Assembly: GCF_021295335.1 (NCBI RefSeq)
Contig: NZ_JAIWOT010000001.1
Span: 2,588,501-2,652,500, forward strand
DNA: 64,000 bases
DNA from: Komagataeibacter sp. FNDCF1
GTDB taxonomy: Bacteria > Pseudomonadota > Alphaproteobacteria > Acetobacterales > Acetobacteraceae
Direction of reading: 5' to 3'
In this document: in pieces, positions 1-64,000 of the stretch
Numbering within the stretch: the first letter of the stretch is position 1
Layout: every line of letters starts with the position of its first letter
Notes under the pieces: generated by a model
What the model saw: only the letters and a program-made list of their open reading frames with translations
What the model was told of the DNA's origin: nothing
Databases searched by the model: none
Made by a program: the position numbers and the translations under genes

Positions 1-881
1 GCCAGCCCCGTCCCGGGGTGACAGCCAGCAGTCACACCGCTTGCGAACAGTCGGTCTGCCGCGGCGGCAATCCGCATGCTTTCCGCACCCGTACAGCCTG
101 AAAGCCGGCTGTATTCATGCAGAAGCCACGACCATTCGAACAGGTGCCCCGGTTCGGCACGGTTGCGGCCGGGCGGAAGGGCCGCAACCCATTCCGCATC
201 GAAAAACTCACGCACCATGCCAGATCGGGCATCGATAAAACGCTCAAGCGCGAGCGAGACAAGAGGCCTGGCCTGATTAAGGTAGAACGCATCCCCTGTC
301 GTTTCAGACAGGGTGAGGCAGGCTTCAAGCATATGCATGTGCGGATTTTGCCGGCGCAGGGAATCCGCCGGGGGAAGGGAGTCCCGAAAGCCGCCATTCC
401 CTGCGGCAAAAATGGTATGGATTTCATCCATGGTCTCGCGCGCTATCGTGCGATAACGGGTTTCGGCCGTAAGCTTGTACGCCCATGCATAAGCAAAAAG
501 AATGAACGCATGGGCATAAAGGTCACGCACGCGGGAGGCTGGGCGCCCATCGGATGCGAGCGAAAATATCCAGCCCGGCGCACCGTCGCAATGCCTGTAA
601 AGACGCTCGATCTCATCAAGGCAGCGGACGGCCTGGGCCGAGCGATCATAAAATCCGTCAATTGCCGCACGGCAATAGGTCGCCACCTGCCGGGCCTGCA
701 CCATGAGGCGCAGCTGCTTCATGGGCACTGGAGAGGCATCCCAGCCCAACCGTTCATGATAGAGATGGCAACTGCTATCGAAACCGGCGTCACTCCACAG
801 CGGCAGGGCCCGACCGATGAGCCATTTCCGCCATTGGGCCTGCATGGTAATGCTGGAAGAGGGACCGCTGGTTGTCGACAT
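1..881 (-). CDS. AGE-family (N-acylglucosamine 2-epimerase / mannose-6-phosphate isomerase-like) protein, 3' end cut by window
   Basis: Reading the minus strand from the ATG at 881 gives an open frame of 293 codons that runs off the left edge. The protein reads like an (alpha/alpha)6-barrel sugar epimerase/isomerase of the AGE family. It has an early YHERLGWD-type segment, a LYAHAFILFAYAW helix, and the family block EPGHLFEWSWLLHEY near residues 240-255, whose Glu and His belong to the usual active site. Such enzymes interconvert N-acetylglucosamine/N-acetylmannosamine or mannose/fructose(-6-phosphate); which substrate applies cannot be told here. It lies downstream of and in the same direction as a Wza-type export gene, so a role in sugar supply for an exopolysaccharide is inferred. 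Several overlapping open frames on both strands are shadows of this gene. Confidence 0.85.
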   Translation of the reverse strand, partial: MSTTSGPSSSITMQAQWRKWLIGRALPLWSDAGFDSSCHLYHERLGWDASPVPMKQLRLMVQARQVATYCRAAIDGFYDRSAQAVRCLDEIERLYRHCDGAPGWIFSLASDGRPASRVRDLYAHAFILFAYAWAYKLTAETRYRTIARETMDEIHTIFAAGNGGFRDSLPPADSLRRQNPHMHMLEACLTLSETTGDAFYLNQARPLVSLALERFIDARSGMVREFFDAEWVAALPPGRNRAEPGHLFEWSWLLHEYSRLSGCTGAESMRIAAAADRLFASGVTAGCHPGTGL

Positions 882-1118
882 GATACTGATCTGCCCTGAT
901 ACGCTGGCAGCCAGACCAGCACGCAGCATAAAATGGCTGTGTTTTCGCTACAATGAAAGAGGCAATTGCGGCATGCAGGACGCAACGGAACCCGTCGATA
1001 TCATGCTGGATAACATGAACATTTCACAACCATATTGCCATTGACGGCGGGCGTGACCCGGGACGCCGGGTCTTGTGGTGTTGCCTGAAGTATAAAGTAG
1101 GTAAAACGATTATTTATA

Positions 1119-2378
1119 TTATCTCGCGATGCCACCCATCGACGTTCCGGGAGAAATGATGGTCGTGATCAGACCAAAGAATTTATAGAATTTGTTACTT
1201 GCCGAATTGGCAACATAAATGAGATCCCCGTCCCGCATCATGAATTCCTGCGCCAGGAAGTAGCTGCTTGGGTTCATCATGTCCAACTGGTAGATGACTG
1301 GTGCAGTTGATGCATTATTATCAACCGGCATACCAAGCCGGCGCAGGATGTCAGCATTTTCAAAGCGGAAAAGATAGACGGCATTGGGGTCGGCACGTGA
1401 ATCGATCGGGCCACCAACGCGGGAAACCGCCTCGGCCATTGTCAGGGTCGGGGTTGTAAACTGTACCTGCGTTATATGATTGGTTGCGCCAAATACACTG
1501 AAGCTGCGTGGCTGGAACGTAAGCTGGACCCGATCTCCGGGCTGCATGACAATGTTCTGGGCGGGATCGTTTTCAATGACCTTGAGGGGCAGTTCGGCAA
1601 TCTTGCTGTTCCGTGTCAGCCGGACGACATAGTCTTCATCGGCATGGGTCTGCTGCTCCTCGCCCCCTGCCAGTGCGATGACATCCAGGATGCGTTCACG
1701 GTTCGGGGTCAGCATGATCCGGCTTGGGCGGCGGACCCCGCCATACACCATGACGGAGTTGGCAATGTCGGAAGCAATCCGGACCAGAACCTGCGGCGCC
1801 TGGGATTTCTGCTTCAGTCTGGCCAGAATGGCATCGGCGGCCTGATTGGTGGTCATGTTGGCGACATGGATCTGACCGGCAAAGGGGATTTCGATATTGC
1901 CGCTGCCATCGACGCTGAGGAGCGGCAGATGTGAAGCCGTGGAGGTACCGGACATCGAACCGGTGCCGCCGCCGGTCGCACCCGTGCTGCCGCCCATACC
2001 CGTACTCATGCTGGTGGGGCTGAACAGTGCGCTACCAACTTCATATATCGAGACCTGAAGGATATCTCCGGGCCCGATCCTGTCATTCTTGCCATAGGCG
2101 GGTGTCTCATCCCCCGCAAGACTGCTGAAAAGCGGTGGCGCCTCACTTTGCAGCAGCGTGATCAGATCTGGGCTGATCTGGACAATCCCGTATCCCACAG
2201 TGTTTTTTTTAGGATCACGCTGGTCCTGATTGACCCGGGATTCCGTTGGCCCGCTGTCAGGCAGCGAATTGCAGCCGCCCAGCAGCAGAAGTGCCCCCCC
2301 GGCAGCGGCCAGCCAGGTTGCCTTCCGGCCAGGACGCCGGGCCGGACCCAAATCCTTCAGTAAGCATAAGATGGTCAA
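1119..2378 (-). CDS. Wza/GumB-type outer-membrane polysaccharide export lipoprotein (first paralogue)
   Basis: A 419-residue polysaccharide export (OPX) protein, which would form the outer-membrane exit channel for an exopolysaccharide. A basic N-terminus and hydrophobic stretch end in a lipobox (LLGGC, Cys near residue 36), so it should be a lipoprotein. The Poly_export motif (IGPGDILQVSIYEVG) lies near residues 101-115 and is followed by SLBB-like repeats; a Gly/Ser/Thr-rich loop sits near 120-150. The frame opens with TTG at 2378, preceded by a leader shared with the paralogue at 2928, so the start is plausible but not certain. The AGE-family gene lies downstream on the same strand. It is clearly diverged from the two near-identical paralogues at 2928 and 21182. 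Confidence 0.9.
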   Translation of the reverse strand: MTILCLLKDLGPARRPGRKATWLAAAGGALLLLGGCNSLPDSGPTESRVNQDQRDPKKNTVGYGIVQISPDLITLLQSEAPPLFSSLAGDETPAYGKNDRIGPGDILQVSIYEVGSALFSPTSMSTGMGGSTGATGGGTGSMSGTSTASHLPLLSVDGSGNIEIPFAGQIHVANMTTNQAADAILARLKQKSQAPQVLVRIASDIANSVMVYGGVRRPSRIMLTPNRERILDVIALAGGEEQQTHADEDYVVRLTRNSKIAELPLKVIENDPAQNIVMQPGDRVQLTFQPRSFSVFGATNHITQVQFTTPTLTMAEAVSRVGGPIDSRADPNAVYLFRFENADILRRLGMPVDNNASTAPVIYQLDMMNPSSYFLAQEFMMRDGDLIYVANSASNKFYKFFGLITTIISPGTSMGGIAR

Positions 2379-2927
2379 TAGGGCACCAGACTCTAAAGGT
2401 TATACCAAAAAACGGGAAAGCCGCATAACGCCCTTGCACGCATCCTGAAGTGCAGGCCGGGGATGGAAAGTTACTTAACCGGATTGCTCATATATTACGT
2501 AGTCATCCAATGGGTGGGAGACTTATATAAAACTCTCATCAAAAGGAAAAGACCTTACCGGGTGGGGTGGAAAACCGTATGCTGGAGGGGCTTTCGGTCA
2601 GGACAACCCGTGGGTTCGCTGCCTGAATTCGCAAACCCGTACGTATTTCCCTTTCATCATGCATTGACCGCGGGCGTTTACGGGCCTGACTGCGGCAGTC
2701 GGGTCCGGGCCGCGACCGCTTTCGGGAAATGCCGGGATGGCACCATGTATCTCCAGGTTACCACACGGGCGCCCGGGCCCGGGCTGAACAGTATGGTCAG
2801 TCTTGGGGTGATCTGATAAAAGCGCCTCGAGTCATCGTGTGCGTGACTAACGGAGATGTGGATAAGTGCACGCACATTTATCGCCCTGCTGCGATTTCTG
2901 GTATAACCCTCAACGTCCGGTGCCCTA
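2379..2927. promoter_or_regulatory. 549-bp divergent intergenic region with a shared leader in front of two wza genes
   Basis: No supported gene lies between the divergent wza genes. Immediately before each TTG start is a related block of about 32 nt, at 2375-2406 (minus strand) and 2900-2931 (plus strand). Both begin GGTATAACC and end GGTGCCCTATTGA, with a diverged middle of the same length. This shared leader probably carries promoter or translation-start signals; that is inference. No strong Shine-Dalgarno sequence is visible. The rest of the gap shows nothing recognisable. Confidence 0.5.
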
Positions 2928-4175
2928 TTGATCCTTCCGTGTTTCCCGAATTTTTTGGGTCCAGTTCACCCCTGCACGCAACGGAGAGGACGCCTCATTG
3001 CCATGGGTGGGGCCCTCATGCTTCTGTGCGGCTGCAATGCGCTGCCTGACAGCGGGCCGACGGAATATCAGGTGAACCGGGCGCAGCGGGGCCCGAAGAA
3101 GAACACGATGGGCTACGGGATTGTCCAGGTGAGTCCGGAACTCATAGCGCTTCTGGACAACGAGGCCCCGCCCCGCTTCAGCAGCCTTGATGCGGACCAT
3201 CCGCTGACGCACCCGACGCACAACGACACGGTGGGGCCGGGCGACATCCTGCAGATCTCGATATACGAAATCGGCAGTGGCCTCTTCAGTCCCAGCAGCA
3301 GCAGCATGGCCGCGGCCAGCGCCAGTGGCACCAACGCCACGCCCACCCCGTCCACGACAGCCAGCCTGCCCCCCGTCAGCGTGGATGGGAGCGGCATCAT
3401 CGAGATCCCCTTTGCCGGCCAGATCCCCGTGGCCGGCCTGACCACCAGCCAGGTCGCCCAGGCCGTCACGGACAGGCTGAAGCAGAAATCCCAGGCCCCG
3501 CAGGTCGTGGTCCGCATCCTTTCGGACATTGCCAACTCCGTCATGGTGTATGGCAATGTGCGCCAGCCCAGCCGGGTTCCTCTGACCCCCAACAGGGAAC
3601 GCATCCTCGACGTCATCGCGCTGGCCGGGGGGGAGACGCATACCGAGCAGGCGGATGCGGATTACGTGGTGCAGCTGACACGCAACGGGCAGGTGGCCGA
3701 AATGCCGCTCCAGGTCATTGAAAACGATCCTGACCAGAATATCGTGATGCAGGCGGGCGACAGGATCCAGCTGACCCTGCGGCCGCGCAGCTATACGGTG
3801 TTCGGGGCCAGTGGCCAGGTCACCCAGATACAGTTCCGCACACCCGTGCTGACCATGGCGCAGGCCATATCGCGCGCGGGCGGGCCGATCGACACCCGGG
3901 CGGACCCCAATGCCGTCTATCTTTTCCGCTTCGAGAATGCCGGTGTCCTGCGCCACCTCGGCATGGCGGTCGACCAGAACGCAGCCACGGCGCCCGTCGT
4001 CTACCAACTGGACATGATGAACCCCAGCAACTACTTCCTGGCCCAGAAATTCAGGATGCAGGACAGGGACCTCATCTACATCGCCAATTCGTCCAGCAAC
4101 AAGTTCTACAAGTTCTTTGGCCTGATCAGCACAATCATCGCACCAGGAATTACAGCAGCATGGATCGCCAAATGA
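2928..4175 (+). CDS. Wza/KpsD-type outer-membrane polysaccharide export lipoprotein (left copy of inverted pair)
   Basis: A 415-residue OPX lipoprotein. A basic segment is followed by a hydrophobic stretch and a lipobox (LLCGC). The Poly_export motif VGPGDILQISIYEIG is near residues 101-115, an Ala/Ser/Thr-rich stretch lies at about 123-145, and SLBB-like repeats follow. No upstream ATG fits, so the TTG at 2928, aligned with the start of the first paralogue, is the best guess. From position 2940 to just past the stop the DNA is almost identical to the inverted copy at 21170-19931, with only two residue changes (Gly/Asp and His/Arg). It heads the operon wza-kpsE-kpsT and would carry the exported glycan across the outer membrane. 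Confidence 0.92.
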   Translation: MILPCFPNFLGPVHPCTQRRGRLIAMGGALMLLCGCNALPDSGPTEYQVNRAQRGPKKNTMGYGIVQVSPELIALLDNEAPPRFSSLDADHPLTHPTHNDTVGPGDILQISIYEIGSGLFSPSSSSMAAASASGTNATPTPSTTASLPPVSVDGSGIIEIPFAGQIPVAGLTTSQVAQAVTDRLKQKSQAPQVVVRILSDIANSVMVYGNVRQPSRVPLTPNRERILDVIALAGGETHTEQADADYVVQLTRNGQVAEMPLQVIENDPDQNIVMQAGDRIQLTLRPRSYTVFGASGQVTQIQFRTPVLTMAQAISRAGGPIDTRADPNAVYLFRFENAGVLRHLGMAVDQNAATAPVVYQLDMMNPSNYFLAQKFRMQDRDLIYIANSSSNKFYKFFGLISTIIAPGITAAWIAK

Positions 4176-4179
4176 TGAA
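2940..4179 (+). repeat. Left arm of a 1,240-bp near-perfect inverted repeat (wza gene body)
   Basis: The block pairs with the reverse complement of 19931-21170, and both arms are exactly 1,240 bp. I found five single-base differences, at 3032, 3068, 3091, 3134 and 3220 of this arm; the remaining roughly 950 bp look identical. Identity stops abruptly 12 nt into the reading frame and 4 nt after the stop codon, so the repeat covers the gene but not its promoter or the following gene. Confidence 0.95.
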
Positions 4180-4320
4180 AAAAAACATAAAAATGGCAGC
4201 TTTCCATGATGAAACTGTGATACCGCATCCGTGCGCCAATGGATGTGAAAGAAAGCAGGTTCTTTCCCTGCTGGCCATGCCCTATTCTGACCTTTCTCTT
4301 TTTCCCCAGGCCCGTGCAGC

Positions 4321-5493
4321 ATGAATTCCGATGTGTACATCCCCGATGGTGACAATGACCACATCCCTGAGGCACCTCTCCTGACAAGGCTCACGCACTG
4401 GTTCCTGCAGCACTGGTCCTTCATGATATGGGTCATGCTGCCTACGGTGCTGACGATGCTCTATCTCGTTCTCATCGCAACGCCACAATATATATCAGAG
4501 GCGCATTTCGTCGTACGCGGGCGATCGGGCCAGTCCAGCATTTCCCTGAGCAGCATCCTGCAGTCCAGCGGCGGCGGCGGCGGTGCGACATCGGAGAATA
4601 CCTACGTTGTTCAGGATTACATGCTGTCACGTGATGCAGCCGAACTTCTTATCAGGCAGGACAAGCTGCTTGAAATCTATGCGCGGCCGGAAGCCGATTT
4701 CATAGCCCGGTTTCCTTTCTTCCTGTTCAAAAATGATTTTGAGCACTTTTATAGCTATTATCAACGTCATGTTCTGGTTGAACAGGACACGGAAACCGAC
4801 ATTTCCATTCTGAAGGTTCGCAGTTTCCGTGCTGCGGACTCCAGAATGATTGCCCGTGCGCTTCTGGATGCAAGTGAAAACCTGGTCAATGACATAAACC
4901 GGCGGCAACGCGAAAACCTGATCCGGGCAACATCGCGGGAAGTGCAGGAAACAGAAACCAAATTACGTGAGATCAACCAGAAACTGGCCGAATACCGTAA
5001 TACCATTGCCCTGATCGATCCCTTGCGGCAGTCGGTGCCGATGGTCAGCTTCGTAACCAACCTGCAGAACATGCTGACTTCAACAACCATGCAGTTGAAT
5101 CAGCTTCGGGCTGCCGCGCCCAATAGCCCGCTGATCGCGGCATATGAACGGCAGGTTGCCATTCTGACCGACCAGATCAAGAAATCCGGAAGCCAGATAA
5201 CCGGATCCGATCAGTCTCTTGTACCCAAGATCACCGGGTATGATGATCTGATGATACAGCGTGAACTGGAACAGCGTATTCTGGCCAGTAACGTTGCATC
5301 GCTTGAAGTTGCCAAGCAGCAGGCGAATCAGCAGATGATCTATGTTGATGAAGTCGCACAGCCCAATGAACCGGACTGGCCGGAATATCCCCGCAATATG
5401 GTCGTGCTGTTCATTGTCTTCATGTCATTCTTCAGCCTGTACGTGATGATAAAGCTGCTTGTAGCCAGTGCCCGCGAAAAGAACCTGGAGTGA
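4321..5493 (+). CDS. kpsE: KpsE/CtrB-type polysaccharide co-polymerase of an ABC-dependent export system
   Basis: A 390-residue inner-membrane protein of the Wzz/KpsE (PCP-3) family, expected to bridge the inner-membrane ABC exporter and the Wza-type outer-membrane channel. One transmembrane helix lies near residues 33-53 and another near 360-382. Between them is a large periplasmic region with predicted coiled coil around residues 180-300. The block ATPQYISEAHFVVRG after the first helix is typical of the family. Its GC content is lower than that of the core genes. It follows the wza copy after a 145-bp gap and precedes kpsT by 50 bp. By eye it is roughly 55-60% identical to the second copy at 18704-19849. 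Confidence 0.9.
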   Translation: MNSDVYIPDGDNDHIPEAPLLTRLTHWFLQHWSFMIWVMLPTVLTMLYLVLIATPQYISEAHFVVRGRSGQSSISLSSILQSSGGGGGATSENTYVVQDYMLSRDAAELLIRQDKLLEIYARPEADFIARFPFFLFKNDFEHFYSYYQRHVLVEQDTETDISILKVRSFRAADSRMIARALLDASENLVNDINRRQRENLIRATSREVQETETKLREINQKLAEYRNTIALIDPLRQSVPMVSFVTNLQNMLTSTTMQLNQLRAAAPNSPLIAAYERQVAILTDQIKKSGSQITGSDQSLVPKITGYDDLMIQRELEQRILASNVASLEVAKQQANQQMIYVDEVAQPNEPDWPEYPRNMVVLFIVFMSFFSLYVMIKLLVASAREKNLE

Positions 5494-5543
5494 TCCGACT
5501 GGCAAACGCCTGATGAGCCATCTGTCAGAAAAAAGAATGTGTC

Positions 5544-6191
5544 ATGTTACGTTGTATCGATATTGTTAAAGAATTCCACGTCGAGAAGGGTATCAGGCGT
5601 GTTCTGAACAAGGTAAATTTCCAGATAGAACGCGGAGAAAAGCTGGGTATCCTGGGCCGTAATGGCGCAGGCAAGTCGACACTTATCAAGATTATCGGGG
5701 GTGTGGATCTGCCAACTTCCGGCAGGATTGAACAGAATATGTCGGTGTCCTGGCCCATAGCTTTCGGCGGCGCCTTTCAGGGAAGCCTGAGCGGCCTGGA
5801 TAACTTACGGTTTATCTGCCGGATTTATAATCTGGATTACCAGACAACGCGTAAGTATGTGGATGATTTTGCGGAACTGGGCAAGCAGCTACTTGAACCG
5901 GTCAAGACATATTCATCAGGCATGCGGGCACGCCTGGCATTTGCGCTGTCTGTTGTGATCGAGTTTGACTGTTACCTTATTGATGAAGTCATCATGGTGG
6001 GTGATGCCCGCTTTGTCCAGCGGTGCCGGGAGGAACTGTTCACCAAGCGGGCTGATCGCGCCCTGATTATTGTTTCTCATGACATGAACTTCATAAGAGA
6101 AATATGTAACAGAAGCGCCGTCATACATCAGGGAAAATTCATACAATTCGATAGTGTTCAGGAAGGCATAGATTTGTACGGATCTTTATAA
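5544..6191 (+). CDS. kpsT: KpsT-type ABC transporter ATP-binding protein for polysaccharide export
   Basis: A 215-residue ATPase with Walker A GRNGAGKS at residues 38-45, the ABC signature YSSGM near 120, a Walker B segment (CYLIDE) near 142, and a switch His in IIVSHD near 177. It is short, as usual for KpsT/BexA/CtrD proteins. It would power export of a lipid-linked polysaccharide through a KpsM-type permease. No permease gene follows it; the only kpsM in the window is 11 kb away on the opposite strand (17285-18085). It shares an operon with the wza and kpsE genes upstream. An AT-rich gap follows. Confidence 0.92.
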   Translation: MLRCIDIVKEFHVEKGIRRVLNKVNFQIERGEKLGILGRNGAGKSTLIKIIGGVDLPTSGRIEQNMSVSWPIAFGGAFQGSLSGLDNLRFICRIYNLDYQTTRKYVDDFAELGKQLLEPVKTYSSGMRARLAFALSVVIEFDCYLIDEVIMVGDARFVQRCREELFTKRADRALIIVSHDMNFIREICNRSAVIHQGKFIQFDSVQEGIDLYGSL

Positions 6192-6671
6192 TTCAAGTAA
6201 TTATTTAAATATTGTTACTATTTAATCGACACATAATTAATTTTTATGGAATTGGGGTTCTGTAGCTGATGGAAGTGCTTTAATTTTTATATCAATATTC
6301 AAGCATATAATTCGTCAGCATAGAACCAATGCAGGCTGCGTTTTGTCCGAACGCTTCTGAATTGAGGTGCAATCGAGCATATCAAGATATTTCAATCAAT
6401 ATGCCGACTCTATCTTCTAAAATAATATAGCATTATATTTAATTCATACCCTAACCACAAAGTTAGTGCATAATGAAAAATTCAGAATAATGAAATTTAC
6501 AAGATTTATTAATGCCGTATGCATGAATAAATAATGATAAATATTGATCTATTTTGTAGATTCAAATTTATTGCACCTATTGACTACCTATACAAACGGA
6601 AATAAAATGTTTCAGTATGGGTCTAAATGTCATGTTATGTAACACATTCATGATATTTATAGACATATGTA
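6192..6671. other. AT-rich 480-bp intergenic region, no gene seen
   Basis: The segment is strikingly AT-rich, with many A/T runs of 5-8 nt, against a GC-rich background. No supported coding frame, tRNA or clear terminator was found. It lies between kpsT and the interrupted fkbM gene. It may hold promoter elements for fkbM or mark horizontally acquired DNA, but the sequence alone does not decide this. Confidence 0.5.
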
Positions 6672-7035
6672 ATGTTTTGTATGAATGTTAAGGAAATTCT
6701 GGTGAATATACACGATTTTCATGCAGGTATTTGTAATCATATTCGGCATGAGATTTTTGATACGATTACCGCAGTTGTCCGAAGCAATGAAGGTTGCAAT
6801 GTCCGTTTTGTAGAAGTAGGGGCTAATGATGGATCAAGTGGTCATGATCCTGTATTTCCCTATGTAAAGGTTCATAACTGGGAAGGTGTTCTGGTTGAAC
6901 CCGTACCCTATCTGTTTAAACGCCTGAAAGAAAACTATCCAACGGATAGCAAGGTCCAGTTTGTTCAGGCCTGCTGTGGGTCCGAGGAAGGCATCTTTCC
7001 ATTTTATGAAGTTGATGAATCAGCTGAGGCCATTA

Positions 7036-8198
7036 TACCAAGGGCTATCACCTTTGACCTATATGAGCCCAGTTTCTGAGACCGATGGATCGGATGGTCT
7101 GTGGCAGGGCGGTGAGGTTGTTCCATGCGGTGCATGCGGCTTCGATGATGTGTTCGATGCCACTGAACACGGTGTTGGACAGCCAGTTGGCGCGGAGGAA
7201 CTGCCAGATATTCTCGACCGGGTTCAGTTCGGGCGCGCGGGACGGCAGGAAGACCAGGCTGACGTTGCGCGGCAGTCTGAGTTTGGGTGTCGTATGCCAG
7301 CCGGCACGATCGAGCAGGACGACGGCATGGGCGCCGCGTGCGACGCAGCGTGAGATTTCCTCGATATGCAGTTGCATGCTGGCCGTGCCGGTAAACGGCA
7401 GCACCAGGCCTGCCGCCTTGCCAAGTGCCGGGCAGATCGCCCCGAACAGCCAGGCATTCTCGTAGCGCTGGTCGGCCGGCTGGCGTGGTCGGGTGCCACG
7501 CCGCGCCCATTGTCGGACAAGGCCGTTCTTCTGCCCGATGCGGGCCTCGTCCTGAAACCAGAGTTCAATCCGCCTGCCCTTGGGCAGATGTCCGGTGTGG
7601 GCGCTCAGGATCGTGGGGAAGTTTTTTTAAACGCGTCCATGACGGATGGATCCTGTCCGGGGTGACGCGGACGCGCGCTGACGTGGCTGAACCCAAGCCG
7701 CTTCAGCAGGGTGGAGACATGGCGTTCGTGATAGGAGACGCCAAAACGCTCTTCGATGACCCGCTGAAGATCGACCCGACGCCAGCGCACCACACCGTCC
7801 CGGGCACGGTCAGGCCCTGTCGTGACCAGCGCCGATAATTCTGCCAGTTGGTCCGCTGTCAGGCGGCAGACCGACCCGTTGCGCCATTGGTCCCGCAAAC
7901 CATCCGGCCCCGTAGCATTGAACCGGTGCACCCAGTCCCGCAGGGTTTGCCGGTCCATGCCGCCGATCCGCGCCGCTTCGCCACGGCTGGCACCATCGCG
8001 CACCGCAGCCAGAGACAAAAGGCGCCGTGCAACATTCGCATCCCGCGTACGAGAAGCCAGACGTCGTAACGCAGAAGCCGTATAATCCGTCCGTAAAGCA
8101 ATCGCACCAGCCATTCCCGATCCTCCCTCTCACAACAGAATCAGAACAGGCCCTTCGCGTCACTTCACAGATGAGTCAGAGACAATAGCCCTTGGTAT
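7036..8198 (-). mobile_element. IS630-family insertion sequence, about 1.16 kb
   Basis: The ends are inverted repeats: the left end reads TACCAAGGGCTAT and the right end, reverse complemented, reads ATACCAAGGGCTAT. The element is flanked by TA on both sides (TTA if the last T is counted as flank), matching the TA target preference known for IS630. It carries one transposase in two overlapping frames on the minus strand. It interrupts the FkbM gene. Confidence 0.9.
7048..8114 (-). CDS. IS630-family transposase made by -1 frameshift
   Basis: The first frame (8114-7605) encodes 169 residues with a helix-turn-helix region and ends just after a run of seven A residues on the coding strand (TTTAAAAAAAC at about 7630-7620). 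Shifting -1 there opens a second frame that runs to 7048. It carries the catalytic DDE residues: Asp in WFQDEARIG, Asp in VVLLDRAGWH and Glu in PELNPVENIW. The fused product would be about 350 residues, the usual length for the family, and A-run frameshifting is known in IS630 elements. The enzyme appears intact. Confidence 0.85.
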
Positions 8199-8616
8199 TA
8201 GTCCTGTTGCGCCATTCCTGTCGTCATTCGACCGATCCGTGATCATGAACCATGCCTGTTTCGTGCCGGATATGGAGAAATACATAAACACTATTCCGAT
8301 TCAGACGAAACGTGTTGATACCATCGTAAAGGAATCTGGGATCGGTAATATTCATGTGCTTGTAACCGATACAGAAGGCCATGACGATAAAGTGCTGTCT
8401 GGTTATAATTTTGATAACCATCGTCCCATGGCTGTATACATGGAACATAAGCATATCCGGTTTGATGCTTTGCGCAATGTTGTCAACCAGATGGAAGGTT
8501 ATAACTACAAGCCTATCTGGATGTTCGAAGATATCCTTTTTGTAAATAACTATCTCTTTTCCATCCCGCTTGTAAAAAATATTTTTTCCATGATGGAAGC
8601 CATGTATCGCGTATAA

Positions 8617-9126
8617 TAATGATATCTTTCATATCATAAACTGGCATGGTGTTTCGCAATATAAGACGGTGCGGCGATTGCTCATGCCGGTTCGCCGCAT
8701 GCCAAGATAGTGACCATTTTTTTCGAATTCTGTAACCGGTAGGGAAACCGCATTATGTTCCCTACCGGTAGAACAGTTTCAGGCTGTTCCCCGATTTCTA
8801 CACGGTGATTCCTGTATTGTATGGAACTGATACAATGATCAGGTTGGATGGGGTGACAGGTGACTTTGCCACAGAACTTCTGATACCGATCATGTGACGT
8901 GGAACAGGCATGCCACGGCCTATGGCCTATGTGTCTTGCTTGCGTGTAGTAGACCTGCATGCGTAAAAGTATATCGAGACTGGCTGTTCTGGCGCAGGAA
9001 CCCACACCGGCCCGGCACGCTAACACACTACCTGCATGTAATGCCTACCCAGGCGTCTGAGAACCTCCAGATATCGGGACAATATGATGGGGGTTAGTTC
9101 GATAATCTTGGTGGAGACATGACTCA
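8617..9126. other. Intergenic region with a strong hairpin
   Basis: No gene was recognised in these 510 bp. A perfect 12-bp inverted repeat (ACCGGTAGGGAA at 8735-8746 and its complement at 8758-8769) leaves an 11-nt loop. A smaller hairpin (GAACAG/CTGTTC, 8771-8776 and 8784-8789) follows directly. Neither is followed by a T-run on the plus strand, so a classical terminator is not clear. The promoter of the following secreted-protein gene must lie in the right part. Confidence 0.45.
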
Positions 9127-10422
9127 ATGCGTGCTGCTGTCCTGATAAGCGGCCTTGCGCTGCTGCCCTTTATGGCCCTACAGGCTCATGCTCAAAACGC
9201 CCCGGCAGGGCAGTCTTCCGTTGTCACGGGGGAATCCACCCATACCGTGTCTTCCGCACCCGTTCCGGCGGGACGGGGGAAACAGTTCGACGCCAACGGC
9301 ATGTCGCTTTCAGGTAACCCTTCCATACTCACATGTCCGGTTGCCTCCTGCCCGACCAGAGATGCGGCCGGTGGGCCGGTCAGGACTGCGCTGGCCATTT
9401 ACGGACAGACCACTTTGGCCAATCCGTGGGAATATGAACTCTATTCCGGTCTATATTCAAATACCGGACGTGGCAGTTCAACAGATCCCAAACTGATCGC
9501 GGCACCCGGCGCCAAGATGGCGGCCTATTTCGGGTTGATGCAGGGACAGAACAGTGGCCCCGGCTGGGGTCTCAACTGGAATATCCTGCGCAATGCAGTG
9601 CCCGGCGGCATCAATTCCCTTTATGGGCAGCCCGGCAGTGGGACACCCGGAAAACCGGGTGCCATGGATGACGCCATGTCTACCATCGGGGCCGAAGGTG
9701 ATATCTCCAACTGGCAGGGTGACACCGACACGCATAATGCGTTTGTGGTTAATCTGTTCCTGAATACAACAAGCCGCTATACTTCCACGGCAGGTATTTA
9801 TCTGGGGGCATCACCGGGGCAGACCGTGGCCTCTTATCATACAGGAATATATTTCGGCGGGAAAAATAATGGTGGGACAGCCGATAGTGTATCCGGTCAG
9901 ACCATATGGGATCGAAGCGGTGCGAATTACGGTTATTATGCGATGGGAAATCATGCAACGGCTGCCTTTTTCGATCAGTCCACAGGCCAGAATGGTCTCC
10001 TGATAACCGGGACAAAGACCGGGCAGGATATATGGCTCAATACATCATCCAGTATTGGTGCCTATATCAGTGGCTCCCATCTTCATGGTGACCTGAATAT
10101 CAGAACATCGTCCCATGATGCCATTACTATTGCAGGAACACACACAGGTTCCGCATTTTCGGATGCGTCAACGTCAGCATCAGCCGGTCTGATGCTGAAC
10201 GGGAAATACAGTACGGCAGCCATAAATACGGCCCGTGCCGACACGCCGGTCGCAATCAACCTGGCCAAAGGACAACGGGCCTGTTTCAACGACGGTGCGA
10301 ATTGCGTGATGTTTGACGGATCAAAACTGGTTTACATCGTTGGTACGACACGGGTCGCGTCCATTGATAATAATGGCAACATGGTTATCAAGGGAACGCT
10401 GACACAGTCTGGTCGGCCCTAG
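9127..10422 (+). CDS. Secreted protein of unknown function, spike/adhesin-like
   Basis: A 431-residue protein with a clear signal peptide (hydrophobic core at residues 4-18, likely cleavage after AHAQ). The mature part is rich in Gly, Ser, Thr and Asn, and short repeated patterns such as SxxGIYxG and GLLITGTxTG suggest a beta-rich fibre. The C-terminal 60 residues (RACFNDGANCVMFDG, then VASIDNNGNMVIKG) resemble the end segments of phage tail-fibre or tail-spike-like proteins; this is an impression of style, not proven homology. It stands alone between the interrupted fkbM and the converging giant glycosyltransferase gene. It could be a surface adhesin or a polysaccharide-binding or -modifying protein. 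Confidence 0.7.
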   Translation: MRAAVLISGLALLPFMALQAHAQNAPAGQSSVVTGESTHTVSSAPVPAGRGKQFDANGMSLSGNPSILTCPVASCPTRDAAGGPVRTALAIYGQTTLANPWEYELYSGLYSNTGRGSSTDPKLIAAPGAKMAAYFGLMQGQNSGPGWGLNWNILRNAVPGGINSLYGQPGSGTPGKPGAMDDAMSTIGAEGDISNWQGDTDTHNAFVVNLFLNTTSRYTSTAGIYLGASPGQTVASYHTGIYFGGKNNGGTADSVSGQTIWDRSGANYGYYAMGNHATAAFFDQSTGQNGLLITGTKTGQDIWLNTSSSIGAYISGSHLHGDLNIRTSSHDAITIAGTHTGSAFSDASTSASAGLMLNGKYSTAAINTARADTPVAINLAKGQRACFNDGANCVMFDGSKLVYIVGTTRVASIDNNGNMVIKGTLTQSGRP

Positions 10423-10648
10423 CTTTTCCTGAACATGAGATATCCGGGCCCAGCTCGCCTTCCGTGCGTTCCGTGTGGTGGGAAAAGCTCTTCCTGACCG
10501 TGCGGCTGCTGCTGCCCGCTTCGGTTTCCTCTGGACTGTCTGTGACACAACGGGCCCGAATGGCCGATGACTTCGGCTTTCTGTGTATCAGGATATATGA
10601 AGGACCTGTGAACCGCCTGCACCCGCCTGACATGGCAGTTTTTTCAAA

Positions 10649-10680
10649 GCCCTGTCATTATCGAAACATAATGACAGGGC
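10649..10680. terminator. Hairpin between convergent genes, possible terminator
   Basis: A perfect 13-bp stem (GCCCTGTCATTAT paired with 10668-10680) with a 6-nt loop sits between the secreted-protein gene (plus) and the giant gene (minus). T-runs flank it only loosely: six T just before it, and AT-rich sequence after it. Terminator function in one or both directions is likely but not certain. Confidence 0.5.
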
Positions 10681-10709
10681 GTATGATCAATTTATTACTT
10701 CTATAGAAA

Positions 10710-13700
10710 TCATGTCAGAGAATAGGAATTTCTGGAATCCTTGGATTGACCTGCGCCATCAATGGTTTTCAGAAGACGACCATAAAATTCCAGCAGATCC
10801 CGACCCTGATCATTCGCGCTTCTCAATGTCGGCAATACTTTGGGAGGTTCCAGATACTGTTCCGGGTTGGCGTCAATTTTTCTCAGTACCTGTTCCAGTT
10901 CCTCGGTATTGCTTACGTCGATGACAAAACCGTTCTGGCCATTCTCGACATTTTCGCCCATGGCCCCCCGGTCGCCTGCGATCACCCACAAACCATGGGA
11001 AGCCGCTTCGCGTGAGACCAGACCAAAGCTTTCCGGCCATGTAGAAGGTGCCAGCAGGACGTCCAGCCTGTCATAGAGCGCCCCGATACGGTCAGCCGGG
11101 ATCTTGCCGGTAATGGTGACAGGCGTCGTGCCCCATACGGTCTGTATGCTGTCACCCGTATCGCGCGCCAGTTCAATAACGGTCAGATCAAGGTTCTTGA
11201 ACCTGTTGGTCCGCAGCACGGACTCGATCATGTATACGCCCTTATGTGCCTGGGTGCCGCCAACGTGACCAAGCTGCACGCGGGTGTGGGGCTGTTTCGT
11301 CTTTTCCGGCTGGAAGGAGGAAACGCCATTGGCAATGGTTTCCACTTTGAAACCGGCATCCCGGAACAGTTTGGCGAAGGGTTCGGATACAGAAAGCAGG
11401 GCTTCCGCGCCATGAAGGACATGGCGGCAGCGCATGGCCCGTTCCAGGCTGCGTGGCAACCCGATCCGACGGGAAAATGTCTGTCGGGAAGGGTCGGGCG
11501 AAAGACTGGCGCTGCTGCCATCTTCTTCTGTCAGGAACGAGAAGTCTGACAGCCACCATGCATCATGAAGCGTGATGACGTAGGGAATGCGCAGGGCCAG
11601 ACAGGCTTCGGCCACAGCGATGGACAGGCGCTGGAGGCAATGAATATGCACCAGATCCGGTGACATCAGTTTCAGGACGCGACGCGTATAGGCATCCACG
11701 TCCGAATTGTACATACGCCAGTCCATATCGATTTCTTGTGGCGTCGCGATCTGAAAAACGGGAATGCCTTTCCATGCATCGCATCGTACCATGCTGCAAT
11801 AGCTGTTTTCATCATCTGACGCCAGAACGGCCAGATCATACCGATCGTGCGCATGATCAAGCATGTACTGCATGTTATCGGTCAGCACACGGGTAGCACC
11901 CCCGATAATCTGCGGGGGGGCAAACACGTTGGCATAGAGTATCCGCTTGCGGTTGACAGCGGACGGTACAATCGGGGCCTTGACCGCAGCAACGGCCTGT
12001 TCATCCGATACAAGCATTGATTTCAGGTCAAGCCGGGCAGCATTGCCAACCTGTGTGGCCAATGTCCTGTCCTGTAATATCCTGTCAACCGCCGCTGGCA
12101 GGGCAGGCGCATTGGGCACGACAAGGACATTGGCGCCGTCTGTCAGCCTGGAGTGCAGTCGCTCGTTGCTGACTATGGCAGGAATACCGAACCACGCCGC
12201 TTCCGCCCAATGGGAACGATAATATTCCCGGCTACCTGAAAAATCGACAACCAGATCAACAGCCGCGGTCAGTGCCAGTGCCTCGTCAGGCTGCATTCTG
12301 GCATTGATGACCGTCACGCGACTGTCAAAGGAGCGGAATTCGTTTTCCGCAGGCAGATTTCCATCAATGATCAGTTCAACCTGATCGTGGTTTTTCAGAA
12401 CCTGCACCAGCGCCCGGGTCAGATCATCAATGGCGCGCAACTGTTCCGGAGACAGGTTGGCCTGTCGCCCATGGCGCAGCTGGCGCGGTATCGGACGGCC
12501 ACGGGCGTAGACCAGAATCCGTACCGTATCACCGGGCGCGGACGGTAATTTACGAATGGCGTTCGTTGCCGCGGATACCCCTGCGACCACGTGGCCATCA
12601 GGCACGACATCTGCCAGTGCGGGTACGAAGGCAGGCGCCGTGCTGACACAGGAATCACATAGCCGTCCGCTATAGACTTCACGTAACGTGATGGATTTCC
12701 GGAATCCTTCATGCTTACGGACGAAATCGCTCCATGCCAGTTCCGACAGGTCCAGCTGGGCTGAAGGCAGGACGCCAAGGCTTCCTGTCCATGACAGGGT
12801 GGGAATGCCGTAACCGCGTGCAAAAAGTACCGTATCGATAACCAGGGAATCGAGCTCGACTTCATGCAGGATCAGCAGCGAGGCGCCTGGCAGGCTCTCG
12901 GTCAGCAGTTGGACATGATGGCGCGGAAAGACAATAACCTTTCTTATCGTATCATCGGCATTCCGCAGTTCCAGTTCCCATTTGACCCGTTCCGACACAT
13001 TTGTCTGGACCCGCATGAGTATCGGGCCATCCGGACGGCAGAGTTTCAGGCCCGAGGGAACGCTTCTGGCCATTATCGGAATAAACTTGTCCAGGAAATG
13101 GCTGAATTTGGTTTCAGGCTGCCCCACGGGCGGGTAATCGGGATTCCACATCGCCAGTGAAGTCGCAGCCTCACTGTCAAACCAGAGACGGAACAGATTC
13201 TCCCGCGCCATGCGCCAGGGCTGCATGCGCTTCCAGATCTTTTCGCCTTCTTCCAGGAATTTCAGACCTGTCTGAAAGGCGCCAAGCTGTGCCGCAACCT
13301 GCATACCGTTGATATAGTTCCAGCGATCAGGATAGGGACTGGCAATTCCTTTCAGATATGCCGCCATTGCGGCCTGCAGGCGGCCCCTCTGGCGTTCCAT
13401 ATCACCCAGCTTGTGCCATACGCTCCCGGCTGGCGCGCCATTCTCAAGTGCGCGGTACAGGGATTCCTGTGCCAGTTCATCATTACCCCGCTGGAGCGCG
13501 AAGTCCGCATGCAGGCGCCACAGGCTGCCGCTGCCATCACCGGAGATCACGCCTTCATGGCTGGCTTTATCAGATGTCAGGAAAGCAGCCAGAATGTCGC
13601 CACGGGTAGTTTTGGTACCTGCAAGAACCGGGTTCTGTTTACGGAACAGATCCGCATCAAACGCGGATGGGAAACTGCGTTGCCCGATGAGCGCCTGCAG

Positions 13701-16373
13701 CATCTCGCTTTCCGATGTCGGTTCATCGTCCGCATAACCATGCGTAAGCCAGTGACGGTAAGCGCTCTCGTCGCTTGCCTGTGCCAATCGGGGGTGGCGC
13801 TGACGGTAGAAATCCGCATCGAATATTGAATTCAGTGAAAGGGGTGCAAGGCGTGTGACGCCCTTCTGTGCAAAGACGATAACGGCCTGCGCCAGACTTT
13901 TACAATAACCGGCCCATTTATGGTTGAGCGCATTGAATTCCACAAGGTTCAGGACATCCAGCCATTTGGCGGGCAGCAGGTCGTAACGGGCCAGAAAAAT
14001 GTCACATGCGGAATGGCCTTTCTGCCACTGCTCCGTTTCAGCCGTGGTGAAAGCCAGCCTGTCCTGAAAGGCCAGTTCCTCAAATTCATTCCTGCATTTC
14101 TGGATCTGATCTACGGTCAGCGGGGAGGCGTTGTCCTCATCTGACTGTACATAGCCCCTTTCTAGGAACAGGCGCGCATTCTTCCATTTCAGATTTTCAT
14201 CGGGAGTGAGATATCTCGTCCGGGCTTCCGCCAGTGCGGCCCGCATTTCGGCTTCGCAGCCATAGCGTCCGACAAGGCGGCCATGCTCCAGGTAATGGGT
14301 TTTCAGCGCCTCGTCATCTGGCAGTTTTCTGAGATCGGGATAGAAATCACGATAGAAAACGGGATCAAACGATGCCAGAGGAGAAGCCGTTTTTTTGGAA
14401 ATGTTTTCCTGGATATTCCTGATGGCATGCCGTGCGTCTTTGGTACGCCTGACAATGAACTGGCCGATACTCTTGCCAATGTTCCTGTTCTTGCGGTCAT
14501 GACTGCGCCTGGCATTCGTGGCGATAATGGACCCCGGAATCCAGTAATCCCCTGCTTTCGCCCTGACATAGAGTTGCGCGTCATCCAGGGAAGGGTCAAT
14601 CAGCAGGACTGAACGGGTCTGTCCGGTAACCGCATCGACTTCGTAAATATCCGCGGCCATCTCCCGGATGGTATTCATGTCGGGATTGGTAAAGCGGTTG
14701 ATCAGAACATCCGTAAAGGAAGACCATTCCCGAACGGCCGCCATCCACAGAAGCACAATATCCGAAGGTGTATCGTGACTGGCTGCCAGAATACGGGGGG
14801 CGGGGTGATTGGGGGGGACTTCCGTGGCCACCTGATAATCAGGCTGCATCTGGCCATCACGTTCGCAATAGCCCAGCAACGGACCAAAGGTCGGATGCTT
14901 GAAGAACATTTCAAGCCAGGCATAGCTGTCGGTCAGTGATTTTGGCAGCGTGTCCGCAGAGAGGATCACATCCTTGCAGAAGTCGATATGCGGAAGGGCC
15001 GATATGCTGTTCAGCGCATAATTGGCATTACTTGAAATGCAGTTGAACCCGATAGGGGGGACATCACCGAGACCTTCCTGCAGGAAGAACGTATTGAGGT
15101 CACGGACAACCGTTCCTGAATAGCCGACATCACATATCGTGGCGCCATCATTGTCCAGCAGCCCGCATTCCCGAAAGTGGCGCAGGGCACGGGACCGTTT
15201 GTCCAGGATGGAACGCCTGATCTCCTGTGTCAGGCCGGCGGCGACATATGCTTCCTGTACAATAAAGGTATCTTTGTCCGAACTGTATTCACGGTCCGTC
15301 AGGCTGGATGGTACAACCTCTATGCCCAACAGCGCTGATATCTGTTTTGGCGTTGCCTTCCCCTGCAGCAGCCAGAAGGCATGCCCGATGGACTGGACAA
15401 GCCAGTCGGTATTGAAATTGACGTTCAGCCAGCACGAAATCGCACGGCTGATAAACAGGTCCGCTGAATCAATCTGCGGAAAATATTGATGCAGAAGGGG
15501 ATTTTTCCATGTCTGCAGGACCTGATGGATCAGGTAGCCATCACGGCTGAGGAAAAACAGCGTATTGCGGTCATTGTCTTTTGTATGAAAGACGGTCTGC
15601 GCGACAAACAGCTTGATGAGGGCGGCGATATCCTGATGGACATCCGCATTATGACCGTATTCAGGTGGGTGAAGTTTCAGGCTCTCATGATGGTCGACAT
15701 GAATGCCGGTAATCCCCAGCTTGCGCGGATTGGCAACGTCAGATGCGGTATTGTCACCGAAATGCGTCAGTTCGGCAGATTGCAGGCCATGCTCCTGGCA
15801 GACATGCGTAAAAAGACTGCCTGTCTGTTTGGTTTTGTTGACCGTGGCGGATACGTAAACGTCATCAAACAGATCCAGTAGTCCGACATTGGCCAGAACC
15901 TGCCTGATCTCCCCGGTGGAGAAATACATGTCGGAGATGGCGATTATTTTCTTGCCCGCTTCTTTCAGGCGTTCGAGCAGGGCACGGGCGCCATCAACAG
16001 CAGACAGATTGCGAAAATCGACATCGAATTCGAACGCCGCTATACGGGCGCCCATGGCTATGGCTGCATCTTTTTCAGGCAGATAGGTGGACATGACCTC
16101 GGCCCAGACATTGGCCAGAGGGGGTTCTTCCACCGGATCACCCTCTCCGAGCTTCAGCATGTCGGTTGCGGCGTAACGCCGCTGTGTCAGGTCGGCGATG
16201 GAGTCGGTCTGATAGCGCCCGACCTGTGTCAGGGCATAGGCGCTTGCCAGATCATGAACCTGAAAAACAGAAAGATATTTTCGATAGATGAGTGTATCGA
16301 ATAGATCAAAGGAGACTGTTTCCGATGCGATATCAGATATCGCAATGTCAGAAAGTGATTTTACCTTGTCCAT
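10710..16373 (-). CDS. Giant multidomain protein: HAD-like domain, FYR/YPDL repeats, TPR, two glycosyltransferase modules
   Basis: About 1,887 residues. Residues 20-235 are a HAD-like phosphohydrolase domain (FDLFDTL motif, later FGDNTASD), continuing into a region like COG5610 proteins (LFFLSRDGYLIHQV). Around residues 670, 850 and 905 three related segments occur (FDPVFYRDFYPDL, FDADFYRQRHPRL, FDADLFRKQNPVL), the first two followed by HYLEHG- or HWLTHG-type ends. TPR-like helices lie near 975-1060. Residues about 1130-1470 form a diverged GT-B-like module (EAAWFGIPAIVS), and about 1475-1880 a GT4-type module (ANVFAPPQIIGGATRV, then SREAASHGLWVIAGDRGA). The ATG at 16373 has GGAAAA before it; a GTG at 16385 is the alternative. 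It probably assembles the glycan exported by the nearby KpsMT system. Confidence 0.85.
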   Translation of the reverse strand: MDKVKSLSDIAISDIASETVSFDLFDTLIYRKYLSVFQVHDLASAYALTQVGRYQTDSIADLTQRRYAATDMLKLGEGDPVEEPPLANVWAEVMSTYLPEKDAAIAMGARIAAFEFDVDFRNLSAVDGARALLERLKEAGKKIIAISDMYFSTGEIRQVLANVGLLDLFDDVYVSATVNKTKQTGSLFTHVCQEHGLQSAELTHFGDNTASDVANPRKLGITGIHVDHHESLKLHPPEYGHNADVHQDIAALIKLFVAQTVFHTKDNDRNTLFFLSRDGYLIHQVLQTWKNPLLHQYFPQIDSADLFISRAISCWLNVNFNTDWLVQSIGHAFWLLQGKATPKQISALLGIEVVPSSLTDREYSSDKDTFIVQEAYVAAGLTQEIRRSILDKRSRALRHFRECGLLDNDGATICDVGYSGTVVRDLNTFFLQEGLGDVPPIGFNCISSNANYALNSISALPHIDFCKDVILSADTLPKSLTDSYAWLEMFFKHPTFGPLLGYCERDGQMQPDYQVATEVPPNHPAPRILAASHDTPSDIVLLWMAAVREWSSFTDVLINRFTNPDMNTIREMAADIYEVDAVTGQTRSVLLIDPSLDDAQLYVRAKAGDYWIPGSIIATNARRSHDRKNRNIGKSIGQFIVRRTKDARHAIRNIQENISKKTASPLASFDPVFYRDFYPDLRKLPDDEALKTHYLEHGRLVGRYGCEAEMRAALAEARTRYLTPDENLKWKNARLFLERGYVQSDEDNASPLTVDQIQKCRNEFEELAFQDRLAFTTAETEQWQKGHSACDIFLARYDLLPAKWLDVLNLVEFNALNHKWAGYCKSLAQAVIVFAQKGVTRLAPLSLNSIFDADFYRQRHPRLAQASDESAYRHWLTHGYADDEPTSESEMLQALIGQRSFPSAFDADLFRKQNPVLAGTKTTRGDILAAFLTSDKASHEGVISGDGSGSLWRLHADFALQRGNDELAQESLYRALENGAPAGSVWHKLGDMERQRGRLQAAMAAYLKGIASPYPDRWNYINGMQVAAQLGAFQTGLKFLEEGEKIWKRMQPWRMARENLFRLWFDSEAATSLAMWNPDYPPVGQPETKFSHFLDKFIPIMARSVPSGLKLCRPDGPILMRVQTNVSERVKWELELRNADDTIRKVIVFPRHHVQLLTESLPGASLLILHEVELDSLVIDTVLFARGYGIPTLSWTGSLGVLPSAQLDLSELAWSDFVRKHEGFRKSITLREVYSGRLCDSCVSTAPAFVPALADVVPDGHVVAGVSAATNAIRKLPSAPGDTVRILVYARGRPIPRQLRHGRQANLSPEQLRAIDDLTRALVQVLKNHDQVELIIDGNLPAENEFRSFDSRVTVINARMQPDEALALTAAVDLVVDFSGSREYYRSHWAEAAWFGIPAIVSNERLHSRLTDGANVLVVPNAPALPAAVDRILQDRTLATQVGNAARLDLKSMLVSDEQAVAAVKAPIVPSAVNRKRILYANVFAPPQIIGGATRVLTDNMQYMLDHAHDRYDLAVLASDDENSYCSMVRCDAWKGIPVFQIATPQEIDMDWRMYNSDVDAYTRRVLKLMSPDLVHIHCLQRLSIAVAEACLALRIPYVITLHDAWWLSDFSFLTEEDGSSASLSPDPSRQTFSRRIGLPRSLERAMRCRHVLHGAEALLSVSEPFAKLFRDAGFKVETIANGVSSFQPEKTKQPHTRVQLGHVGGTQAHKGVYMIESVLRTNRFKNLDLTVIELARDTGDSIQTVWGTTPVTITGKIPADRIGALYDRLDVLLAPSTWPESFGLVSREAASHGLWVIAGDRGAMGENVENGQNGFVIDVSNTEELEQVLRKIDANPEQYLEPPKVLPTLRSANDQGRDLLEFYGRLLKTIDGAGQSKDSRNSYSLT

Positions 16374-16414
16374 TTTTCCGTTCACAATAGTAACCAGCCA
16401 TATTTAATTCGGGA

Positions 16415-16840
16415 TCATTTAGCGGGTAGTGTAACCAGATTGTTATAGTCGACATTATACTGGCTGAGTTCAATCTGTGGCGGTTGCCAGGACGGCGCCA
16501 GAAGATAGGCACGCTGGTAGGCACAGGCCGCTTCTTCATGGCGTTTGAGCATTTTCAGAACATGGCCAAGATGCAGATGGGCGGCAGCATTGAAGGGTTC
16601 AGCCGACAGGGCCCGCCTGTATGCCAGTTCCGCGTCTATCAGATTGCCTGTTTCTTTCAGGGCATGGCCATACTGTAGCCAGAGATCCGTGCGCTCGGGT
16701 ATCAGTTGCATTGCATTGCGGTATGCAGTCGCTGCCCGCGTCCAGTCCTGACGGTCCCGTGCGGCATCGCCCTCCCTTGCAAAGGCACGCCCACGACGGC
16801 GACGTATTGCGGGAATCATCATAATCATTTCGGCAGACAT
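16415..16840 (-). CDS. Small TPR-repeat protein
   Basis: A 141-residue protein with about three tetratricopeptide repeats (DWTRAATAYRNAMQLIPE, NLIDAELAYRRALSAEPF and RHEEAACAYQRAYLLAPS), preceded by a basic segment RRRRGRAF. There is no signal peptide. TPR proteins act as protein-binding scaffolds. It ends about 40 bp upstream of the giant glycosyltransferase gene on the same strand, so the two are probably co-transcribed and the proteins may work together. The precise role is unknown. Confidence 0.75.
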   Translation of the reverse strand: MSAEMIMMIPAIRRRRGRAFAREGDAARDRQDWTRAATAYRNAMQLIPERTDLWLQYGHALKETGNLIDAELAYRRALSAEPFNAAAHLHLGHVLKMLKRHEEAACAYQRAYLLAPSWQPPQIELSQYNVDYNNLVTLPAK

Positions 16841-17284
16841 GACTAATTCCTTACTTTAACTCATCAAATCGCGGATAAACGAAAGTCTGTATTTTTGATG
16901 AGCGGGGGGGGAATGTCAAGGCGGAGAGCCTTCCGGAAGTGTTTGGAAGATTCCTTGATCAACTGGTTGCAAATTTATTTAAATCTGAAGGGCTGATCAC
17001 GTTTTTTATTATAATATAGAAGGGGAAGAACGGGATACCTTCCGTACGAATTCAGAAATGGCAGGTCCGTTTTATTATCAGCGCAGACTGCCCGACCGGC
17101 TTTCGGGTCCATGAACCCGAAGCGGTATGTCGCATCCCTGCCCGTACCTCTGTCGGGTCATGCGGGGACCGGCAATGTGTTCCTTACACATTACAACCGG
17201 TGCCCTGCACAGTGTTTTGTCTCCGCCATCTGAGCCGAGGACTAAGGCCCTGTTCTGGCGATGGAACCTGCTTCCAATCGCAAA
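16841..17284. other. Intergenic region, no gene seen
   Basis: The 444-bp gap between the TPR gene start and the kpsM stop shows no supported reading frame. A hairpin with stem TTCGGGT/ACCCGAA lies near 17103-17122; it has no T-run, so terminator function is doubtful. A promoter for the TPR/giant-gene unit probably lies near 16850-16960, where AT-rich stretches occur. Confidence 0.4.
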
Positions 17285-18085
17285 CTATTGAACCAGGATA
17301 TATTTCCGTGATTTTATGGTCAGGACAAACCCGATGATCAGCAACACGATTGTAATCCAGGTATCGTAAAAGATGTCATAATGGGCGTGGGCGTTCAACC
17401 CGAACTGACCTTCCCGGATCATTTCAATATTATCAACACTGGGCGAACACATCATCGCTGCTCTGTATTGGGCAGGGATCCAGTTTACCATTGTAAAGGC
17501 ACCGGTAAACGGGAGTGAAAGATAACTGAAAACCTGCATGATTTTCTCAACGAATTCAGACATTTCACTTAGCGAAGCGAAAATCATGCCAATCGCCGTA
17601 CAGAACAGCATCTGGTAAAATATCCCCACATACAATATTCCATAATATTGTGGTGGCTTCATGTATCCAAAAAACACGGCCCCCAGCACAACCAGTATGC
17701 CGGCCATGAGCGTTCCAATCAGTTCCAGCGCGACACGAGCCAGGATAATGGTTAATGGCGTGACCTGTCGATGGAACAGCAGGCTTCCGTTCGCATTGAA
17801 TGCCTTGACCGATTGCAGCAGGCAGTGGCGGAACATGGTCAGGGGCACATAGCCGGTCACGACAATAGCCGTCATGGGCAGGCCATATTCATGCGATGGC
17901 CGTATCAGGGTCCACATGATGGTCACGCCGCCACAGAAGAGTACCGGCTCCCCCAGCACCCATAGGAAGCCCAGGTTATCCCGCCCATAGCGCGTATGAA
18001 TTTCGCGCATGATCAGGGCATAGATGACGCGCGCCTGCAGTGTGAGAAGTCCTCTCACTTGACGTAGGGTCTGCAAAATTTTCAT
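17285..18085 (-). CDS. kpsM: KpsM-type ABC-2 permease for polysaccharide export
   Basis: A 266-residue inner-membrane protein with about six transmembrane helices and the ABC-2 family start (ALIMREIHTRYGRDNLGFLW near residues 24-43). It would form the channel through which the ATPase KpsT drives a lipid-linked polysaccharide. The upstream sequence GGAAGAC is a reasonable ribosome-binding site for the ATG at 18085. It lies in the minus-strand export group after wza and kpsE2, separated from kpsE2 by a 0.6-kb stretch with a pseudogene remnant. The only kpsT in the window lies in the opposite operon at 5544-6191, so one exporter seems to be encoded in two places. Confidence 0.92.
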   Translation of the reverse strand: MKILQTLRQVRGLLTLQARVIYALIMREIHTRYGRDNLGFLWVLGEPVLFCGGVTIMWTLIRPSHEYGLPMTAIVVTGYVPLTMFRHCLLQSVKAFNANGSLLFHRQVTPLTIILARVALELIGTLMAGILVVLGAVFFGYMKPPQYYGILYVGIFYQMLFCTAIGMIFASLSEMSEFVEKIMQVFSYLSLPFTGAFTMVNWIPAQYRAAMMCSPSVDNIEMIREGQFGLNAHAHYDIFYDTWITIVLLIIGFVLTIKSRKYILVQ

Positions 18086-18409
18086 ACTGTTTATGTCTTC
18101 CTACCTGTCCCCAGGACGCCTGAATGCAGCCCCCGTGTCTTTCAGTCAATCAGGATGCTGCAACAGGCGGATGCCAGTTAAGGTTACGGTTGCCATTCAG
18201 TGGTTGCTATCAGAAACATGATGGCCAGTGTTGATCTGATCCACGGGAAAACGAATAATACGCCTCCTCCCCCTCTGTCCAGAGTTTACCGCCAGGGAAT
18301 GGCCGTCAGGACAGGCGGGCGGGTATCGTATCCGACAGAGCGGCATGATCACGAAGGCCACTGTCAGGCCATGCCGCCCTTCATCGCATCGTGATCATTC
18401 AGATACGTC

Positions 18410-18700
18410 GTGGAGGATATCCTGCTTGGTCGGCTCCCCGACCGGATCTGCATGCCACACAGGCCATATCAACCGTGACGCCCTGCCGGCAGCAGGCGAA
18501 GATAGGCGGGACCGAACGGGCTGTATGCTGCATCCTGCCGGCCAGCAGACCATGGATGTGAAGGCATGCCTGTTCATGATGGTCGGGCGTCACGATATTC
18601 CCGATGTTACCCTGGTCACATTGCCGCGCCTCAGTAACAGCTGGTTTTTCCGGAAACTTGTCCTTCAGGGTTGCCTGAAGGCGGCAGGGATCAGTCTGCT
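18410..18700 (+). pseudogene. Decayed remnant of an rfbA 3' end joined to an rfbC 5' end
   Basis: Read on the plus strand, this stretch aligns by eye with the rfbA-rfbC junction found intact at about 50700-50985 (minus strand). Matches include GGTCGG..CCCGACC, CATATC.A.CGTGA.GCCCTG, CAGCAG, TGCATG-type sequence before a TTCATGA start region, GAT.TTCCCGATGT, and TG.TCACA..GCCGCG. Frames are broken and rfbC stops after roughly 40 codons of similarity, so it cannot be functional. The flanking 18086-18409 shows no gene; weaker rfbA-like similarity may extend to about 18330. It suggests that a dTDP-rhamnose operon once lay beside the kps genes. Confidence 0.7.
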
Positions 18701-18703
18701 GTC

Positions 18704-19849
18704 TTATGATTTCCACATATTAAGCAGAAGTTTCCCTATGGAATAGAGGACGAAGAACCCGAATAATGCGATTGCCAATACCAGTATATTCATTGGATAC
18801 GCAGGCCAGTCCGCGGCATTCGGGCGATCGATTTCATCAACGTAAATTTTATTCTGGTCCGCCTGTTGCTTCGCCATTTCAAGAGAACCGACATTACTTA
18901 TAAGAATGCGCTGCTGTATGTTCCGCTGCAGCATCAGATCTTCATATCCGGTGATCTTGGGCACAAGGGACTGTCTTGATCCGGTAAGATTACTTTGTGA
19001 TTTTTCGATCTGGTCAGTCAGAATGTCGACCTGATGCTGGTAGCCTGGTATCAGCGGGCTGGCCGGTGCGAATTTCTGAAGCTGATTCAGCTTCATCTGT
19101 GTAGAGGTAAGTGTATTGCGCAGGTTATTGACAAAGTTCAGCATGGGGCCGGACTGGGTCAATGGATCAATCAATGCGGCGACATTACGGTATTGTGCCA
19201 GTTTCTGGTTGATATTATCCAGTTTGGCCTGCGCATCGTTTACTTCCGCGGCAGAGACACGGATCAGGTTTTCCCGCTGGCGCTGATTGATCTGATTGAT
19301 CAGTTCTTCACCGGCATCCAGCAGGGCACGGGCCACTTTCTGGGAATCGGCTGCCCGGAAAGTCCGTACTTTCAGAATGCTGATATGTGTTTCCGAACTT
19401 TGCTTGACCGATATGTGGTGCTTGTAATACCGGTAGAAATGCTCGAATTCGCCTGAAAACAGGGATCGCGAGTACCGGGCGATGAAATCGGCTTCCGGTC
19501 GCGAATAAATATCAAGAAGCTGCTCCTGCCTGAGAAGCAGGCTGGCAGCATCGCGTGACTCCATGTAATCCTGCACCACGAAAGCATTTTCCGTAGGGCT
19601 GCCTTCGGAACTGGGTTGCAGGATGCTGCTGATGGAAATGCCTGACTGGCTGGAATTACCCCGCACGATAAAATGTGCCTCGGAGACATACTGCGGCGTC
19701 GCAAGCAGGGTCAGATACAGGAAAATCAGAAATGTTGGAAAAAATACAAATATTATTAAGTATTTATGCCGGTAAATCTTATTTTTCACATGGTCGGTCG
19801 GAAGCATGTGCTGTGACCCGGTATGCGCGATGGATGCATCGTCATTCAT
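18704..19849 (-). CDS. kpsE: KpsE/CtrB-type polysaccharide co-polymerase (second copy)
   Basis: A 381-residue PCP-3 family protein. One transmembrane helix is at residues 30-50, a large periplasmic coiled-coil region follows, and a C-terminal helix lies near 353-373. The family block ATPQYVSEAHFIVRG follows the first helix. It is about 55-60% identical by eye to the copy at 4321-5493, so the kpsE pair is much older than the near-identical wza pair. It follows the right-hand wza copy by 85 bp and precedes kpsM. It would link KpsMT to the outer-membrane channel. Confidence 0.9.
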   Translation of the reverse strand: MNDDASIAHTGSQHMLPTDHVKNKIYRHKYLIIFVFFPTFLIFLYLTLLATPQYVSEAHFIVRGNSSQSGISISSILQPSSEGSPTENAFVVQDYMESRDAASLLLRQEQLLDIYSRPEADFIARYSRSLFSGEFEHFYRYYKHHISVKQSSETHISILKVRTFRAADSQKVARALLDAGEELINQINQRQRENLIRVSAAEVNDAQAKLDNINQKLAQYRNVAALIDPLTQSGPMLNFVNNLRNTLTSTQMKLNQLQKFAPASPLIPGYQHQVDILTDQIEKSQSNLTGSRQSLVPKITGYEDLMLQRNIQQRILISNVGSLEMAKQQADQNKIYVDEIDRPNAADWPAYPMNILVLAIALFGFFVLYSIGKLLLNMWKS

Positions 19850-19930
19850 GAATTATCATTCCAATATTAATTGGATATATCAGGAGATGACGGGCACGGA
19901 ACACCAGAGGGAATATGGTTTGTGAAGCCA

Positions 19931-21170
19931 TTCATCATTTGGCGATCCATGCTGCTGTAATTCCTGGTGCGATGATTGTGCTGATCAGGCCAAAGAACTT
20001 GTAGAACTTGTTGCTGGACGAATTGGCGATGTAGATGAGGTCCCTGTCCTGCATCCTGAATTTCTGGGCCAGGAAGTAGTTGCTGGGGTTCATCATGTCC
20101 AGTTGGTAGACGACGGGCGCCGTGGCTGCGTTCTGGTCGACCGCCATGCCGAGGTGGCGCAGGACACCGGCATTCTCGAAGCGGAAAAGATAGACGGCAT
20201 TGGGGTCCGCCCGGGTGTCGATCGGCCCGCCCGCGCGCGATATGGCCTGCGCCATGGTCAGCACGGGTGTGCGGAACTGTATCTGGGTGACCTGGCCACT
20301 GGCCCCGAACACCGTATAGCTGCGCGGCCGCAGGGTCAGCTGGATCCTGTCGCCCGCCTGCATCACGATATTCTGGTCAGGATCGTTTTCAATGACCTGG
20401 AGCGGCATTTCGGCCACCTGCCCGTTGCGTGTCAGCTGCACCACGTAATCCGCATCCGCCTGCTCGGTATGCGTCTCCCCCCCGGCCAGCGCGATGACGT
20501 CGAGGATGCGTTCCCTGTTGGGGGTCAGAGGAACCCGGCTGGGCTGGCGCACATTGCCATACACCATGACGGAGTTGGCAATGTCCGAAAGGATGCGGAC
20601 CACGACCTGCGGGGCCTGGGATTTCTGCTTCAGCCTGTCCGTGACGGCCTGGGCGACCTGGCTGGTGGTCAGGCCGGCCACGGGGATCTGGCCGGCAAAG
20701 GGGATCTCGATGATGCCGCTCCCATCCACGCTGACGGGGGGCAGGCTGGCTGTCGTGGACGGGGTGGGCGTGGCGTTGGTGCCACTGGCGCTGGCCGCGG
20801 CCATGCTGCTGCTGCTGGGACTGAAGAGGCCACTGCCGATTTCGTATATCGAGATCTGCAGGATGTCGCCCGGCCCCACCGTGTCGTTGCGCGTCGGGTG
20901 CGTCAGCGGATGGTCCGCATCAAGGCTGCTGAAGCGGGGCGGGGCCTCGTTGTCCAGAAGCGCTATGAGTTCCGGGCTCACCTGGACAATCCCGTAGCCC
21001 ATCGTGTTCTTCTTCGGGTCCCGCTGCGCCCGGTTCACCTGGTATTCCGTCGGCCCGCTGTCAGGCAGCGCATTGCAACCGCACAGAAGCATGAGGGCCC
21101 CACCCATGGCAATGAGGCGTCCTCTCCGTTGCGTGCAGGGGTGAACTGGACCCAAAAAATTCGGGAAACA
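19931..21170 (-). repeat. Right arm of the 1,240-bp inverted repeat
   Basis: Reverse complement of 2940-4179 with five mismatches, all falling in the 5' fifth of the gene. The two arms point toward each other and enclose 15,751 bp (4180-19930). The sequences just outside each arm are unrelated to each other. Confidence 0.95.
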
Positions 21171-21182
21171 GAAAATAGCCAA
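19935..21182 (-). CDS. Wza/KpsD-type outer-membrane polysaccharide export lipoprotein (right copy of inverted pair)
   Basis: A 415-residue OPX lipoprotein, identical to the product of the left copy except at two positions after the lipobox and in the first four residues, which lie outside the repeat. It has the same lipobox (LLCGC), Poly_export motif and SLBB-like region. The frame opens with TTG at 21182; because the upstream DNA differs completely from the left copy, the start here is uncertain. It heads the minus-strand group wza-kpsE-kpsM. Two identical channels for two KpsE partners imply either shared function or recent gene conversion. Confidence 0.9.
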   Translation of the reverse strand: MAIFCFPNFLGPVHPCTQRRGRLIAMGGALMLLCGCNALPDSGPTEYQVNRAQRDPKKNTMGYGIVQVSPELIALLDNEAPPRFSSLDADHPLTHPTRNDTVGPGDILQISIYEIGSGLFSPSSSSMAAASASGTNATPTPSTTASLPPVSVDGSGIIEIPFAGQIPVAGLTTSQVAQAVTDRLKQKSQAPQVVVRILSDIANSVMVYGNVRQPSRVPLTPNRERILDVIALAGGETHTEQADADYVVQLTRNGQVAEMPLQVIENDPDQNIVMQAGDRIQLTLRPRSYTVFGASGQVTQIQFRTPVLTMAQAISRAGGPIDTRADPNAVYLFRFENAGVLRHLGMAVDQNAATAPVVYQLDMMNPSNYFLAQKFRMQDRDLIYIANSSSNKFYKFFGLISTIIAPGITAAWIAK

Positions 21183-21905
21183 AACGACACCGCAGATGAA
21201 GGTTATGGTAACGGAAAGATACAGTTCAGAACAGAAGACAATCCGCGCACCGCATTTCAGGATGGCAAAAAGGAGAGGCCGGGAAAGCGGTTTCTATCAA
21301 ATTATATTTTATCTGCCTATAGACAATATCGTACTGCGACAGGGGCGGAAAGTGTACAGGGCGCGCATTGCGACTTTCCGGTACATTCTACACAACTGGA
21401 CTTGACCTGGCTGGATGATTTTCTTGATGTCTTCTGGCCATTGCGGTGATGGCCAGACGGCTGCGGGACGTACCGCGCGCTGGTGGTTCCTGACGATTGC
21501 GCCGGTACATGCCCTCCCGATATGCGCCAGGGCATGCGGGCGGCTTTCACGTATCGGCCTGATCGAAACGGGCATGTCAGCGGGTGATGGCCGGGCTGAC
21601 CTGTATGATCCGGCGCCGATCCTGTTCGGGTTCGGGGCCAACGGTGCCACTTTGCCTGCCAGTGGATATCCTGCCAGCGGGCACGGGTCTGTTTAGATGG
21701 TTGACGTTCACGAACCAAGGGCATATATTTGAAGGGCTCTGGGGAGTATATCATACGTCCGGAGTTCCCTCCTATCCGTCAAGCAGCATTAGCCGGTCTT
21801 CAATCAGAAACATGGTCAAGGCCCCGCGCTGTCAGCGCTCCTTGTTAAATTGATTGCTGTCTTGCCTTTCCTTCCGTGAACTGCCCACTTATAGGCATAT
21901 CCTGC
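21183..21905. other. Intergenic region upstream of rho, no gene seen
   Basis: About 720 bp between the divergent wza and rho genes. Several open frames exist on both strands, but none has a recognisable protein or a good start signal. It separates the accessory polysaccharide region from the core block. It must hold promoters for both flanking genes, and the long leader in front of rho would allow the autoregulation known for rho in other bacteria (inference). Confidence 0.4.
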
Positions 21906-23216
<1,311 letters not shown>

Positions 23217-23242
23217 TCGCACCGGATGATCGTGACGACAGA

Positions 23243-23271
23243 AACCCCGGCCTTTCAGCCGGGGTTTTTTT
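23243..23271 (+). terminator. Intrinsic terminator of rho
   Basis: A 9-bp stem (AACCCCGGC with GCCGGGGTT), a 6-nt loop (CTTTCA) and a run of seven T follow 26 bp after the rho stop codon. Confidence 0.9.
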
Positions 23272-23301
23272 ATGTTCCGATGATGTTTTGGATAAAAGGA
23301 C

Positions 23302-23381
23302 AGAAGTTTTTGGATGCCGCCTTTTTCAAAAAGGCGGCATTCTTTTGAAGCTTTTTGAAAAAAGCTTCACCAAAAACTTCT
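23302..23381. repeat. Intergenic three-way-junction repeat, copy 1
   Basis: An outer 12-bp inverted repeat (AGAAGTTTTTGG at 23302-23313 with 23370-23381) encloses two inner hairpins: a 12-13-bp stem with GCCGCC/GGCGGC (23314-23340) and a GAAGCTTTTT/AAAAAGCTTC stem (23347-23368). A related copy lies at 63345-63424. Both sit between convergent genes (here rho and the quinone oxidoreductase gene), so the folded RNA may act as a bidirectional terminator or 3' end structure. Confidence 0.85.
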
Positions 23382-23392
23382 CTATGAAAGAT

Positions 23393-24364
23393 TCAGGGTA
23401 ACAGGATGGTGCTGCCCGTGGTCTTGCGGGATTCCAGGGCGATATGGGCTTGCGGCGCATCCTTCAGGCTAAAGGACTGGCCGATACGTGGTCTGATCAC
23501 GCCTTTTTCCACCAGATCGAATAGCGCCCGTGCAGCATGGAGCAGGGCAGGGCGCTGGGCAATATAGGTCATGAGCAGGGGGCGTGTCAGGAACAGGCTG
23601 CCATGGGCCGCAAGGGTTCCGACATCCACCCCGGTCACGGCGCCCGATGCATTGCCGTAGCTGACCATCAATCCACGTGGCGCCAGGCAGGACAGGCTGG
23701 TCTCGAATGTTGCCCTGCCGATGCTGTCATAGACAACCGGCAGCATGCGGCCGCCCGTCAGGTCACGCACCTGTTCGGTCACGTGCTCCGTACCGATAAT
23801 GACATCCGCCGCGCCATTCGCCCGCGCCAGTTCGGCCTTGGCCTCGGTCGAGACGACACCGATGACCCGTGCCCCAAGATACCGCGCCCACTGGCACATC
23901 AGCAGGCCAACACCACCGGCGGCGGCATAGACCAGTATGTCCTCGCCCGGCTGGACGCAGTGAACCTCACGCAGCAGCATGTGAACGCTCAGGCCGCGGA
24001 GCATGATGGCGGCAGCGGTATCGAACCCGATGGCATCGGGCAGCGGGACGACGCGGTCCGCCGCAATGGCGCGGAACGTGGCATAACCACCGGGCGTGGC
24101 GGGATAGGCCACCCGCATGCCGGGATGGATATCGTGCACATCGGCGCCGACGGCCGTGACCGTGCCGGCCCCCTCCATGCCGGGAATGGCGGGGAGGGCA
24201 GGGAATTTGTACAGGCCGCTGCGGAAATAGGTATCAATGAAATTGACCCCGACCGCTTCCTGCCGCAGGACAATTTCATTGGCCGCAGGGGTGGGAACGG
24301 GCAGTGTTTCGACATGGAGGGCGTCGGGGCCTCCATAATCATGCACGCGAATGACGGTATTCAT
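23393..24364 (-). CDS. qor: NADPH:quinone oxidoreductase (zinc-independent MDR family)
   Basis: A 323-residue medium-chain dehydrogenase/reductase resembling Qor. It starts MNTVIRVHDYGGPDAL and has the family blocks GVNFIDTYFRSGLY near residue 50 and IPGMEGAGTVTAVG near 70. The NADPH-binding AAAGGVGLLMCQWAR is near 150. The catalytic-zinc ligand pattern of alcohol dehydrogenases is missing, as in quinone reductases. It would reduce quinones or related electrophiles with NADPH in the cytoplasm. A longer upstream frame would overlap the neighbouring Ogt-like gene, so the ATG at 24364 (or 24367) is preferred. It lies 25 bp downstream of that gene, probably in one unit. Confidence 0.9.
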   Translation of the reverse strand: MNTVIRVHDYGGPDALHVETLPVPTPAANEIVLRQEAVGVNFIDTYFRSGLYKFPALPAIPGMEGAGTVTAVGADVHDIHPGMRVAYPATPGGYATFRAIAADRVVPLPDAIGFDTAAAIMLRGLSVHMLLREVHCVQPGEDILVYAAAGGVGLLMCQWARYLGARVIGVVSTEAKAELARANGAADVIIGTEHVTEQVRDLTGGRMLPVVYDSIGRATFETSLSCLAPRGLMVSYGNASGAVTGVDVGTLAAHGSLFLTRPLLMTYIAQRPALLHAARALFDLVEKGVIRPRIGQSFSLKDAPQAHIALESRKTTGSTILLP

Positions 24365-24389
24365 CATGGTATTGGTCCCGGTGAATGGA

Positions 24390-24860
24390 TCAGGGCTTGG
24401 GGGTGATGCACAGTATTTCCAGATCACGCAGGAACTGCCGGTCACGCGCGCCTTCTTCCCCCGGATAGGTCTCGGGGTCGTAATCCGGACAGTCATCCAG
24501 ATCAATGCGGTGGCAGGGGATCAGGATGGGAACGGGGTTCTCTCCACACGCGCTGATAATGGTCTCGGGCGAGACATCGGCCAGGCGGGCCGCATCCTTC
24601 CAGTAAACCTGCTGGCCTACGGGTATGGTCAGCATGAAGCGCCATGCCCTGACCTGTTCCGGGGTGCCATAAGGTTCCAGCGGCAGGGTGCATGCGGTGG
24701 CATCGCCATCAAAATAGGCATCCAGCCAGGCGCGGGCCTCCAGCAGCAGGGGGGTTTCTTCCTGATCGCGGCCCCAGCCCCAGTCCAGCGCGACAATTTT
24801 CCCGTCCTCGGCAGATACGGTCAGCGGCGCCAGTGGCGAATGCATTGAAAGTTGTGGCAT
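24390..24860 (-). CDS. Ogt-like O6-alkylguanine-DNA alkyltransferase, divergent
   Basis: A 156-residue protein. The N-terminal part has [13 protein letters not shown] and the C-terminal domain has [20 protein letters not shown] and [13 protein letters not shown], where the PCHR Cys is the alkyl acceptor in Ogt/Ada proteins. The segment that normally reads RAVGxA before the NP motif here reads ETIISA, so the nucleotide-flipping Arg seems to be absent. The usual Gly-rich/LLxxEG end is also replaced by an acidic tail. It may be a repair protein with altered activity. AAGGTG precedes the ATG at 24860, which is divergent from mnmE. Confidence 0.75.
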
Positions 24861-24945
24861 GAGTCACCTTGATCAGGACAAAGAGGTGAACGATAACGCC
24901 GTTCCCGGAACTGGTAAAATGTCGATGGCCGTTATGGAGAGAGTC

Positions 24946-26253
24946 ATGCAGGAAAGTGATGGCCATCCCCCTGTTATTTTCGCGCTGGCCAGTGGCCTGT
25001 CCCGTGCCGCCATTGCCGTGATGCGGCTGAGTGGCAGGGGTACGGGCCGGATTGTGAAGGACCTGTGTGGCCGTTTGCCCGAACCACGCCGCGCATCGCT
25101 ACGGGGGTTATGGCGACGGGATGGCACGACACCGGTGCTGCTGGACCGGGCGCTGGTGCTATGGTTTCCCGGCCCCGACAGCTACACGGGTGAGGATGGT
25201 GCGGAACTGCACCTGCATGCGGGACCGGCTGTCATCAATGCCGTGGCCGATGCACTGGTGGCGCTTGGTGCGCGACCTGCGGAGCCGGGCGAGTTCAGTC
25301 GCCGTGCCTTTGCGCATGGACGCATGGATCTGATGCAGGCGGAAGGCATTGCCGACCTGATCGAAGCCGAGACGGAAGCCCAGCGCCAGCAGGCGCTCTC
25401 ACAGCTTGATGGTGCCCAGAGCCGCCTGTACCAGAACTGGGCCGACAGGCTGCGGACCCTGCTGGCCCATCAGGAAGCATTGATCGACTTCCCCGATGAA
25501 GAACTGCCGCCGGAAGTGGAGCAGGAACTCTGCAATGGGTTGAAGGCGCTGCATGCCACCATGCTGGCCTGTCTGGCTGAAGGTGAGGGGGCGGAGCGGC
25601 TGCGGCGCGGACTGGTCTTTGCTATTGTGGGTGAGCCGAATGTGGGCAAGTCCAGCCTGCTGAATGCGCTGGCCGGTCGTGACGCCGCAATTGTCTCATC
25701 GCGCGCGGGCACGACGCGCGATGCGATCGAGGTGCGCATGGTGATGGGGGATGTGCCGGTAACGCTTGTCGATACCGCCGGATTGCGCGAAACAGAGGAC
25801 GAGATCGAAGCCGAGGGCGTGCGCCGCTCACTGTTTCACGTGAAACAGGCTGATTGCGTGGTGCAGGTATTCGTGGGTGACCAGCCGCCACCCCCGCTGG
25901 AGGGGGCGGATATGCTGGTATGTAACAAGACGGACCTGCATCCGGCACCTTTGCGTGCAATTGGCATCAGCGTGCTCACGGATGGGGGGATGGATGTGTT
26001 AAGGAAGGCGCTGGCGGACAGGGCCCGTGCCCTGACGGCAGGCCGGGCCACGGCACCGTTTACGCGCGCGCGGCATCGCGCGGCGATAGAGGAAACGGTC
26101 CGGCATATCGGTCAGGCCCTGACCATGCCGTGGCCCGAGATGCGGGGGGAAGAAATGCGGCTGGCCATGCGCGCGCTGGGGCGCCTGACCGGAGCGGTGG
26201 ATGTGGAAGCCCTTCTGGATACGGTGTTTGGCCAGTTCTGTATTGGCAAGTAG
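24946..26253 (+). CDS. mnmE: tRNA uridine-5-carboxymethylaminomethyl modification GTPase MnmE
   Basis: A 435-residue GTPase that works with MnmG to modify the wobble uridine of several tRNAs. The N-terminal folate-binding domain includes [10 protein letters not shown] and [16 protein letters not shown]. The G domain has [14 protein letters not shown] (G1), DTAGLR (G3) and CNKTD (G4). The C-terminal FCIGK is diagnostic of the family. A longer frame starts at 24859, but ATG 24946, preceded by GGAGAG, fits the family start. A perfect parS site lies inside the gene at 25832-25847 and encodes FHVK. mnmG follows after 12 bp. Confidence 0.96.
25832..25847. promoter_or_regulatory. parS: parS centromere site inside mnmE
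   Basis: The 16-bp palindrome TGTTTCACGTGAAACA matches the universal ParB-binding parS consensus perfectly. ParB spreads from such sites, and ParA moves the complex to segregate the chromosome origin. parA and parB lie about 3 kb downstream. The site is embedded in coding sequence and is read as LFHVKQ. Confidence 0.95.
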
Positions 26254-26265
26254 GAGTAAGGCGGG

Positions 26266-28137
26266 ATGAAGCGCGCATATGATGTGATTGTCGTGGGCGG
26301 GGGACATGCGGGCTGCGAAGCCGCCGCCGCCGCCGCGCGCGCCGGTGCCCGCACGCTGCTGCTGACCCATCGCTCTGACACGATTGGCGTCATGTCGTGC
26401 AACCCGGCCATTGGGGGAATTGGCAAGGGGCATCTGGTACGTGAGATCGATGCGCTGGATGGCCTGATGGGTATTGCCGCCGACCGGGCCGGCATTCATT
26501 TCAAGCTGCTCAACCGCTCGAAGGGACCTGCAGTGCATGGCCCCCGCGCGCAGGCGGACCGCACGCTGTACCGGCAGGCCATTCAGGACCTGCTGGCCCG
26601 GACCGAAGGGCTGGACATCATTGAAGGTGCGGTGGGTGACCTGCTGGTGGATGGGCAGGGTCGCGTCGAAGGTGTGGTGTGCGAGGATGGTCGCAGCTTT
26701 GCCGCCGGTGCCGTAGTGCTTGCGACCGGCACGTTCCTGCGCGGCATGATCCACGTCGGACATGACAGCGAGCCGGCCGGCAGGGTAGGGGACAGGCCCG
26801 CCAATGCACTGGGTGTGCGGCTGGCGGCATTCGGGCTGCGCATGGGCCGCCTCAAGACCGGGACCCCGGCCCGGATTGCACGTGACAGCATCGACTGGGA
26901 CAGCCTGCCCGAGGACCGGAGTGATGCGGTGCCTGAACCCTTCAGCCGCATGACGGACGTGCTGCCCAACCCCATGGTGTCATGCCGCATTACCGCCACC
27001 ACGCCGCGCACGCATGAAATCATTCGCGAAAACCTGAAGCTTTCCGCACTGTATGGCGGGACGATATCGGGGCAGGGACCGCGCTACTGTCCCTCCATCG
27101 AGGACAAGGTCGTCCGCTTCGCCGGGCGGGAGTCGCACCAGATTTTCCTTGAACCGGAAGGGCTGCTCGGCAATCCGGATGGTGCGCTGGTCTACCCCAA
27201 CGGCATTTCCACCAGCCTGCCTGAACATGTGCAGTTGGAAATGCTGCAGAGTATTCCGGGGCTGGAAAACTGCCGCATCGTCCGCCCGGGCTACGCGGTG
27301 GAATATGATTATGTCGACCCGCGTGAACTGGCCCCCACGCTGGAACTCAAGACCCTGCCGGGCCTGTTCCTGGCCGGTCAGATCAACGGCACCACGGGGT
27401 ATGAGGAAGCTGGCGCGCAGGGCCTGATCGCGGGCATCAACGCGGCCCGTCATGCATCGGGCCAGGCAGGGGTGACCCTGGCCCGTGGGGATGCGTATAT
27501 AGGCGTGATGATTGATGACCTGACCACGCAGGGTGTGTCGGAACCCTACCGCATGTTTACCTCACGCGCGGAATACAGGCTGACTCTGCGGGCTGATAAC
27601 GCCGATCTGCGCCTGACCCCGCTGGGGCTGGAATGGGGATGCGTGCGGCCTGCGCGCGCGGCCCGTTTCAGTGCCGACCGCGCCGCGATTGATGCGGCAA
27701 CGATACGGGCCCGCGCCGAGACCTATACGACGGACACCCTGCGCCGCGAAGGCGTGAATGTATCCGCCGACGGGCGCACCCGTTCACTCATGGACGTGCT
27801 GGCAACGGATGTGACGGCGCAGATCATTGCCCGCATCGCGCCATGGTTCGCGGACCTGCCGCCCCGTGTGGCGCAGCACCTGATGACCGAGGCCCGCTAC
27901 AGCGGTTACATCGCTCGGCAGGAGCGCGAGATCCGCCAGCTTGCGGGCGAAAGCCGCATCACCCTGCCAACCGATCTCGATTACCGCCGGATCGGTGGCC
28001 TGAGCACGGAAATGCAGGAACGCCTTGCACAGGTCCGGCCCGTGACCTTTGGGGCTGCGCAGCGTATTCCGGGCATTACACCGTCTGCCCTGGTCGCATT
28101 GCTGGCACATGTGCGCCAGCGCCAGGTGGTGGCATGA
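26266..28137 (+). CDS. mnmG: tRNA uridine-5-carboxymethylaminomethyl modification enzyme MnmG (GidA)
   Basis: A 623-residue FAD-dependent enzyme, partner of MnmE. The FAD-binding [12 protein letters not shown] is near residue 10. The family signatures [20 protein letters not shown] (near 44-63) and the later [18 protein letters not shown] are present, and the C-terminal helical domain binds MnmE. Length is normal. It follows mnmE by 12 bp and overlaps rsmG by 4 bp (ATGA), so translation is probably coupled. Confidence 0.97.
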
Positions 28138-28760
28138 CGGGAGCGCAGGCCATGCCCCCCGGGATCGATGTTTCACGTGAAACACATGCACGGCTGGAAC
28201 GCTATGCCGACATCCTGCTGCGCTGGAACCAGAAGATCAATCTCGTCTCCCCCCATGACCTGCCCCATCTGTGGTCGCGGCATATGGCTGACAGCCTGCA
28301 ACTGGCGGAACTGATTCCGCCGGGTGGGGTCAGTCTGGTGGATATGGGGTCTGGCGGCGGCTTTCCGGGGCTGGTCATTGCCTGCGCAACCGATGCGTGT
28401 GTCACGCTGATCGAGTCCGACCAGCGCAAGGCCGCCTTCCTGCGTGAGGCGGCGCGTGTCGCGGGCGTGCAGGTCACGGTCTGCGCGCAGCGGCTGGAAA
28501 AGGCGGATGTGCAGCCCGCGCAGGTGGTGACGGCCCGCGCGCTGGCCCCGCTGCCACTACTGCTGGAATGGGGTTCGCGTTTTCTGCGACCCGATGGCTT
28601 CTGCCTGTTCCTCAAAGGGCGCAGCGCGGAAGAGGAATTGACCACGGCCCGTGCCGGTTGGCACATGGCGACAACCCGAATCCCGAGCCGCACGAATGCG
28701 GATGGTGTGATTCTAGAATTGAGCGATATCAGGCGTGTCAGAGACCACAACAATGAATGA
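28134..28760 (+). CDS. rsmG: 16S rRNA (guanine-527-N7) methyltransferase RsmG (GidB)
   Basis: A 208-residue SAM-dependent methyltransferase acting on 16S rRNA G527. It has the N-terminal [27 protein letters not shown], the SAM-binding [16 protein letters not shown] near residues 66-81, and [13 protein letters not shown]. The ATG at 28134 overlaps the mnmG stop. Its 5' part contains the second perfect parS site (28169-28184), which encodes DVSRET. Confidence 0.95.
28169..28184. promoter_or_regulatory. parS: parS centromere site inside rsmG
   Basis: A second perfect TGTTTCACGTGAAACA, 2.3 kb from the first and about 570 bp upstream of parA. It lies in the conserved VSRET codons of rsmG, a placement also known in other alphaproteobacteria. 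Confidence 0.95.
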
Positions 28761-29574
28761 TACGGGAAGCGGGGCCCCATCTTCCCCCCGCATTATCGCG
28801 CTGGCCAACCAGAAGGGCGGCGTAGGCAAGACCACCACGGCCATCAACCTCGCAGCCGCCATGGCGACTTCGGGGCTGAAGGTCCTGCTGGTGGACCTGG
28901 ACCCGCAGGGCAATGCTTCCACCGGGCTGGGCGTGGGTTATGATGCCCGCCGCAGCGGGACCTACGCCATGCTGGAAGATGGCGCGCGTGCAGCATCCGT
29001 GGTGCAGGATAGTGCCGTGCCCGGCCTGTCACTGATCGCGGCCGATACGGAACTGGCCGGGGCGGAGCTGGAACTGGTCATGGCCGAACGGCGTGAATAC
29101 CGCCTGCGTGATGCGCTGGAGCAGATCAGCAGCGCGTATGACGTGGTGCTGATCGACTGCCCGCCTAGCCTGGGCCTGCTGACCCTCAATGCCCTGGTGG
29201 CTGCACAGTCGGTCCTTGTGCCCTTGCAGTGCGAGTTCTTTGCGCTGGAGGGGATCAGCCAGCTGGTGCGAACCGTAAACAGTGTCAGGCAGTCGCTCAA
29301 TCCGGCCCTGAAGCTTGATGGCATTGTCCTGACCATGTACGACCGGCGCAACAACCTGTCGGAACTGGTGGCGGATGATGCCCGTAGCTTCTTTGGGGAC
29401 AAGGTGCTTGAAACCCTGATCCCCCGCAACATCCGCATCTCGGAAGCGCAGAGCCATGGGCAGCCGGTCATGAATTACGACCAGCGCTCATCGGGTAGCC
29501 AGGCCTATCAGGCGCTGGCCGCTGAAGTTTCGGACCGTCTCGCCCTGCGTGCGGCCCGCAAAGGGAAGGCATAG
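28753..29574 (+). CDS. parA: Chromosome partitioning ATPase ParA (Soj)
   Basis: A 273-residue Walker-type ATPase that drives segregation of ParB-parS complexes. It has the deviant Walker [10 protein letters not shown] near residues 23-31, [13 protein letters not shown] near 50, and [17 protein letters not shown] near 130. A GTG at 28735 would add six residues; the ATG at 28753 is chosen. It overlaps the end of rsmG and is followed by parB after 2 bp. Confidence 0.96.
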
Positions 29575-29576
29575 TC

Positions 29577-30476
29577 ATGAAAACCAAAAAGGATGCCGGT
29601 CGGCCCCGTCTGGGGCGCGGCCTTGCCGCCCTGCTGGGCGAGCAGGTGAACATGCTGCCCGCTGCCCCCGCCGTGGAGGGGCGCAAGGCGTCGGATGTCA
29701 TCGCCAGCCTGCCGGTTGATGTGATGGAACCGAGCCCTTTCCAGCCGCGCCAGCAGATGGAACCCGCAGCGCTGGAGGAACTGGCCAGTTCCATTCGTGT
29801 GCGCGGTATCCTGCAGCCCATTCTCGTACGCCCGCACCCGCAGCGCGCGGGCATCTACCAGATCATCGCGGGGGAGCGGCGCTGGCGTGCCTCCCAGCTT
29901 GCCGGGCTGCATGACGTGCCCGTCCATATCCGCCAACTGGACGACGGGGATGCCATGGCCGCGGCCCTGGTGGAAAATCTCCAGCGTGCCGACCTCAACG
30001 CCATTGAGGAAGCAGAGGGTCTCCAGCGCCTGCTTGATGACTACGAACTGACACAGGATGAACTGGCCAGCGCGATTGGCAAGTCCCGTCCGCATGTGGC
30101 CAACATGGTGCGCCTGCTGCAACTGCCCGCACCGGTGCGCGATGCGGTACGTCACCAGAGTCTCTCGGCCGGGCATGCCCGCGCCCTGCTGGCGCATGCG
30201 GATCCCGTGGCGGCGCTGAAAGTGGTGCTGGCGCAGGGGCTGAACGTGCGCCAGACGGAAGCGCTGGCCAGGCAGCAGGAGCGAAAGAGTGCTGCCGCGC
30301 GCGAGAAGGCGGAAAAGGCCGCCCGTAACCCCGAAATCGCCTCACTGGAACGTGATCTTGCAGCCCGGCTGGGGTTGAAGGTCCAGATCAGTTTTGATGG
30401 CAGGGGCGGCAGCATCAGGATCGACTACCGTTCGCTCGAACAGTTCGATGGCCTGCTGCGGCTGCTGCAGCAGTAG
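29577..30476 (+). CDS. parB: Chromosome partitioning protein ParB (Spo0J), CTPase/DNA-binding
   Basis: A 299-residue protein. The N-terminal RPRLGRGLAALLG segment stimulates ParA in relatives. The CTP-binding ParB/Srx domain includes SPFQPRQQM, RGILQPILVRPH and the GERRWRA motif. A helix-turn-helix region (LASAIGKSRPHVANMVRLL) binds parS, and the C-terminal dimerisation region follows. It acts on the two parS sites nearby. parA lies 2 bp upstream; a short gap and tRNA-Lys follow. Confidence 0.96.
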   Translation: MKTKKDAGRPRLGRGLAALLGEQVNMLPAAPAVEGRKASDVIASLPVDVMEPSPFQPRQQMEPAALEELASSIRVRGILQPILVRPHPQRAGIYQIIAGERRWRASQLAGLHDVPVHIRQLDDGDAMAAALVENLQRADLNAIEEAEGLQRLLDDYELTQDELASAIGKSRPHVANMVRLLQLPAPVRDAVRHQSLSAGHARALLAHADPVAALKVVLAQGLNVRQTEALARQQERKSAAAREKAEKAARNPEIASLERDLAARLGLKVQISFDGRGGSIRIDYRSLEQFDGLLRLLQQ

Positions 30477-30560
30477 AAAATTTTCATAAAAGTGCAAAAT
30501 CCCCTTGTCAGCCAGTGGGGTGACTGCTAGAAGCCCTTTCACCCGAGAGGGTAATCCTGT

Positions 30561-30636
<76 letters not shown>

Positions 30637-30660
30637 CAGGATTAAACAAGAGTGCACAAG

Positions 30661-30693
30661 TCCCCATCAAGGCTCCGCCGGTGGGGATTTTTT
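30661..30693 (+). terminator. Intrinsic terminator after tRNA-Lys
   Basis: An 8-bp stem (TCCCCATC with GGTGGGGA) is followed by six T, 25 bp past the tRNA end. Confidence 0.8.
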
Positions 30694-30807
30694 GTATCGC
30701 ATCCCCCGGCCATCATCCTGCGCCATGGTTGCCGCCACGCAGCACAGGGAAGGGATCATCATGACCAACCCATTCCCCCTGGGGGCGTCTCCCCTGCGGC
30801 AGGCACC

Positions 30808-31548
30808 ATGAGCGCCCGTCTTCCCCTGATCGGTATCACGCTGGACAGTGAACCGCCTGCGCCTGTGGGCACGGGCGGGTATTCGCGCTTTCCATGGTAT
30901 GCGATCCGGCAGAACTACATGGACATGACTGTCGCCTGCGGTGGCCTGCCGGTGGCCCTTGGCCACGATCCGGGCATTGCGGCACAGATGGTCTCGCGGC
31001 TTGATGCGGTGGTCATCACGGGCGGGGCCTTTGACGTGCCGCCTGCCCTGTATGGCGCGACGCAGGCCCATGCCACCGTCCAGACCAAGCCGCGCCGGAC
31101 AGTGGCGGAAGCCGCACTGTTCGAGGCCGCCATGGAAAAGGGCATTCCCGTCCTTGGCATATGCGGCGGCATGCAGCTGCTGGCCGTGCTGCTGGGCGGC
31201 ACACTTGTGCAGCATATTCCCGACGCGTGTCCCGGTGCACTGGCGCATGAGCAGCCCAATCCGCGTGATGAGGCCGGGCATGACGTGCATGTCGTGCCGG
31301 GCACGGCGCTGGCGCGGCTGGTCGGGGCCACGCGCCTGCCGGTCAATTCATCGCACCATCAGGCAGTGCGGGATCCCGGGCGCTGCGTGGCATGCGCGCA
31401 TGCGCCCGACGGGGTGATCGAGGCGATTGAACTGCCCGGCCATCCCTTTTGCATCGGGGTGCAGTGGCATCCGGAATTTGGCATCTCGGCAGGGGACCGT
31501 CTCCTGTTCGAAGGGTTGATCGACGCCGCAGGGCAGGCAGGAACATGA
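30808..31548 (+). CDS. Class I glutamine amidotransferase-like hydrolase, peptidase C26 (gamma-glutamyl-GABA hydrolase type)
   Basis: A 246-residue protein with the C26 fold. The nucleophile Cys lies in GICGGMQLL near residue 116 and the catalytic His is in VQWHPEF near 220. The N-terminal LIGITLDSE and the ITGGAFDVPPALYG segment match PuuD-like enzymes, which hydrolyse gamma-glutamyl-GABA or related amides. The exact substrate is unknown. The ATG at 30808 was chosen because the upstream extension overlaps the terminator and has no domain similarity. It overlaps the following rluB-like gene by 4 bp. Confidence 0.85.
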   Translation: MSARLPLIGITLDSEPPAPVGTGGYSRFPWYAIRQNYMDMTVACGGLPVALGHDPGIAAQMVSRLDAVVITGGAFDVPPALYGATQAHATVQTKPRRTVAEAALFEAAMEKGIPVLGICGGMQLLAVLLGGTLVQHIPDACPGALAHEQPNPRDEAGHDVHVVPGTALARLVGATRLPVNSSHHQAVRDPGRCVACAHAPDGVIEAIELPGHPFCIGVQWHPEFGISAGDRLLFEGLIDAAGQAGT

Positions 31549-32324
31549 CACAGGACCATTCTTCTCCCACGTCCCCTCAACGGGGCGACCGTATCGCCAA
31601 ATGGCTGGCCCGTTCCGGTGTTGCCAGCAGGCGGGATGCGGAGCGCATGATTGCCGAGGGCCGGGTGCGGCTCAACGGTGCGGTCGTGACCCATCCGGCC
31701 ACGTTCGTGGACGCGGCGGATATCGTGCAGGTGGACGGCACCGTGGCCAGCGCGCCCGACCGCACGCGGCTGTGGCGCTACCACAAGCCTGACGGGCTGG
31801 TCACGACCCATCGCGACCCCGAGGGCCGCCCCACAGTATTCGAGTCGCTGCCGCCCGGCCTGCCGCGTGTCATAAGCGTGGGGCGGCTGGACCTGAACAG
31901 CGAGGGGCTGCTGCTGCTGACCAATGACGGAGAACTGGCCCGCAGGCTGGAACTGCCCAGCAATGGCTGGATCCGCCGCTACCGCGTGCGCGTGTTCGGC
32001 GTGGTGGATGAACGCATTCTGGCTTCCCTTGCCAGAGGCAGCGAGTTCGATGGCGTGCGCTATGGCCCGATCGAGGCGCATCTGGATTCGGCCAAGGGTG
32101 ATAACGCCTGGCTGACCGTGTCGTTGCGTGAAGGCAAGAACCGGGAAATCCGCAAGGTCATGCAGGGGCTCAACCTGCATGTCAGCCGCCTGATCCGCAC
32201 GTCCTACGGGCCGTTCCAGCTTGGCACGCTCACGCGCGGCGAACTGGAGGAAGTGACCGGCAAGGTCATCCGGGAGCAGGTGCCCGGCGGCCTTTCCGGT
32301 GGCAAGACCCGGCGCGGGCCGTAA
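31545..32324 (+). CDS. rluB: RsuA/RluB-family pseudouridine synthase
   Basis: A 259-residue rRNA pseudouridine synthase. The N-terminal S4 RNA-binding domain reads RIAKWLARSGVASRRDAERM. The catalytic segment VGRLDLNSEGLLLLTNDG supplies the Asp near residue 108, and GKNREIRKVM follows. Members modify 23S or 16S rRNA; RluB-type is most likely from domain order, but the target site is not proved. The ATG at 31545 overlaps the upstream stop, and its stop overlaps the rsmD start by 1 bp, indicating coupled translation. Confidence 0.9.
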   Translation: MTQDHSSPTSPQRGDRIAKWLARSGVASRRDAERMIAEGRVRLNGAVVTHPATFVDAADIVQVDGTVASAPDRTRLWRYHKPDGLVTTHRDPEGRPTVFESLPPGLPRVISVGRLDLNSEGLLLLTNDGELARRLELPSNGWIRRYRVRVFGVVDERILASLARGSEFDGVRYGPIEAHLDSAKGDNAWLTVSLREGKNREIRKVMQGLNLHVSRLIRTSYGPFQLGTLTRGELEEVTGKVIREQVPGGLSGGKTRRGP

Positions 32325-32899
32325 TGCGGATCATTGCGGGAGATTGCCGGGGCCGCACCCTGCGTGCGCCTGCGGGACAGACCACGCGGCCTACTGCTGA
32401 CCGTGTGCGGCAGGCCCTGTTCGATACATTGGTTCACGCACCCTGGGCCGGGGCGGACCGCATGCGCGGTGCGCGCGTGCTGGACGGATTTGCCGGTACC
32501 GGCGCGCTGGGGCTGGAAGCCCTGTCACGTGGGGCGGCCTCCGCCTGCTTTGTCGAGCGTGACCGCGCGGCCCTGCGTGCCCTGCGTGAGAATATCGCCT
32601 CCTGTGGCCTGCAGGACCGCAGCACGGTGCGCGCCCTCGACATGCTGCGCCTGCCACCCGCCGGTGCCATGGGGCCGGTTGATCTGGTTTTCATGGATCC
32701 CCCCTATAACCAGGACCTGTCTGCCCGGGCGCTGGAGGTGTTGGAGCGTGGGGGCTGGCTGGGACCATCAACTCTGCTGGTGGTGGAAATGGCGGCCAGC
32801 GAGCCCCCCCCGGTAGAGAAGGACAGGCTGCTGCTTGCACGCAGTCACGGGGCCGCCCACCTGTATGCCTGGCGGCACGGGCAGGAGGGTGGCGCGTGA
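32324..32899 (+). CDS. rsmD: 16S rRNA (guanine-966-N2) methyltransferase RsmD
   Basis: A 191-residue SAM-dependent methyltransferase. It starts MRIIAGDCRGRTLRAP, followed by RPTADRVRQALFDTL. The SAM-binding segment is VLDGFAGTGALGLEALSRG near residues 50-68 and the catalytic DPPY is near 126. It methylates G966 in the small-subunit rRNA. It is the third gene of a translationally overlapping group with the C26 hydrolase and rluB-like genes. Confidence 0.95.
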   Translation: MRIIAGDCRGRTLRAPAGQTTRPTADRVRQALFDTLVHAPWAGADRMRGARVLDGFAGTGALGLEALSRGAASACFVERDRAALRALRENIASCGLQDRSTVRALDMLRLPPAGAMGPVDLVFMDPPYNQDLSARALEVLERGGWLGPSTLLVVEMAASEPPPVEKDRLLLARSHGAAHLYAWRHGQEGGA

Positions 32900-33027
32900 C
32901 GGATTGTCCCGGTTTTTATGCACATGGCCTTCTTTCCGGACGCGGGACGGGGTTATAGTCGGGCGTTTGATGGAAATGGGCAGGCGGGACATGCGTCGCT
33001 GCGCTCCGTCGTGCCTCCGGTCCGTGT

Positions 33028-35898
33028 ATGCGCGCATATGGGTGGACCTTAAGATCAGGATATGGATTTTTGGCGATCTTCAGCCGTTTTGTCCCTGACT
33101 CGCTCTCTTCTGGCCCGGTGCGTTCGCGCCTGCGTGAACGGCTGGCGGAAGCCGGGGGGCTGGGGCTGTGGATCGTGGCGCTGTGTCTTGCCATAGCATT
33201 ATGGAGCTATGACCCGCGCGACCCATCGGCCAATACCGCCAGCAGCCAGCCGCCGGACAACCTGCTGGGCAGGCCGGGTGCGTACATGGCCGACCTCATG
33301 CTCCAGGATTTTGGAGTCGTGGGCATGCTGGCCATTTTCTGCCTGCTGGCATGGGGCTGGCGGCTGGTCCGTCACCACGGGCTGGCATCGGCCCTGCTGC
33401 GGGGCATAGCCCTGATATGCGGCCTGCCGGTCATTGCGGCGGATATCGCGGCGCTGCCGCTGCTGCTGCCCGGCCTGCATGCACCCCTGTGGCCAACGGA
33501 TGCCGGGGTGGGGGGCGCGGTCGGCCTGTCTGTAGCCCATATGTCCATTCAGGCGGCGACCGTGTTCCTGGGGCGCTGGGGGCCGCTGCTGGTCTGGTCG
33601 CTGGGGCTGGTGCTTGGCGGGCTGCTGCTGCTGCTGGCCATGGCGCTGTCCCTGGCGGAATGGAAGGCCATTGGCCGGGGCATACGCTTCGTCCTGCGCC
33701 AGCCCATGGTGCTGGTGGCATGGCTACGGCGCATGAAGGACCGCACCCCCCCGCCAGGGGACGAGTCAGACAGGGCCACCTATCCCATCCGCAGGCCGGG
33801 GTCCGCGGTGGCCGCCACGGATGGAGCCGCCACCGCGACGGTGGATGACACATCGTTCCTCCGCACCGTCCTGAGCGAACGGGCGACGGCTGCCGCCACG
33901 CCCGGTACGGCCATGACGCCGGTGGCGGCCAGCCCGACCACAAAGGCCGTGGCCGCGCCGGAGGGCAAGGCCATGACCGTTGCCCGCATGGATGAGACGC
34001 AGCCCCCGGCCCTGGTGGGCCACAAGGCGGAGTCCGGCAGGCCCGCGCAGGTTTCGCTCCAGACAAGCTGGATGCACCCGCCGGGCATGGATGAAGACGT
34101 GGCGCCGCCGCTGCTCATGGGCGGGCCCGCGCCCAAGCCCGCTTCGGACCGCGCGCCGTGGCATGAAGAGCCGGTCGCGGCCGAGACGAAACCCTTCATC
34201 ATGACCCCGGACGATGAGGATGACCTGCCGGCTGTGCCTGCCGAGCCCGCGCGCTCAGGCTTTCTGTCGCGCATCTTCTCGGGCGGCAGCCGGGCTGGGG
34301 AAGCCCCCCGGCCCGAGCCGGATGAGTACAGTCCCCCGTCAATGCCCCCCGTCGTGGAGGAAAGCTACACCCCGCCGCCCCAGCCGGAATGGCAGTTCCC
34401 GCCGCTGTCGCTGCTCAAGCCGCCGCCGTCCGATGCCGCGACCAAACCGACCGAGGAACTGCTCCAGGCCAACGCCACCCATCTTGTCACCGTGCTGTCC
34501 GAATATGGCGTGCAGGGGGAGATCGTGGCCTATCATGCCGGCCCGGTTGTCACCCTGTATGAACTGCAGCCCGCACCCGGCATCCGCGCCGCCCGTGTGA
34601 TCGGCCTGGCTGATGACGTGGCGCGCTCGCTCTCGGTGCTCAGCGTGCGCATCGCCACCGTGCCGGGGCGCAACGTGATCGGGATCGAGGTACCCAATGC
34701 GCGGCGGGAGACGGTCTATTTCTCCGAACTGCTGGGCGACCCGCAATGGGCGCATTCGCGCAACCGGCTCAATCTGGCGCTGGGCAAGGATATCGCAGGC
34801 GAATCGGTCTACAGCGACCTTGGCGCCATGCCGCACCTGCTGATCGCGGGCACCACCGGGTCGGGCAAGTCGGTGGGCGTGAACTCCATGATCCTGTCGC
34901 TGCTCTACCGCCTCTCGCCCGAGCAGTGCCGCCTGATCCTGATTGACCCCAAGATTCTCGAGCTTTCGATCTACGAGGGCATTCCCCATCTCATGACCCC
35001 GGTCGTAACCGAACCGGCCAAGGCGGTCGCCGCCCTGAAATGGGCGGTGCGCGAGATGGATCGCCGGTACCGCGCCATGGCGCACCTGCAGGTGCGCAAC
35101 ATCGCCAGTTACAATGATCGTGTGGCCGAAGCGCGCGCACGTGGCGAGATCGTGACCCGCCGCGTGCAGACCGGCTACGACCCCGAAACCGGCAAGCCCA
35201 CGTTCGAGGAACAGCAGCTTGCCCTCGATTCCCTGCCATATCTCGTCATCGTGGTGGACGAGATGGCCGATCTCATGATCGTGGCGGGCAAGGAGATCGA
35301 AGCCCTGCTGCAGCGCCTGGCGCAGAAGGCGCGTGCTGCGGGCATTCACCTGATCCTGGCCACCCAGCGGCCATCGGTGGATGTGATTACCGGCACCATC
35401 AAGGCGAACTTTCCCACCCGTATCTCCTTTCAGGTCATCAGCAAGTTCGACAGCCGCACCATCCTGGGCGAGCAGGGGGCCGAACAGTTGCTGGGGCGGG
35501 GTGACATGCTGTTCATGCAGGCCGGTGGCCGGATCACGCGCGTGCACGGGCCCTTCGTCGATGACAGCGAGGTCGAGGCTGTCGTCGCCTTCCTGCGCAC
35601 GCAGGGGGAGCCGATCTATGATGATGATGTCATCTCCCCGCAGGAGGAGGACAGTTCCGGCAAGCCCTTCTCCGCCCCTGCCGGGGGGGCGGAGGAAGAT
35701 GGCCTGTTCGCCCAGGCGGTGGAGGTCGTGGCGCGGGAAGGCAAGGCGTCGACTTCCTTCATCCAGCGTCATCTCTCGATCGGGTACAACCGTGCCGCCA
35801 AGATCATCGAACAGATGGAAAAGGAAGGTCTCGTCAGCGAGGCCAATCATGTCGGGCGGCGTGAAGTGCTCATGCGCCGCACCACGGAAGACGAATGA
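33028..35898 (+). CDS. ftsK: DNA translocase FtsK
   Basis: A 956-residue septum-located DNA pump that clears and pairs chromosome termini at division. About four transmembrane helices lie in residues 45-215, followed by a Pro/Ala-rich linker to about 480. The motor domain has Walker A GTTGSGKS near 606 and the Walker B segment VIVVDEMADLMIV near 745. The C-terminal gamma winged helix (about 890-956, ASTSFIQRHLSIGYNRAAKI) normally reads KOPS sequences. A later start near 33118 is possible. The RluA-like gene begins within its stop codon (ATGA). A close copy of the gamma domain occurs in the protein encoded at 38781. Confidence 0.96.
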   Translation: MRAYGWTLRSGYGFLAIFSRFVPDSLSSGPVRSRLRERLAEAGGLGLWIVALCLAIALWSYDPRDPSANTASSQPPDNLLGRPGAYMADLMLQDFGVVGMLAIFCLLAWGWRLVRHHGLASALLRGIALICGLPVIAADIAALPLLLPGLHAPLWPTDAGVGGAVGLSVAHMSIQAATVFLGRWGPLLVWSLGLVLGGLLLLLAMALSLAEWKAIGRGIRFVLRQPMVLVAWLRRMKDRTPPPGDESDRATYPIRRPGSAVAATDGAATATVDDTSFLRTVLSERATAAATPGTAMTPVAASPTTKAVAAPEGKAMTVARMDETQPPALVGHKAESGRPAQVSLQTSWMHPPGMDEDVAPPLLMGGPAPKPASDRAPWHEEPVAAETKPFIMTPDDEDDLPAVPAEPARSGFLSRIFSGGSRAGEAPRPEPDEYSPPSMPPVVEESYTPPPQPEWQFPPLSLLKPPPSDAATKPTEELLQANATHLVTVLSEYGVQGEIVAYHAGPVVTLYELQPAPGIRAARVIGLADDVARSLSVLSVRIATVPGRNVIGIEVPNARRETVYFSELLGDPQWAHSRNRLNLALGKDIAGESVYSDLGAMPHLLIAGTTGSGKSVGVNSMILSLLYRLSPEQCRLILIDPKILELSIYEGIPHLMTPVVTEPAKAVAALKWAVREMDRRYRAMAHLQVRNIASYNDRVAEARARGEIVTRRVQTGYDPETGKPTFEEQQLALDSLPYLVIVVDEMADLMIVAGKEIEALLQRLAQKARAAGIHLILATQRPSVDVITGTIKANFPTRISFQVISKFDSRTILGEQGAEQLLGRGDMLFMQAGGRITRVHGPFVDDSEVEAVVAFLRTQGEPIYDDDVISPQEEDSSGKPFSAPAGGAEEDGLFAQAVEVVAREGKASTSFIQRHLSIGYNRAAKIIEQMEKEGLVSEANHVGRREVLMRRTTEDE

Positions 35899-36656
35899 CC
35901 CGTCCCGCCCCGCCGCGTGGGTCATTACCCTCTTCCACCCCCCTGCCATGTGCGGTCCTGTACCGTGACAGCAGGTTTGTCGTGCTGGACAAGCCGCCCG
36001 GCCTGCCGGTGCATCCGTCGCGTGCGGGTGGCCCCAGTGTCGAGGACTGGTTTCCCCTGCTTTCGCGCCACCGCACCGGGCCATGGCTGGTCCACCGGCT
36101 GGATCAGGACACGGCGGGCTGCCTTGTGGTGGCGCTGCGCAAGCATGCCCTTGTCGCGGCACAGGAATGCTTTGCGGCAGGGCGGGTACGCAAGACGTAC
36201 TGGGCCATCGTGCACGGTGTACCGGCCGGTCCGTCCGGCGTGGTGGACGCCCCGCTTGCGCGCGTGGAGCAGGGCCGCCAGTGGCACATGCAGGTCGTGG
36301 CCGAAGGTCGTGGCCAGCCCGCCCGCACGCGCTGGCGGACCATGGCGACGGGGCGGGACGGGGCGGGCGCGCCGGTCAGCTGGCTGGAACTGGTGCTGGA
36401 AACCGGGCGCACGCATCAGGCCCGCGTGCATTGCGCGGCGCTGGGCTGCCCCATAGTGGGGGACGGGCGCTATGGCGCGCGGGACGCGGGGGCGCTACAT
36501 CTCATGAGCCGGAGCATCCACCTGCCGCTGGACGTTCCCGTGAATGCCATGGCCATGCCGCCTGCGCATATGGCCCGTCTCATGGCGCAGGCTGGCTGGA
36601 CCCTCCCGCCTGGCAACGTGGAAAAGGAAGCAACACGGTGTTTGCCCACACATTGA
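35895..36656 (+). CDS. RluA-family RNA pseudouridine synthase
   Basis: A 253-residue protein with the RluA catalytic signature HRLDQDTAGCLVVA near residue 69-82 and the later ETGRTHQARVHCAALGCPIVGD. There is no S4 domain, so it is of the short RluC/TruC-like type. It converts uridine to pseudouridine in rRNA or tRNA; the target is unknown. It overlaps the ftsK stop by 4 bp and the next gene by 19 bp, so it is part of an ftsK-led operon. Confidence 0.9.
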   Translation: MTRPAPPRGSLPSSTPLPCAVLYRDSRFVVLDKPPGLPVHPSRAGGPSVEDWFPLLSRHRTGPWLVHRLDQDTAGCLVVALRKHALVAAQECFAAGRVRKTYWAIVHGVPAGPSGVVDAPLARVEQGRQWHMQVVAEGRGQPARTRWRTMATGRDGAGAPVSWLELVLETGRTHQARVHCAALGCPIVGDGRYGARDAGALHLMSRSIHLPLDVPVNAMAMPPAHMARLMAQAGWTLPPGNVEKEATRCLPTH

Positions 36657-38746
36657 CGCAGGAACTGCTGCGCGTTCTGGAACGACCCGACCTGCGCGTG
36701 ATCGCGGGCGAGCGGCAGATCATGCTGGACCCTGGGCTTGACCTTCCTTTCCGCATCCTCCCCACAGGTGCCGTCGTGCTGGGCCTGCCCGCGCAGGGAC
36801 AGCAGGAGGAGACGGCCTTCTTCTTGCGCCATGCGCTGGAACTGGCAGCACTGCTGGAACTGGCGCCCGATGCCAGCCTTTGTGCCGGTTTCTGTGCTGC
36901 CCGCACGGCGGCGCTGTTCTGGTACCTCGATACCGGCCGGGCGGAGACCGACGCCCCGGCCGCATGGGTGCCGGACATGGCGCGGGCCGATGTGCCCGGC
37001 CCCGCGGCGCTGCGTGCGATCTGGCCCGGGCTTGCGCCATTGCAGCCCGTGTCCGGCCATGACACGGGCGCCGATGCCTTTGTCACGCTCCATGCCCGCC
37101 TGCTGGCCCTGTGGCCCATGCTGGGACCGACCGAAAACCTGATGGCCACGGGGGGCGATGCCCGGCTGGCGGTGGACCCGGCCACCGGCCTCAACCATTA
37201 TGGCTGTTCGCACCGGCCACGGCCGTGGGCCATCACCTTTGCGTCCTCCACGGCGTCGTCACTGTCCGAACGCGGTTTCGCCGGGGCGGAAAAGGCACGC
37301 CTGTCATTGCTGGCCGGTGCGTTGCAGGGCAGGGGGGATGCCACTGCGTGCCAGCTTGATGGCGATATCCAGAACCGGATCGCGGCGCATTTCGGCCTGA
37401 CGCAGGCGGAGGGGGTGGTGCTGGCCCCGTCGGGCACGGATTGCGAACTCTATGCCCTGGCGCTGGCCAGCCTTGCCCCCGGTGGCCGGCCGGTCAGCAA
37501 CATCCTGCTCGCACCGGAGGAAACCGGCAGCGGCGTGCCGTTTGCCGCAAGGGGCTGTCACTTCGCCAATGATACCGCCCTGGGCCACCGCGTGACCAAA
37601 GGGGAGCGGATAGAGGGATTCGCGGATGATACGCTGGTCATCAACGTGCCCATGCGCGATGTGGCCGGCCATGTGCGCCCGCCCGCGGATGTGGACGCCG
37701 AGGCCTGCCGCCTGACATGGGGGATGCGCCATGCGGGCCAGCATGTGCTGCTGCATCGTCTCGACCTGTCCAAGACCGGCCTGCTGGCCCCCAGCCTGGC
37801 GGCGCTGGAACATGCCTGTGCAACGGAGGGAGAGGACAGCCCCCGCCCTGACGTGGTGGTGGATGCCTGCCAGGCCCGGCTGGACCCGGTTCGCGTGCGC
37901 GCCTACCTGGACATGGGGTGGATGGTCATGGTGACCGGGTCGAAATTCTTTACCGGCCCGCCTTTCTGCGGCGCACTGCTGCTGCCCGCCGGTGTCCGGC
38001 GCAGGCTGGATGGCGCCCGGTCGCTTCCCGCCGGGCTGGGTGACTACAGCTACCGCCATGCCTGGCCTGCCGGGCGGGCTTGTGACATGCTGCCGGAGGG
38101 GCATAATATCGGCCTGATCCTGCGCTGGCAGGCGGCGCTGGCGGAAATGGCGGCGCTGAGTGCCATCCCCCGTGCGCTGATCCATGACCGGCTGCGGGGC
38201 TTCCTGTCCGCCGTTGCGGACCGCATCACGGCGGACCCGGCGCTGGAACTGCTGCCCCCCGTCGCCCCCGCCCGGCCACCGCTGGACGATGCATGGGACA
38301 GCCTGCCCACGATCCTCAGTTTCTTTGTCCGTGCGCCCGACAGCACGGACGGGGGTTTCCGCCCGCTGGCCCTGCTCCAGGCGCGAATGCTTTACGCATG
38401 GCTCAATACCGACCTGTCCGGCCTTGTGCCCGATGATGACCCCGATGCGGGGCTGGCCGCCGTGCTGTGCCATGTCGGCCAGCCGGTGCCGCTGGCCCAT
38501 CCCAGCCTGCCCGGTGAAATCGCGGGGGCGCTGCGCATTTCAGCCGGGGCGCGGCTTGTCTCGGGCGAGCCATCGCATGCGGGCATGGACCCCGGTGAAC
38601 GGCTGCAGCGTGAAGTCCGGAACGTGAGCCAGATACTGGGCAAGATCAGCCTGATCCTGCGCCACTGGTCCCGACTGGAACGCGCCGCGCCGGTGCAGAC
38701 CTACCTGCCGCGTGGCTGGCAGGCGCAGGCCGTTCTGCCTGCCTGA
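36638..38746 (+). CDS. Uncharacterised protein resembling fold-type I PLP-dependent enzymes
   Basis: A 702-residue protein I do not recognise by name. The first roughly 170 residues have no clear similarity. The middle part reads like an aminotransferase/kynureninase-type fold: APSGTDCELYALALASLAPG, then VVVDACQARLD (possible PLP-ring Asp near residue 408), then VTGSKFFTGPPFCGALLLP, whose Lys (about 436) is in the position of a PLP-binding Lys. The C-terminal 250 residues are mostly helical. GTG 36638 is chosen because AAGGAAG lies just upstream; a longer open frame upstream only overlaps the RluA-like gene. It is located between the RluA-like and phosphatase-gamma genes, and its substrate is unknown. 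Confidence 0.75.
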   Translation: MFAHTLTQELLRVLERPDLRVIAGERQIMLDPGLDLPFRILPTGAVVLGLPAQGQQEETAFFLRHALELAALLELAPDASLCAGFCAARTAALFWYLDTGRAETDAPAAWVPDMARADVPGPAALRAIWPGLAPLQPVSGHDTGADAFVTLHARLLALWPMLGPTENLMATGGDARLAVDPATGLNHYGCSHRPRPWAITFASSTASSLSERGFAGAEKARLSLLAGALQGRGDATACQLDGDIQNRIAAHFGLTQAEGVVLAPSGTDCELYALALASLAPGGRPVSNILLAPEETGSGVPFAARGCHFANDTALGHRVTKGERIEGFADDTLVINVPMRDVAGHVRPPADVDAEACRLTWGMRHAGQHVLLHRLDLSKTGLLAPSLAALEHACATEGEDSPRPDVVVDACQARLDPVRVRAYLDMGWMVMVTGSKFFTGPPFCGALLLPAGVRRRLDGARSLPAGLGDYSYRHAWPAGRACDMLPEGHNIGLILRWQAALAEMAALSAIPRALIHDRLRGFLSAVADRITADPALELLPPVAPARPPLDDAWDSLPTILSFFVRAPDSTDGGFRPLALLQARMLYAWLNTDLSGLVPDDDPDAGLAAVLCHVGQPVPLAHPSLPGEIAGALRISAGARLVSGEPSHAGMDPGERLQREVRNVSQILGKISLILRHWSRLERAAPVQTYLPRGWQAQAVLPA

Positions 38747-38780
38747 GTTTTCCTGCATTTCCATCCGACGGATCCCAATC

Positions 38781-39779
38781 GTGAGCACCCAGACCAACCA
38801 CGGCAATTTTCTCGATACCCCCCAGTTGCAGAAAGGCGTGACCCGATTCTGGCTGATCCGGCATGCGCTGGTGGAGCGTAATGCCCGTGCCCAACTGTAT
38901 GGCACGATGGATGTCGCACTCTGCCCCGACAGCCTGCAGGCCCAGCGCTGGATGTATGAAGCCCTGGCGCGCCGACTGCCACATCCGGCGCTGTGGTTCA
39001 CATCGCCCCTGTCGCGCACGCAGCAGACGGCGCGCGCCATTCAGGAAGCAGGGTATGGCCCGCATGAATGGCAGGTCGAGCCGGATCTGATCGAACAGTC
39101 GCTGGGGGACTGGCATGGCATCGAGCACCATACCCTGCCCGACAGGCTGAGCCTGCCCGCCCATCCGTTCTGGTCCGTCAGCGCCACCGAACTGCCGCCG
39201 CAGGGGGAAAGCATGGTGCAGGTCTGCGCGCGGGTGGGGGCGTGCCTGGACCGGCTGGCCGCGCGCCATGCGGGGCAGGATATGGTTGTGGTCAGCCACG
39301 GGGGCGCCATTCGCGGGGCGCTGGCCCATGCGCTCCGGATCCATGCCGATACGGCACTGCATTTCTCCATCCAGAACCTGGCTCTGAGCGTGATAGAACG
39401 CCTGCCCGAAGGCTGGCGGATCGTGACCGTGAACGAACTGCCCCAGGTTCCGGTGCAGGGGCATGGCCCTGCGTCTTTCCACGGCGATGCCGGCTTCCTT
39501 TCCGTTGACCGGACGGCAGTGGACAGGGTTCTGGCCATGTCCGCCACCGACCCCGCCGGGGAGGATGAGGACGAAGCCTGCACGGACGGCCTTTACGCCC
39601 GGGCGGTTGCGCTCGTGGCGCATGAGGGCCGGGCATCGACCTCCTTCATCCAGCGGCACCTTTCGATCAGCTACAACCACGCTGCCACGATTATCGCGCG
39701 CATGGAGAAGGAAGGCCTGGTAAGCGAGGCCAATCACGTCGGGCGGCGCGCGGTTCTCATGCGCAATACGGCGGATTAG
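38781..39779 (+). CDS. Histidine phosphatase fused to an FtsK gamma-type DNA-binding domain
   Basis: A 332-residue protein. Residues about 20-205 form a histidine phosphatase (phosphoglycerate-mutase-like) domain: FWLIRHALVERNA with the nucleophile His at 28, SPLSRTQQTARAI, an acidic LIEQSLGDWHG, and VVVSHGGAIRGAL with the second His. An acidic linker (EDEDEAC) leads to residues 269-332, which match the FtsK gamma winged helix encoded at 35698-35895 at about 77% identity (ASTSFIQRHLSI, MEKEGLVSEANHVGRR). In the recognition helix YNRAAK has become YNHAAT. The GTG at 38781 is the likely start. It appears to belong to the ftsK operon. A DNA-targeted or KOPS-related phosphatase is inferred. Confidence 0.85.
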   Translation: MSTQTNHGNFLDTPQLQKGVTRFWLIRHALVERNARAQLYGTMDVALCPDSLQAQRWMYEALARRLPHPALWFTSPLSRTQQTARAIQEAGYGPHEWQVEPDLIEQSLGDWHGIEHHTLPDRLSLPAHPFWSVSATELPPQGESMVQVCARVGACLDRLAARHAGQDMVVVSHGGAIRGALAHALRIHADTALHFSIQNLALSVIERLPEGWRIVTVNELPQVPVQGHGPASFHGDAGFLSVDRTAVDRVLAMSATDPAGEDEDEACTDGLYARAVALVAHEGRASTSFIQRHLSISYNHAATIIARMEKEGLVSEANHVGRRAVLMRNTAD

Positions 39780-39793
39780 ACCCCCGGCGTCCT

Positions 39794-39931
39794 TCAGCGT
39801 GCGGAGGTGTACAGCATGCAGGTCAGTGCACAGCCATCCCCCTGCGGGGCCCGTCTGGGGCGCAGGTCGTCCGATGTGGCCATGCCCGCCACGATGGCGG
39901 CGGTGGCAAGAACAAGTGTGAGCGTATGCAT
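39794..39931 (-). CDS. Small secreted protein, unknown function
   Basis: A 45-residue frame. The ATG at 39931 is preceded by a strong ribosome-binding site (GGGGGAGGAC, about 6 nt away). The N-terminus is a hydrophobic signal-like stretch (LTLVLATAAIVAGMA), then a short basic tail with two Cys residues. It lies convergent with the phosphatase-gamma gene and divergent from tadA. No family is recognised. Confidence 0.5.
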   Translation of the reverse strand: MHTLTLVLATAAIVAGMATSDDLRPRRAPQGDGCALTCMLYTSAR

Positions 39932-40153
39932 GACCCTGTCCTCCCCCAGAAGGGTCGGCTGCCACCGGCTTGGTGGGTAAAAGGCCCGACCCGTATGTGT
40001 CTGCCAGCGTGCATGCGGGTGGGTGCTCCCGCCATGCCGCCTGTCCGTAACGAGGATGGCAGGAGAAAGTGGCATTGATCCATAAAAAAAGCGGTGGCGT
40101 GCGTCACCCCGTCCGCCACCCGGCCTTGCCGGGCCATGGTGCGCTGTTATCGT

Positions 40154-40627
40154 ATGGACATGACAGGTTCACGTGCCCGCCCCGGTGATTTCATGGATAT
40201 CGCGATGGAGGAAGCCCGCGCGGCGGCGGCACGGGGCGAGGTGCCGGTGGGTGCCGCCCTGTCAGGGCCGGACGGGCGGCTGCTGGCGCGCGCGGGCAAT
40301 CGGGTGGAGGAATGGCATGATCCCTCCGCCCATGCGGAAATGCAGGTCATGCGGGATGCGACCAGCCTGCGTGGGGGCGCGCGGCTGGCGGACTGCACGC
40401 TGTATGTTACCCTTGAGCCCTGTCCGATGTGTGCCGCGGCGGCCATACATTTCCGCGTGGGGCGGATCGTGTTCGGGGCGTATGACCCCAAGGGCGGCGG
40501 GGTGGAGCACGGGCCGCGCCTGTTCGCGCAGCCGCGCTGCCTGCACCGGCCCGAAACGGTGGGCGGCGTGCGTGAGCGTGAGGCAGGCGCCCTGATGCGG
40601 GATTTCTTCCGCCACCTGCGCGCCTAA
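40154..40627 (+). CDS. tadA: tRNA-specific adenosine deaminase TadA
   Basis: A 157-residue zinc deaminase that makes inosine at the wobble position of tRNA-Arg. The zinc and catalytic motif HAEM is near residue 60 and PCPMCAAA is near 90. GEVPVGAAL precedes the active site. The ATG at 40154 gives normal length; a longer frame upstream is unlikely. No other member of the cytidine/adenosine deaminase family is visible nearby. Confidence 0.92.
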   Translation: MDMTGSRARPGDFMDIAMEEARAAAARGEVPVGAALSGPDGRLLARAGNRVEEWHDPSAHAEMQVMRDATSLRGGARLADCTLYVTLEPCPMCAAAAIHFRVGRIVFGAYDPKGGGVEHGPRLFAQPRCLHRPETVGGVREREAGALMRDFFRHLRA

Positions 40628-40749
40628 CCTATTTGTCATGCAACGGTATAACACGCGTCGTCTCTCTTGCGGCACAATGCAGGGGATGGGACTGTAAAGC
40701 CTCGGCGGCCAGTCCCGCCCGAATGTTTCGAGTTTTCAGCAGGACCATC

Positions 40750-42321
40750 ATGCTCAGGGATGCCATGTCAGACGTATTGCGGTCGAACACCCATTCTCCC
40801 CGCCGGTTTCGCAGCCGGTTGCTGGCTTCACTGGTCGTCGGCACGGTCGCGGGTGGCTGCCTGCTGGCAGGCACCCCGGCGCGGGCGGATGAGAGCGGGG
40901 TCATCCACCCTGATACCCAGATCCAGCAACTGCCGAATTTCGTCCATCTGGTAAAGCAGGTCAAACCCGCCGTGGTCTCCATCACCGCGCGCATCAAGGA
41001 CCCCGACATGGGCGAGGATGGCGGCTCCGGTGGCATGCCCGGCGGCTTCCCGTTCCCGTTTCCCTTCCAGATGATGCCGCAGCAGGCACACCATACGGTG
41101 GAAGCGCGCGGGTCCGGTTTTGTCATCTCGCCCGATGGCTACGTCGTGACCAACAACCATGTGGTCAAGGGCGCGACCAAGGTAACCGTGACACTTGATG
41201 ACGGCACCGCACTGCCCGCCAAGATCGTGGGCCGCGATTCCAAGACCGACATCGCCCTGCTCAAGGTCTCGCCCTCGGGCAAGCTGCGCTTCATCGAACT
41301 GGGCGATTCGGACAAGGTCGAACCGGGTGAATGGGTGGTTGCCGTGGGCAACCCCTACGGGCTGGGCGGCACGGTCACGGCGGGCATCGTATCCGCCCGC
41401 GGGCGCGATATCGGTGATGGTCCGTATGATTCCTTCATCCAGGTCGATGCCCCCATCAACCGTGGCAACTCGGGCGGTCCGCTGTTTACGCAGGATGGCA
41501 AGGTGGTGGGTGTGAACACCGCCATCCTGTCCCCCTCCGGCGGGTCGATCGGCATCGGCTTCGCCATTCCGTCCGATACGGTCAAGAACATTGTCGAGCA
41601 GCTTGAAAAGACCGGCCATGTCACGCGCGGCTACCTTGGCGTAACCGCCCAGGCCATCACGCCATCCATGGCCAGCGCGCTTGGCATGAAGCCCTCGGCC
41701 ACGGGCGTCCCGGCAACAGGCGCGCTGGTGGCCAGCGTCAGTTCCGGCAGCCCGGCGGAAAAGGCGGGGCTGAAGGCGGGTGACGTCGTGACCGAGCTGA
41801 ACGGCCAGCCGGTCGATACCCCGCATACGCTGGCGGTCAAGGTCGCCACCATCGTGCCGGGCACGAAGGCGACCGTCTCCTACCTGCGCAACAACAAGCC
41901 GCAGACGGCCACCGTGCTGATCTCCACCCTTGGCAAGGGGGGGACGGCCGATGGCACGGTGGGCGATACGTCCCATGATGCGGACAAGGGCCCCAGACTG
42001 GGTGTGACCTTGGCACCGCTGACCCCCGACCTGCGCCAGCAGCTGGGTCTGGAGGAGAGCGTGCGCGGCGTGGTAGTGAGCGATGTGCAGCCCGGCTCCT
42101 CCGCCGAGCAGGCCGGCATTCATGCAGGTGACGTGATCCAGGCGGTGGGTGACGTGCCGGTTGAAAATCCGCGCGCCACCGTTTCCGCCATCCGGCAGGC
42201 ACTGCAGGCCAACCATTCCGTGCTGCTCCGCGTCGTGCGCAACGGGCAGAGCGTGTTCGTGGCGGTCAGCCCCGGTTCGGATGATGCCGATACCGGCGCG
42301 CAGGACGAAGACGACCAGTAA
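40750..42321 (+). CDS. Periplasmic serine protease of the DegP/HtrA family (Do-like)
   Basis: A 523-residue protein with a signal peptide (basic RRFRSRLLAS, then a hydrophobic stretch ending near ARA). The trypsin-like domain has His in VVTNNHVVKG, Asp in SKTDIALLKV and Ser in GNSGGPLF. Two PDZ domains follow (about residues 300-390 and 415-510). It would degrade or refold misfolded envelope proteins. A second ATG at 40765 is equally possible as start. A strong terminator follows the gene. Confidence 0.93.
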   Translation: MLRDAMSDVLRSNTHSPRRFRSRLLASLVVGTVAGGCLLAGTPARADESGVIHPDTQIQQLPNFVHLVKQVKPAVVSITARIKDPDMGEDGGSGGMPGGFPFPFPFQMMPQQAHHTVEARGSGFVISPDGYVVTNNHVVKGATKVTVTLDDGTALPAKIVGRDSKTDIALLKVSPSGKLRFIELGDSDKVEPGEWVVAVGNPYGLGGTVTAGIVSARGRDIGDGPYDSFIQVDAPINRGNSGGPLFTQDGKVVGVNTAILSPSGGSIGIGFAIPSDTVKNIVEQLEKTGHVTRGYLGVTAQAITPSMASALGMKPSATGVPATGALVASVSSGSPAEKAGLKAGDVVTELNGQPVDTPHTLAVKVATIVPGTKATVSYLRNNKPQTATVLISTLGKGGTADGTVGDTSHDADKGPRLGVTLAPLTPDLRQQLGLEESVRGVVVSDVQPGSSAEQAGIHAGDVIQAVGDVPVENPRATVSAIRQALQANHSVLLRVVRNGQSVFVAVSPGSDDADTGAQDEDDQ

Positions 42322-42347
42322 GCCATTCCATCAAGAGGGCCTGCCCG

Positions 42348-42379
42348 TGGCCGCGACAGTGATGTCGCGGCCATTTTTG
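42348..42379 (+). terminator. Intrinsic terminator of the htrA-type gene
   Basis: A perfect 10-bp GC-rich stem (TGGCCGCGAC with GTCGCGGCCA), a 6-nt loop and five T, 27 bp after the stop codon. Confidence 0.92.
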
Positions 42380-42502
42380 TAAAAAAAATGACGGAAAGAG
42401 ACATTTTTTTTGCGCTTATGGGCAAAAAAGCGGGGTGTTGCGATTGTGGCAGGCAGGTGTCTTGCCGTATCTGCATGCATCGTCATGTTTGTTCTGGGAG
42501 GG

Positions 42503-43420
42503 ATGATGACCGGTTCCGCAGTATCCGATGCACATGGATCATCTGGCGCACGTCTGATTGATGGCAAGGGATTCGCCTTGCGCCTGACGCAGGATATCAA
42601 GACCGAGGTCCATGCCTTTTATGAACGCCACCGCATTACCCCGGGCCTGGCCGTGGTGCTGGTGGGCAATGATCCTGCCAGCGAGGTCTATGTACGCAAC
42701 AAGGCGCTCCAGACCCACCGCGCGGGGATGCGTTCGTTCATGCACATGCTGCCTGCCACCACATCGCAGGAGGAACTGCTCAACCTGATCGCCCGGCTGA
42801 ATGTTGATCCCCAGATCCATGGCATCCTCGTGCAGCTGCCGCTGCCGGGCGATCTTGACCCGGTTGCGGTGACCAACGCCATCACGCCGGAAAAGGATGT
42901 GGACGGGCTGGGCGTGGTCAATGCGGGCAGGCTGGCGCTGGGGCTGCCCGGCATCGTGCCCTGCACCCCGCTGGGCTGCCTGCTCCTGCTGCGCCATTAT
43001 GTAGGTGAACTGCGTGGCAAGGACGCGGTGGTGATCGGGGCGTCCAACCTTGTCGGCCGCCCCATGGCCGAACTGCTGCTGCAGGAAGGCTGCACCGTGA
43101 CCGTGGCGCATATCGACACGCGCGATACGGCGGCCCATGCCCGTCTGGCTGATATCGTCGTGGTGGCGACGGGTGTGCGGGAACTCGTGCGGAAGGACTG
43201 GATCAAGCCGGGTGCGACCGTGATCGATGTCGGTATTTCCCGCGTGCAGCTGCCCAACGGCAAGACGCGACTGGTGGGGGACGTGAAATTCGATGAGGTC
43301 GCCCCCCATGCAGGCCTGATCACGCCAGTGCCGGGGGGCGTCGGGCCGATGACCATTGCCTGCCTGCTGCGCAATACCCTGGATGCGGCCCGGATGATCG
43401 TGGAAGGAAAGACGCGTTGA
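42503..43420 (+). CDS. folD: Bifunctional methylenetetrahydrofolate dehydrogenase / methenyltetrahydrofolate cyclohydrolase FolD
   Basis: A 305-residue enzyme of one-carbon metabolism that interconverts methylene- and formyl-tetrahydrofolate with NADP. It has [14 protein letters not shown] with the catalytic Lys, [22 protein letters not shown], the NADP site [16 protein letters not shown], and [11 protein letters not shown] near the end. The upstream frame contains no domain and GGGAGG precedes the ATGs at 42503/42506, so a start there is chosen. It overlaps the MetF-like gene by 4 bp. Confidence 0.95.
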
Positions 43421-44187
43421 ATCAGGCCACAGCACAGGGAAAGCAGGCCCCGGGCCTGACAGCCGTCGAACTGATCCCGCGTGATGCACAGACCCTGCTG
43501 CGCGATGCCAGGGATGTCAGCCAGCTGTTCCCCGATGCGCGGATCATCAACATTCCCGACCTGCTGCGCTTCCCCCTGCGCAGCTGGGAGGCGGCGCGCC
43601 TGCTTCGCCCCGTCTTCCGGCGCGTGATCCCGCATGTCCGGGCAATTGATATCGGCCCCGACATGCCCCTGCCGGGCGCGGATGACCCGGATCTGCACGA
43701 AGTGCTGGTGGTGCGGGGCGATCCGCCAACGGATCTGCGGCACCGCACCTATCCCAATACCAGTGAAAGCGTGATCGCGCGTTACCGGCGCGAGGCGCCG
43801 CATCTGCGCGTCTATGCCGCATTCGATCCCTACCGTCGTGCGCCGTATGAGGAAATGCAGGCCGTTGCCCGCAAGAAGGAAGCAGGCGCCGCAGGCTTCT
43901 TTACCCAGCCGGTGTTCGACATGCGCATGCTCGACCTGTGCATGAACTGGCTGGAGGGGGAAGACGTGTTCTGGGGTATCTCCCCCGTTATCGGACCAAA
44001 GTCACGTTCGTACTGGGAGACGACGAACCATATCCTCTTCCCCAATGATTTCGAACCCACGCTCGAGGCCAATGTCGCATTCGCACGCCAGATGCTGGAT
44101 ACGGTGGCGCGGGCGGGGGGCAATACCTACATCATGCCGCTGCGGATCAATCTGGAGCGCTATCTGCCCCTGCTGCGCCGGGTATAA
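43417..44187 (+). CDS. Methylenetetrahydrofolate reductase (MetF)-like protein
   Basis: A 256-residue TIM-barrel protein with MTHFR hallmarks: an early AVELIP (the usual catalytic Glu position), [10 protein letters not shown] near residue 92, and [13 protein letters not shown] near 160. It is shorter than typical MetF (about 290-300) and diverged in the first third. It begins with TTG within the folD stop (TTGA), preceded by AAGGAA. Coupling to folD supports a role in folate one-carbon chemistry, but its exact reaction is not proved. Confidence 0.8.
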
Positions 44188-44241
44188 GCCGGGTATTGTG
44201 GTCCGGGGGCATGACCGGCGCGCGGCGGAGTCCGGTTGCGG

Positions 44242-44817
44242 TCAGATCCAGCCATGCGCCCGGATCAGCCCGAATGCCGCGATTGTGACCATGCAGGTAA
44301 TCCGGCCATCCAGGATCATGTCCTGCATTTCGGCCAGTGTCACGGTGTGGCAGGTAATGTCCTCTTCCGAATCCTCGCGCTCGTGCGGGCCCTGGCTCAG
44401 GCCGGTCGCAAGGTAGGCGCGGCCTTTCTGGGTCGTGTAGCCCGCCCCCTGGTACATCAGCCCGGCATCACGCATCCGTTCGGCCACAAGCCCGGTTTCC
44501 TCACGCAGTTCGCCGCGCGCCACGTCCTCGGGGGTGGCGTCGGGACGGTCTTCCCACATGCCCATGGGGAGTTCCCACATCCGCTTTTGTATGGGATAGC
44601 GGTACTGGCGGATAAGCGTGACGCGGGGGCCTTCCGGCCCGTTCCACAGGGGCAGGATCACGACAAAATCCCCCCGTTCCACCACGCCGTACAGGCCCTG
44701 CCTGCCGTTGGGGCGGATGATGATGTCCTCCCGCACGCGGGTCCATGGGTTTTCATAGGCGGTGCGGGTGGAAACCGTTGTATAGCCGCCCGCGTCCGGT
44801 GTGGGGGAATGTGTCAT
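44242..44817 (-). CDS. NUDIX hydrolase (ADP-ribose pyrophosphatase-like)
   Basis: A 191-residue protein with a NUDIX box (GMWEDRPDATPEDVARGE, then LREETGL) near residues 100-125. YRYPIQKRMWELPMG just before is typical of ADP-ribose or nucleotide-sugar pyrophosphatases. The ATG at 44817 with GGAAGGA upstream is preferred to a frame starting at 44922. Its stop lies 54 bp from the convergent MetF-like gene. Confidence 0.88.
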   Translation of the reverse strand: MTHSPTPDAGGYTTVSTRTAYENPWTRVREDIIIRPNGRQGLYGVVERGDFVVILPLWNGPEGPRVTLIRQYRYPIQKRMWELPMGMWEDRPDATPEDVARGELREETGLVAERMRDAGLMYQGAGYTTQKGRAYLATGLSQGPHEREDSEEDITCHTVTLAEMQDMILDGRITCMVTIAAFGLIRAHGWI

Positions 44818-44997
44818 GGATATGCCATCCTTCCTGGTCGTATCAGCTGCGCCCGCATGCGCCGCGTGCGGTACTGTCGTGCGGGAACGAACGGGCGTTG
44901 CATGATTTTTCAGGTTTTCCATTAAGCCGTATCGGGCTTCGTTGCCAAAAGCATTCTATCCACGGGCTGGCATTGCTGTCATTCGGAACGGGGTGGG

Positions 44998-46227
44998 ATG
45001 CCTGTTTTTCAAACTGTGGAGTGTATGCGTATCATGACCGGGCAGCAGGCGTCATCGGGGTCACCTACACGGCGGATACTGCCCGTCGTACTGTTCAATC
45101 TCCTGTGCTACATCGATATCGGCCTGCCGATGGCGGTCATTCCCGTTTTCGTGCATCAGGTGCTGGGCTACAACACGGTGCTGGCGGGGCTTGCGGTGTC
45201 GCTCCAGTATCTGGCCACCTTTGCCTCACGCGCCAGTGCCGGGCGGCAGACGGACCGGCGGGGCGCGAAACCCACGGTCGTCATCGGCCTTTTGGTCTGC
45301 ACGCTGTCTGGGCTTGCGCTCATGCTGTCGGGGCTGATGCTGCATTTCGCGGCCCTGTCCATCGGGCTGCTGATCGTAAGCCGTATCCTGCTCGGCATCG
45401 GGGAAAGCTGGACGGCAACCGGCGCCATCATGTGGAACATCGGCCGCGTGGGGGCCGCGCGCACCGCGCAGGTGATCTCATGGAACGGGGTGACATCCTA
45501 TGGCGGCATCGCCCTTGGCGCGCCAATCGGGCAGATGCTTGCCGGGCTGCCGCTGCCCTATGGCGGGCTGACCACGGTGGGGCTGCTCTCGGCCGGCCTG
45601 ACGCTGTTCGGCTTCCTGCTGGCGCGGCAGTACGCGCCCGTGCCGCCCGTGCCTGGCAAGGGGCCGCCCATGCCGTTCAGGGCCGTATTCATGCGCGTGC
45701 TGCCCCATGGCATGGTGCTGGCATGCGGGTCCGTGGGGTTCGGCACGATCTCGGCCTGTCTTGCGCTGTTCTATGCCCACAACAACTGGAATGGCGCGGC
45801 AACGGCGCTGGCGGGTTTTGGCATAAGCTTCATGCTCATGCGCTTCATCTTTGCCCGCCAGATCGACCGCCGGGGCGGGCTGGTCGTGTCGTTTGTCTCG
45901 CTACTAGTGGAAACGCTGGGGCTGGTGGTGCTGTGGCAGTGTTCCACCGTGGCGGGGGCCGCGCTGGGCGCAGCCCTGACGGGGGCCGGGTTCTCACTGG
46001 TCTTTCCCGCCATGGGGGTGCTGGCGGTTGCGCGCGTCGGGCCGGAAAACCGGGGGGCGGCGCTGGGGGCCTTCTCCGTTTTCCTGGATATCGCGGTGGG
46101 GCTGTCCGGCCCGCTGCTGGGGCTGGTCATCCAGACCATGGGGTATGGCGCGCTGTTTCTGGTTTCCGCCCTGTTTACGTTGGCGGGCGTGGGTGTAACC
46201 ATTGCGCTGAAATTCCTGCCGCGCTGA
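44998..46227 (+). CDS. Major facilitator superfamily transporter
   Basis: A 409-residue inner-membrane protein with about 12 transmembrane helices. The loop between helices 2 and 3 reads GRQTDRRGAKP, matching the MFS motif. A similar RQIDRRG is found in the second half. It resembles the YhhS/YfcJ-type efflux permeases; the substrate is unknown. Starts at codons 10 or 13 are also possible. The LOG-family gene follows after 46 bp. Confidence 0.88.
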   Translation: MPVFQTVECMRIMTGQQASSGSPTRRILPVVLFNLLCYIDIGLPMAVIPVFVHQVLGYNTVLAGLAVSLQYLATFASRASAGRQTDRRGAKPTVVIGLLVCTLSGLALMLSGLMLHFAALSIGLLIVSRILLGIGESWTATGAIMWNIGRVGAARTAQVISWNGVTSYGGIALGAPIGQMLAGLPLPYGGLTTVGLLSAGLTLFGFLLARQYAPVPPVPGKGPPMPFRAVFMRVLPHGMVLACGSVGFGTISACLALFYAHNNWNGAATALAGFGISFMLMRFIFARQIDRRGGLVVSFVSLLVETLGLVVLWQCSTVAGAALGAALTGAGFSLVFPAMGVLAVARVGPENRGAALGAFSVFLDIAVGLSGPLLGLVIQTMGYGALFLVSALFTLAGVGVTIALKFLPR

Positions 46228-46273
46228 ACGGCGCGGCAGGGCGGGCATTCTTGCAGGGAGCTGAGCTGGGTCG

Positions 46274-46858
46274 ATGCAGATTTCATCCGTTGCCGTCTTT
46301 TGTGGGTCACGTTTCGGCTCGCGGCCGGAATACGCCGCACAGGCCCGTGCGCTGGGTGGCGCACTGGGCCAGGCCGGGGTCCGGCTGGTGTATGGTGGGG
46401 GCCATGTGGGGCTTATGGGCACCGTAGCGGATGCGGCCCTGGCCGCGGGCGGCACGGTGACCGGCATCATCCCTGCCTTCCTGCATTCGCGCGAGATCAT
46501 GCATGAAGGCGTGACCGACCTGACGGTTACGGACAACATGCATGACCGCAAGGCGCGGATGTTCGCGCTGTCCGATGCCTTTGTGGTCATGCCCGGTGGC
46601 CTGGGCACGTTCGACGAGACGATCGAGATCATGACCTGGCGGCAGCTCGGCCAGCATGACAAACCGATCTATATCGTCAACATCGCGGGCTGGGCCGATT
46701 CCCTGCTGGCCATGATCGATGGCTGCATTGCGGACGGGTTTGCGGCCCCCGGCGTGCGCGACCTATTTGCGGTCGTGCCGGATGTGCCCAGCCTTATGGC
46801 GGCACTTTCCGCACTGCCCGTGCAGGCCGGTGCGCGCGATGCCGTGCCGACGCTGTAA
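46274..46858 (+). CDS. LOG-family protein (nucleoside 5'-monophosphate phosphoribohydrolase)
   Basis: A 194-residue Rossmann-like protein. It has the early VFCGSRFGSRPEYAAQA, VYGGGHVGLMGTVADAAL, and the family signature PGGLGTFDETIEIMTW near residue 105. Members cleave AMP or cytokinin nucleotides to release the base. The bacterial role is usually nucleotide salvage or damage removal. It is probably co-transcribed with the MFS gene. Confidence 0.9.
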   Translation: MQISSVAVFCGSRFGSRPEYAAQARALGGALGQAGVRLVYGGGHVGLMGTVADAALAAGGTVTGIIPAFLHSREIMHEGVTDLTVTDNMHDRKARMFALSDAFVVMPGGLGTFDETIEIMTWRQLGQHDKPIYIVNIAGWADSLLAMIDGCIADGFAAPGVRDLFAVVPDVPSLMAALSALPVQAGARDAVPTL

Positions 46859-46914
46859 ATCTTTTTGCCTGTCCCCTTGCCTAAAAGGCGGCGGCCCTGT
46901 ATAGCCGCCTGCAA

Positions 46915-46991
46915 CGGAGTGTAGCTCAGCCTGGTAGAGCACTGTGTTCGGGACGCAGGGGCCGGAGGTTCGAATCCTCTCACTCCGACCA
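46915..46991 (+). tRNA. tRNA-Pro (anticodon CGG)
   Basis: A cloverleaf with acceptor stem CGGAGTG/CACTCCG and an anticodon arm CTGTG-TTCGGGA-CGCAG. The T-loop is GGTTCGAATCC. The CCA end is encoded. Confidence 0.97.
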
Positions 46992-46997
46992 GATTTG

Positions 46998-47035
46998 CAA
47001 GCCGGGTGCCCGTGGTATCCGGCTTGTTTCTGTTT
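46998..47035 (+). terminator. Probable terminator after tRNA-Pro
   Basis: An 8-bp stem (CAAGCCGG with CCGGCTTG) and a 13-nt loop, followed by a T-rich stretch TTTCTGTTT, directly downstream of the tRNA. Confidence 0.65.
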
Positions 47036-47169
47036 CGGCTCCCTGTTCCCCTGTATTGCAGCAGTGGAGGGAATCCGTTAATTCCCCATTCCCGGCAGCA
47101 TGTGACCGGCCTGCTGTGTGGTCTGCCGCATTGTCACCCGATAACAAGCCCACGGGAATTTTTCCACGT

Positions 47170-47937
47170 ATGCAGATTTCTCCAGTTCCCGCGCATCCTG
47201 ATACGCATGATGGCGGGCCATCCCGGCCGGGACCGGCACTGAGCATCATCATCCCGTGCTATAATGAACGCGGGAATGTCGAACCCCTGTTCCATGCGGT
47301 GGAACAGGCGCTGACCCACCTGCAGTGGGAACTGATCTTCGTTGATGACAATTCCCCCGACGGCACGATGGATGAGGTCTGGCGTCTGGCACAGGCGGAC
47401 AGCCGCGTGCGCGGGATCCTGCGGGTCGGGCGGCGTGGCCTGTCCTCCGCCGTGATCGAGGGGGTGCTGTCATCGTCGGCGCCGGTTGTCGCGGTGATGG
47501 ATGGCGACATGCAGCATGATGAACGGCTGCTGGGGCAGATGTTCGATGCCATCCATAACCAGGGGTATGATGTTGCGATCGGCAGCCGGCATGTCGAAGG
47601 TGGTGATAACAGCGGTCTTGCCAATGCGTGGCGGCGGTTCCTGTCCAATGCGGGCATCCGTATTGCCCAGCGTTTCCTGTCCGTACGGGTGACTGACCCG
47701 ATGAGCGGGCTCTTTGCAGTCCGGCGCGACCTGTTTGTCAGATCCGTCGCCAGCCTGTCCGGCACCGGATTCAAGATCCTGATGGATATGCTGATGGTCC
47801 AGAAAACCGCCCCCCGCGTGATCGAACTGCCGTTTGTGTTCCGCTCGCGCCACGCTGGGGAAAGCAAGATGGATCGCAAGGTGCTCGTGCAGTTCGGGCA
47901 GATGATTGCCCATCACATGCTGTCGCGCAGGAAATGA
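47170..47937 (+). CDS. Family 2 glycosyltransferase, dolichol/polyprenyl-phosphate sugar synthase-like
   Basis: A 255-residue GT-A enzyme. The N-terminal LSIIIPCYNERGNVEPLF, FVDDNSPDGT and VAVMDGDMQHDE (metal-binding Asp residues) match DPM1/GtrB-like enzymes, which move a sugar from a nucleotide donor to a polyprenyl phosphate. No C-terminal transmembrane pair is seen, so it should be peripheral. The ATG at 47170 is the most likely start. Together with the GT-C type membrane proteins nearby it could supply lipid-linked sugar donors. Confidence 0.88.
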   Translation: MQISPVPAHPDTHDGGPSRPGPALSIIIPCYNERGNVEPLFHAVEQALTHLQWELIFVDDNSPDGTMDEVWRLAQADSRVRGILRVGRRGLSSAVIEGVLSSSAPVVAVMDGDMQHDERLLGQMFDAIHNQGYDVAIGSRHVEGGDNSGLANAWRRFLSNAGIRIAQRFLSVRVTDPMSGLFAVRRDLFVRSVASLSGTGFKILMDMLMVQKTAPRVIELPFVFRSRHAGESKMDRKVLVQFGQMIAHHMLSRRK

Positions 47938-48473
47938 CGCGCCAGGCCACTCTGTGGGCAGGGACATGTAACCACGGTTACAAAAGCGGACAATTTTAAA
48001 AAATTATTTACCTTCTTTTATGTCACATACATCGGAACTATAAAAATACCCAGTAATCAATCCTGATATCGAAAGCAGGACAGGAGTAATATTACCGGAA
48101 CCGTAGTGGACAACGGACTGATCCGCTTCGGGAAACCGGTCCGTCCGTCGATGACTGTTGCCGGGTGCCCCTGCATGCCATGGGGTGTGATGATGGCATG
48201 CGTGCGGTACCGTCGCCTCCCCGATCATGGTGTTGCGTAAACAGTATCGTCACGGCACAGGGGGTGTGATTATCAGGCCTGCCACAGGATTACGCTGTCG
48301 CGGGACAGTAATGGGGATGAATCATGGCTGATATGCCTGTTTCGCATAAAGGACATGCGGGCTGTCTCATGCAGGCGCTGAAATAATGGATGTCAGACCC
48401 GGACGGTTTACGGTAAACCAGTCTGCCTGATTGCTATGGTTCTGTGTTCTATCGATAGGAAACGTCGACTTTT
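47938..48473. other. Intergenic region, no supported gene
   Basis: These 536 bp hold AT-rich sequence in the left part (47990-48110). A short minus-strand frame (48004-48228) ends with a hydrophobic stretch (ITPVLLSISGLITGYF) that could be the tail of a decayed membrane protein, but it has no good start or match. Promoter signals for the next GT2 gene should lie near 48400-48460. Confidence 0.4.
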
Positions 48474-49214
48474 ATGATGGATGGTAAGCGCATTGCGGTG
48501 GTTCTGCCCGCATATAATGCAGGAAAGACCTTGCAGCAGACTTATGACGAGATCCCCAGGGATATTGTGGATGACATCATCCTGACCGACGATGCGAGCA
48601 GGGACAACACCGCAGAACTGGCCCGTTCGCTTGGAATTCATGTCATTGAACATGACCGGAACCGTGGCTACGGCGGCAACCAGAAGACATGCTATGAAAG
48701 CGCCCTGGCCCGTGGTGCGGACATCATCATCATGCTGCATCCGGATTATCAGTATTCCCCGCGCCTGATCCGGGCCATGGCCGCCATGCTGACATCGGGG
48801 CATTATGATGGGGTGATTGCGTCGCGCATACTGGGCAAGGGCGCGCTGCAGGGGGGCATGCCGCTGTACAAATATGTGGCAAACCGCATGCTGACCCTGA
48901 CGCAGAACATTCTCATGAATGCCAAGCTGTCCGAATACCATACCGGCTATCGTGGCTGGCGCAGGGAAGTGCTGGAAGCCATACCGCTTGAGCGCTGTTC
49001 GGATGACTTTGTGTTTGACAACCAGATGCTGGCCCAGGTTATCAATGCCGGGTTCCGGATTGGCGAGATTTCGTGCCCGACACGCTATTTTGCCGAAGCG
49101 TCGTCCATCAATTTCCGTCGGAGTGTTAAATACGGGCTGGGCGTGCTGAAGACATCGGCCTCCTACCGTCTGAACCGGCTGGGCATCTACCGTGAGAAAA
49201 TCTTCAAAAAATGA
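48474..49214 (+). CDS. Family 2 glycosyltransferase (polyprenyl-phosphate sugar transferase-like)
   Basis: A 246-residue GT-A enzyme. It has IAVVLPAYNAGKTLQQTY, ILTDDASRDNT and the DxD-like LHPDYQYSP near residue 83, followed by KLSEYHTGYRGWRREVLEAI. This profile matches glycosyltransferases annotated as dolichol-phosphate mannosyltransferase-like in surface glycan clusters. It has no membrane helices. It overlaps the TVP38-type gene by 4 bp, so the two are translated together. Confidence 0.88.
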   Translation: MMDGKRIAVVLPAYNAGKTLQQTYDEIPRDIVDDIILTDDASRDNTAELARSLGIHVIEHDRNRGYGGNQKTCYESALARGADIIIMLHPDYQYSPRLIRAMAAMLTSGHYDGVIASRILGKGALQGGMPLYKYVANRMLTLTQNILMNAKLSEYHTGYRGWRREVLEAIPLERCSDDFVFDNQMLAQVINAGFRIGEISCPTRYFAEASSINFRRSVKYGLGVLKTSASYRLNRLGIYREKIFKK

Positions 49215-49960
49215 ACATGTCGCTGGGTAATGGTCACAAGGGCGCCGCTGTCCTGAAAAAGGATCGTGGCGTCGGTTTCAGGATCATGCTCGCGGCCCTG
49301 GGGTTCATCATTCTGTCCTCAGTCATTTTTCTTTTTCGTTACAATGATATAGCGTCATCTTCCATCCAGGCCATGCTGGCCACCGCGCATGCAGGTGGCG
49401 CATGGCGTGGCTGGATCGCGTGTGAACTGATCCAGATCGTGGTCGCACTGTGTGGCATTCTGCCCGCTTCGGCCACGGCAATGGGAATCGGTGCGGCGTA
49501 CGGCATCATGGATGGCTTCCTGCTGGCAGCCCCCGCAACCATGATCGGGGCGCTGATTTCCTTTGTCCTGTCACGTACCTTCCTGCGCGGGCTGATCCAC
49601 CGGTTCGTGTGCAAGCGGACACGGCTGGACCGGCTTGACCAGGTCCTGTCGGCCGAAGGATGGAAAATCGCCTGTCTTTTCCGCCTTTCACCCATCATGC
49701 CCTTTTCCATCACAAGCTACGCCCTTGGCATGAGTTCACTATCCCTGCAGGCCTATACAATTGGTACGCTCGCCTCCCTGCCGGCCCTGCTGGGGTATAT
49801 CACCATGGGGGCGCTGACCGCCCGCAGCCTGACCTCCGTTACGGGGGAGAGCATTTCATGGGTTCATGCCGGTATTTTGATATTAGGCGTTGTCGGCACC
49901 TTTGCATTGATCTGGCACCTGACCCGGGTCATCACGAAAGTCCTGTCCAGGGCAGACTGA
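49211..49960 (+). CDS. TVP38/TMEM64-family (VTT domain) membrane protein
   Basis: A 249-residue inner-membrane protein with about five or six helices. The VTT-domain pattern is seen: SFVLSRTFLRG, then ACLFRLSPIMPFSITSYALG. DedA/TVP38 relatives are implicated in lipid (polyprenyl-phosphate) flipping. Coupling to a GT2 enzyme suggests that it helps move or recycle the lipid carrier (inference). The 293 bp after it show no gene. Confidence 0.85.
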   Translation: MNMSLGNGHKGAAVLKKDRGVGFRIMLAALGFIILSSVIFLFRYNDIASSSIQAMLATAHAGGAWRGWIACELIQIVVALCGILPASATAMGIGAAYGIMDGFLLAAPATMIGALISFVLSRTFLRGLIHRFVCKRTRLDRLDQVLSAEGWKIACLFRLSPIMPFSITSYALGMSSLSLQAYTIGTLASLPALLGYITMGALTARSLTSVTGESISWVHAGILILGVVGTFALIWHLTRVITKVLSRAD

Positions 49961-50253
49961 ACCGGCATGCCCCATGCCGACGGCCTGTACTGACCGGGTC
50001 CTTGCGAAAGTCGGCCTATCTTTTCCGGATCAACTACGCCGGAACCGTGCCGCGCAGATCCATTGAAACCGGGATCATTATATTGTCACGCAGGATGCAG
50101 GGACGGACCGGTGCGGCCGGTAGCTCCCGATCAGCGCCATGCCGGGGGCCAGGTCTGCCATAACCGGATTGCGTGTGGCCGCCATGCACGATGCATGCAC
50201 CCGGGCAATGGGGCCGGATGCCCGGCCTGCCGGAATGCATGCATTGATGACCA

Positions 50254-50811
50254 TCAGAGGCTGAACCACCCTGTGGCTTCGGTAAAGTGCGGTGCCACCT
50301 GATCCTTGTCCGACAGGATCGCATCACGCGGATCAATCGGCCATGCAATGTTCAGGTGCGGGCAGTTCCAGATCACGGCCCGTTCGGATGCCTTGTCATA
50401 CAGGCCGGTGCATTTGTACTGCACCTCCGTATCCTCGGCCAGCGTCACGAAACCATGCAGGAACCCCGGTGGAATCCAGAGCTGGGACCAGTTTTCTTCC
50501 GACAGTTCGGCCGCAACCCATTTGCCGTAGGTGGGGGAACCCGTCCGCGCATCCACCGCCACATCCCAGATCGCGCCCTTCGTGCAGCGCACCAGCTTGC
50601 CCTGCGCATGTGGGGCAAGCTGGCAGTGCAGGCCACGGACCACGCCCTTCTGCCGTGACAGGCTCTGGTTATCCTGCACGAAGGGCAGGGTGATCCCGGC
50701 TTCCTTCATGCGCTCCAGATTATAGGTCTCTGAAAAGAAACCCCGATTATCACCGAAACGCGGCGGTGTGACCACAATGACATCGGGGATGTCCAGGTGT
50801 TCGACTTTCAT
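50254..50811 (-). CDS. rfbC: dTDP-4-dehydrorhamnose 3,5-epimerase
   Basis: A 185-residue cupin-fold enzyme, third step of dTDP-L-rhamnose synthesis. It has DNRGFFSETYN, the catalytic-His segment GVVRGLHCQLAPHAQGKLVRC, and WIPPGFLHGFVTL. A frame from TTG at 50829 exists, but AAGGAG lies 9 nt before the ATG at 50811, which also fits the family start (MKVEHLDIPDV). It is the last gene of the rfbB-rfbA-rfbC unit; rfbD is not seen after it. Confidence 0.95.
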   Translation of the reverse strand: MKVEHLDIPDVIVVTPPRFGDNRGFFSETYNLERMKEAGITLPFVQDNQSLSRQKGVVRGLHCQLAPHAQGKLVRCTKGAIWDVAVDARTGSPTYGKWVAAELSEENWSQLWIPPGFLHGFVTLAEDTEVQYKCTGLYDKASERAVIWNCPHLNIAWPIDPRDAILSDKDQVAPHFTEATGWFSL

Positions 50812-50825
50812 GAACATGCACTCCT

Positions 50826-51740
50826 TCAAACCTGCTGCTGTCCGACAAGACGCAGCATGTAACCCAGTTGGGTCTTGCTCATCTTCCCTGCCTGCGCCAG
50901 CAGGGCATCACGATCGATATACCCCATGCGGAAGGCGACTTCGGTCGGTGATCCGACCAGCATGCCCTGACGGGACTGGATGGTCTGCACGAAATTGCCG
51001 GCCTGGATCAGGCTGTCGGGCATGCCGGCATCCAGCCAGGCGCAGCCGCGCCCCAACTGGTCAACGCTGAGCGTGCCTTCATCCAGATACATCCGGTTGA
51101 GGTCCGTGATTTCCAGTTCGCCACGTGCACTGGGCCTGACCTGGCGTGCGAATTCCGTTACGCGGTGATCATAGAAATACAGCCCGGTCACGGCCCAGCT
51201 GGATTCGGGCTTTTCAGGTTTTTCGACAATATCCAGCGCACGGCCGTTTTGATCGAACGAGACGACGCCGTAGCGTTCCGGGTCGCGCACCTGATAGGCA
51301 AAGACGGTCGCGCCATTTGCCTGCCGGGCCCGGCAGGTCGCGGCCTGCAGCAGGCCACTCAGGTGATCGGCAAAGATCAGGTTATCCCCCAGCGCCAGTG
51401 CGCAGGGCGCGCCGTCGATCCAGTCCTCGCCGATGATGAATGCCTGTGCCAGCCCATCGGGCGAAGGCTGGACACGATAGGCAAAGCGGACCCCGAACTG
51501 CGATCCATCCCCCAGCAGCCGCTGGAACTGCGGCATGTCCTGCAGCGTGGTGATGATCAGGATATCCTGGATACCCGCCAGCATCAGGGTCGTCAGCGGA
51601 TAGTAGATCATCGGCTTGTCAAAGACGGGCAGCAACTGCTTGGACGTTGCAATCGTCATCGGGTGCAGGCGTGTTCCGGACCCACCGGCCAGCAGGATGC
51701 CCTTCATCGGCCGGGTCTGTGTGGCGGACGCGACTGTCAT
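50826..51740 (-). CDS. rfbA: Glucose-1-phosphate thymidylyltransferase
   Basis: A 304-residue nucleotidyltransferase making dTDP-glucose. The signature [16 protein letters not shown] is near residues 14-29, followed by [16 protein letters not shown] and ALGDNLIF. The ATG at 51740 overlaps the rfbB stop (ATGA). A longer upstream frame lies within rfbB. Its 3' end resembles the decayed remnant near 18420-18570. Confidence 0.95.
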
Positions 51741-52792
51741 GCCCGGGTTCCCAGCCTGTGGCCTGTATAGCGCTGCGCGCGGATGCCTTCCCACCAGGCC
51801 CGGTTGTCCAGATACCACCGGATGGTGCGCCGGATGCCGGTTTCGAAATCATGCCGTGCTGTCCACTCCAGCGCCTGTTCGGCATGGGTGGGGTCAATCT
51901 CGTAGCGGAAATCATGGCCCGGGCGGTCGGTGACAAACCGGATCAGGCGTTCGCGCGGGCCCCCGGGGTCGGGCACCAGTTCATCCAGTACCGCACAGAT
52001 GGTCTTGACCACCTGCAGGTTGGTGCGGGGCTGGCGCGCGCCAATGGCGTAGGTCTCCCCCGGTTGCCCGCGTTCGATGGCCCGAACAAGCGCCTCGGCA
52101 TGATCCTCGACAAACAGCCAGTCGCGGATGTTCTCGCCCTTGCCGTAAACCGGCAGTTCCCTGCCTTCTATGGCGTTGATGGTGACCAGCGGGATGAGCT
52201 TTTCGGGGAAATGCCAGATCCCGTAATTGTTCGTCGTGTTGGTGACGAAGGTGGGCAGGCCATAGGTATGATGCCATGCCCGCACGAGATGGTCGGATGC
52301 CGCCTTGGATGCGGAATAGGGGCTGCGGGGATCATAGGGCGTGGTTTCGGTAAAGGGCGGGTCCCCGGCCCCCAGGTGGCCGAACACCTCATCGGTCGAG
52401 ATGTGATGGAAACGGAACGCCTGCTGCCGGGCGTTGTCCAGTCCCTTCCAGTAGGCATGGGCGGCTTCGAGCAATGTGCAGGTGCCCATGACATTGGTCT
52501 GCATGAACACGCCCGGCCCGTCGATGGAACGGTCCACATGGCTTTCCGCCGCAAGATGCATGACGGCATCAGGCTGGTGGGTCTCGAACAGGTGCTTCAT
52601 GGCCGCGGCATCAAGGATGCTGGCAGGCACGTGGCGGTAGCGGCTGCTGGACGCAACCTCCGCCACGGTTTCGGGCGACGCCGCATAGGTCATGCAGTCG
52701 ACATTGATGACACTGTGGTCCGTCGCGTGGATCAGGTTCCTTACCACGGCGGAACCGATAAATCCGCAGCCACCAGTCAGCAGTATTTTCAT
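51737..52792 (-). CDS. rfbB: dTDP-glucose 4,6-dehydratase
   Basis: A 351-residue short-chain dehydrogenase-type enzyme. It has the NAD-binding [14 protein letters not shown] at residues 5-18, [11 protein letters not shown], and the catalytic [12 protein letters not shown]. It converts dTDP-glucose to the 4-keto-6-deoxy sugar. The ATG at 52792 gives the usual start MKILLTGG. It is the first gene of the rfbBAC unit, whose promoter must lie in 52793-53019. Confidence 0.95.
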
Positions 52793-53019
52793 CACGTTTC
52801 CATATTGATGCAACGTCCGTTCCGTGAGCCGGACACAATGTTCGGGATGGATAATAAACGCCAGTTGTCAAACAGAACCGGTACGGCCGCGACGGCGCCA
52901 TCCATTCGCATGGTTCCGTGGCTGCAATACGCTATCGCCTGGGTTGCCACATGGCCGGTTTCCTTCGGGCTGCTGCCATCGGGAGCCATTCCGGCATAGC
53001 CACGGGGTGCGCGTACGCA

Positions 53020-54279
53020 TCAGTTCAGGCGCATGGTCCATTGGGGTTCTTCCGGCCAGATGAGCAGGACATGGCTGTGGTCCTGTTTCCATCTGGCGGT
53101 TTCCTCCCACCATGAGGGGCCATGCACCATGTTTTTCCCGAATGCGATGTAGTGATAGGCGCCCATGGCAAGCATGATGTACACAAGGTACCAGCATGTC
53201 CTGCTTATGACGCGGGTTCCCGTCATGGCCAGGCAGAGAATGCACAGCGCGAACAGGGACTGGCCCACAAAGACATATCGTTCGGCATTGCCTGCCGGAA
53301 TGGCCGTTATGGCACCCCCCAGCGCCCCGTACAATGAGGCCGAGGCATGCATTCCCCCCGCCAGGGCAAACCAGATTGCCTCGCGCGCATCGCTGTGCCT
53401 GATGGCTTCGTAAACCAGTACGGCACCCAGCAGGACAAGTATGACAAGAGTCAGGCCCACGAAGAAATAGGGCGGATTCCCCATTCTTTCCATGTCCTGC
53501 AGATGCATGCCGAAGTGGACAAGGGCATGCTTCAGGCCGATGAACGGATACATGATATAATGGTTAAGAAAGACCAGGACAAAATCATAGAAATTGAAGC
53601 TGTAGACCCGATCATCAAATTTCTTGAAGAAAAACAGCACCTGAATGGCGCTTGCCACATTGATCAGCAGGCATTCGACCAGCCTTGCGCGTGAGCGGTC
53701 GACGCAGGCGCGCAGGATGAACAGGGGGGCGAATATGACCCCGCCCGGACCGCTGAGCGGGGCGAGAAAAAGCAGGATGCGGCGCAGGCCTTCACGCCAC
53801 CCCGTTTCCGTGGCCAGCGAGACGATCAGCCCCGCGCACAGGGCCAGATGGTACTGGGAATGGATGCTGTGCAGGGAAACTTCGGCTGATTCAGGCACAA
53901 GCAGCAGCAGGGCTGCCGCAATGTAACGGACCCTGGGGGTTGCAAGCCATGTATCCCGCGCCGTCAAAATAAGCAGCGGCGCACAGATCTGGAACAGCAG
54001 GGCGATGGCCATTGTCAGATAGGGCGCATCGGCAAGTGGCATGAGGCGACAGGCGAGCAGGGTGCTCGCATTCGCCACGATGTTCAGATACCCGCCATAG
54101 GAATAGAACAGGGCCTCCGACCATGAGGAAGTCCATGCCTTTTCAAAGAAAATATTGCCTTCTTCGGCCAGAAAACGCCCGCCATGGAACAGCGCGTAAT
54201 AAAATCTGGCCAGAAGCAGGAAAGAAAAAATCAGTAACGGAAGAATAACTTCTTTTGTATTGCTTTTGGATGCGTTCAT
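53020..54279 (-). CDS. Multispanning membrane protein, possible GT-C glycosyltransferase or polymerase
   Basis: A 419-residue protein with roughly 9-11 transmembrane helices. After the first helix comes the periplasmic-type loop HGGRFLAEEGNIFFEKAW, rich in Glu near the membrane as in GT-C enzymes that use polyprenyl-phosphate sugars. No family is recognised with confidence. It lies just upstream of the rfbB promoter region on the same strand and downstream of the GT87-like gene. A role in rhamnose-containing surface glycan assembly is inferred. Confidence 0.65.
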   Translation of the reverse strand: MNASKSNTKEVILPLLIFSFLLLARFYYALFHGGRFLAEEGNIFFEKAWTSSWSEALFYSYGGYLNIVANASTLLACRLMPLADAPYLTMAIALLFQICAPLLILTARDTWLATPRVRYIAAALLLLVPESAEVSLHSIHSQYHLALCAGLIVSLATETGWREGLRRILLFLAPLSGPGGVIFAPLFILRACVDRSRARLVECLLINVASAIQVLFFFKKFDDRVYSFNFYDFVLVFLNHYIMYPFIGLKHALVHFGMHLQDMERMGNPPYFFVGLTLVILVLLGAVLVYEAIRHSDAREAIWFALAGGMHASASLYGALGGAITAIPAGNAERYVFVGQSLFALCILCLAMTGTRVISRTCWYLVYIMLAMGAYHYIAFGKNMVHGPSWWEETARWKQDHSHVLLIWPEEPQWTMRLN

Positions 54280-54389
54280 TGGAACAGGCCCGTGGGCAAT
54301 GGAATTACATTTTTATAATAATTATCGTGCATTTTCATCATAATCTGTAACGAATTGTGTAGGAAGGACTTCTGTAACGACAGGCCGGA

Positions 54390-55751
54390 TCATGTGTTCC
54401 GATGCAGGTCCGCGCCCGGGGATGGCGACCTGTTCCCCTGGCGCCCGGTGTCACGTCCGGGCATGGTTTTCCTTTTGCTCCATGCCTTCACGGTCGGGGA
54501 TTCAAGCACAAGTCCCGTCACGCAGGATATCAGGATCGTCACAAGCGACCACCACATTCCTTCCCGCAGCAGCCACGTTGCCCACTGGACGATGGTGGTA
54601 CCATGCCGGCCCGTCAGTGCGGCATCCACGGAGACGATGTCATGATACCATGTGCCCGACCACAGGGCGCCCAGCGCCAGCGGGAGCGCGTATCTGAAAC
54701 GGCGCAGGCCATCCGTATCACGCAGTGCCGACAGGGCGGGCAGGACAAGGATCAGGTGCACGGCGCGGTAGCCGATGTTCTGCGCCGTGAAGAAGCAGCC
54801 CAGGATCAGCAGGGCCCCCACCATCAGGAAGGCACGCTCCCGCCCGGTCAGCCGCGCCAGCGCTGCCGTCGCGCATGGCTGGCAGCCCAGCCTTATGCCC
54901 GTGCCCAGTGCCGCAAGGGACATGGCGGCTTCCAGCACCTGTGTTGCGTGGGCGGGCAGCCCCATGCGTTCCGTCAGGCCACCGCCGAATGTCCGGGCCC
55001 CGAACATGTCCCCGAAATAGGAACCGGTGGGAATCAGCGCCAGCGCCCGCGTCAGGTCATGCCAGCTTGCGATGGCAAACAGGGCGACAGACACGACGCT
55101 GGCCACCGCGATGGCAAGAAAGCGTGCGGGCCTTTCGCGTGTCGCGCTCAGCATCACGGTCATGGGATAATATTTGAGCAGCCCGGCCAGGAGAATCAGC
55201 CCGTAACCGACCAGGCGGCACCAGTATGACCGGCAGGCCAGTGTCGCGGCACAGGCGGCCAGCACGAACAGGACAAGGTCGTTATTGCCACGCTCAACCG
55301 CGAACAGGGTGGCGCTGGACAGGATTCCCGCCGTGATCCACCGTGTATCGCGCCATGACCGGCCAGCGGGCAGCAGTAGCAGGGACACGATGAACGTGAT
55401 GTCCAACCCCATGCCGATGGGTGGCAGCCACGCCGGTGTCATGGGAAAGATGCGCAGCACGGTCCATAGCGGTGAATAGTCATAGACCCGGTCCAGCAGG
55501 TCACACGGGTTGGTGACATAGACATCCACGCCCCGGTTGATGCAGCGGATCGCGGACAGCACAGTATCGGTATCGAGAAAGGGTATGGGATAGGGATGGA
55601 TACCCCACAGCTTGATGATGCCGCGGTAAAGGGAGGTGAAGCCCGCAGAATACAGCATCGCCATGAAGGCGAAAAAAACCATGCCAACCAATGCTGGAAA
55701 TACCTGTCTTCCAAGCAGCTTTCCCAAAGCGGTATTCTCCTTCCACCCCAT
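54390..55751 (-). CDS. GT87-like polyprenyl-phosphate mannosyltransferase (DUF2029-type) membrane protein
   Basis: About 453 residues with 10-12 transmembrane helices. An early loop carries the acidic DTDTVLSAIRCINRGVDVY, then YDYSPLWTVL. The helix-flanking ERGNNDLVLFVLAA and LLKYYPMTVM are typical of GT87 proteins, which use lipid-linked sugars. The ATG at 55751 with AAGGATAG upstream is preferred; the frame continues to 55847. The C-terminus is a basic, probably cytoplasmic tail. It is on the same strand as the next membrane protein gene. Confidence 0.78.
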   Translation of the reverse strand: MGWKENTALGKLLGRQVFPALVGMVFFAFMAMLYSAGFTSLYRGIIKLWGIHPYPIPFLDTDTVLSAIRCINRGVDVYVTNPCDLLDRVYDYSPLWTVLRIFPMTPAWLPPIGMGLDITFIVSLLLLPAGRSWRDTRWITAGILSSATLFAVERGNNDLVLFVLAACAATLACRSYWCRLVGYGLILLAGLLKYYPMTVMLSATRERPARFLAIAVASVVSVALFAIASWHDLTRALALIPTGSYFGDMFGARTFGGGLTERMGLPAHATQVLEAAMSLAALGTGIRLGCQPCATAALARLTGRERAFLMVGALLILGCFFTAQNIGYRAVHLILVLPALSALRDTDGLRRFRYALPLALGALWSGTWYHDIVSVDAALTGRHGTTIVQWATWLLREGMWWSLVTILISCVTGLVLESPTVKAWSKRKTMPGRDTGRQGNRSPSPGADLHRNT

Positions 55752-56177
55752 AAGACGGGCTATCCTTATGATACGCCCGTTCTCCTGACAAGATTCGCCG
55801 CCTGATGGCGAACGTCGCGGGAAACGGCGAAATTTTTCAGATATCACCGGCGGAAAATCGTTTCGCTTCGGGGGCTGTCAGCAGCAGGCGCATGGCGCCC
55901 TTATGACCGGATTCTGTTTTTTCAGTGGCTGGTCGCGGGATCAAGGCCTTTTTCCCCGCCTGGCCATCCGGCGGGGCAGGCCGTAACGGGGCGGTCACAC
56001 TTATTGACTTGTCGGGTAGAGGCCTGATGCTGTTTATCATAGGCCCGTTCCGACACCCCGCCCAACCCGAAGCCGGCAGCATGGACCCCAGATATCAGAT
56101 AACCGGATCATGCCGCCACGGCATCCAGACTGGCGGCACGCTTCCTTGCATCCGATAAGTCATGGCAGGACAATAAT
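55752..56177. other. Divergent intergenic region, no gene seen
   Basis: The gap between the divergent GT87-like and GT22-like genes has no supported frame. It must hold both promoters. Short GC-rich inverted sequences occur, but none forms a convincing terminator. Confidence 0.4.
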
Positions 56178-57644
56178 ATGAAATCCGATTCCGGCATCGT
56201 GCACACGAATGCGCGCCTGCCGCTGGCTGTTTGCCTGTTTGTGGCGCTGGCAGTGCGTATCGTGCTGATATTCCTGTCTCCCGGCCCGTTACGGGCGGAT
56301 GAATTCTATCAGTATATGGAGCCCGCCTACCATAATCTCACGGGTCATGGCGTCTTTACATGGGAATGGCGGGTCGGGATCCGGTCATGGCTGCTGCCGG
56401 ACATCATTGTGGAAATACTCAAGTTCGGGCATGCGCTCGGGCTGGGATACAGCGCGGATTTCGTACGGGTCGTCCTTGCGGCGGGTTCGCTTGCGGTTGT
56501 CGCGGGCTTCGTCCATGCGGGCTGGGTGACGGAGGGCAGGCAGGGGGCGTGGATATGCGGCCTGGCCGCCGCCCTGTGGCCCGATATGGTCAATGCATCG
56601 TTCCGCACGCTGGGGGAAACCGTAAGCGGCAATATCATGGCGCTCAGCGTCCTGATCATTTACATCGCCATGAAAACGCGGGGCAGAAGGCATGTCGGCG
56701 CCCCGATACTTTTCGGGTTCGGGGTGCTGGTCGGCCTTTCCTTTGCATTCCGGTTTCATCTGGCGCCGGCATTGCTGCTGGAGGTCGCCATCGTGGCGTA
56801 CCTGGCGGGCCCGCGCGCCATGCTGCCCGTTGCCGCGGGCGTGTTCCTGCCTGTCTGTGCATTGGGAATTGTGGATTACCAGACTCTGGGCCACCCTTTT
56901 CAGTCCATATACAAGAACTTCCAGATGAACGTGAATGAAGGTGTCGCCCTGCGTTATGGCAGCATGCCCGTTGCGTTCTACCTGTTCGGGCTGTTCCATT
57001 TCTGGGGGGCGGCACTGATCCCGGTGTGCTGGCTGTTCTGGAAAGGAATGTCGGCGCACAGGTATCTGGCCTCAGTTCCATTATTTATATTACTATATTA
57101 CTCGCTCATATCCCATAAGGAAATGTCGTTCATCTATGCGGCCGTGCCGCTCATCATTCTTGTCTCGGCTCTGGCGCTTTCCGCACTGGCCCGGTGTGGT
57201 CGTGCGGGATCCCTGACGCTGCTGGCGGGGGGGATGGCCATCATGGAAATGGGTGTCCTGGCCTCGTCCTATGCTGATGAAATACACAGGAACAACCGCA
57301 TCATGGTCATGCAGGCGAAAGCGAACGGCATGCCTGACATGTGTGGTATCGCGCTGGTTGGCAAGGATGGCGGCTGGTGGCTGTCAGGCGGTTACAGCCA
57401 TATGAAACCGGGCCATGCACTTTATCTGCTGACGGACAGCACGGATGGAAACGTTCCACAGTCAAAATACAATTATGTCATCGGCGGCGATGGATATGAT
57501 ATTTTCAATCCGGGTTCACGGAAAATAATCTGCAAGAACAGCGTCTGTCTGTACCATATCAATTCAGGCTGTGACGGGGCGCCGGACTATACCCAGTTCT
57601 CCCGCGCGCTGGCGGGCCTGAGAGCCCGATCCGAAAGTTTTTGA
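56178..57644 (+). CDS. GT22 (PIG-B/ALG9)-like membrane mannosyltransferase, last codons replaced by an IS
   Basis: A 488-residue protein with about ten transmembrane helices. After the first helix comes RADEFYQYMEPAYHNL, then GVFTWEWRVGIRSWLLP, which closely follows the GT22 pattern (acidic loop, EP, TWEW, RSWL) known from ALG9 and PIG-B. It should transfer a mannose-like sugar from a polyprenyl-phosphate donor. The IS1031-type element at 57622 enters at codon 482; without it the gene would end after three more codons (Leu-Asn-Glu-stop). The present protein instead ends RARSESF, so function is probably kept. Confidence 0.82.
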   Translation: MKSDSGIVHTNARLPLAVCLFVALAVRIVLIFLSPGPLRADEFYQYMEPAYHNLTGHGVFTWEWRVGIRSWLLPDIIVEILKFGHALGLGYSADFVRVVLAAGSLAVVAGFVHAGWVTEGRQGAWICGLAAALWPDMVNASFRTLGETVSGNIMALSVLIIYIAMKTRGRRHVGAPILFGFGVLVGLSFAFRFHLAPALLLEVAIVAYLAGPRAMLPVAAGVFLPVCALGIVDYQTLGHPFQSIYKNFQMNVNEGVALRYGSMPVAFYLFGLFHFWGAALIPVCWLFWKGMSAHRYLASVPLFILLYYSLISHKEMSFIYAAVPLIILVSALALSALARCGRAGSLTLLAGGMAIMEMGVLASSYADEIHRNNRIMVMQAKANGMPDMCGIALVGKDGGWWLSGGYSHMKPGHALYLLTDSTDGNVPQSKYNYVIGGDGYDIFNPGSRKIICKNSVCLYHINSGCDGAPDYTQFSRALAGLRARSESF

Positions 57645-58551
57645 ACAATACCAGCCTGTTGTGATTCATCCGTCTTTGCAGAGAGATGGAGTGAATGGTG
57701 ACATGGACTGGTATTGCCCGGCGCGAGTATAGCCGGGAAAGATTGCGATATCCATCGGACATGACGGACGGGGAGTGGACTTTGATCATGCCATTTGTGC
57801 CCCCGGCGAAACGGGGCGGTCGTCCGCGCACGACGGATATGCGCGAGGTGGTCAATGCGATGCTCTACATAGCCTCGGCCGGGTGTGCGTGGCGTCTGCT
57901 GCCGAAATGCTTTCCGCCGGTCTCGACCATCAGGCGCTATTTTTACGCCTGGCGTGATGCCGGAGTGTTCGAGGTCATGAATACGGTGCTGGTCATGAGC
58001 CTGCGCGAGATCGAGGGACGTGACGCCTCTCCGAGCGCGGGCGTGATTGACAGCCAGTCGGTGAAAACCACGGAAAGCGGCGGGATTTCGGGCTATGACG
58101 CGGGGAAGAAGGTCAAGGGCCGCAAGCGCCATATCGTGACGGATACCTGCGGCTTCCTGATCTTTCTCCTCGTTCATGCCGCTGATATCCAGGACCGTGA
58201 TGGGGCCGTTGATGTTCTGGCAGCGATACGCAGGCGCTTTCCCTGGCTGCGCCACATCTTCGCTGATGGCGGCTATGCTGGCGACAAATTGCGATCCGCG
58301 CTCGCCTCCATGGGAAAATGGACCCTCGAAATCATCAGGCGGTCCGATACGGTGAAGGGTTTTCAGATCCTGCCGCGTCGCTGGGTGGTGGAACGGACAT
58401 TCGCATGGCTGGGACGATGCAGGCGGCTCGCCAAAGATTGGGAACAATCCATTGCTTCCTCAACCGCATGGACATTGATCGCCTCAATCCGAATGCTCAC
58501 ACGACGGACAGCAAGGCATTGTCAGGGTTGAAAAACTTTCGGATCGGGCTC
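57622..58551 (+). mobile_element. IS5-family, IS1031-type insertion sequence, 930 bp
   Basis: The element is bounded by a perfect terminal inverted repeat of about 21 bp beginning GAGCCCGATCCGAAAG, and flanked by a 3-bp direct repeat TGA (57619-57621 and 58552-58554). A 3-bp TNA target duplication and a length near 930 bp are typical of the IS1031 group, first described in Acetobacter xylinum. It carries one complete transposase gene. Confidence 0.95.
57695..58531 (+). CDS. IS5-family (IS1031-type) transposase
   Basis: A 278-residue DDE transposase. It has the N-terminal YPSDMTDGEWTLIMPFVPP and RPRTTDMREVVNAMLYI. The first catalytic Asp is in GVIDSQSVKTTE, the second in FADGGYAGDKL, and the Glu is in RRWVVERTFAWLGRCRRL. 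No frameshift or stop is seen, so it is probably active. Confidence 0.95.
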   Translation: MVTWTGIARREYSRERLRYPSDMTDGEWTLIMPFVPPAKRGGRPRTTDMREVVNAMLYIASAGCAWRLLPKCFPPVSTIRRYFYAWRDAGVFEVMNTVLVMSLREIEGRDASPSAGVIDSQSVKTTESGGISGYDAGKKVKGRKRHIVTDTCGFLIFLLVHAADIQDRDGAVDVLAAIRRRFPWLRHIFADGGYAGDKLRSALASMGKWTLEIIRRSDTVKGFQILPRRWVVERTFAWLGRCRRLAKDWEQSIASSTAWTLIASIRMLTRRTARHCQG

Positions 58552-58661
58552 TGAATGAATGAAAGATAATGGCCCCTCCCGCTTCGATATCGTGGGCAGG
58601 AAGGGCATGTTCTTCCAGCGCGGGCCGGAAGCCGCCTTTCACCGCGGCCCCCGCAAGGATT

Positions 58662-61625
58662 TTATTGTGAAGGGGATGCGTTCCCACCCGTAGCCTGCCC
58701 GTTGTCGGCTGGCGGGGCGTTCCTTACCCCCTGTCCCGACATTGTGGACTGGACCGCAGCAGGGGCATCCGCTGGTGCGGGTGCGGGTGCGGGTGCGGGT
58801 GCGGGTGCGGGTGCAGGTGACGTGGCGTTATCCTGCGTCGTGCCCGTGGTCTGGTCCCCTTTGGTCGCAGCCGATGTGGGTGCGGACTGTTGCGGTGCTG
58901 CGGCCTGTGTGTCCTGCGCTGCCGGAACGGAAGCAGGGGGAGCAGGCTGCGCGGCTGGTGCCGGCTGGGTTTCGGCCGGCGGGGCTGGTGGTGCGTTGGC
59001 GGTGGGGCCGGTGGCTGCCACGGGCTGCTTTTCAGCCGGGGCGGGTTGTGCCTGCTGCGCCTGTCCCGCCGCCGGAGCCGGAGGACCTGCCGTGGGGGTG
59101 GTCACGGCCTGTGGCGCGGGTGTACCGGGGATGAGTGTTGCGGATGTGGGCGCGCTTGCCCCTACGGTCGATATCTGTGGCAGGTCCGGTGTCGGGGCAA
59201 CCGGTCGGGGGGCAAGCGTGACGGTGGGCTGGGTGTAGCGGCTCAGGGCATCGCTGTCGCTCTGCACGCCATAGGCATTCATGGGCGGCAGTGGTTCGGG
59301 TGATGGCTGGTCCGCCGCCGGGTTGCGGTCAAGCACCACGCGGGTGTTCTGCGGATAGCGGTTCATCAGGCCCAGCAGCGTGCCGTTGGTCCAGCCAAAG
59401 CCGATCTGCATCGGGTATTCGCCCCCCCCCTTGCCGCCCTTGGGGCTGATGAAGGGATTGACCACGTCATATTTTTCCAGCAGCACGCCGGATTTTTCAT
59501 ACGTGCCGATCACGCGGCCCATCCACCGTGCCGCGATATCACTGGCCAGCGTGTCATAGCCGTACTGGTTCAGGCCCTTGACCGCCATCCACTGCAGCGG
59601 CGCCCAGCCATTGGGCGAATCCCACTGCTGGCCGCTGCCACTGCGCTCGGTAGCGATCAGGCCACCAACCTTGAGCAGTTCCTTGCGTATGGTCTCGGAC
59701 ACGGCCCTGGCCTGCTCCGGTGTCGCCATCTGCAGGAACAGCGGCACGGCGGTGGCACCCGACAGGATGGAGGTGGACTCCCCCTTCTTCCAGTCATAGT
59801 CGATAAAGGCGGCACGCCGTTCATCCCACAGAATACGCCGGGCGGCTTCCACGCGTTCCTGCGCCAGACGGTTGTAGCGGGCAGCGGCTTCCTTGTTGCC
59901 TTTCAGTTCATAGGCATGGGCCAGGGTCTGCTGCAGGTGCGGGATCAGGAAGTTGAGTTCCACCGTCAGCAGGTCGGTGGTGTGGATGGTCGACAGGGTA
60001 TGGCCATCGGCCAGCCAGCGTGAGGAGAAGTCCCACCCCGTTTCCGATCCCGCGCGCAGGTCGCGGTACACATCTTCCTTCGGGCGGCCGGACTGGGCGG
60101 CGGTGGCGATGTCCTGCGGATAGCTTTCATCACGCGGGGTATCCATGTCATCCCAGTGGCGGTTCATGACCGTACCATCGGGCAGGCGCACGACATGGCG
60201 GTACGAACCGCCGGGGGGCACGGAATCCTGCCCGTCCATCCAGTAATCGTATTCCGCCTGCAGTTCGGGCAGGAAGGTGGTGTAGGCCACCTGCCCGTCA
60301 TGCATGGCCAGCAGGTCCACCATGAGCGAGAAGAACGGCGCCTGCGAACGGCTGAGGTAATAGGTCCGGCTGCCGTTGGGGATGTGGCCGTAGCGGTCGA
60401 TCATCGAGGCCATGTCGCGGATCATGTCGCGCATGAGGTCGATCTTCTGGTTCTCGTACAGACCGATCATGGTGAAGTAGCTGTCCCAGTAATACAGTTC
60501 ACTGAAACGGCCACCGGGCACGACATAGGTGTAGGGCAGCGGCAACTGCGATGAATAAGCCACCTGCGTGTCGGGCGGGCGGCTCAGCACTTCCCACATG
60601 CCGCTTATGTAATCGCGCACGTTCTCATCGGGGCTGCGCTGGTAGGATACGGTCTTGCGCTCGGGCAGCGTGAAGTGCTGGGCCACGAAATCCTTGAGCG
60701 AAAAATCGGGCCGCAGCCGGGTGGTATTGTATTGCGCCATGAGATCGGCCGGCGCTTCGTCGGGTATGGCATCGGCGGCGGTCTTGGCGTCGGTGTAGAT
60801 ATGTGCCTCGCCAATGGCCTCGAACAGCCCCGCCAGCACGATGGAGGGCGGGCGCAGGTCCTGCGCCAGCGCCGCCGGTGCCCCGGCATCGGACAGCAGG
60901 GCATTGGCGGGCGGAACCGGCATGCTGCCGCTGGAAGCCGGTCCATCCTTGTGCGCGACCTGTGCCGGTTGCGTTCCCGGCGCGGGTGGCGTGGCGGGGG
61001 CGGATGTCCCGGCATGGTCCGGGCTGGTGGTGGCGCCTGCGGGGGACAGGGCGGGTGTTGCCGATGCCGGGGTGCCACCCGGGGGCCGGGCTGCGTCGGG
61101 CGCGGCCGCCGTGGCGGGCGTTGCCGATGGCGCGGGTGCCGCTGCGGGCCGGGCCTGCCCTGCCGGGGGGGTATCAGCCGATCCGGTCGTTTCCGCAGGG
61201 GTGGGCGCGGACTGCGGTGCCGTACCCTGTGGTGTGGCGCCCTGGGGCGTTGCGCCCGGGGATGTGCTGCCTTGGGGCTGGGTGCCCGGGGTCGGTGGGG
61301 TGTCCTGTGGTGCGGGTGGCATGTTCCCGCTCCCTGAAAGTGGTTCGGGCGTTGGGACGGAATAGGTCTGCTCCGCCTGTCCGGCCGGTTCGGGCGCCGG
61401 GCCGGACTGCGGGGCGGATGGCGTGGATGCCGCTGCCGTCCCCGCCGCACCGGGCAATGCGGAGGAGAGGGAAGCGGGAGCGCCCGCCATGCCCGCCTGT
61501 GTGGTGGCTGGTGCCGTCTGTGCCAGGGCCGGCGCGCTGGCGTAAAGGAGCCCGGCCAGCAGAAGGCCGGCCTGACGGGGCGCGGACCGGGACAGACTTG
61601 AACCGCACAGGAGGGAAACTTTCAC
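58662..61625 (-). CDS. treA: Periplasmic trehalase (GH37) with long Pro/Ala/Thr-rich extensions
   Basis: A 987-residue secreted enzyme that splits trehalose into two glucose molecules. The start is GTG 61625, with GGAGAA upstream, giving a signal peptide that ends near ALAQ. Residues about 30-240 are Pro/Ala/Thr/Gly-rich and disordered. The GH37 domain spans about 245-765 with both trehalase signatures (PGGRFSELYYWDSY near 370; QQWDSPNGWAPLQW near 665). Residues 765-987 are again Pro/Ala-rich and include an (Ala-Pro)n run. Ordinary TreA is about 550 residues, so the extensions nearly double it. They may act as cell-wall or surface linkers. Confidence 0.92.
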   Translation of the reverse strand: MKVSLLCGSSLSRSAPRQAGLLLAGLLYASAPALAQTAPATTQAGMAGAPASLSSALPGAAGTAAASTPSAPQSGPAPEPAGQAEQTYSVPTPEPLSGSGNMPPAPQDTPPTPGTQPQGSTSPGATPQGATPQGTAPQSAPTPAETTGSADTPPAGQARPAAAPAPSATPATAAAPDAARPPGGTPASATPALSPAGATTSPDHAGTSAPATPPAPGTQPAQVAHKDGPASSGSMPVPPANALLSDAGAPAALAQDLRPPSIVLAGLFEAIGEAHIYTDAKTAADAIPDEAPADLMAQYNTTRLRPDFSLKDFVAQHFTLPERKTVSYQRSPDENVRDYISGMWEVLSRPPDTQVAYSSQLPLPYTYVVPGGRFSELYYWDSYFTMIGLYENQKIDLMRDMIRDMASMIDRYGHIPNGSRTYYLSRSQAPFFSLMVDLLAMHDGQVAYTTFLPELQAEYDYWMDGQDSVPPGGSYRHVVRLPDGTVMNRHWDDMDTPRDESYPQDIATAAQSGRPKEDVYRDLRAGSETGWDFSSRWLADGHTLSTIHTTDLLTVELNFLIPHLQQTLAHAYELKGNKEAAARYNRLAQERVEAARRILWDERRAAFIDYDWKKGESTSILSGATAVPLFLQMATPEQARAVSETIRKELLKVGGLIATERSGSGQQWDSPNGWAPLQWMAVKGLNQYGYDTLASDIAARWMGRVIGTYEKSGVLLEKYDVVNPFISPKGGKGGGEYPMQIGFGWTNGTLLGLMNRYPQNTRVVLDRNPAADQPSPEPLPPMNAYGVQSDSDALSRYTQPTVTLAPRPVAPTPDLPQISTVGASAPTSATLIPGTPAPQAVTTPTAGPPAPAAGQAQQAQPAPAEKQPVAATGPTANAPPAPPAETQPAPAAQPAPPASVPAAQDTQAAAPQQSAPTSAATKGDQTTGTTQDNATSPAPAPAPAPAPAPAPADAPAAVQSTMSGQGVRNAPPADNGQATGGNASPSQ
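58777..58818. repeat. Hexanucleotide tandem repeat in treA
   Basis: Six perfect GCGGGT units (58777-58812) plus one GCAGGT unit. On the coding strand they encode alternating Pro and Ala near the trehalase C-terminus. Copy number could vary by slippage without changing the frame. Confidence 0.9.
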
Positions 61626-61864
61626 GAGACGCCATTTCTCCGAACAATGAAAACCTGAGCTTTGCACAATGCCCTGCCTTGGTCTGGTATCACAAAGGGA
61701 AACCGTACGGATGGAGGGAAGTTCATTTTCAGGCATGGTGGCTGTCATGAACAGGCACCAGCTTTCCTCCATGGGGTGAAACCGGCTATGCTGGGTGCCC
61801 TTTTGGCCCGGATGGGCCGAGGCGTTCGTATTTTTTGTATTCCGCCAACCGGAGTCGCCGTTTC

Positions 61865-63325
61865 ATGCCCTCATCCCTTCAGGGTCTTACCCCGCTGGCT
61901 GCAACCGATGCCCTGTTTTACGAACGTGCGGGCGCGCGCCTTGGCCGCCCGGATGCCGAGCGTCTGGTCAACCAGGCGCTCACGGGCATGGATGATGGCG
62001 AGCTTTTCCTAGAATATCGTGAAAGCGAGGCAATTTCCCTTGATGAAGGCGTGATCCGCTCCGCAACGTTCGATACGTCATCCGGCTTCGGTCTGCGCGC
62101 CGTGCTGGAGGAGGAAACCGGCTTCGCCCATTCCGATGAAATCAGTGAAAGCGCGATCCGCCGCGCGACCGAGACCGTAACCCAGATCCGTGCCGGTCGT
62201 AGCGGCACGCTGGCCGTGGGGCCGCGCGCGACCAACCACCGCCTGTATCCTGACATCAACCCGCTGGCGGAGGGCACGTTCGCCTCCCGCGCGGCCATGC
62301 TGTCCGAACTTGATGCCTATGCCCGTGCGCGTGACCCGCGCGTGGTGCAGGTCATGGCGTCCCTCTCGGCGGAATGGCAGGCCGTGCAGATCATCCGCCC
62401 CGACGGCCAGCGCATGGCCGATATCCGCCCGCTGGTGCGCATGAACGTATCGGTGGTGGTGGAGCAGGACGGGCGGCGCGAAAGTGGCGGCCACGGCCTG
62501 GGCGGGCGTTATGCCTATACCCGCCTGCTGGCGCCGCAGGTGTGGCAGGGCGCGGTGGATGAGGCCCTGCGCATGGCGCTGGTCAACCTGGAAGCCCGTC
62601 CGGCCCCCGCGGGCGAGATGGAAGTGGTGCTGGGGGCCGGCTGGCCCGGCATCCTGCTGCATGAGGCGGTGGGCCACGGGCTGGAAGGTGATTTCAACCG
62701 CAAGGGGACCTCGGCCTTCGCCGGGCTGATGGGCAGGCGGGTGGCGGCACCGGGTGTTACCGTGGTGGATGACGGCACCCTGCCCGAACGCCGGGGCAGC
62801 CTGACCATCGATGATGAAGGCACCCCCACCGGCCGCACCGTGATGATCGAGGACGGCATCCTGACCGGCTACCTGCAGGACCGGCTCAATGCCCGGCTGA
62901 TGGGCGTGCCGGCCACGGGTAACGGGCGGCGGCAGTCCTATGCCCATGCGCCCATGCCACGCATGACCAACACCATCATGCTGGGTGGTGACGCCACGAC
63001 CGAGGACATGATCCGCAGCACGAAGCGCGGGCTGTATGCGGTCAATTTCGGCGGTGGGCAGGTGGATATCACGTCCGGCAAGTTCGTGTTCGCCGCATCC
63101 GAGGCCTACCTGATCGAGGACGGAAAGGTCACATCCCCCGTGCGCGGCGCCACCCTGATCGGCAATGGCGCGGATGCCATGACCAAGGTTACCATGATTG
63201 GTGGCGAACCCGCACTGGACCCCGGCATTGGCACTTGCGGCAAGTCGGGGCAGGGCGTGCCGGTGGGCGTTGGCCAGCCCACGCTCAAGATGACCGGCCT
63301 GACCGTGGGCGGCACGGGCGGCTGA
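61865..63325 (+). CDS. tldD: Metalloprotease TldD
   Basis: A 486-residue protein of the TldD/PmbA family, which together cleave peptides in the cytoplasm. The zinc-binding HEAVGHGLEGD is near residue 270, preceded by VVLGAGWPGILL. It also has FAHSDEISESAIRRA, TPTGRTVMIEDGILTGYLQDR, and a C-terminal NGADAMTKVTMIGGEPALDPG. The ATG at 61865 is preferred over a frame start at 61835. The partner PmbA (TldE) is not in the window. A three-way-junction repeat follows the gene. Confidence 0.95.
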   Translation: MPSSLQGLTPLAATDALFYERAGARLGRPDAERLVNQALTGMDDGELFLEYRESEAISLDEGVIRSATFDTSSGFGLRAVLEEETGFAHSDEISESAIRRATETVTQIRAGRSGTLAVGPRATNHRLYPDINPLAEGTFASRAAMLSELDAYARARDPRVVQVMASLSAEWQAVQIIRPDGQRMADIRPLVRMNVSVVVEQDGRRESGGHGLGGRYAYTRLLAPQVWQGAVDEALRMALVNLEARPAPAGEMEVVLGAGWPGILLHEAVGHGLEGDFNRKGTSAFAGLMGRRVAAPGVTVVDDGTLPERRGSLTIDDEGTPTGRTVMIEDGILTGYLQDRLNARLMGVPATGNGRRQSYAHAPMPRMTNTIMLGGDATTEDMIRSTKRGLYAVNFGGGQVDITSGKFVFAASEAYLIEDGKVTSPVRGATLIGNGADAMTKVTMIGGEPALDPGIGTCGKSGQGVPVGVGQPTLKMTGLTVGGTGG

Positions 63326-63344
63326 GCCATAAAAAATAAGGAAC

Positions 63345-63424
63345 AGAAGTTTGTGGGTGCCGCCTTTTTTCAAAAGGCGGCGTTCCTTGAAGCTTTCTGG
63401 AAAAAAGCTTCACCAGAAACTTCT
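63345..63424. repeat. Intergenic three-way-junction repeat, copy 2
   Basis: Same layout as the copy at 23302-23381: outer stem AGAAGTTTGTGG (63345-63356) with CCAGAAACTTCT (63413-63424), an inner GCCGCC/GGCGGC hairpin, and a GAAGCTTT-type hairpin. It too lies between convergent genes (tldD and pdxJ). Confidence 0.85.
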
Positions 63425-63432
63425 TATCTTTT

Positions 63433-64000
63433 TCAAGCACTTCGTGCCGCCGCCATTACCGCCTTCATGTGGCGGATCACGGCGGGCAACCCGTCAAAGA
63501 TGGCCTGACCGATCAGGAAATGCCCGATGTTCAGTTCCATCACCTGCGGCAGCGCCGCGATCGGGCTGACGTTCCCGTAGGTCAGGCCATGGCCCGCATG
63601 GACCTCCAGCCCACACCGCGCCGCGTGCTCCGCCCCGGTGGCCAGGCGGCCCAGTTCCACGGCGCGCGCGGTGTCATCCGCCGCATCGGCATAGGCGCCG
63701 GTATGCAGTTCCACCACGGCGGCCCCCAGTTGCGCTGCGGTTTCGATCTGCGCGGCATCGGGGTCGATGAACAGGGAGACCCGGATCCCCGCATCGCGCA
63801 TGCGGGCAATGCGTGGGGCAAGGCTGCCTGCCTGCCCGCGCACGTCCAGCCCCCCTTCGGTCGTGACTTCCTGCCGCCGCTCGGGCACCAGGCAGCAGGC
63901 ATGCGGGCGCAGGCGGGTGGCGATGGTGGTCATTTCCGCGGTGGCCGCCATTTCCATGTTCAGTGGAATGGAAAGTTCCGCGCGCAGGCGTTCAAGGTCC
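63433..64000 (-). CDS. pdxJ: Pyridoxine 5'-phosphate synthase PdxJ, 5' end cut by window
   Basis: 189 residues of a TIM-barrel enzyme that makes pyridoxine 5'-phosphate from deoxyxylulose phosphate and a 3-amino-acetone phosphate. The visible part has [52 protein letters not shown] and [14 protein letters not shown], all family motifs. The frame runs past the right edge without its N-terminus (about 60 residues missing). Confidence 0.95.

Follow-up and report, generated by a model that had tools for sequence, protein, structure and literature searches.

A histidine phosphatase carrying an FtsK gamma-like winged helix in one clade of Komagataeibacter

Komagataeibacter are vinegar bacteria, and FtsK is the division motor. 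Its gamma domain is best described in E. coli FtsK, whose residue numbers are used throughout. According to the available part of PMC2680272, the substitutions R1300A and E1303A each render KOPS recognition defective with residual activity, and both still supported XerCD-dif recombination. The triple mutant N1296A/R1300A/E1303A is described in the accessible text of PMC2533119 as abrogated in KOPS recognition. In the consulted portion of PMC5052618, one KOPS is bound by three gamma domains during motor loading and R1289 is the main XerD contact of the domain; residues 1289-1297 fused to XerC stimulate recombination, for which R1297 itself is dispensable. A search of the open-licence literature by title found no publication on a fusion of a phosphatase with FtsK gamma, which is weak evidence of absence.

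Such a fusion is encoded in the window, by which we mean the whole stretch of 64,000 nucleotides of Komagataeibacter sp. FNDCF1 that was analysed (contig NZ_JAIWOT010000001.1, positions 2,588,501 to 2,652,500). The window's own genome is referred to as G000. The relevant features are:

33028-35898, plus strand: ftsK, 956 amino acids, likely source of the fused gamma domain, Pfam gamma at residues 889-949
38781-39779, plus strand: fusion gene, histidine phosphatase plus linker plus FtsK gamma-like winged helix, 332 amino acids, GTG start
38847-39437, plus strand: His_Phos_1 domain, residues 23-219, Pfam 150.9 bits, aligned to 6e4b
39447-39584, plus strand: linker, varying in length and sequence among the three fused species
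39585-39764, plus strand: FtsK gamma-like winged helix, sharing 80% identity over 60 aligned residues with the gamma domain of the window's FtsK

The N-terminal part resembles histidine phosphatase branch 1 (PF00300) in having a full-length domain, which scores far above the Pfam gathering score of 21.7, and the motifs IRHA (residues 26-29), SPLSR (75-79), E105 and VSHGG (171-175). We take these to be the motifs of the histidine phosphatase family, and the assignment of catalytic residues is presumed from the family in the same way. It differs from branch 1 in its C-terminal winged helix and in its score for the best NCBIfam model, TIGR03162 alpha-ribazole phosphatase, of 102.9 bits against an equivalog cut-off of 162.9. 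Because of this low score the protein was not called an alpha-ribazole phosphatase. The best 50 of 1580 Foldseek matches in the PDB were phosphatases and mutases, which presumably represent the histidine phosphatase superfamily; the matches listed include the riboflavin-pathway enzyme 9mmh and phosphoserine phosphatases. The resemblance of the domain at 38847-39437 to 9mmh, described as a riboflavin-biosynthesis histidine phosphatase, is reported here as a side observation. Across 150 genomes sampled from the family, a match with E <1e-29 was present in 132. These were counted as phosphatase since they are stronger than every gamma match listed, of which the best was 4.3e-25. Given a strong match in so many genomes, a housekeeping step would fit this enzyme; its sequence does not settle the substrate.

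The C-terminal part has the same length as FtsK gamma (PF09397) and exceeds the Pfam cut-off, with 74.3 bits at residues 268-327 against a gathering score of 30.6. The 60 matching codons of ftsK lie at 35698-35877. In contrast to FtsK, the fusion lacks motor and membrane domains: the phosphatase is the sole domain N-terminal to the fused gamma, and no translocase was found by Pfam. An earlier interpretation of the same DNA, made without database searches and called here the sequence-only reading, had recognized the open reading frame, its coordinates and the domain pair correctly, as borne out by Pfam. It had also placed FtsK 3 kb upstream and put the identity over the last 64 residues at about 77%, in agreement with the 2882 nt between the ftsK stop and the fusion start and the 49 identical residues out of 64 (77%).

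A structure model of the fusion, built from 30 aligned rows, reached a mean pLDDT of 65.9 and a pTM of 0.54. The gamma region was modelled with confidence (pLDDT of 84 to 92 in blocks spanning residues 271-320) and contains helices at 269-282, 287-294 and 298-310. The phosphatase part was mixed, and linker residues 224-266 had a pLDDT below 50. We read this model as two domains that would be joined by a flexible tether, their relative placement in it being untrustworthy.

Two genes occupy the interval between ftsK and the fusion gene, one similar to RluA-family pseudouridine synthases but under the NCBIfam cut-offs, the other a long open reading frame without family match. Within the latter, which follows the RluA-like gene, a 701-residue stretch (36641-38743, plus strand) had no match in Pfam (E <=1), NCBIfam (E <=0.1) or the PDB sequences (E <=1). 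Its TGSKFFTGPPFCG recalls, on our assumption, PLP-dependent enzymes. This frame ends at 38746, and because only 34 nt separate it from the fusion gene the two may be co-transcribed. A TadA-like gene, below the NCBIfam cut-off, comes next after the fusion gene. A promoter scan found none, and two terminator-like sites were observed against a mean of 0.7 in shuffles.

The phosphatase was present at the same place, 2875 to 2886 nt 3' of ftsK, in all 19 Komagataeibacter genomes sampled, and the starts of the homologues correspond to the position of the GTG start. Its match extends into gamma in three of them, namely G000 and two further species, G008 and G013, which share its architecture and location; PF09397 scores 56.7 bits in G008 and 65.3 bits in G013. 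Since the fusion recurs at this position in two other species, it did not arise from an assembly error, and an assembly or start artefact, which the sequence-only reading had considered for the gamma part, is refuted by the architecture common to three genomes. In 10 of the 19 genomes the phosphatase is tail-less and ends at 223 residues with VNDLPLP or VNELPMP. A collection of 25 named loci, which may omit the window's own genome or close relatives, contained 13 from Komagataeibacter, of which one (K. rhaeticus) has the tail, and 12 from Gluconacetobacter, Novacetimonas or Gluconobacter, all without it. Among the phosphatase matches listed for the 150 family genomes, which include 3 of the 19 genus genomes, none except the window's own extended past residue 261. 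None of 293 matched plasmid records had one place covering 80% of the query. As to its range, the fusion recurs in two more species and is absent from 16 of the 19 genus genomes. Absence from close relatives and lack of wide conservation, which the sequence-only reading had named as speaking against its own proposal, were thus largely found, although not by way of an assembly or start error.

The gamma domain had been regarded as known only in FtsK. This is contradicted by a 148-aa non-FtsK frame of G002 (contig 11, L065:1231-1674) with a C-terminal gamma of 64.3 bits, and by a 200-codon non-FtsK frame with a gamma of 55.8 bits in G272, which belongs to another genus of the family. Both likewise carry a gamma detached from FtsK; their N-terminal parts and loci differ from those of the fusion, and the phosphatase domain is absent from the G002 protein by Pfam and from the G272 frame by eye. 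The 90-residue N-terminal part of the G002 frame has no Pfam match, a TAA stop lies inside the final residues of its gamma match, and a nearby frame is presumably IspDF-like. Among the 19 genus genomes, a second gamma outside the phosphatase occurred in G002 only.

A gamma search of 299 family genomes, including 7 of the 19 genus genomes and giving places for the best 150 or so matches, yielded a match in 274 and more than one in 8. Seven loci with extra gamma matches (L065 to L071) were examined as open frames, L065 being from this genus and L070 from another family; none was phosphatase-like by eye, and the Pfam scan covered L065 and L068 alone. Further frames with gamma-like winged helices were observed in other genera of the family at L066 and L067, above the Pfam gamma cut-off, and at L068, L069 and L071, below it. 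By eye the latter three have a common layout, with a helix-turn-helix at the N-terminus and a J-like end at the C-terminus; in L068, the one of the three that was scanned, the DnaJ model stayed below its cut-off. Short gamma frames in G147, G126, G044, G168 and G252 were rejected as non-FtsK proteins, FtsK motor sequence preceding them. Motor sequence likewise, and no phosphatase, stands before each of the four gamma places of G147 and G292 and before the short-frame places in G126, G044, G168 and G252.

Trees were computed from three regions, singly and combined: the 3' part of ftsK, the phosphatase core and the stretch between these two genes. The three fused genomes form one clade with a support of 1.00 in the combined tree and of 0.998, 0.999 and 1.000 in the single trees. 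This clade is joined with G004, G009, G010, G011, G006 and G016 in the combined tree (0.875) and in the trees of ftsK (0.662) and of the stretch between the genes (0.679). We call this grouping weak because of these values and because the phosphatase-core tree did not recover it. In the six neighbouring genomes the phosphatase is 255 or 248 residues long and ends in a non-gamma tail. A gamma-like stretch is present one base out of frame in three of these six species, G004, G009 and G011. Its protein scores of 48, 60 and 52 were not reached in any of 200 dinucleotide shuffles per genome (maxima 40, 48 and 38), and its nucleotide scores against the FtsK gamma of the same genome were 46, 44 and 44 against maxima of 29, 33 and 34 in 200 shuffles. 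In nucleotide comparisons with the fused copies, only three of nine pairs exceeded the shuffle maxima (G004-G000, G004-G013 and G011-G000), and the remnants are closer to FtsK gamma than to the fused copies. A remnant in G010 is weak, its score being reached by 11 of 200 shuffles, and the shuffle-controlled search found none in G006 and G016. The best of the 10 tail-less genomes was G007: its stretch lies some 92 codons downstream, its score was reached in 4 of 200 shuffles, and we take it as probable chance similarity.

The simplest history would be one duplication before the split of the two clades, followed by breakage in one of them. Two separate duplications may have occurred instead, since the remnants are nearer to FtsK gamma and the codon likelihood does not fix the place of the duplication among the three points tested (-914.98 within the fused clade, -916.43 at the genus root and -917.14 on the stem shared by both clades). 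The data do not support a recent gene conversion from ftsK, given a dS between fused gamma and FtsK gamma of the same genome of 0.87 in G000, 1.09 in G008 and 0.82 in G013.

FtsK gamma is identical at all 60 aligned residues in 19 of 19 genus genomes. The fused copies share 58 to 68% identity in pairwise comparison, their phosphatase cores 92 to 94%, and the linker diverges fast among the fused species. A branch model with 12 sequences (the 3 fused copies plus FtsK gamma from 9 of the 19 genomes) gave a dN/dS of 0.23 for fused gamma as opposed to about 0 for FtsK gamma. A dN/dS of 1 on the fused branches was rejected with a 2dlnL of 36.6, and on three alternative trees with 28.1, 34.6 and 25.1, the first of these trees having a much worse fit (-934.25). 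Estimated separately, dN/dS was 0.08 on the G000 branch, 0.35 on the G008/G013 branches and 0.16 on the stem, this split gaining a 2dlnL of 6.3; a value of 1 was rejected for G000 (13.7) and for G008/G013 (11.4) and not for the stem (1.2). For the phosphatase core (9 of the 19 genomes), dN/dS was 0.09 within the fused clade as against 0.055 outside it. Judged by these values for fused gamma, FtsK gamma and core, the fused tail is constrained, but loosely, and far more loosely than FtsK's own gamma. An open frame by itself says little about selection, because in neutral simulations all three copies stayed stop-free over the 60 gamma codons in 12% of cases with shorter branch lengths or in 2.4% otherwise.

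The erosion of the KOPS-reading residues further separates the tail from FtsK gamma. At positions 1296, 1300, 1303, 1306 and 1289, in this order, the residues are N, K, E, E and R in the window's FtsK and N, T, A, E and R in the window's fused copy; the G008 copy has A, R, A, E and G, and the G013 copy S, R, G, E and R. E1303 is gone from all three fused copies and N1296 from two, and the set N1296/R1300/E1303 is intact in none. The sequence-only reading had correctly noted the change from YNRAAK to YNHAAT in the recognition helix and had missed the exchange of E for A at position 1303; its view that a gamma duplicated from FtsK had an altered or lost DNA specificity gains support from the erosion in all three copies. 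Positions 1269, 1274, 1275, 1294, 1297, 1300 and 1303 are altered in every fused copy. Retained in all three are 28 of the 60 gamma positions, 19 of which are hydrophobic or glycine.

Our preferred explanation, to which we assign a probability of roughly 60%, is that a duplication of the 3' end of ftsK supplied the phosphatase with an accessory winged helix, folded but probably unable to read KOPS any longer. The duplication would have added linker and gamma to the phosphatase, perhaps in the common ancestor of the fused and the neighbouring clade. In the three fused species the frame would have survived under purifying selection much weaker than that on FtsK's gamma, and in the six neighbouring species gamma would have been shifted out of frame or lost. 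The phosphatase part presumably works as in its unfused relatives. The tail, a predicted winged helix on a flexible tether, would make at most a weak accessory contact with a protein, or with DNA at low specificity. Its absence from 16 of the 19 genomes suggests that it is dispensable at genus level. The dN/dS of 0.08 on the G000 branch counts against this explanation, being stricter than a loosely kept accessory needs.

The same value, together with the rejection of dN/dS = 1 on the fused branches, favours the main rival, in which the winged helix was retargeted to a new DNA or protein partner and, in the fused species, delivers the phosphatase to one particular site or complex. The frames open in all three copies point the same way, as do the altered positions, four of the seven shared ones lying by plain count within or beside the recognition helix. 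However, the helix residues vary by species (N/A/S at 1296, T/R/R at 1300, A/A/G at 1303), so that no shared new surface is apparent, the linker diverges rapidly, and the tail was lost or broken in the neighbouring clade. We consider retargeting doubtful, and marginally more doubtful still that the captured gamma became a targeting module directing the phosphatase to a chromosomal site or to a complex associated with Xer or FtsK in one Komagataeibacter clade. A neutral relic merely unbroken so far in three species would suit the decay in the neighbouring clade, the fast linker, a dN/dS well above that of FtsK gamma, and the frames that survive in 12% of the neutral simulations. Purifying selection argues against a dead relic in the three intact copies, dN/dS = 1 being rejected for the fused branches together and for G000 and G008/G013 separately, if not for the stem; of all the explanations we give this one the least credence.

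The sequence-only reading had proposed that the protein acts where FtsK is loaded or at the divisome. Such a phosphatase, able to read KOPS or to associate with FtsK at the divisome, would accord with the 80% identity of the window's copy and its retained equivalents of N1296, E1306 and R1289, but this copy has T at the R1300 position, where the window's FtsK has K, and A at that of E1303. As far as the cited texts go, each of the single mutants there is defective with residual recognition (PMC2680272), the triple mutant is abrogated (PMC2533119), and motor loading takes three gammas on one KOPS (PMC5052618). The restriction of the fusion to 3 of the 19 genomes, the erosion in all three copies and the remnant in the neighbouring clade also speak against this proposal, and judged by sequence a KOPS or divisome role is unlikely. 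Hardly better placed, if anything slightly worse, is a tail that has retained its contact with XerD and modulates Xer recombination instead of reading DNA. R1289 is retained in two of the three copies, and the reported effects of residues 1289-1297 on XerC, with R1297 unneeded (PMC5052618), and of R1300A and E1303A FtsK, which still supported Xer recombination (PMC2680272), agree with it within the available parts of these sources; against it, G008 has G at 1289, and G1294 and R1297 are altered in all three copies.

On present evidence the fusion is not a sign of a new factor in division or segregation. What is new is the domain architecture, the occurrence of gamma outside FtsK not being new in itself. 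If the captured gamma did serve as a targeting module, the reading head of the division motor would have been reused as an address tag for an enzyme, caught between gain and loss. The locus offers a natural example in which a domain that reads DNA was copied onto an enzyme gene close by, and one genus holds its intact, out-of-frame and tail-less states. Komagataeibacter may therefore provide the set of species for asking whether, once detached from the motor, a winged helix gains a new use or fades.
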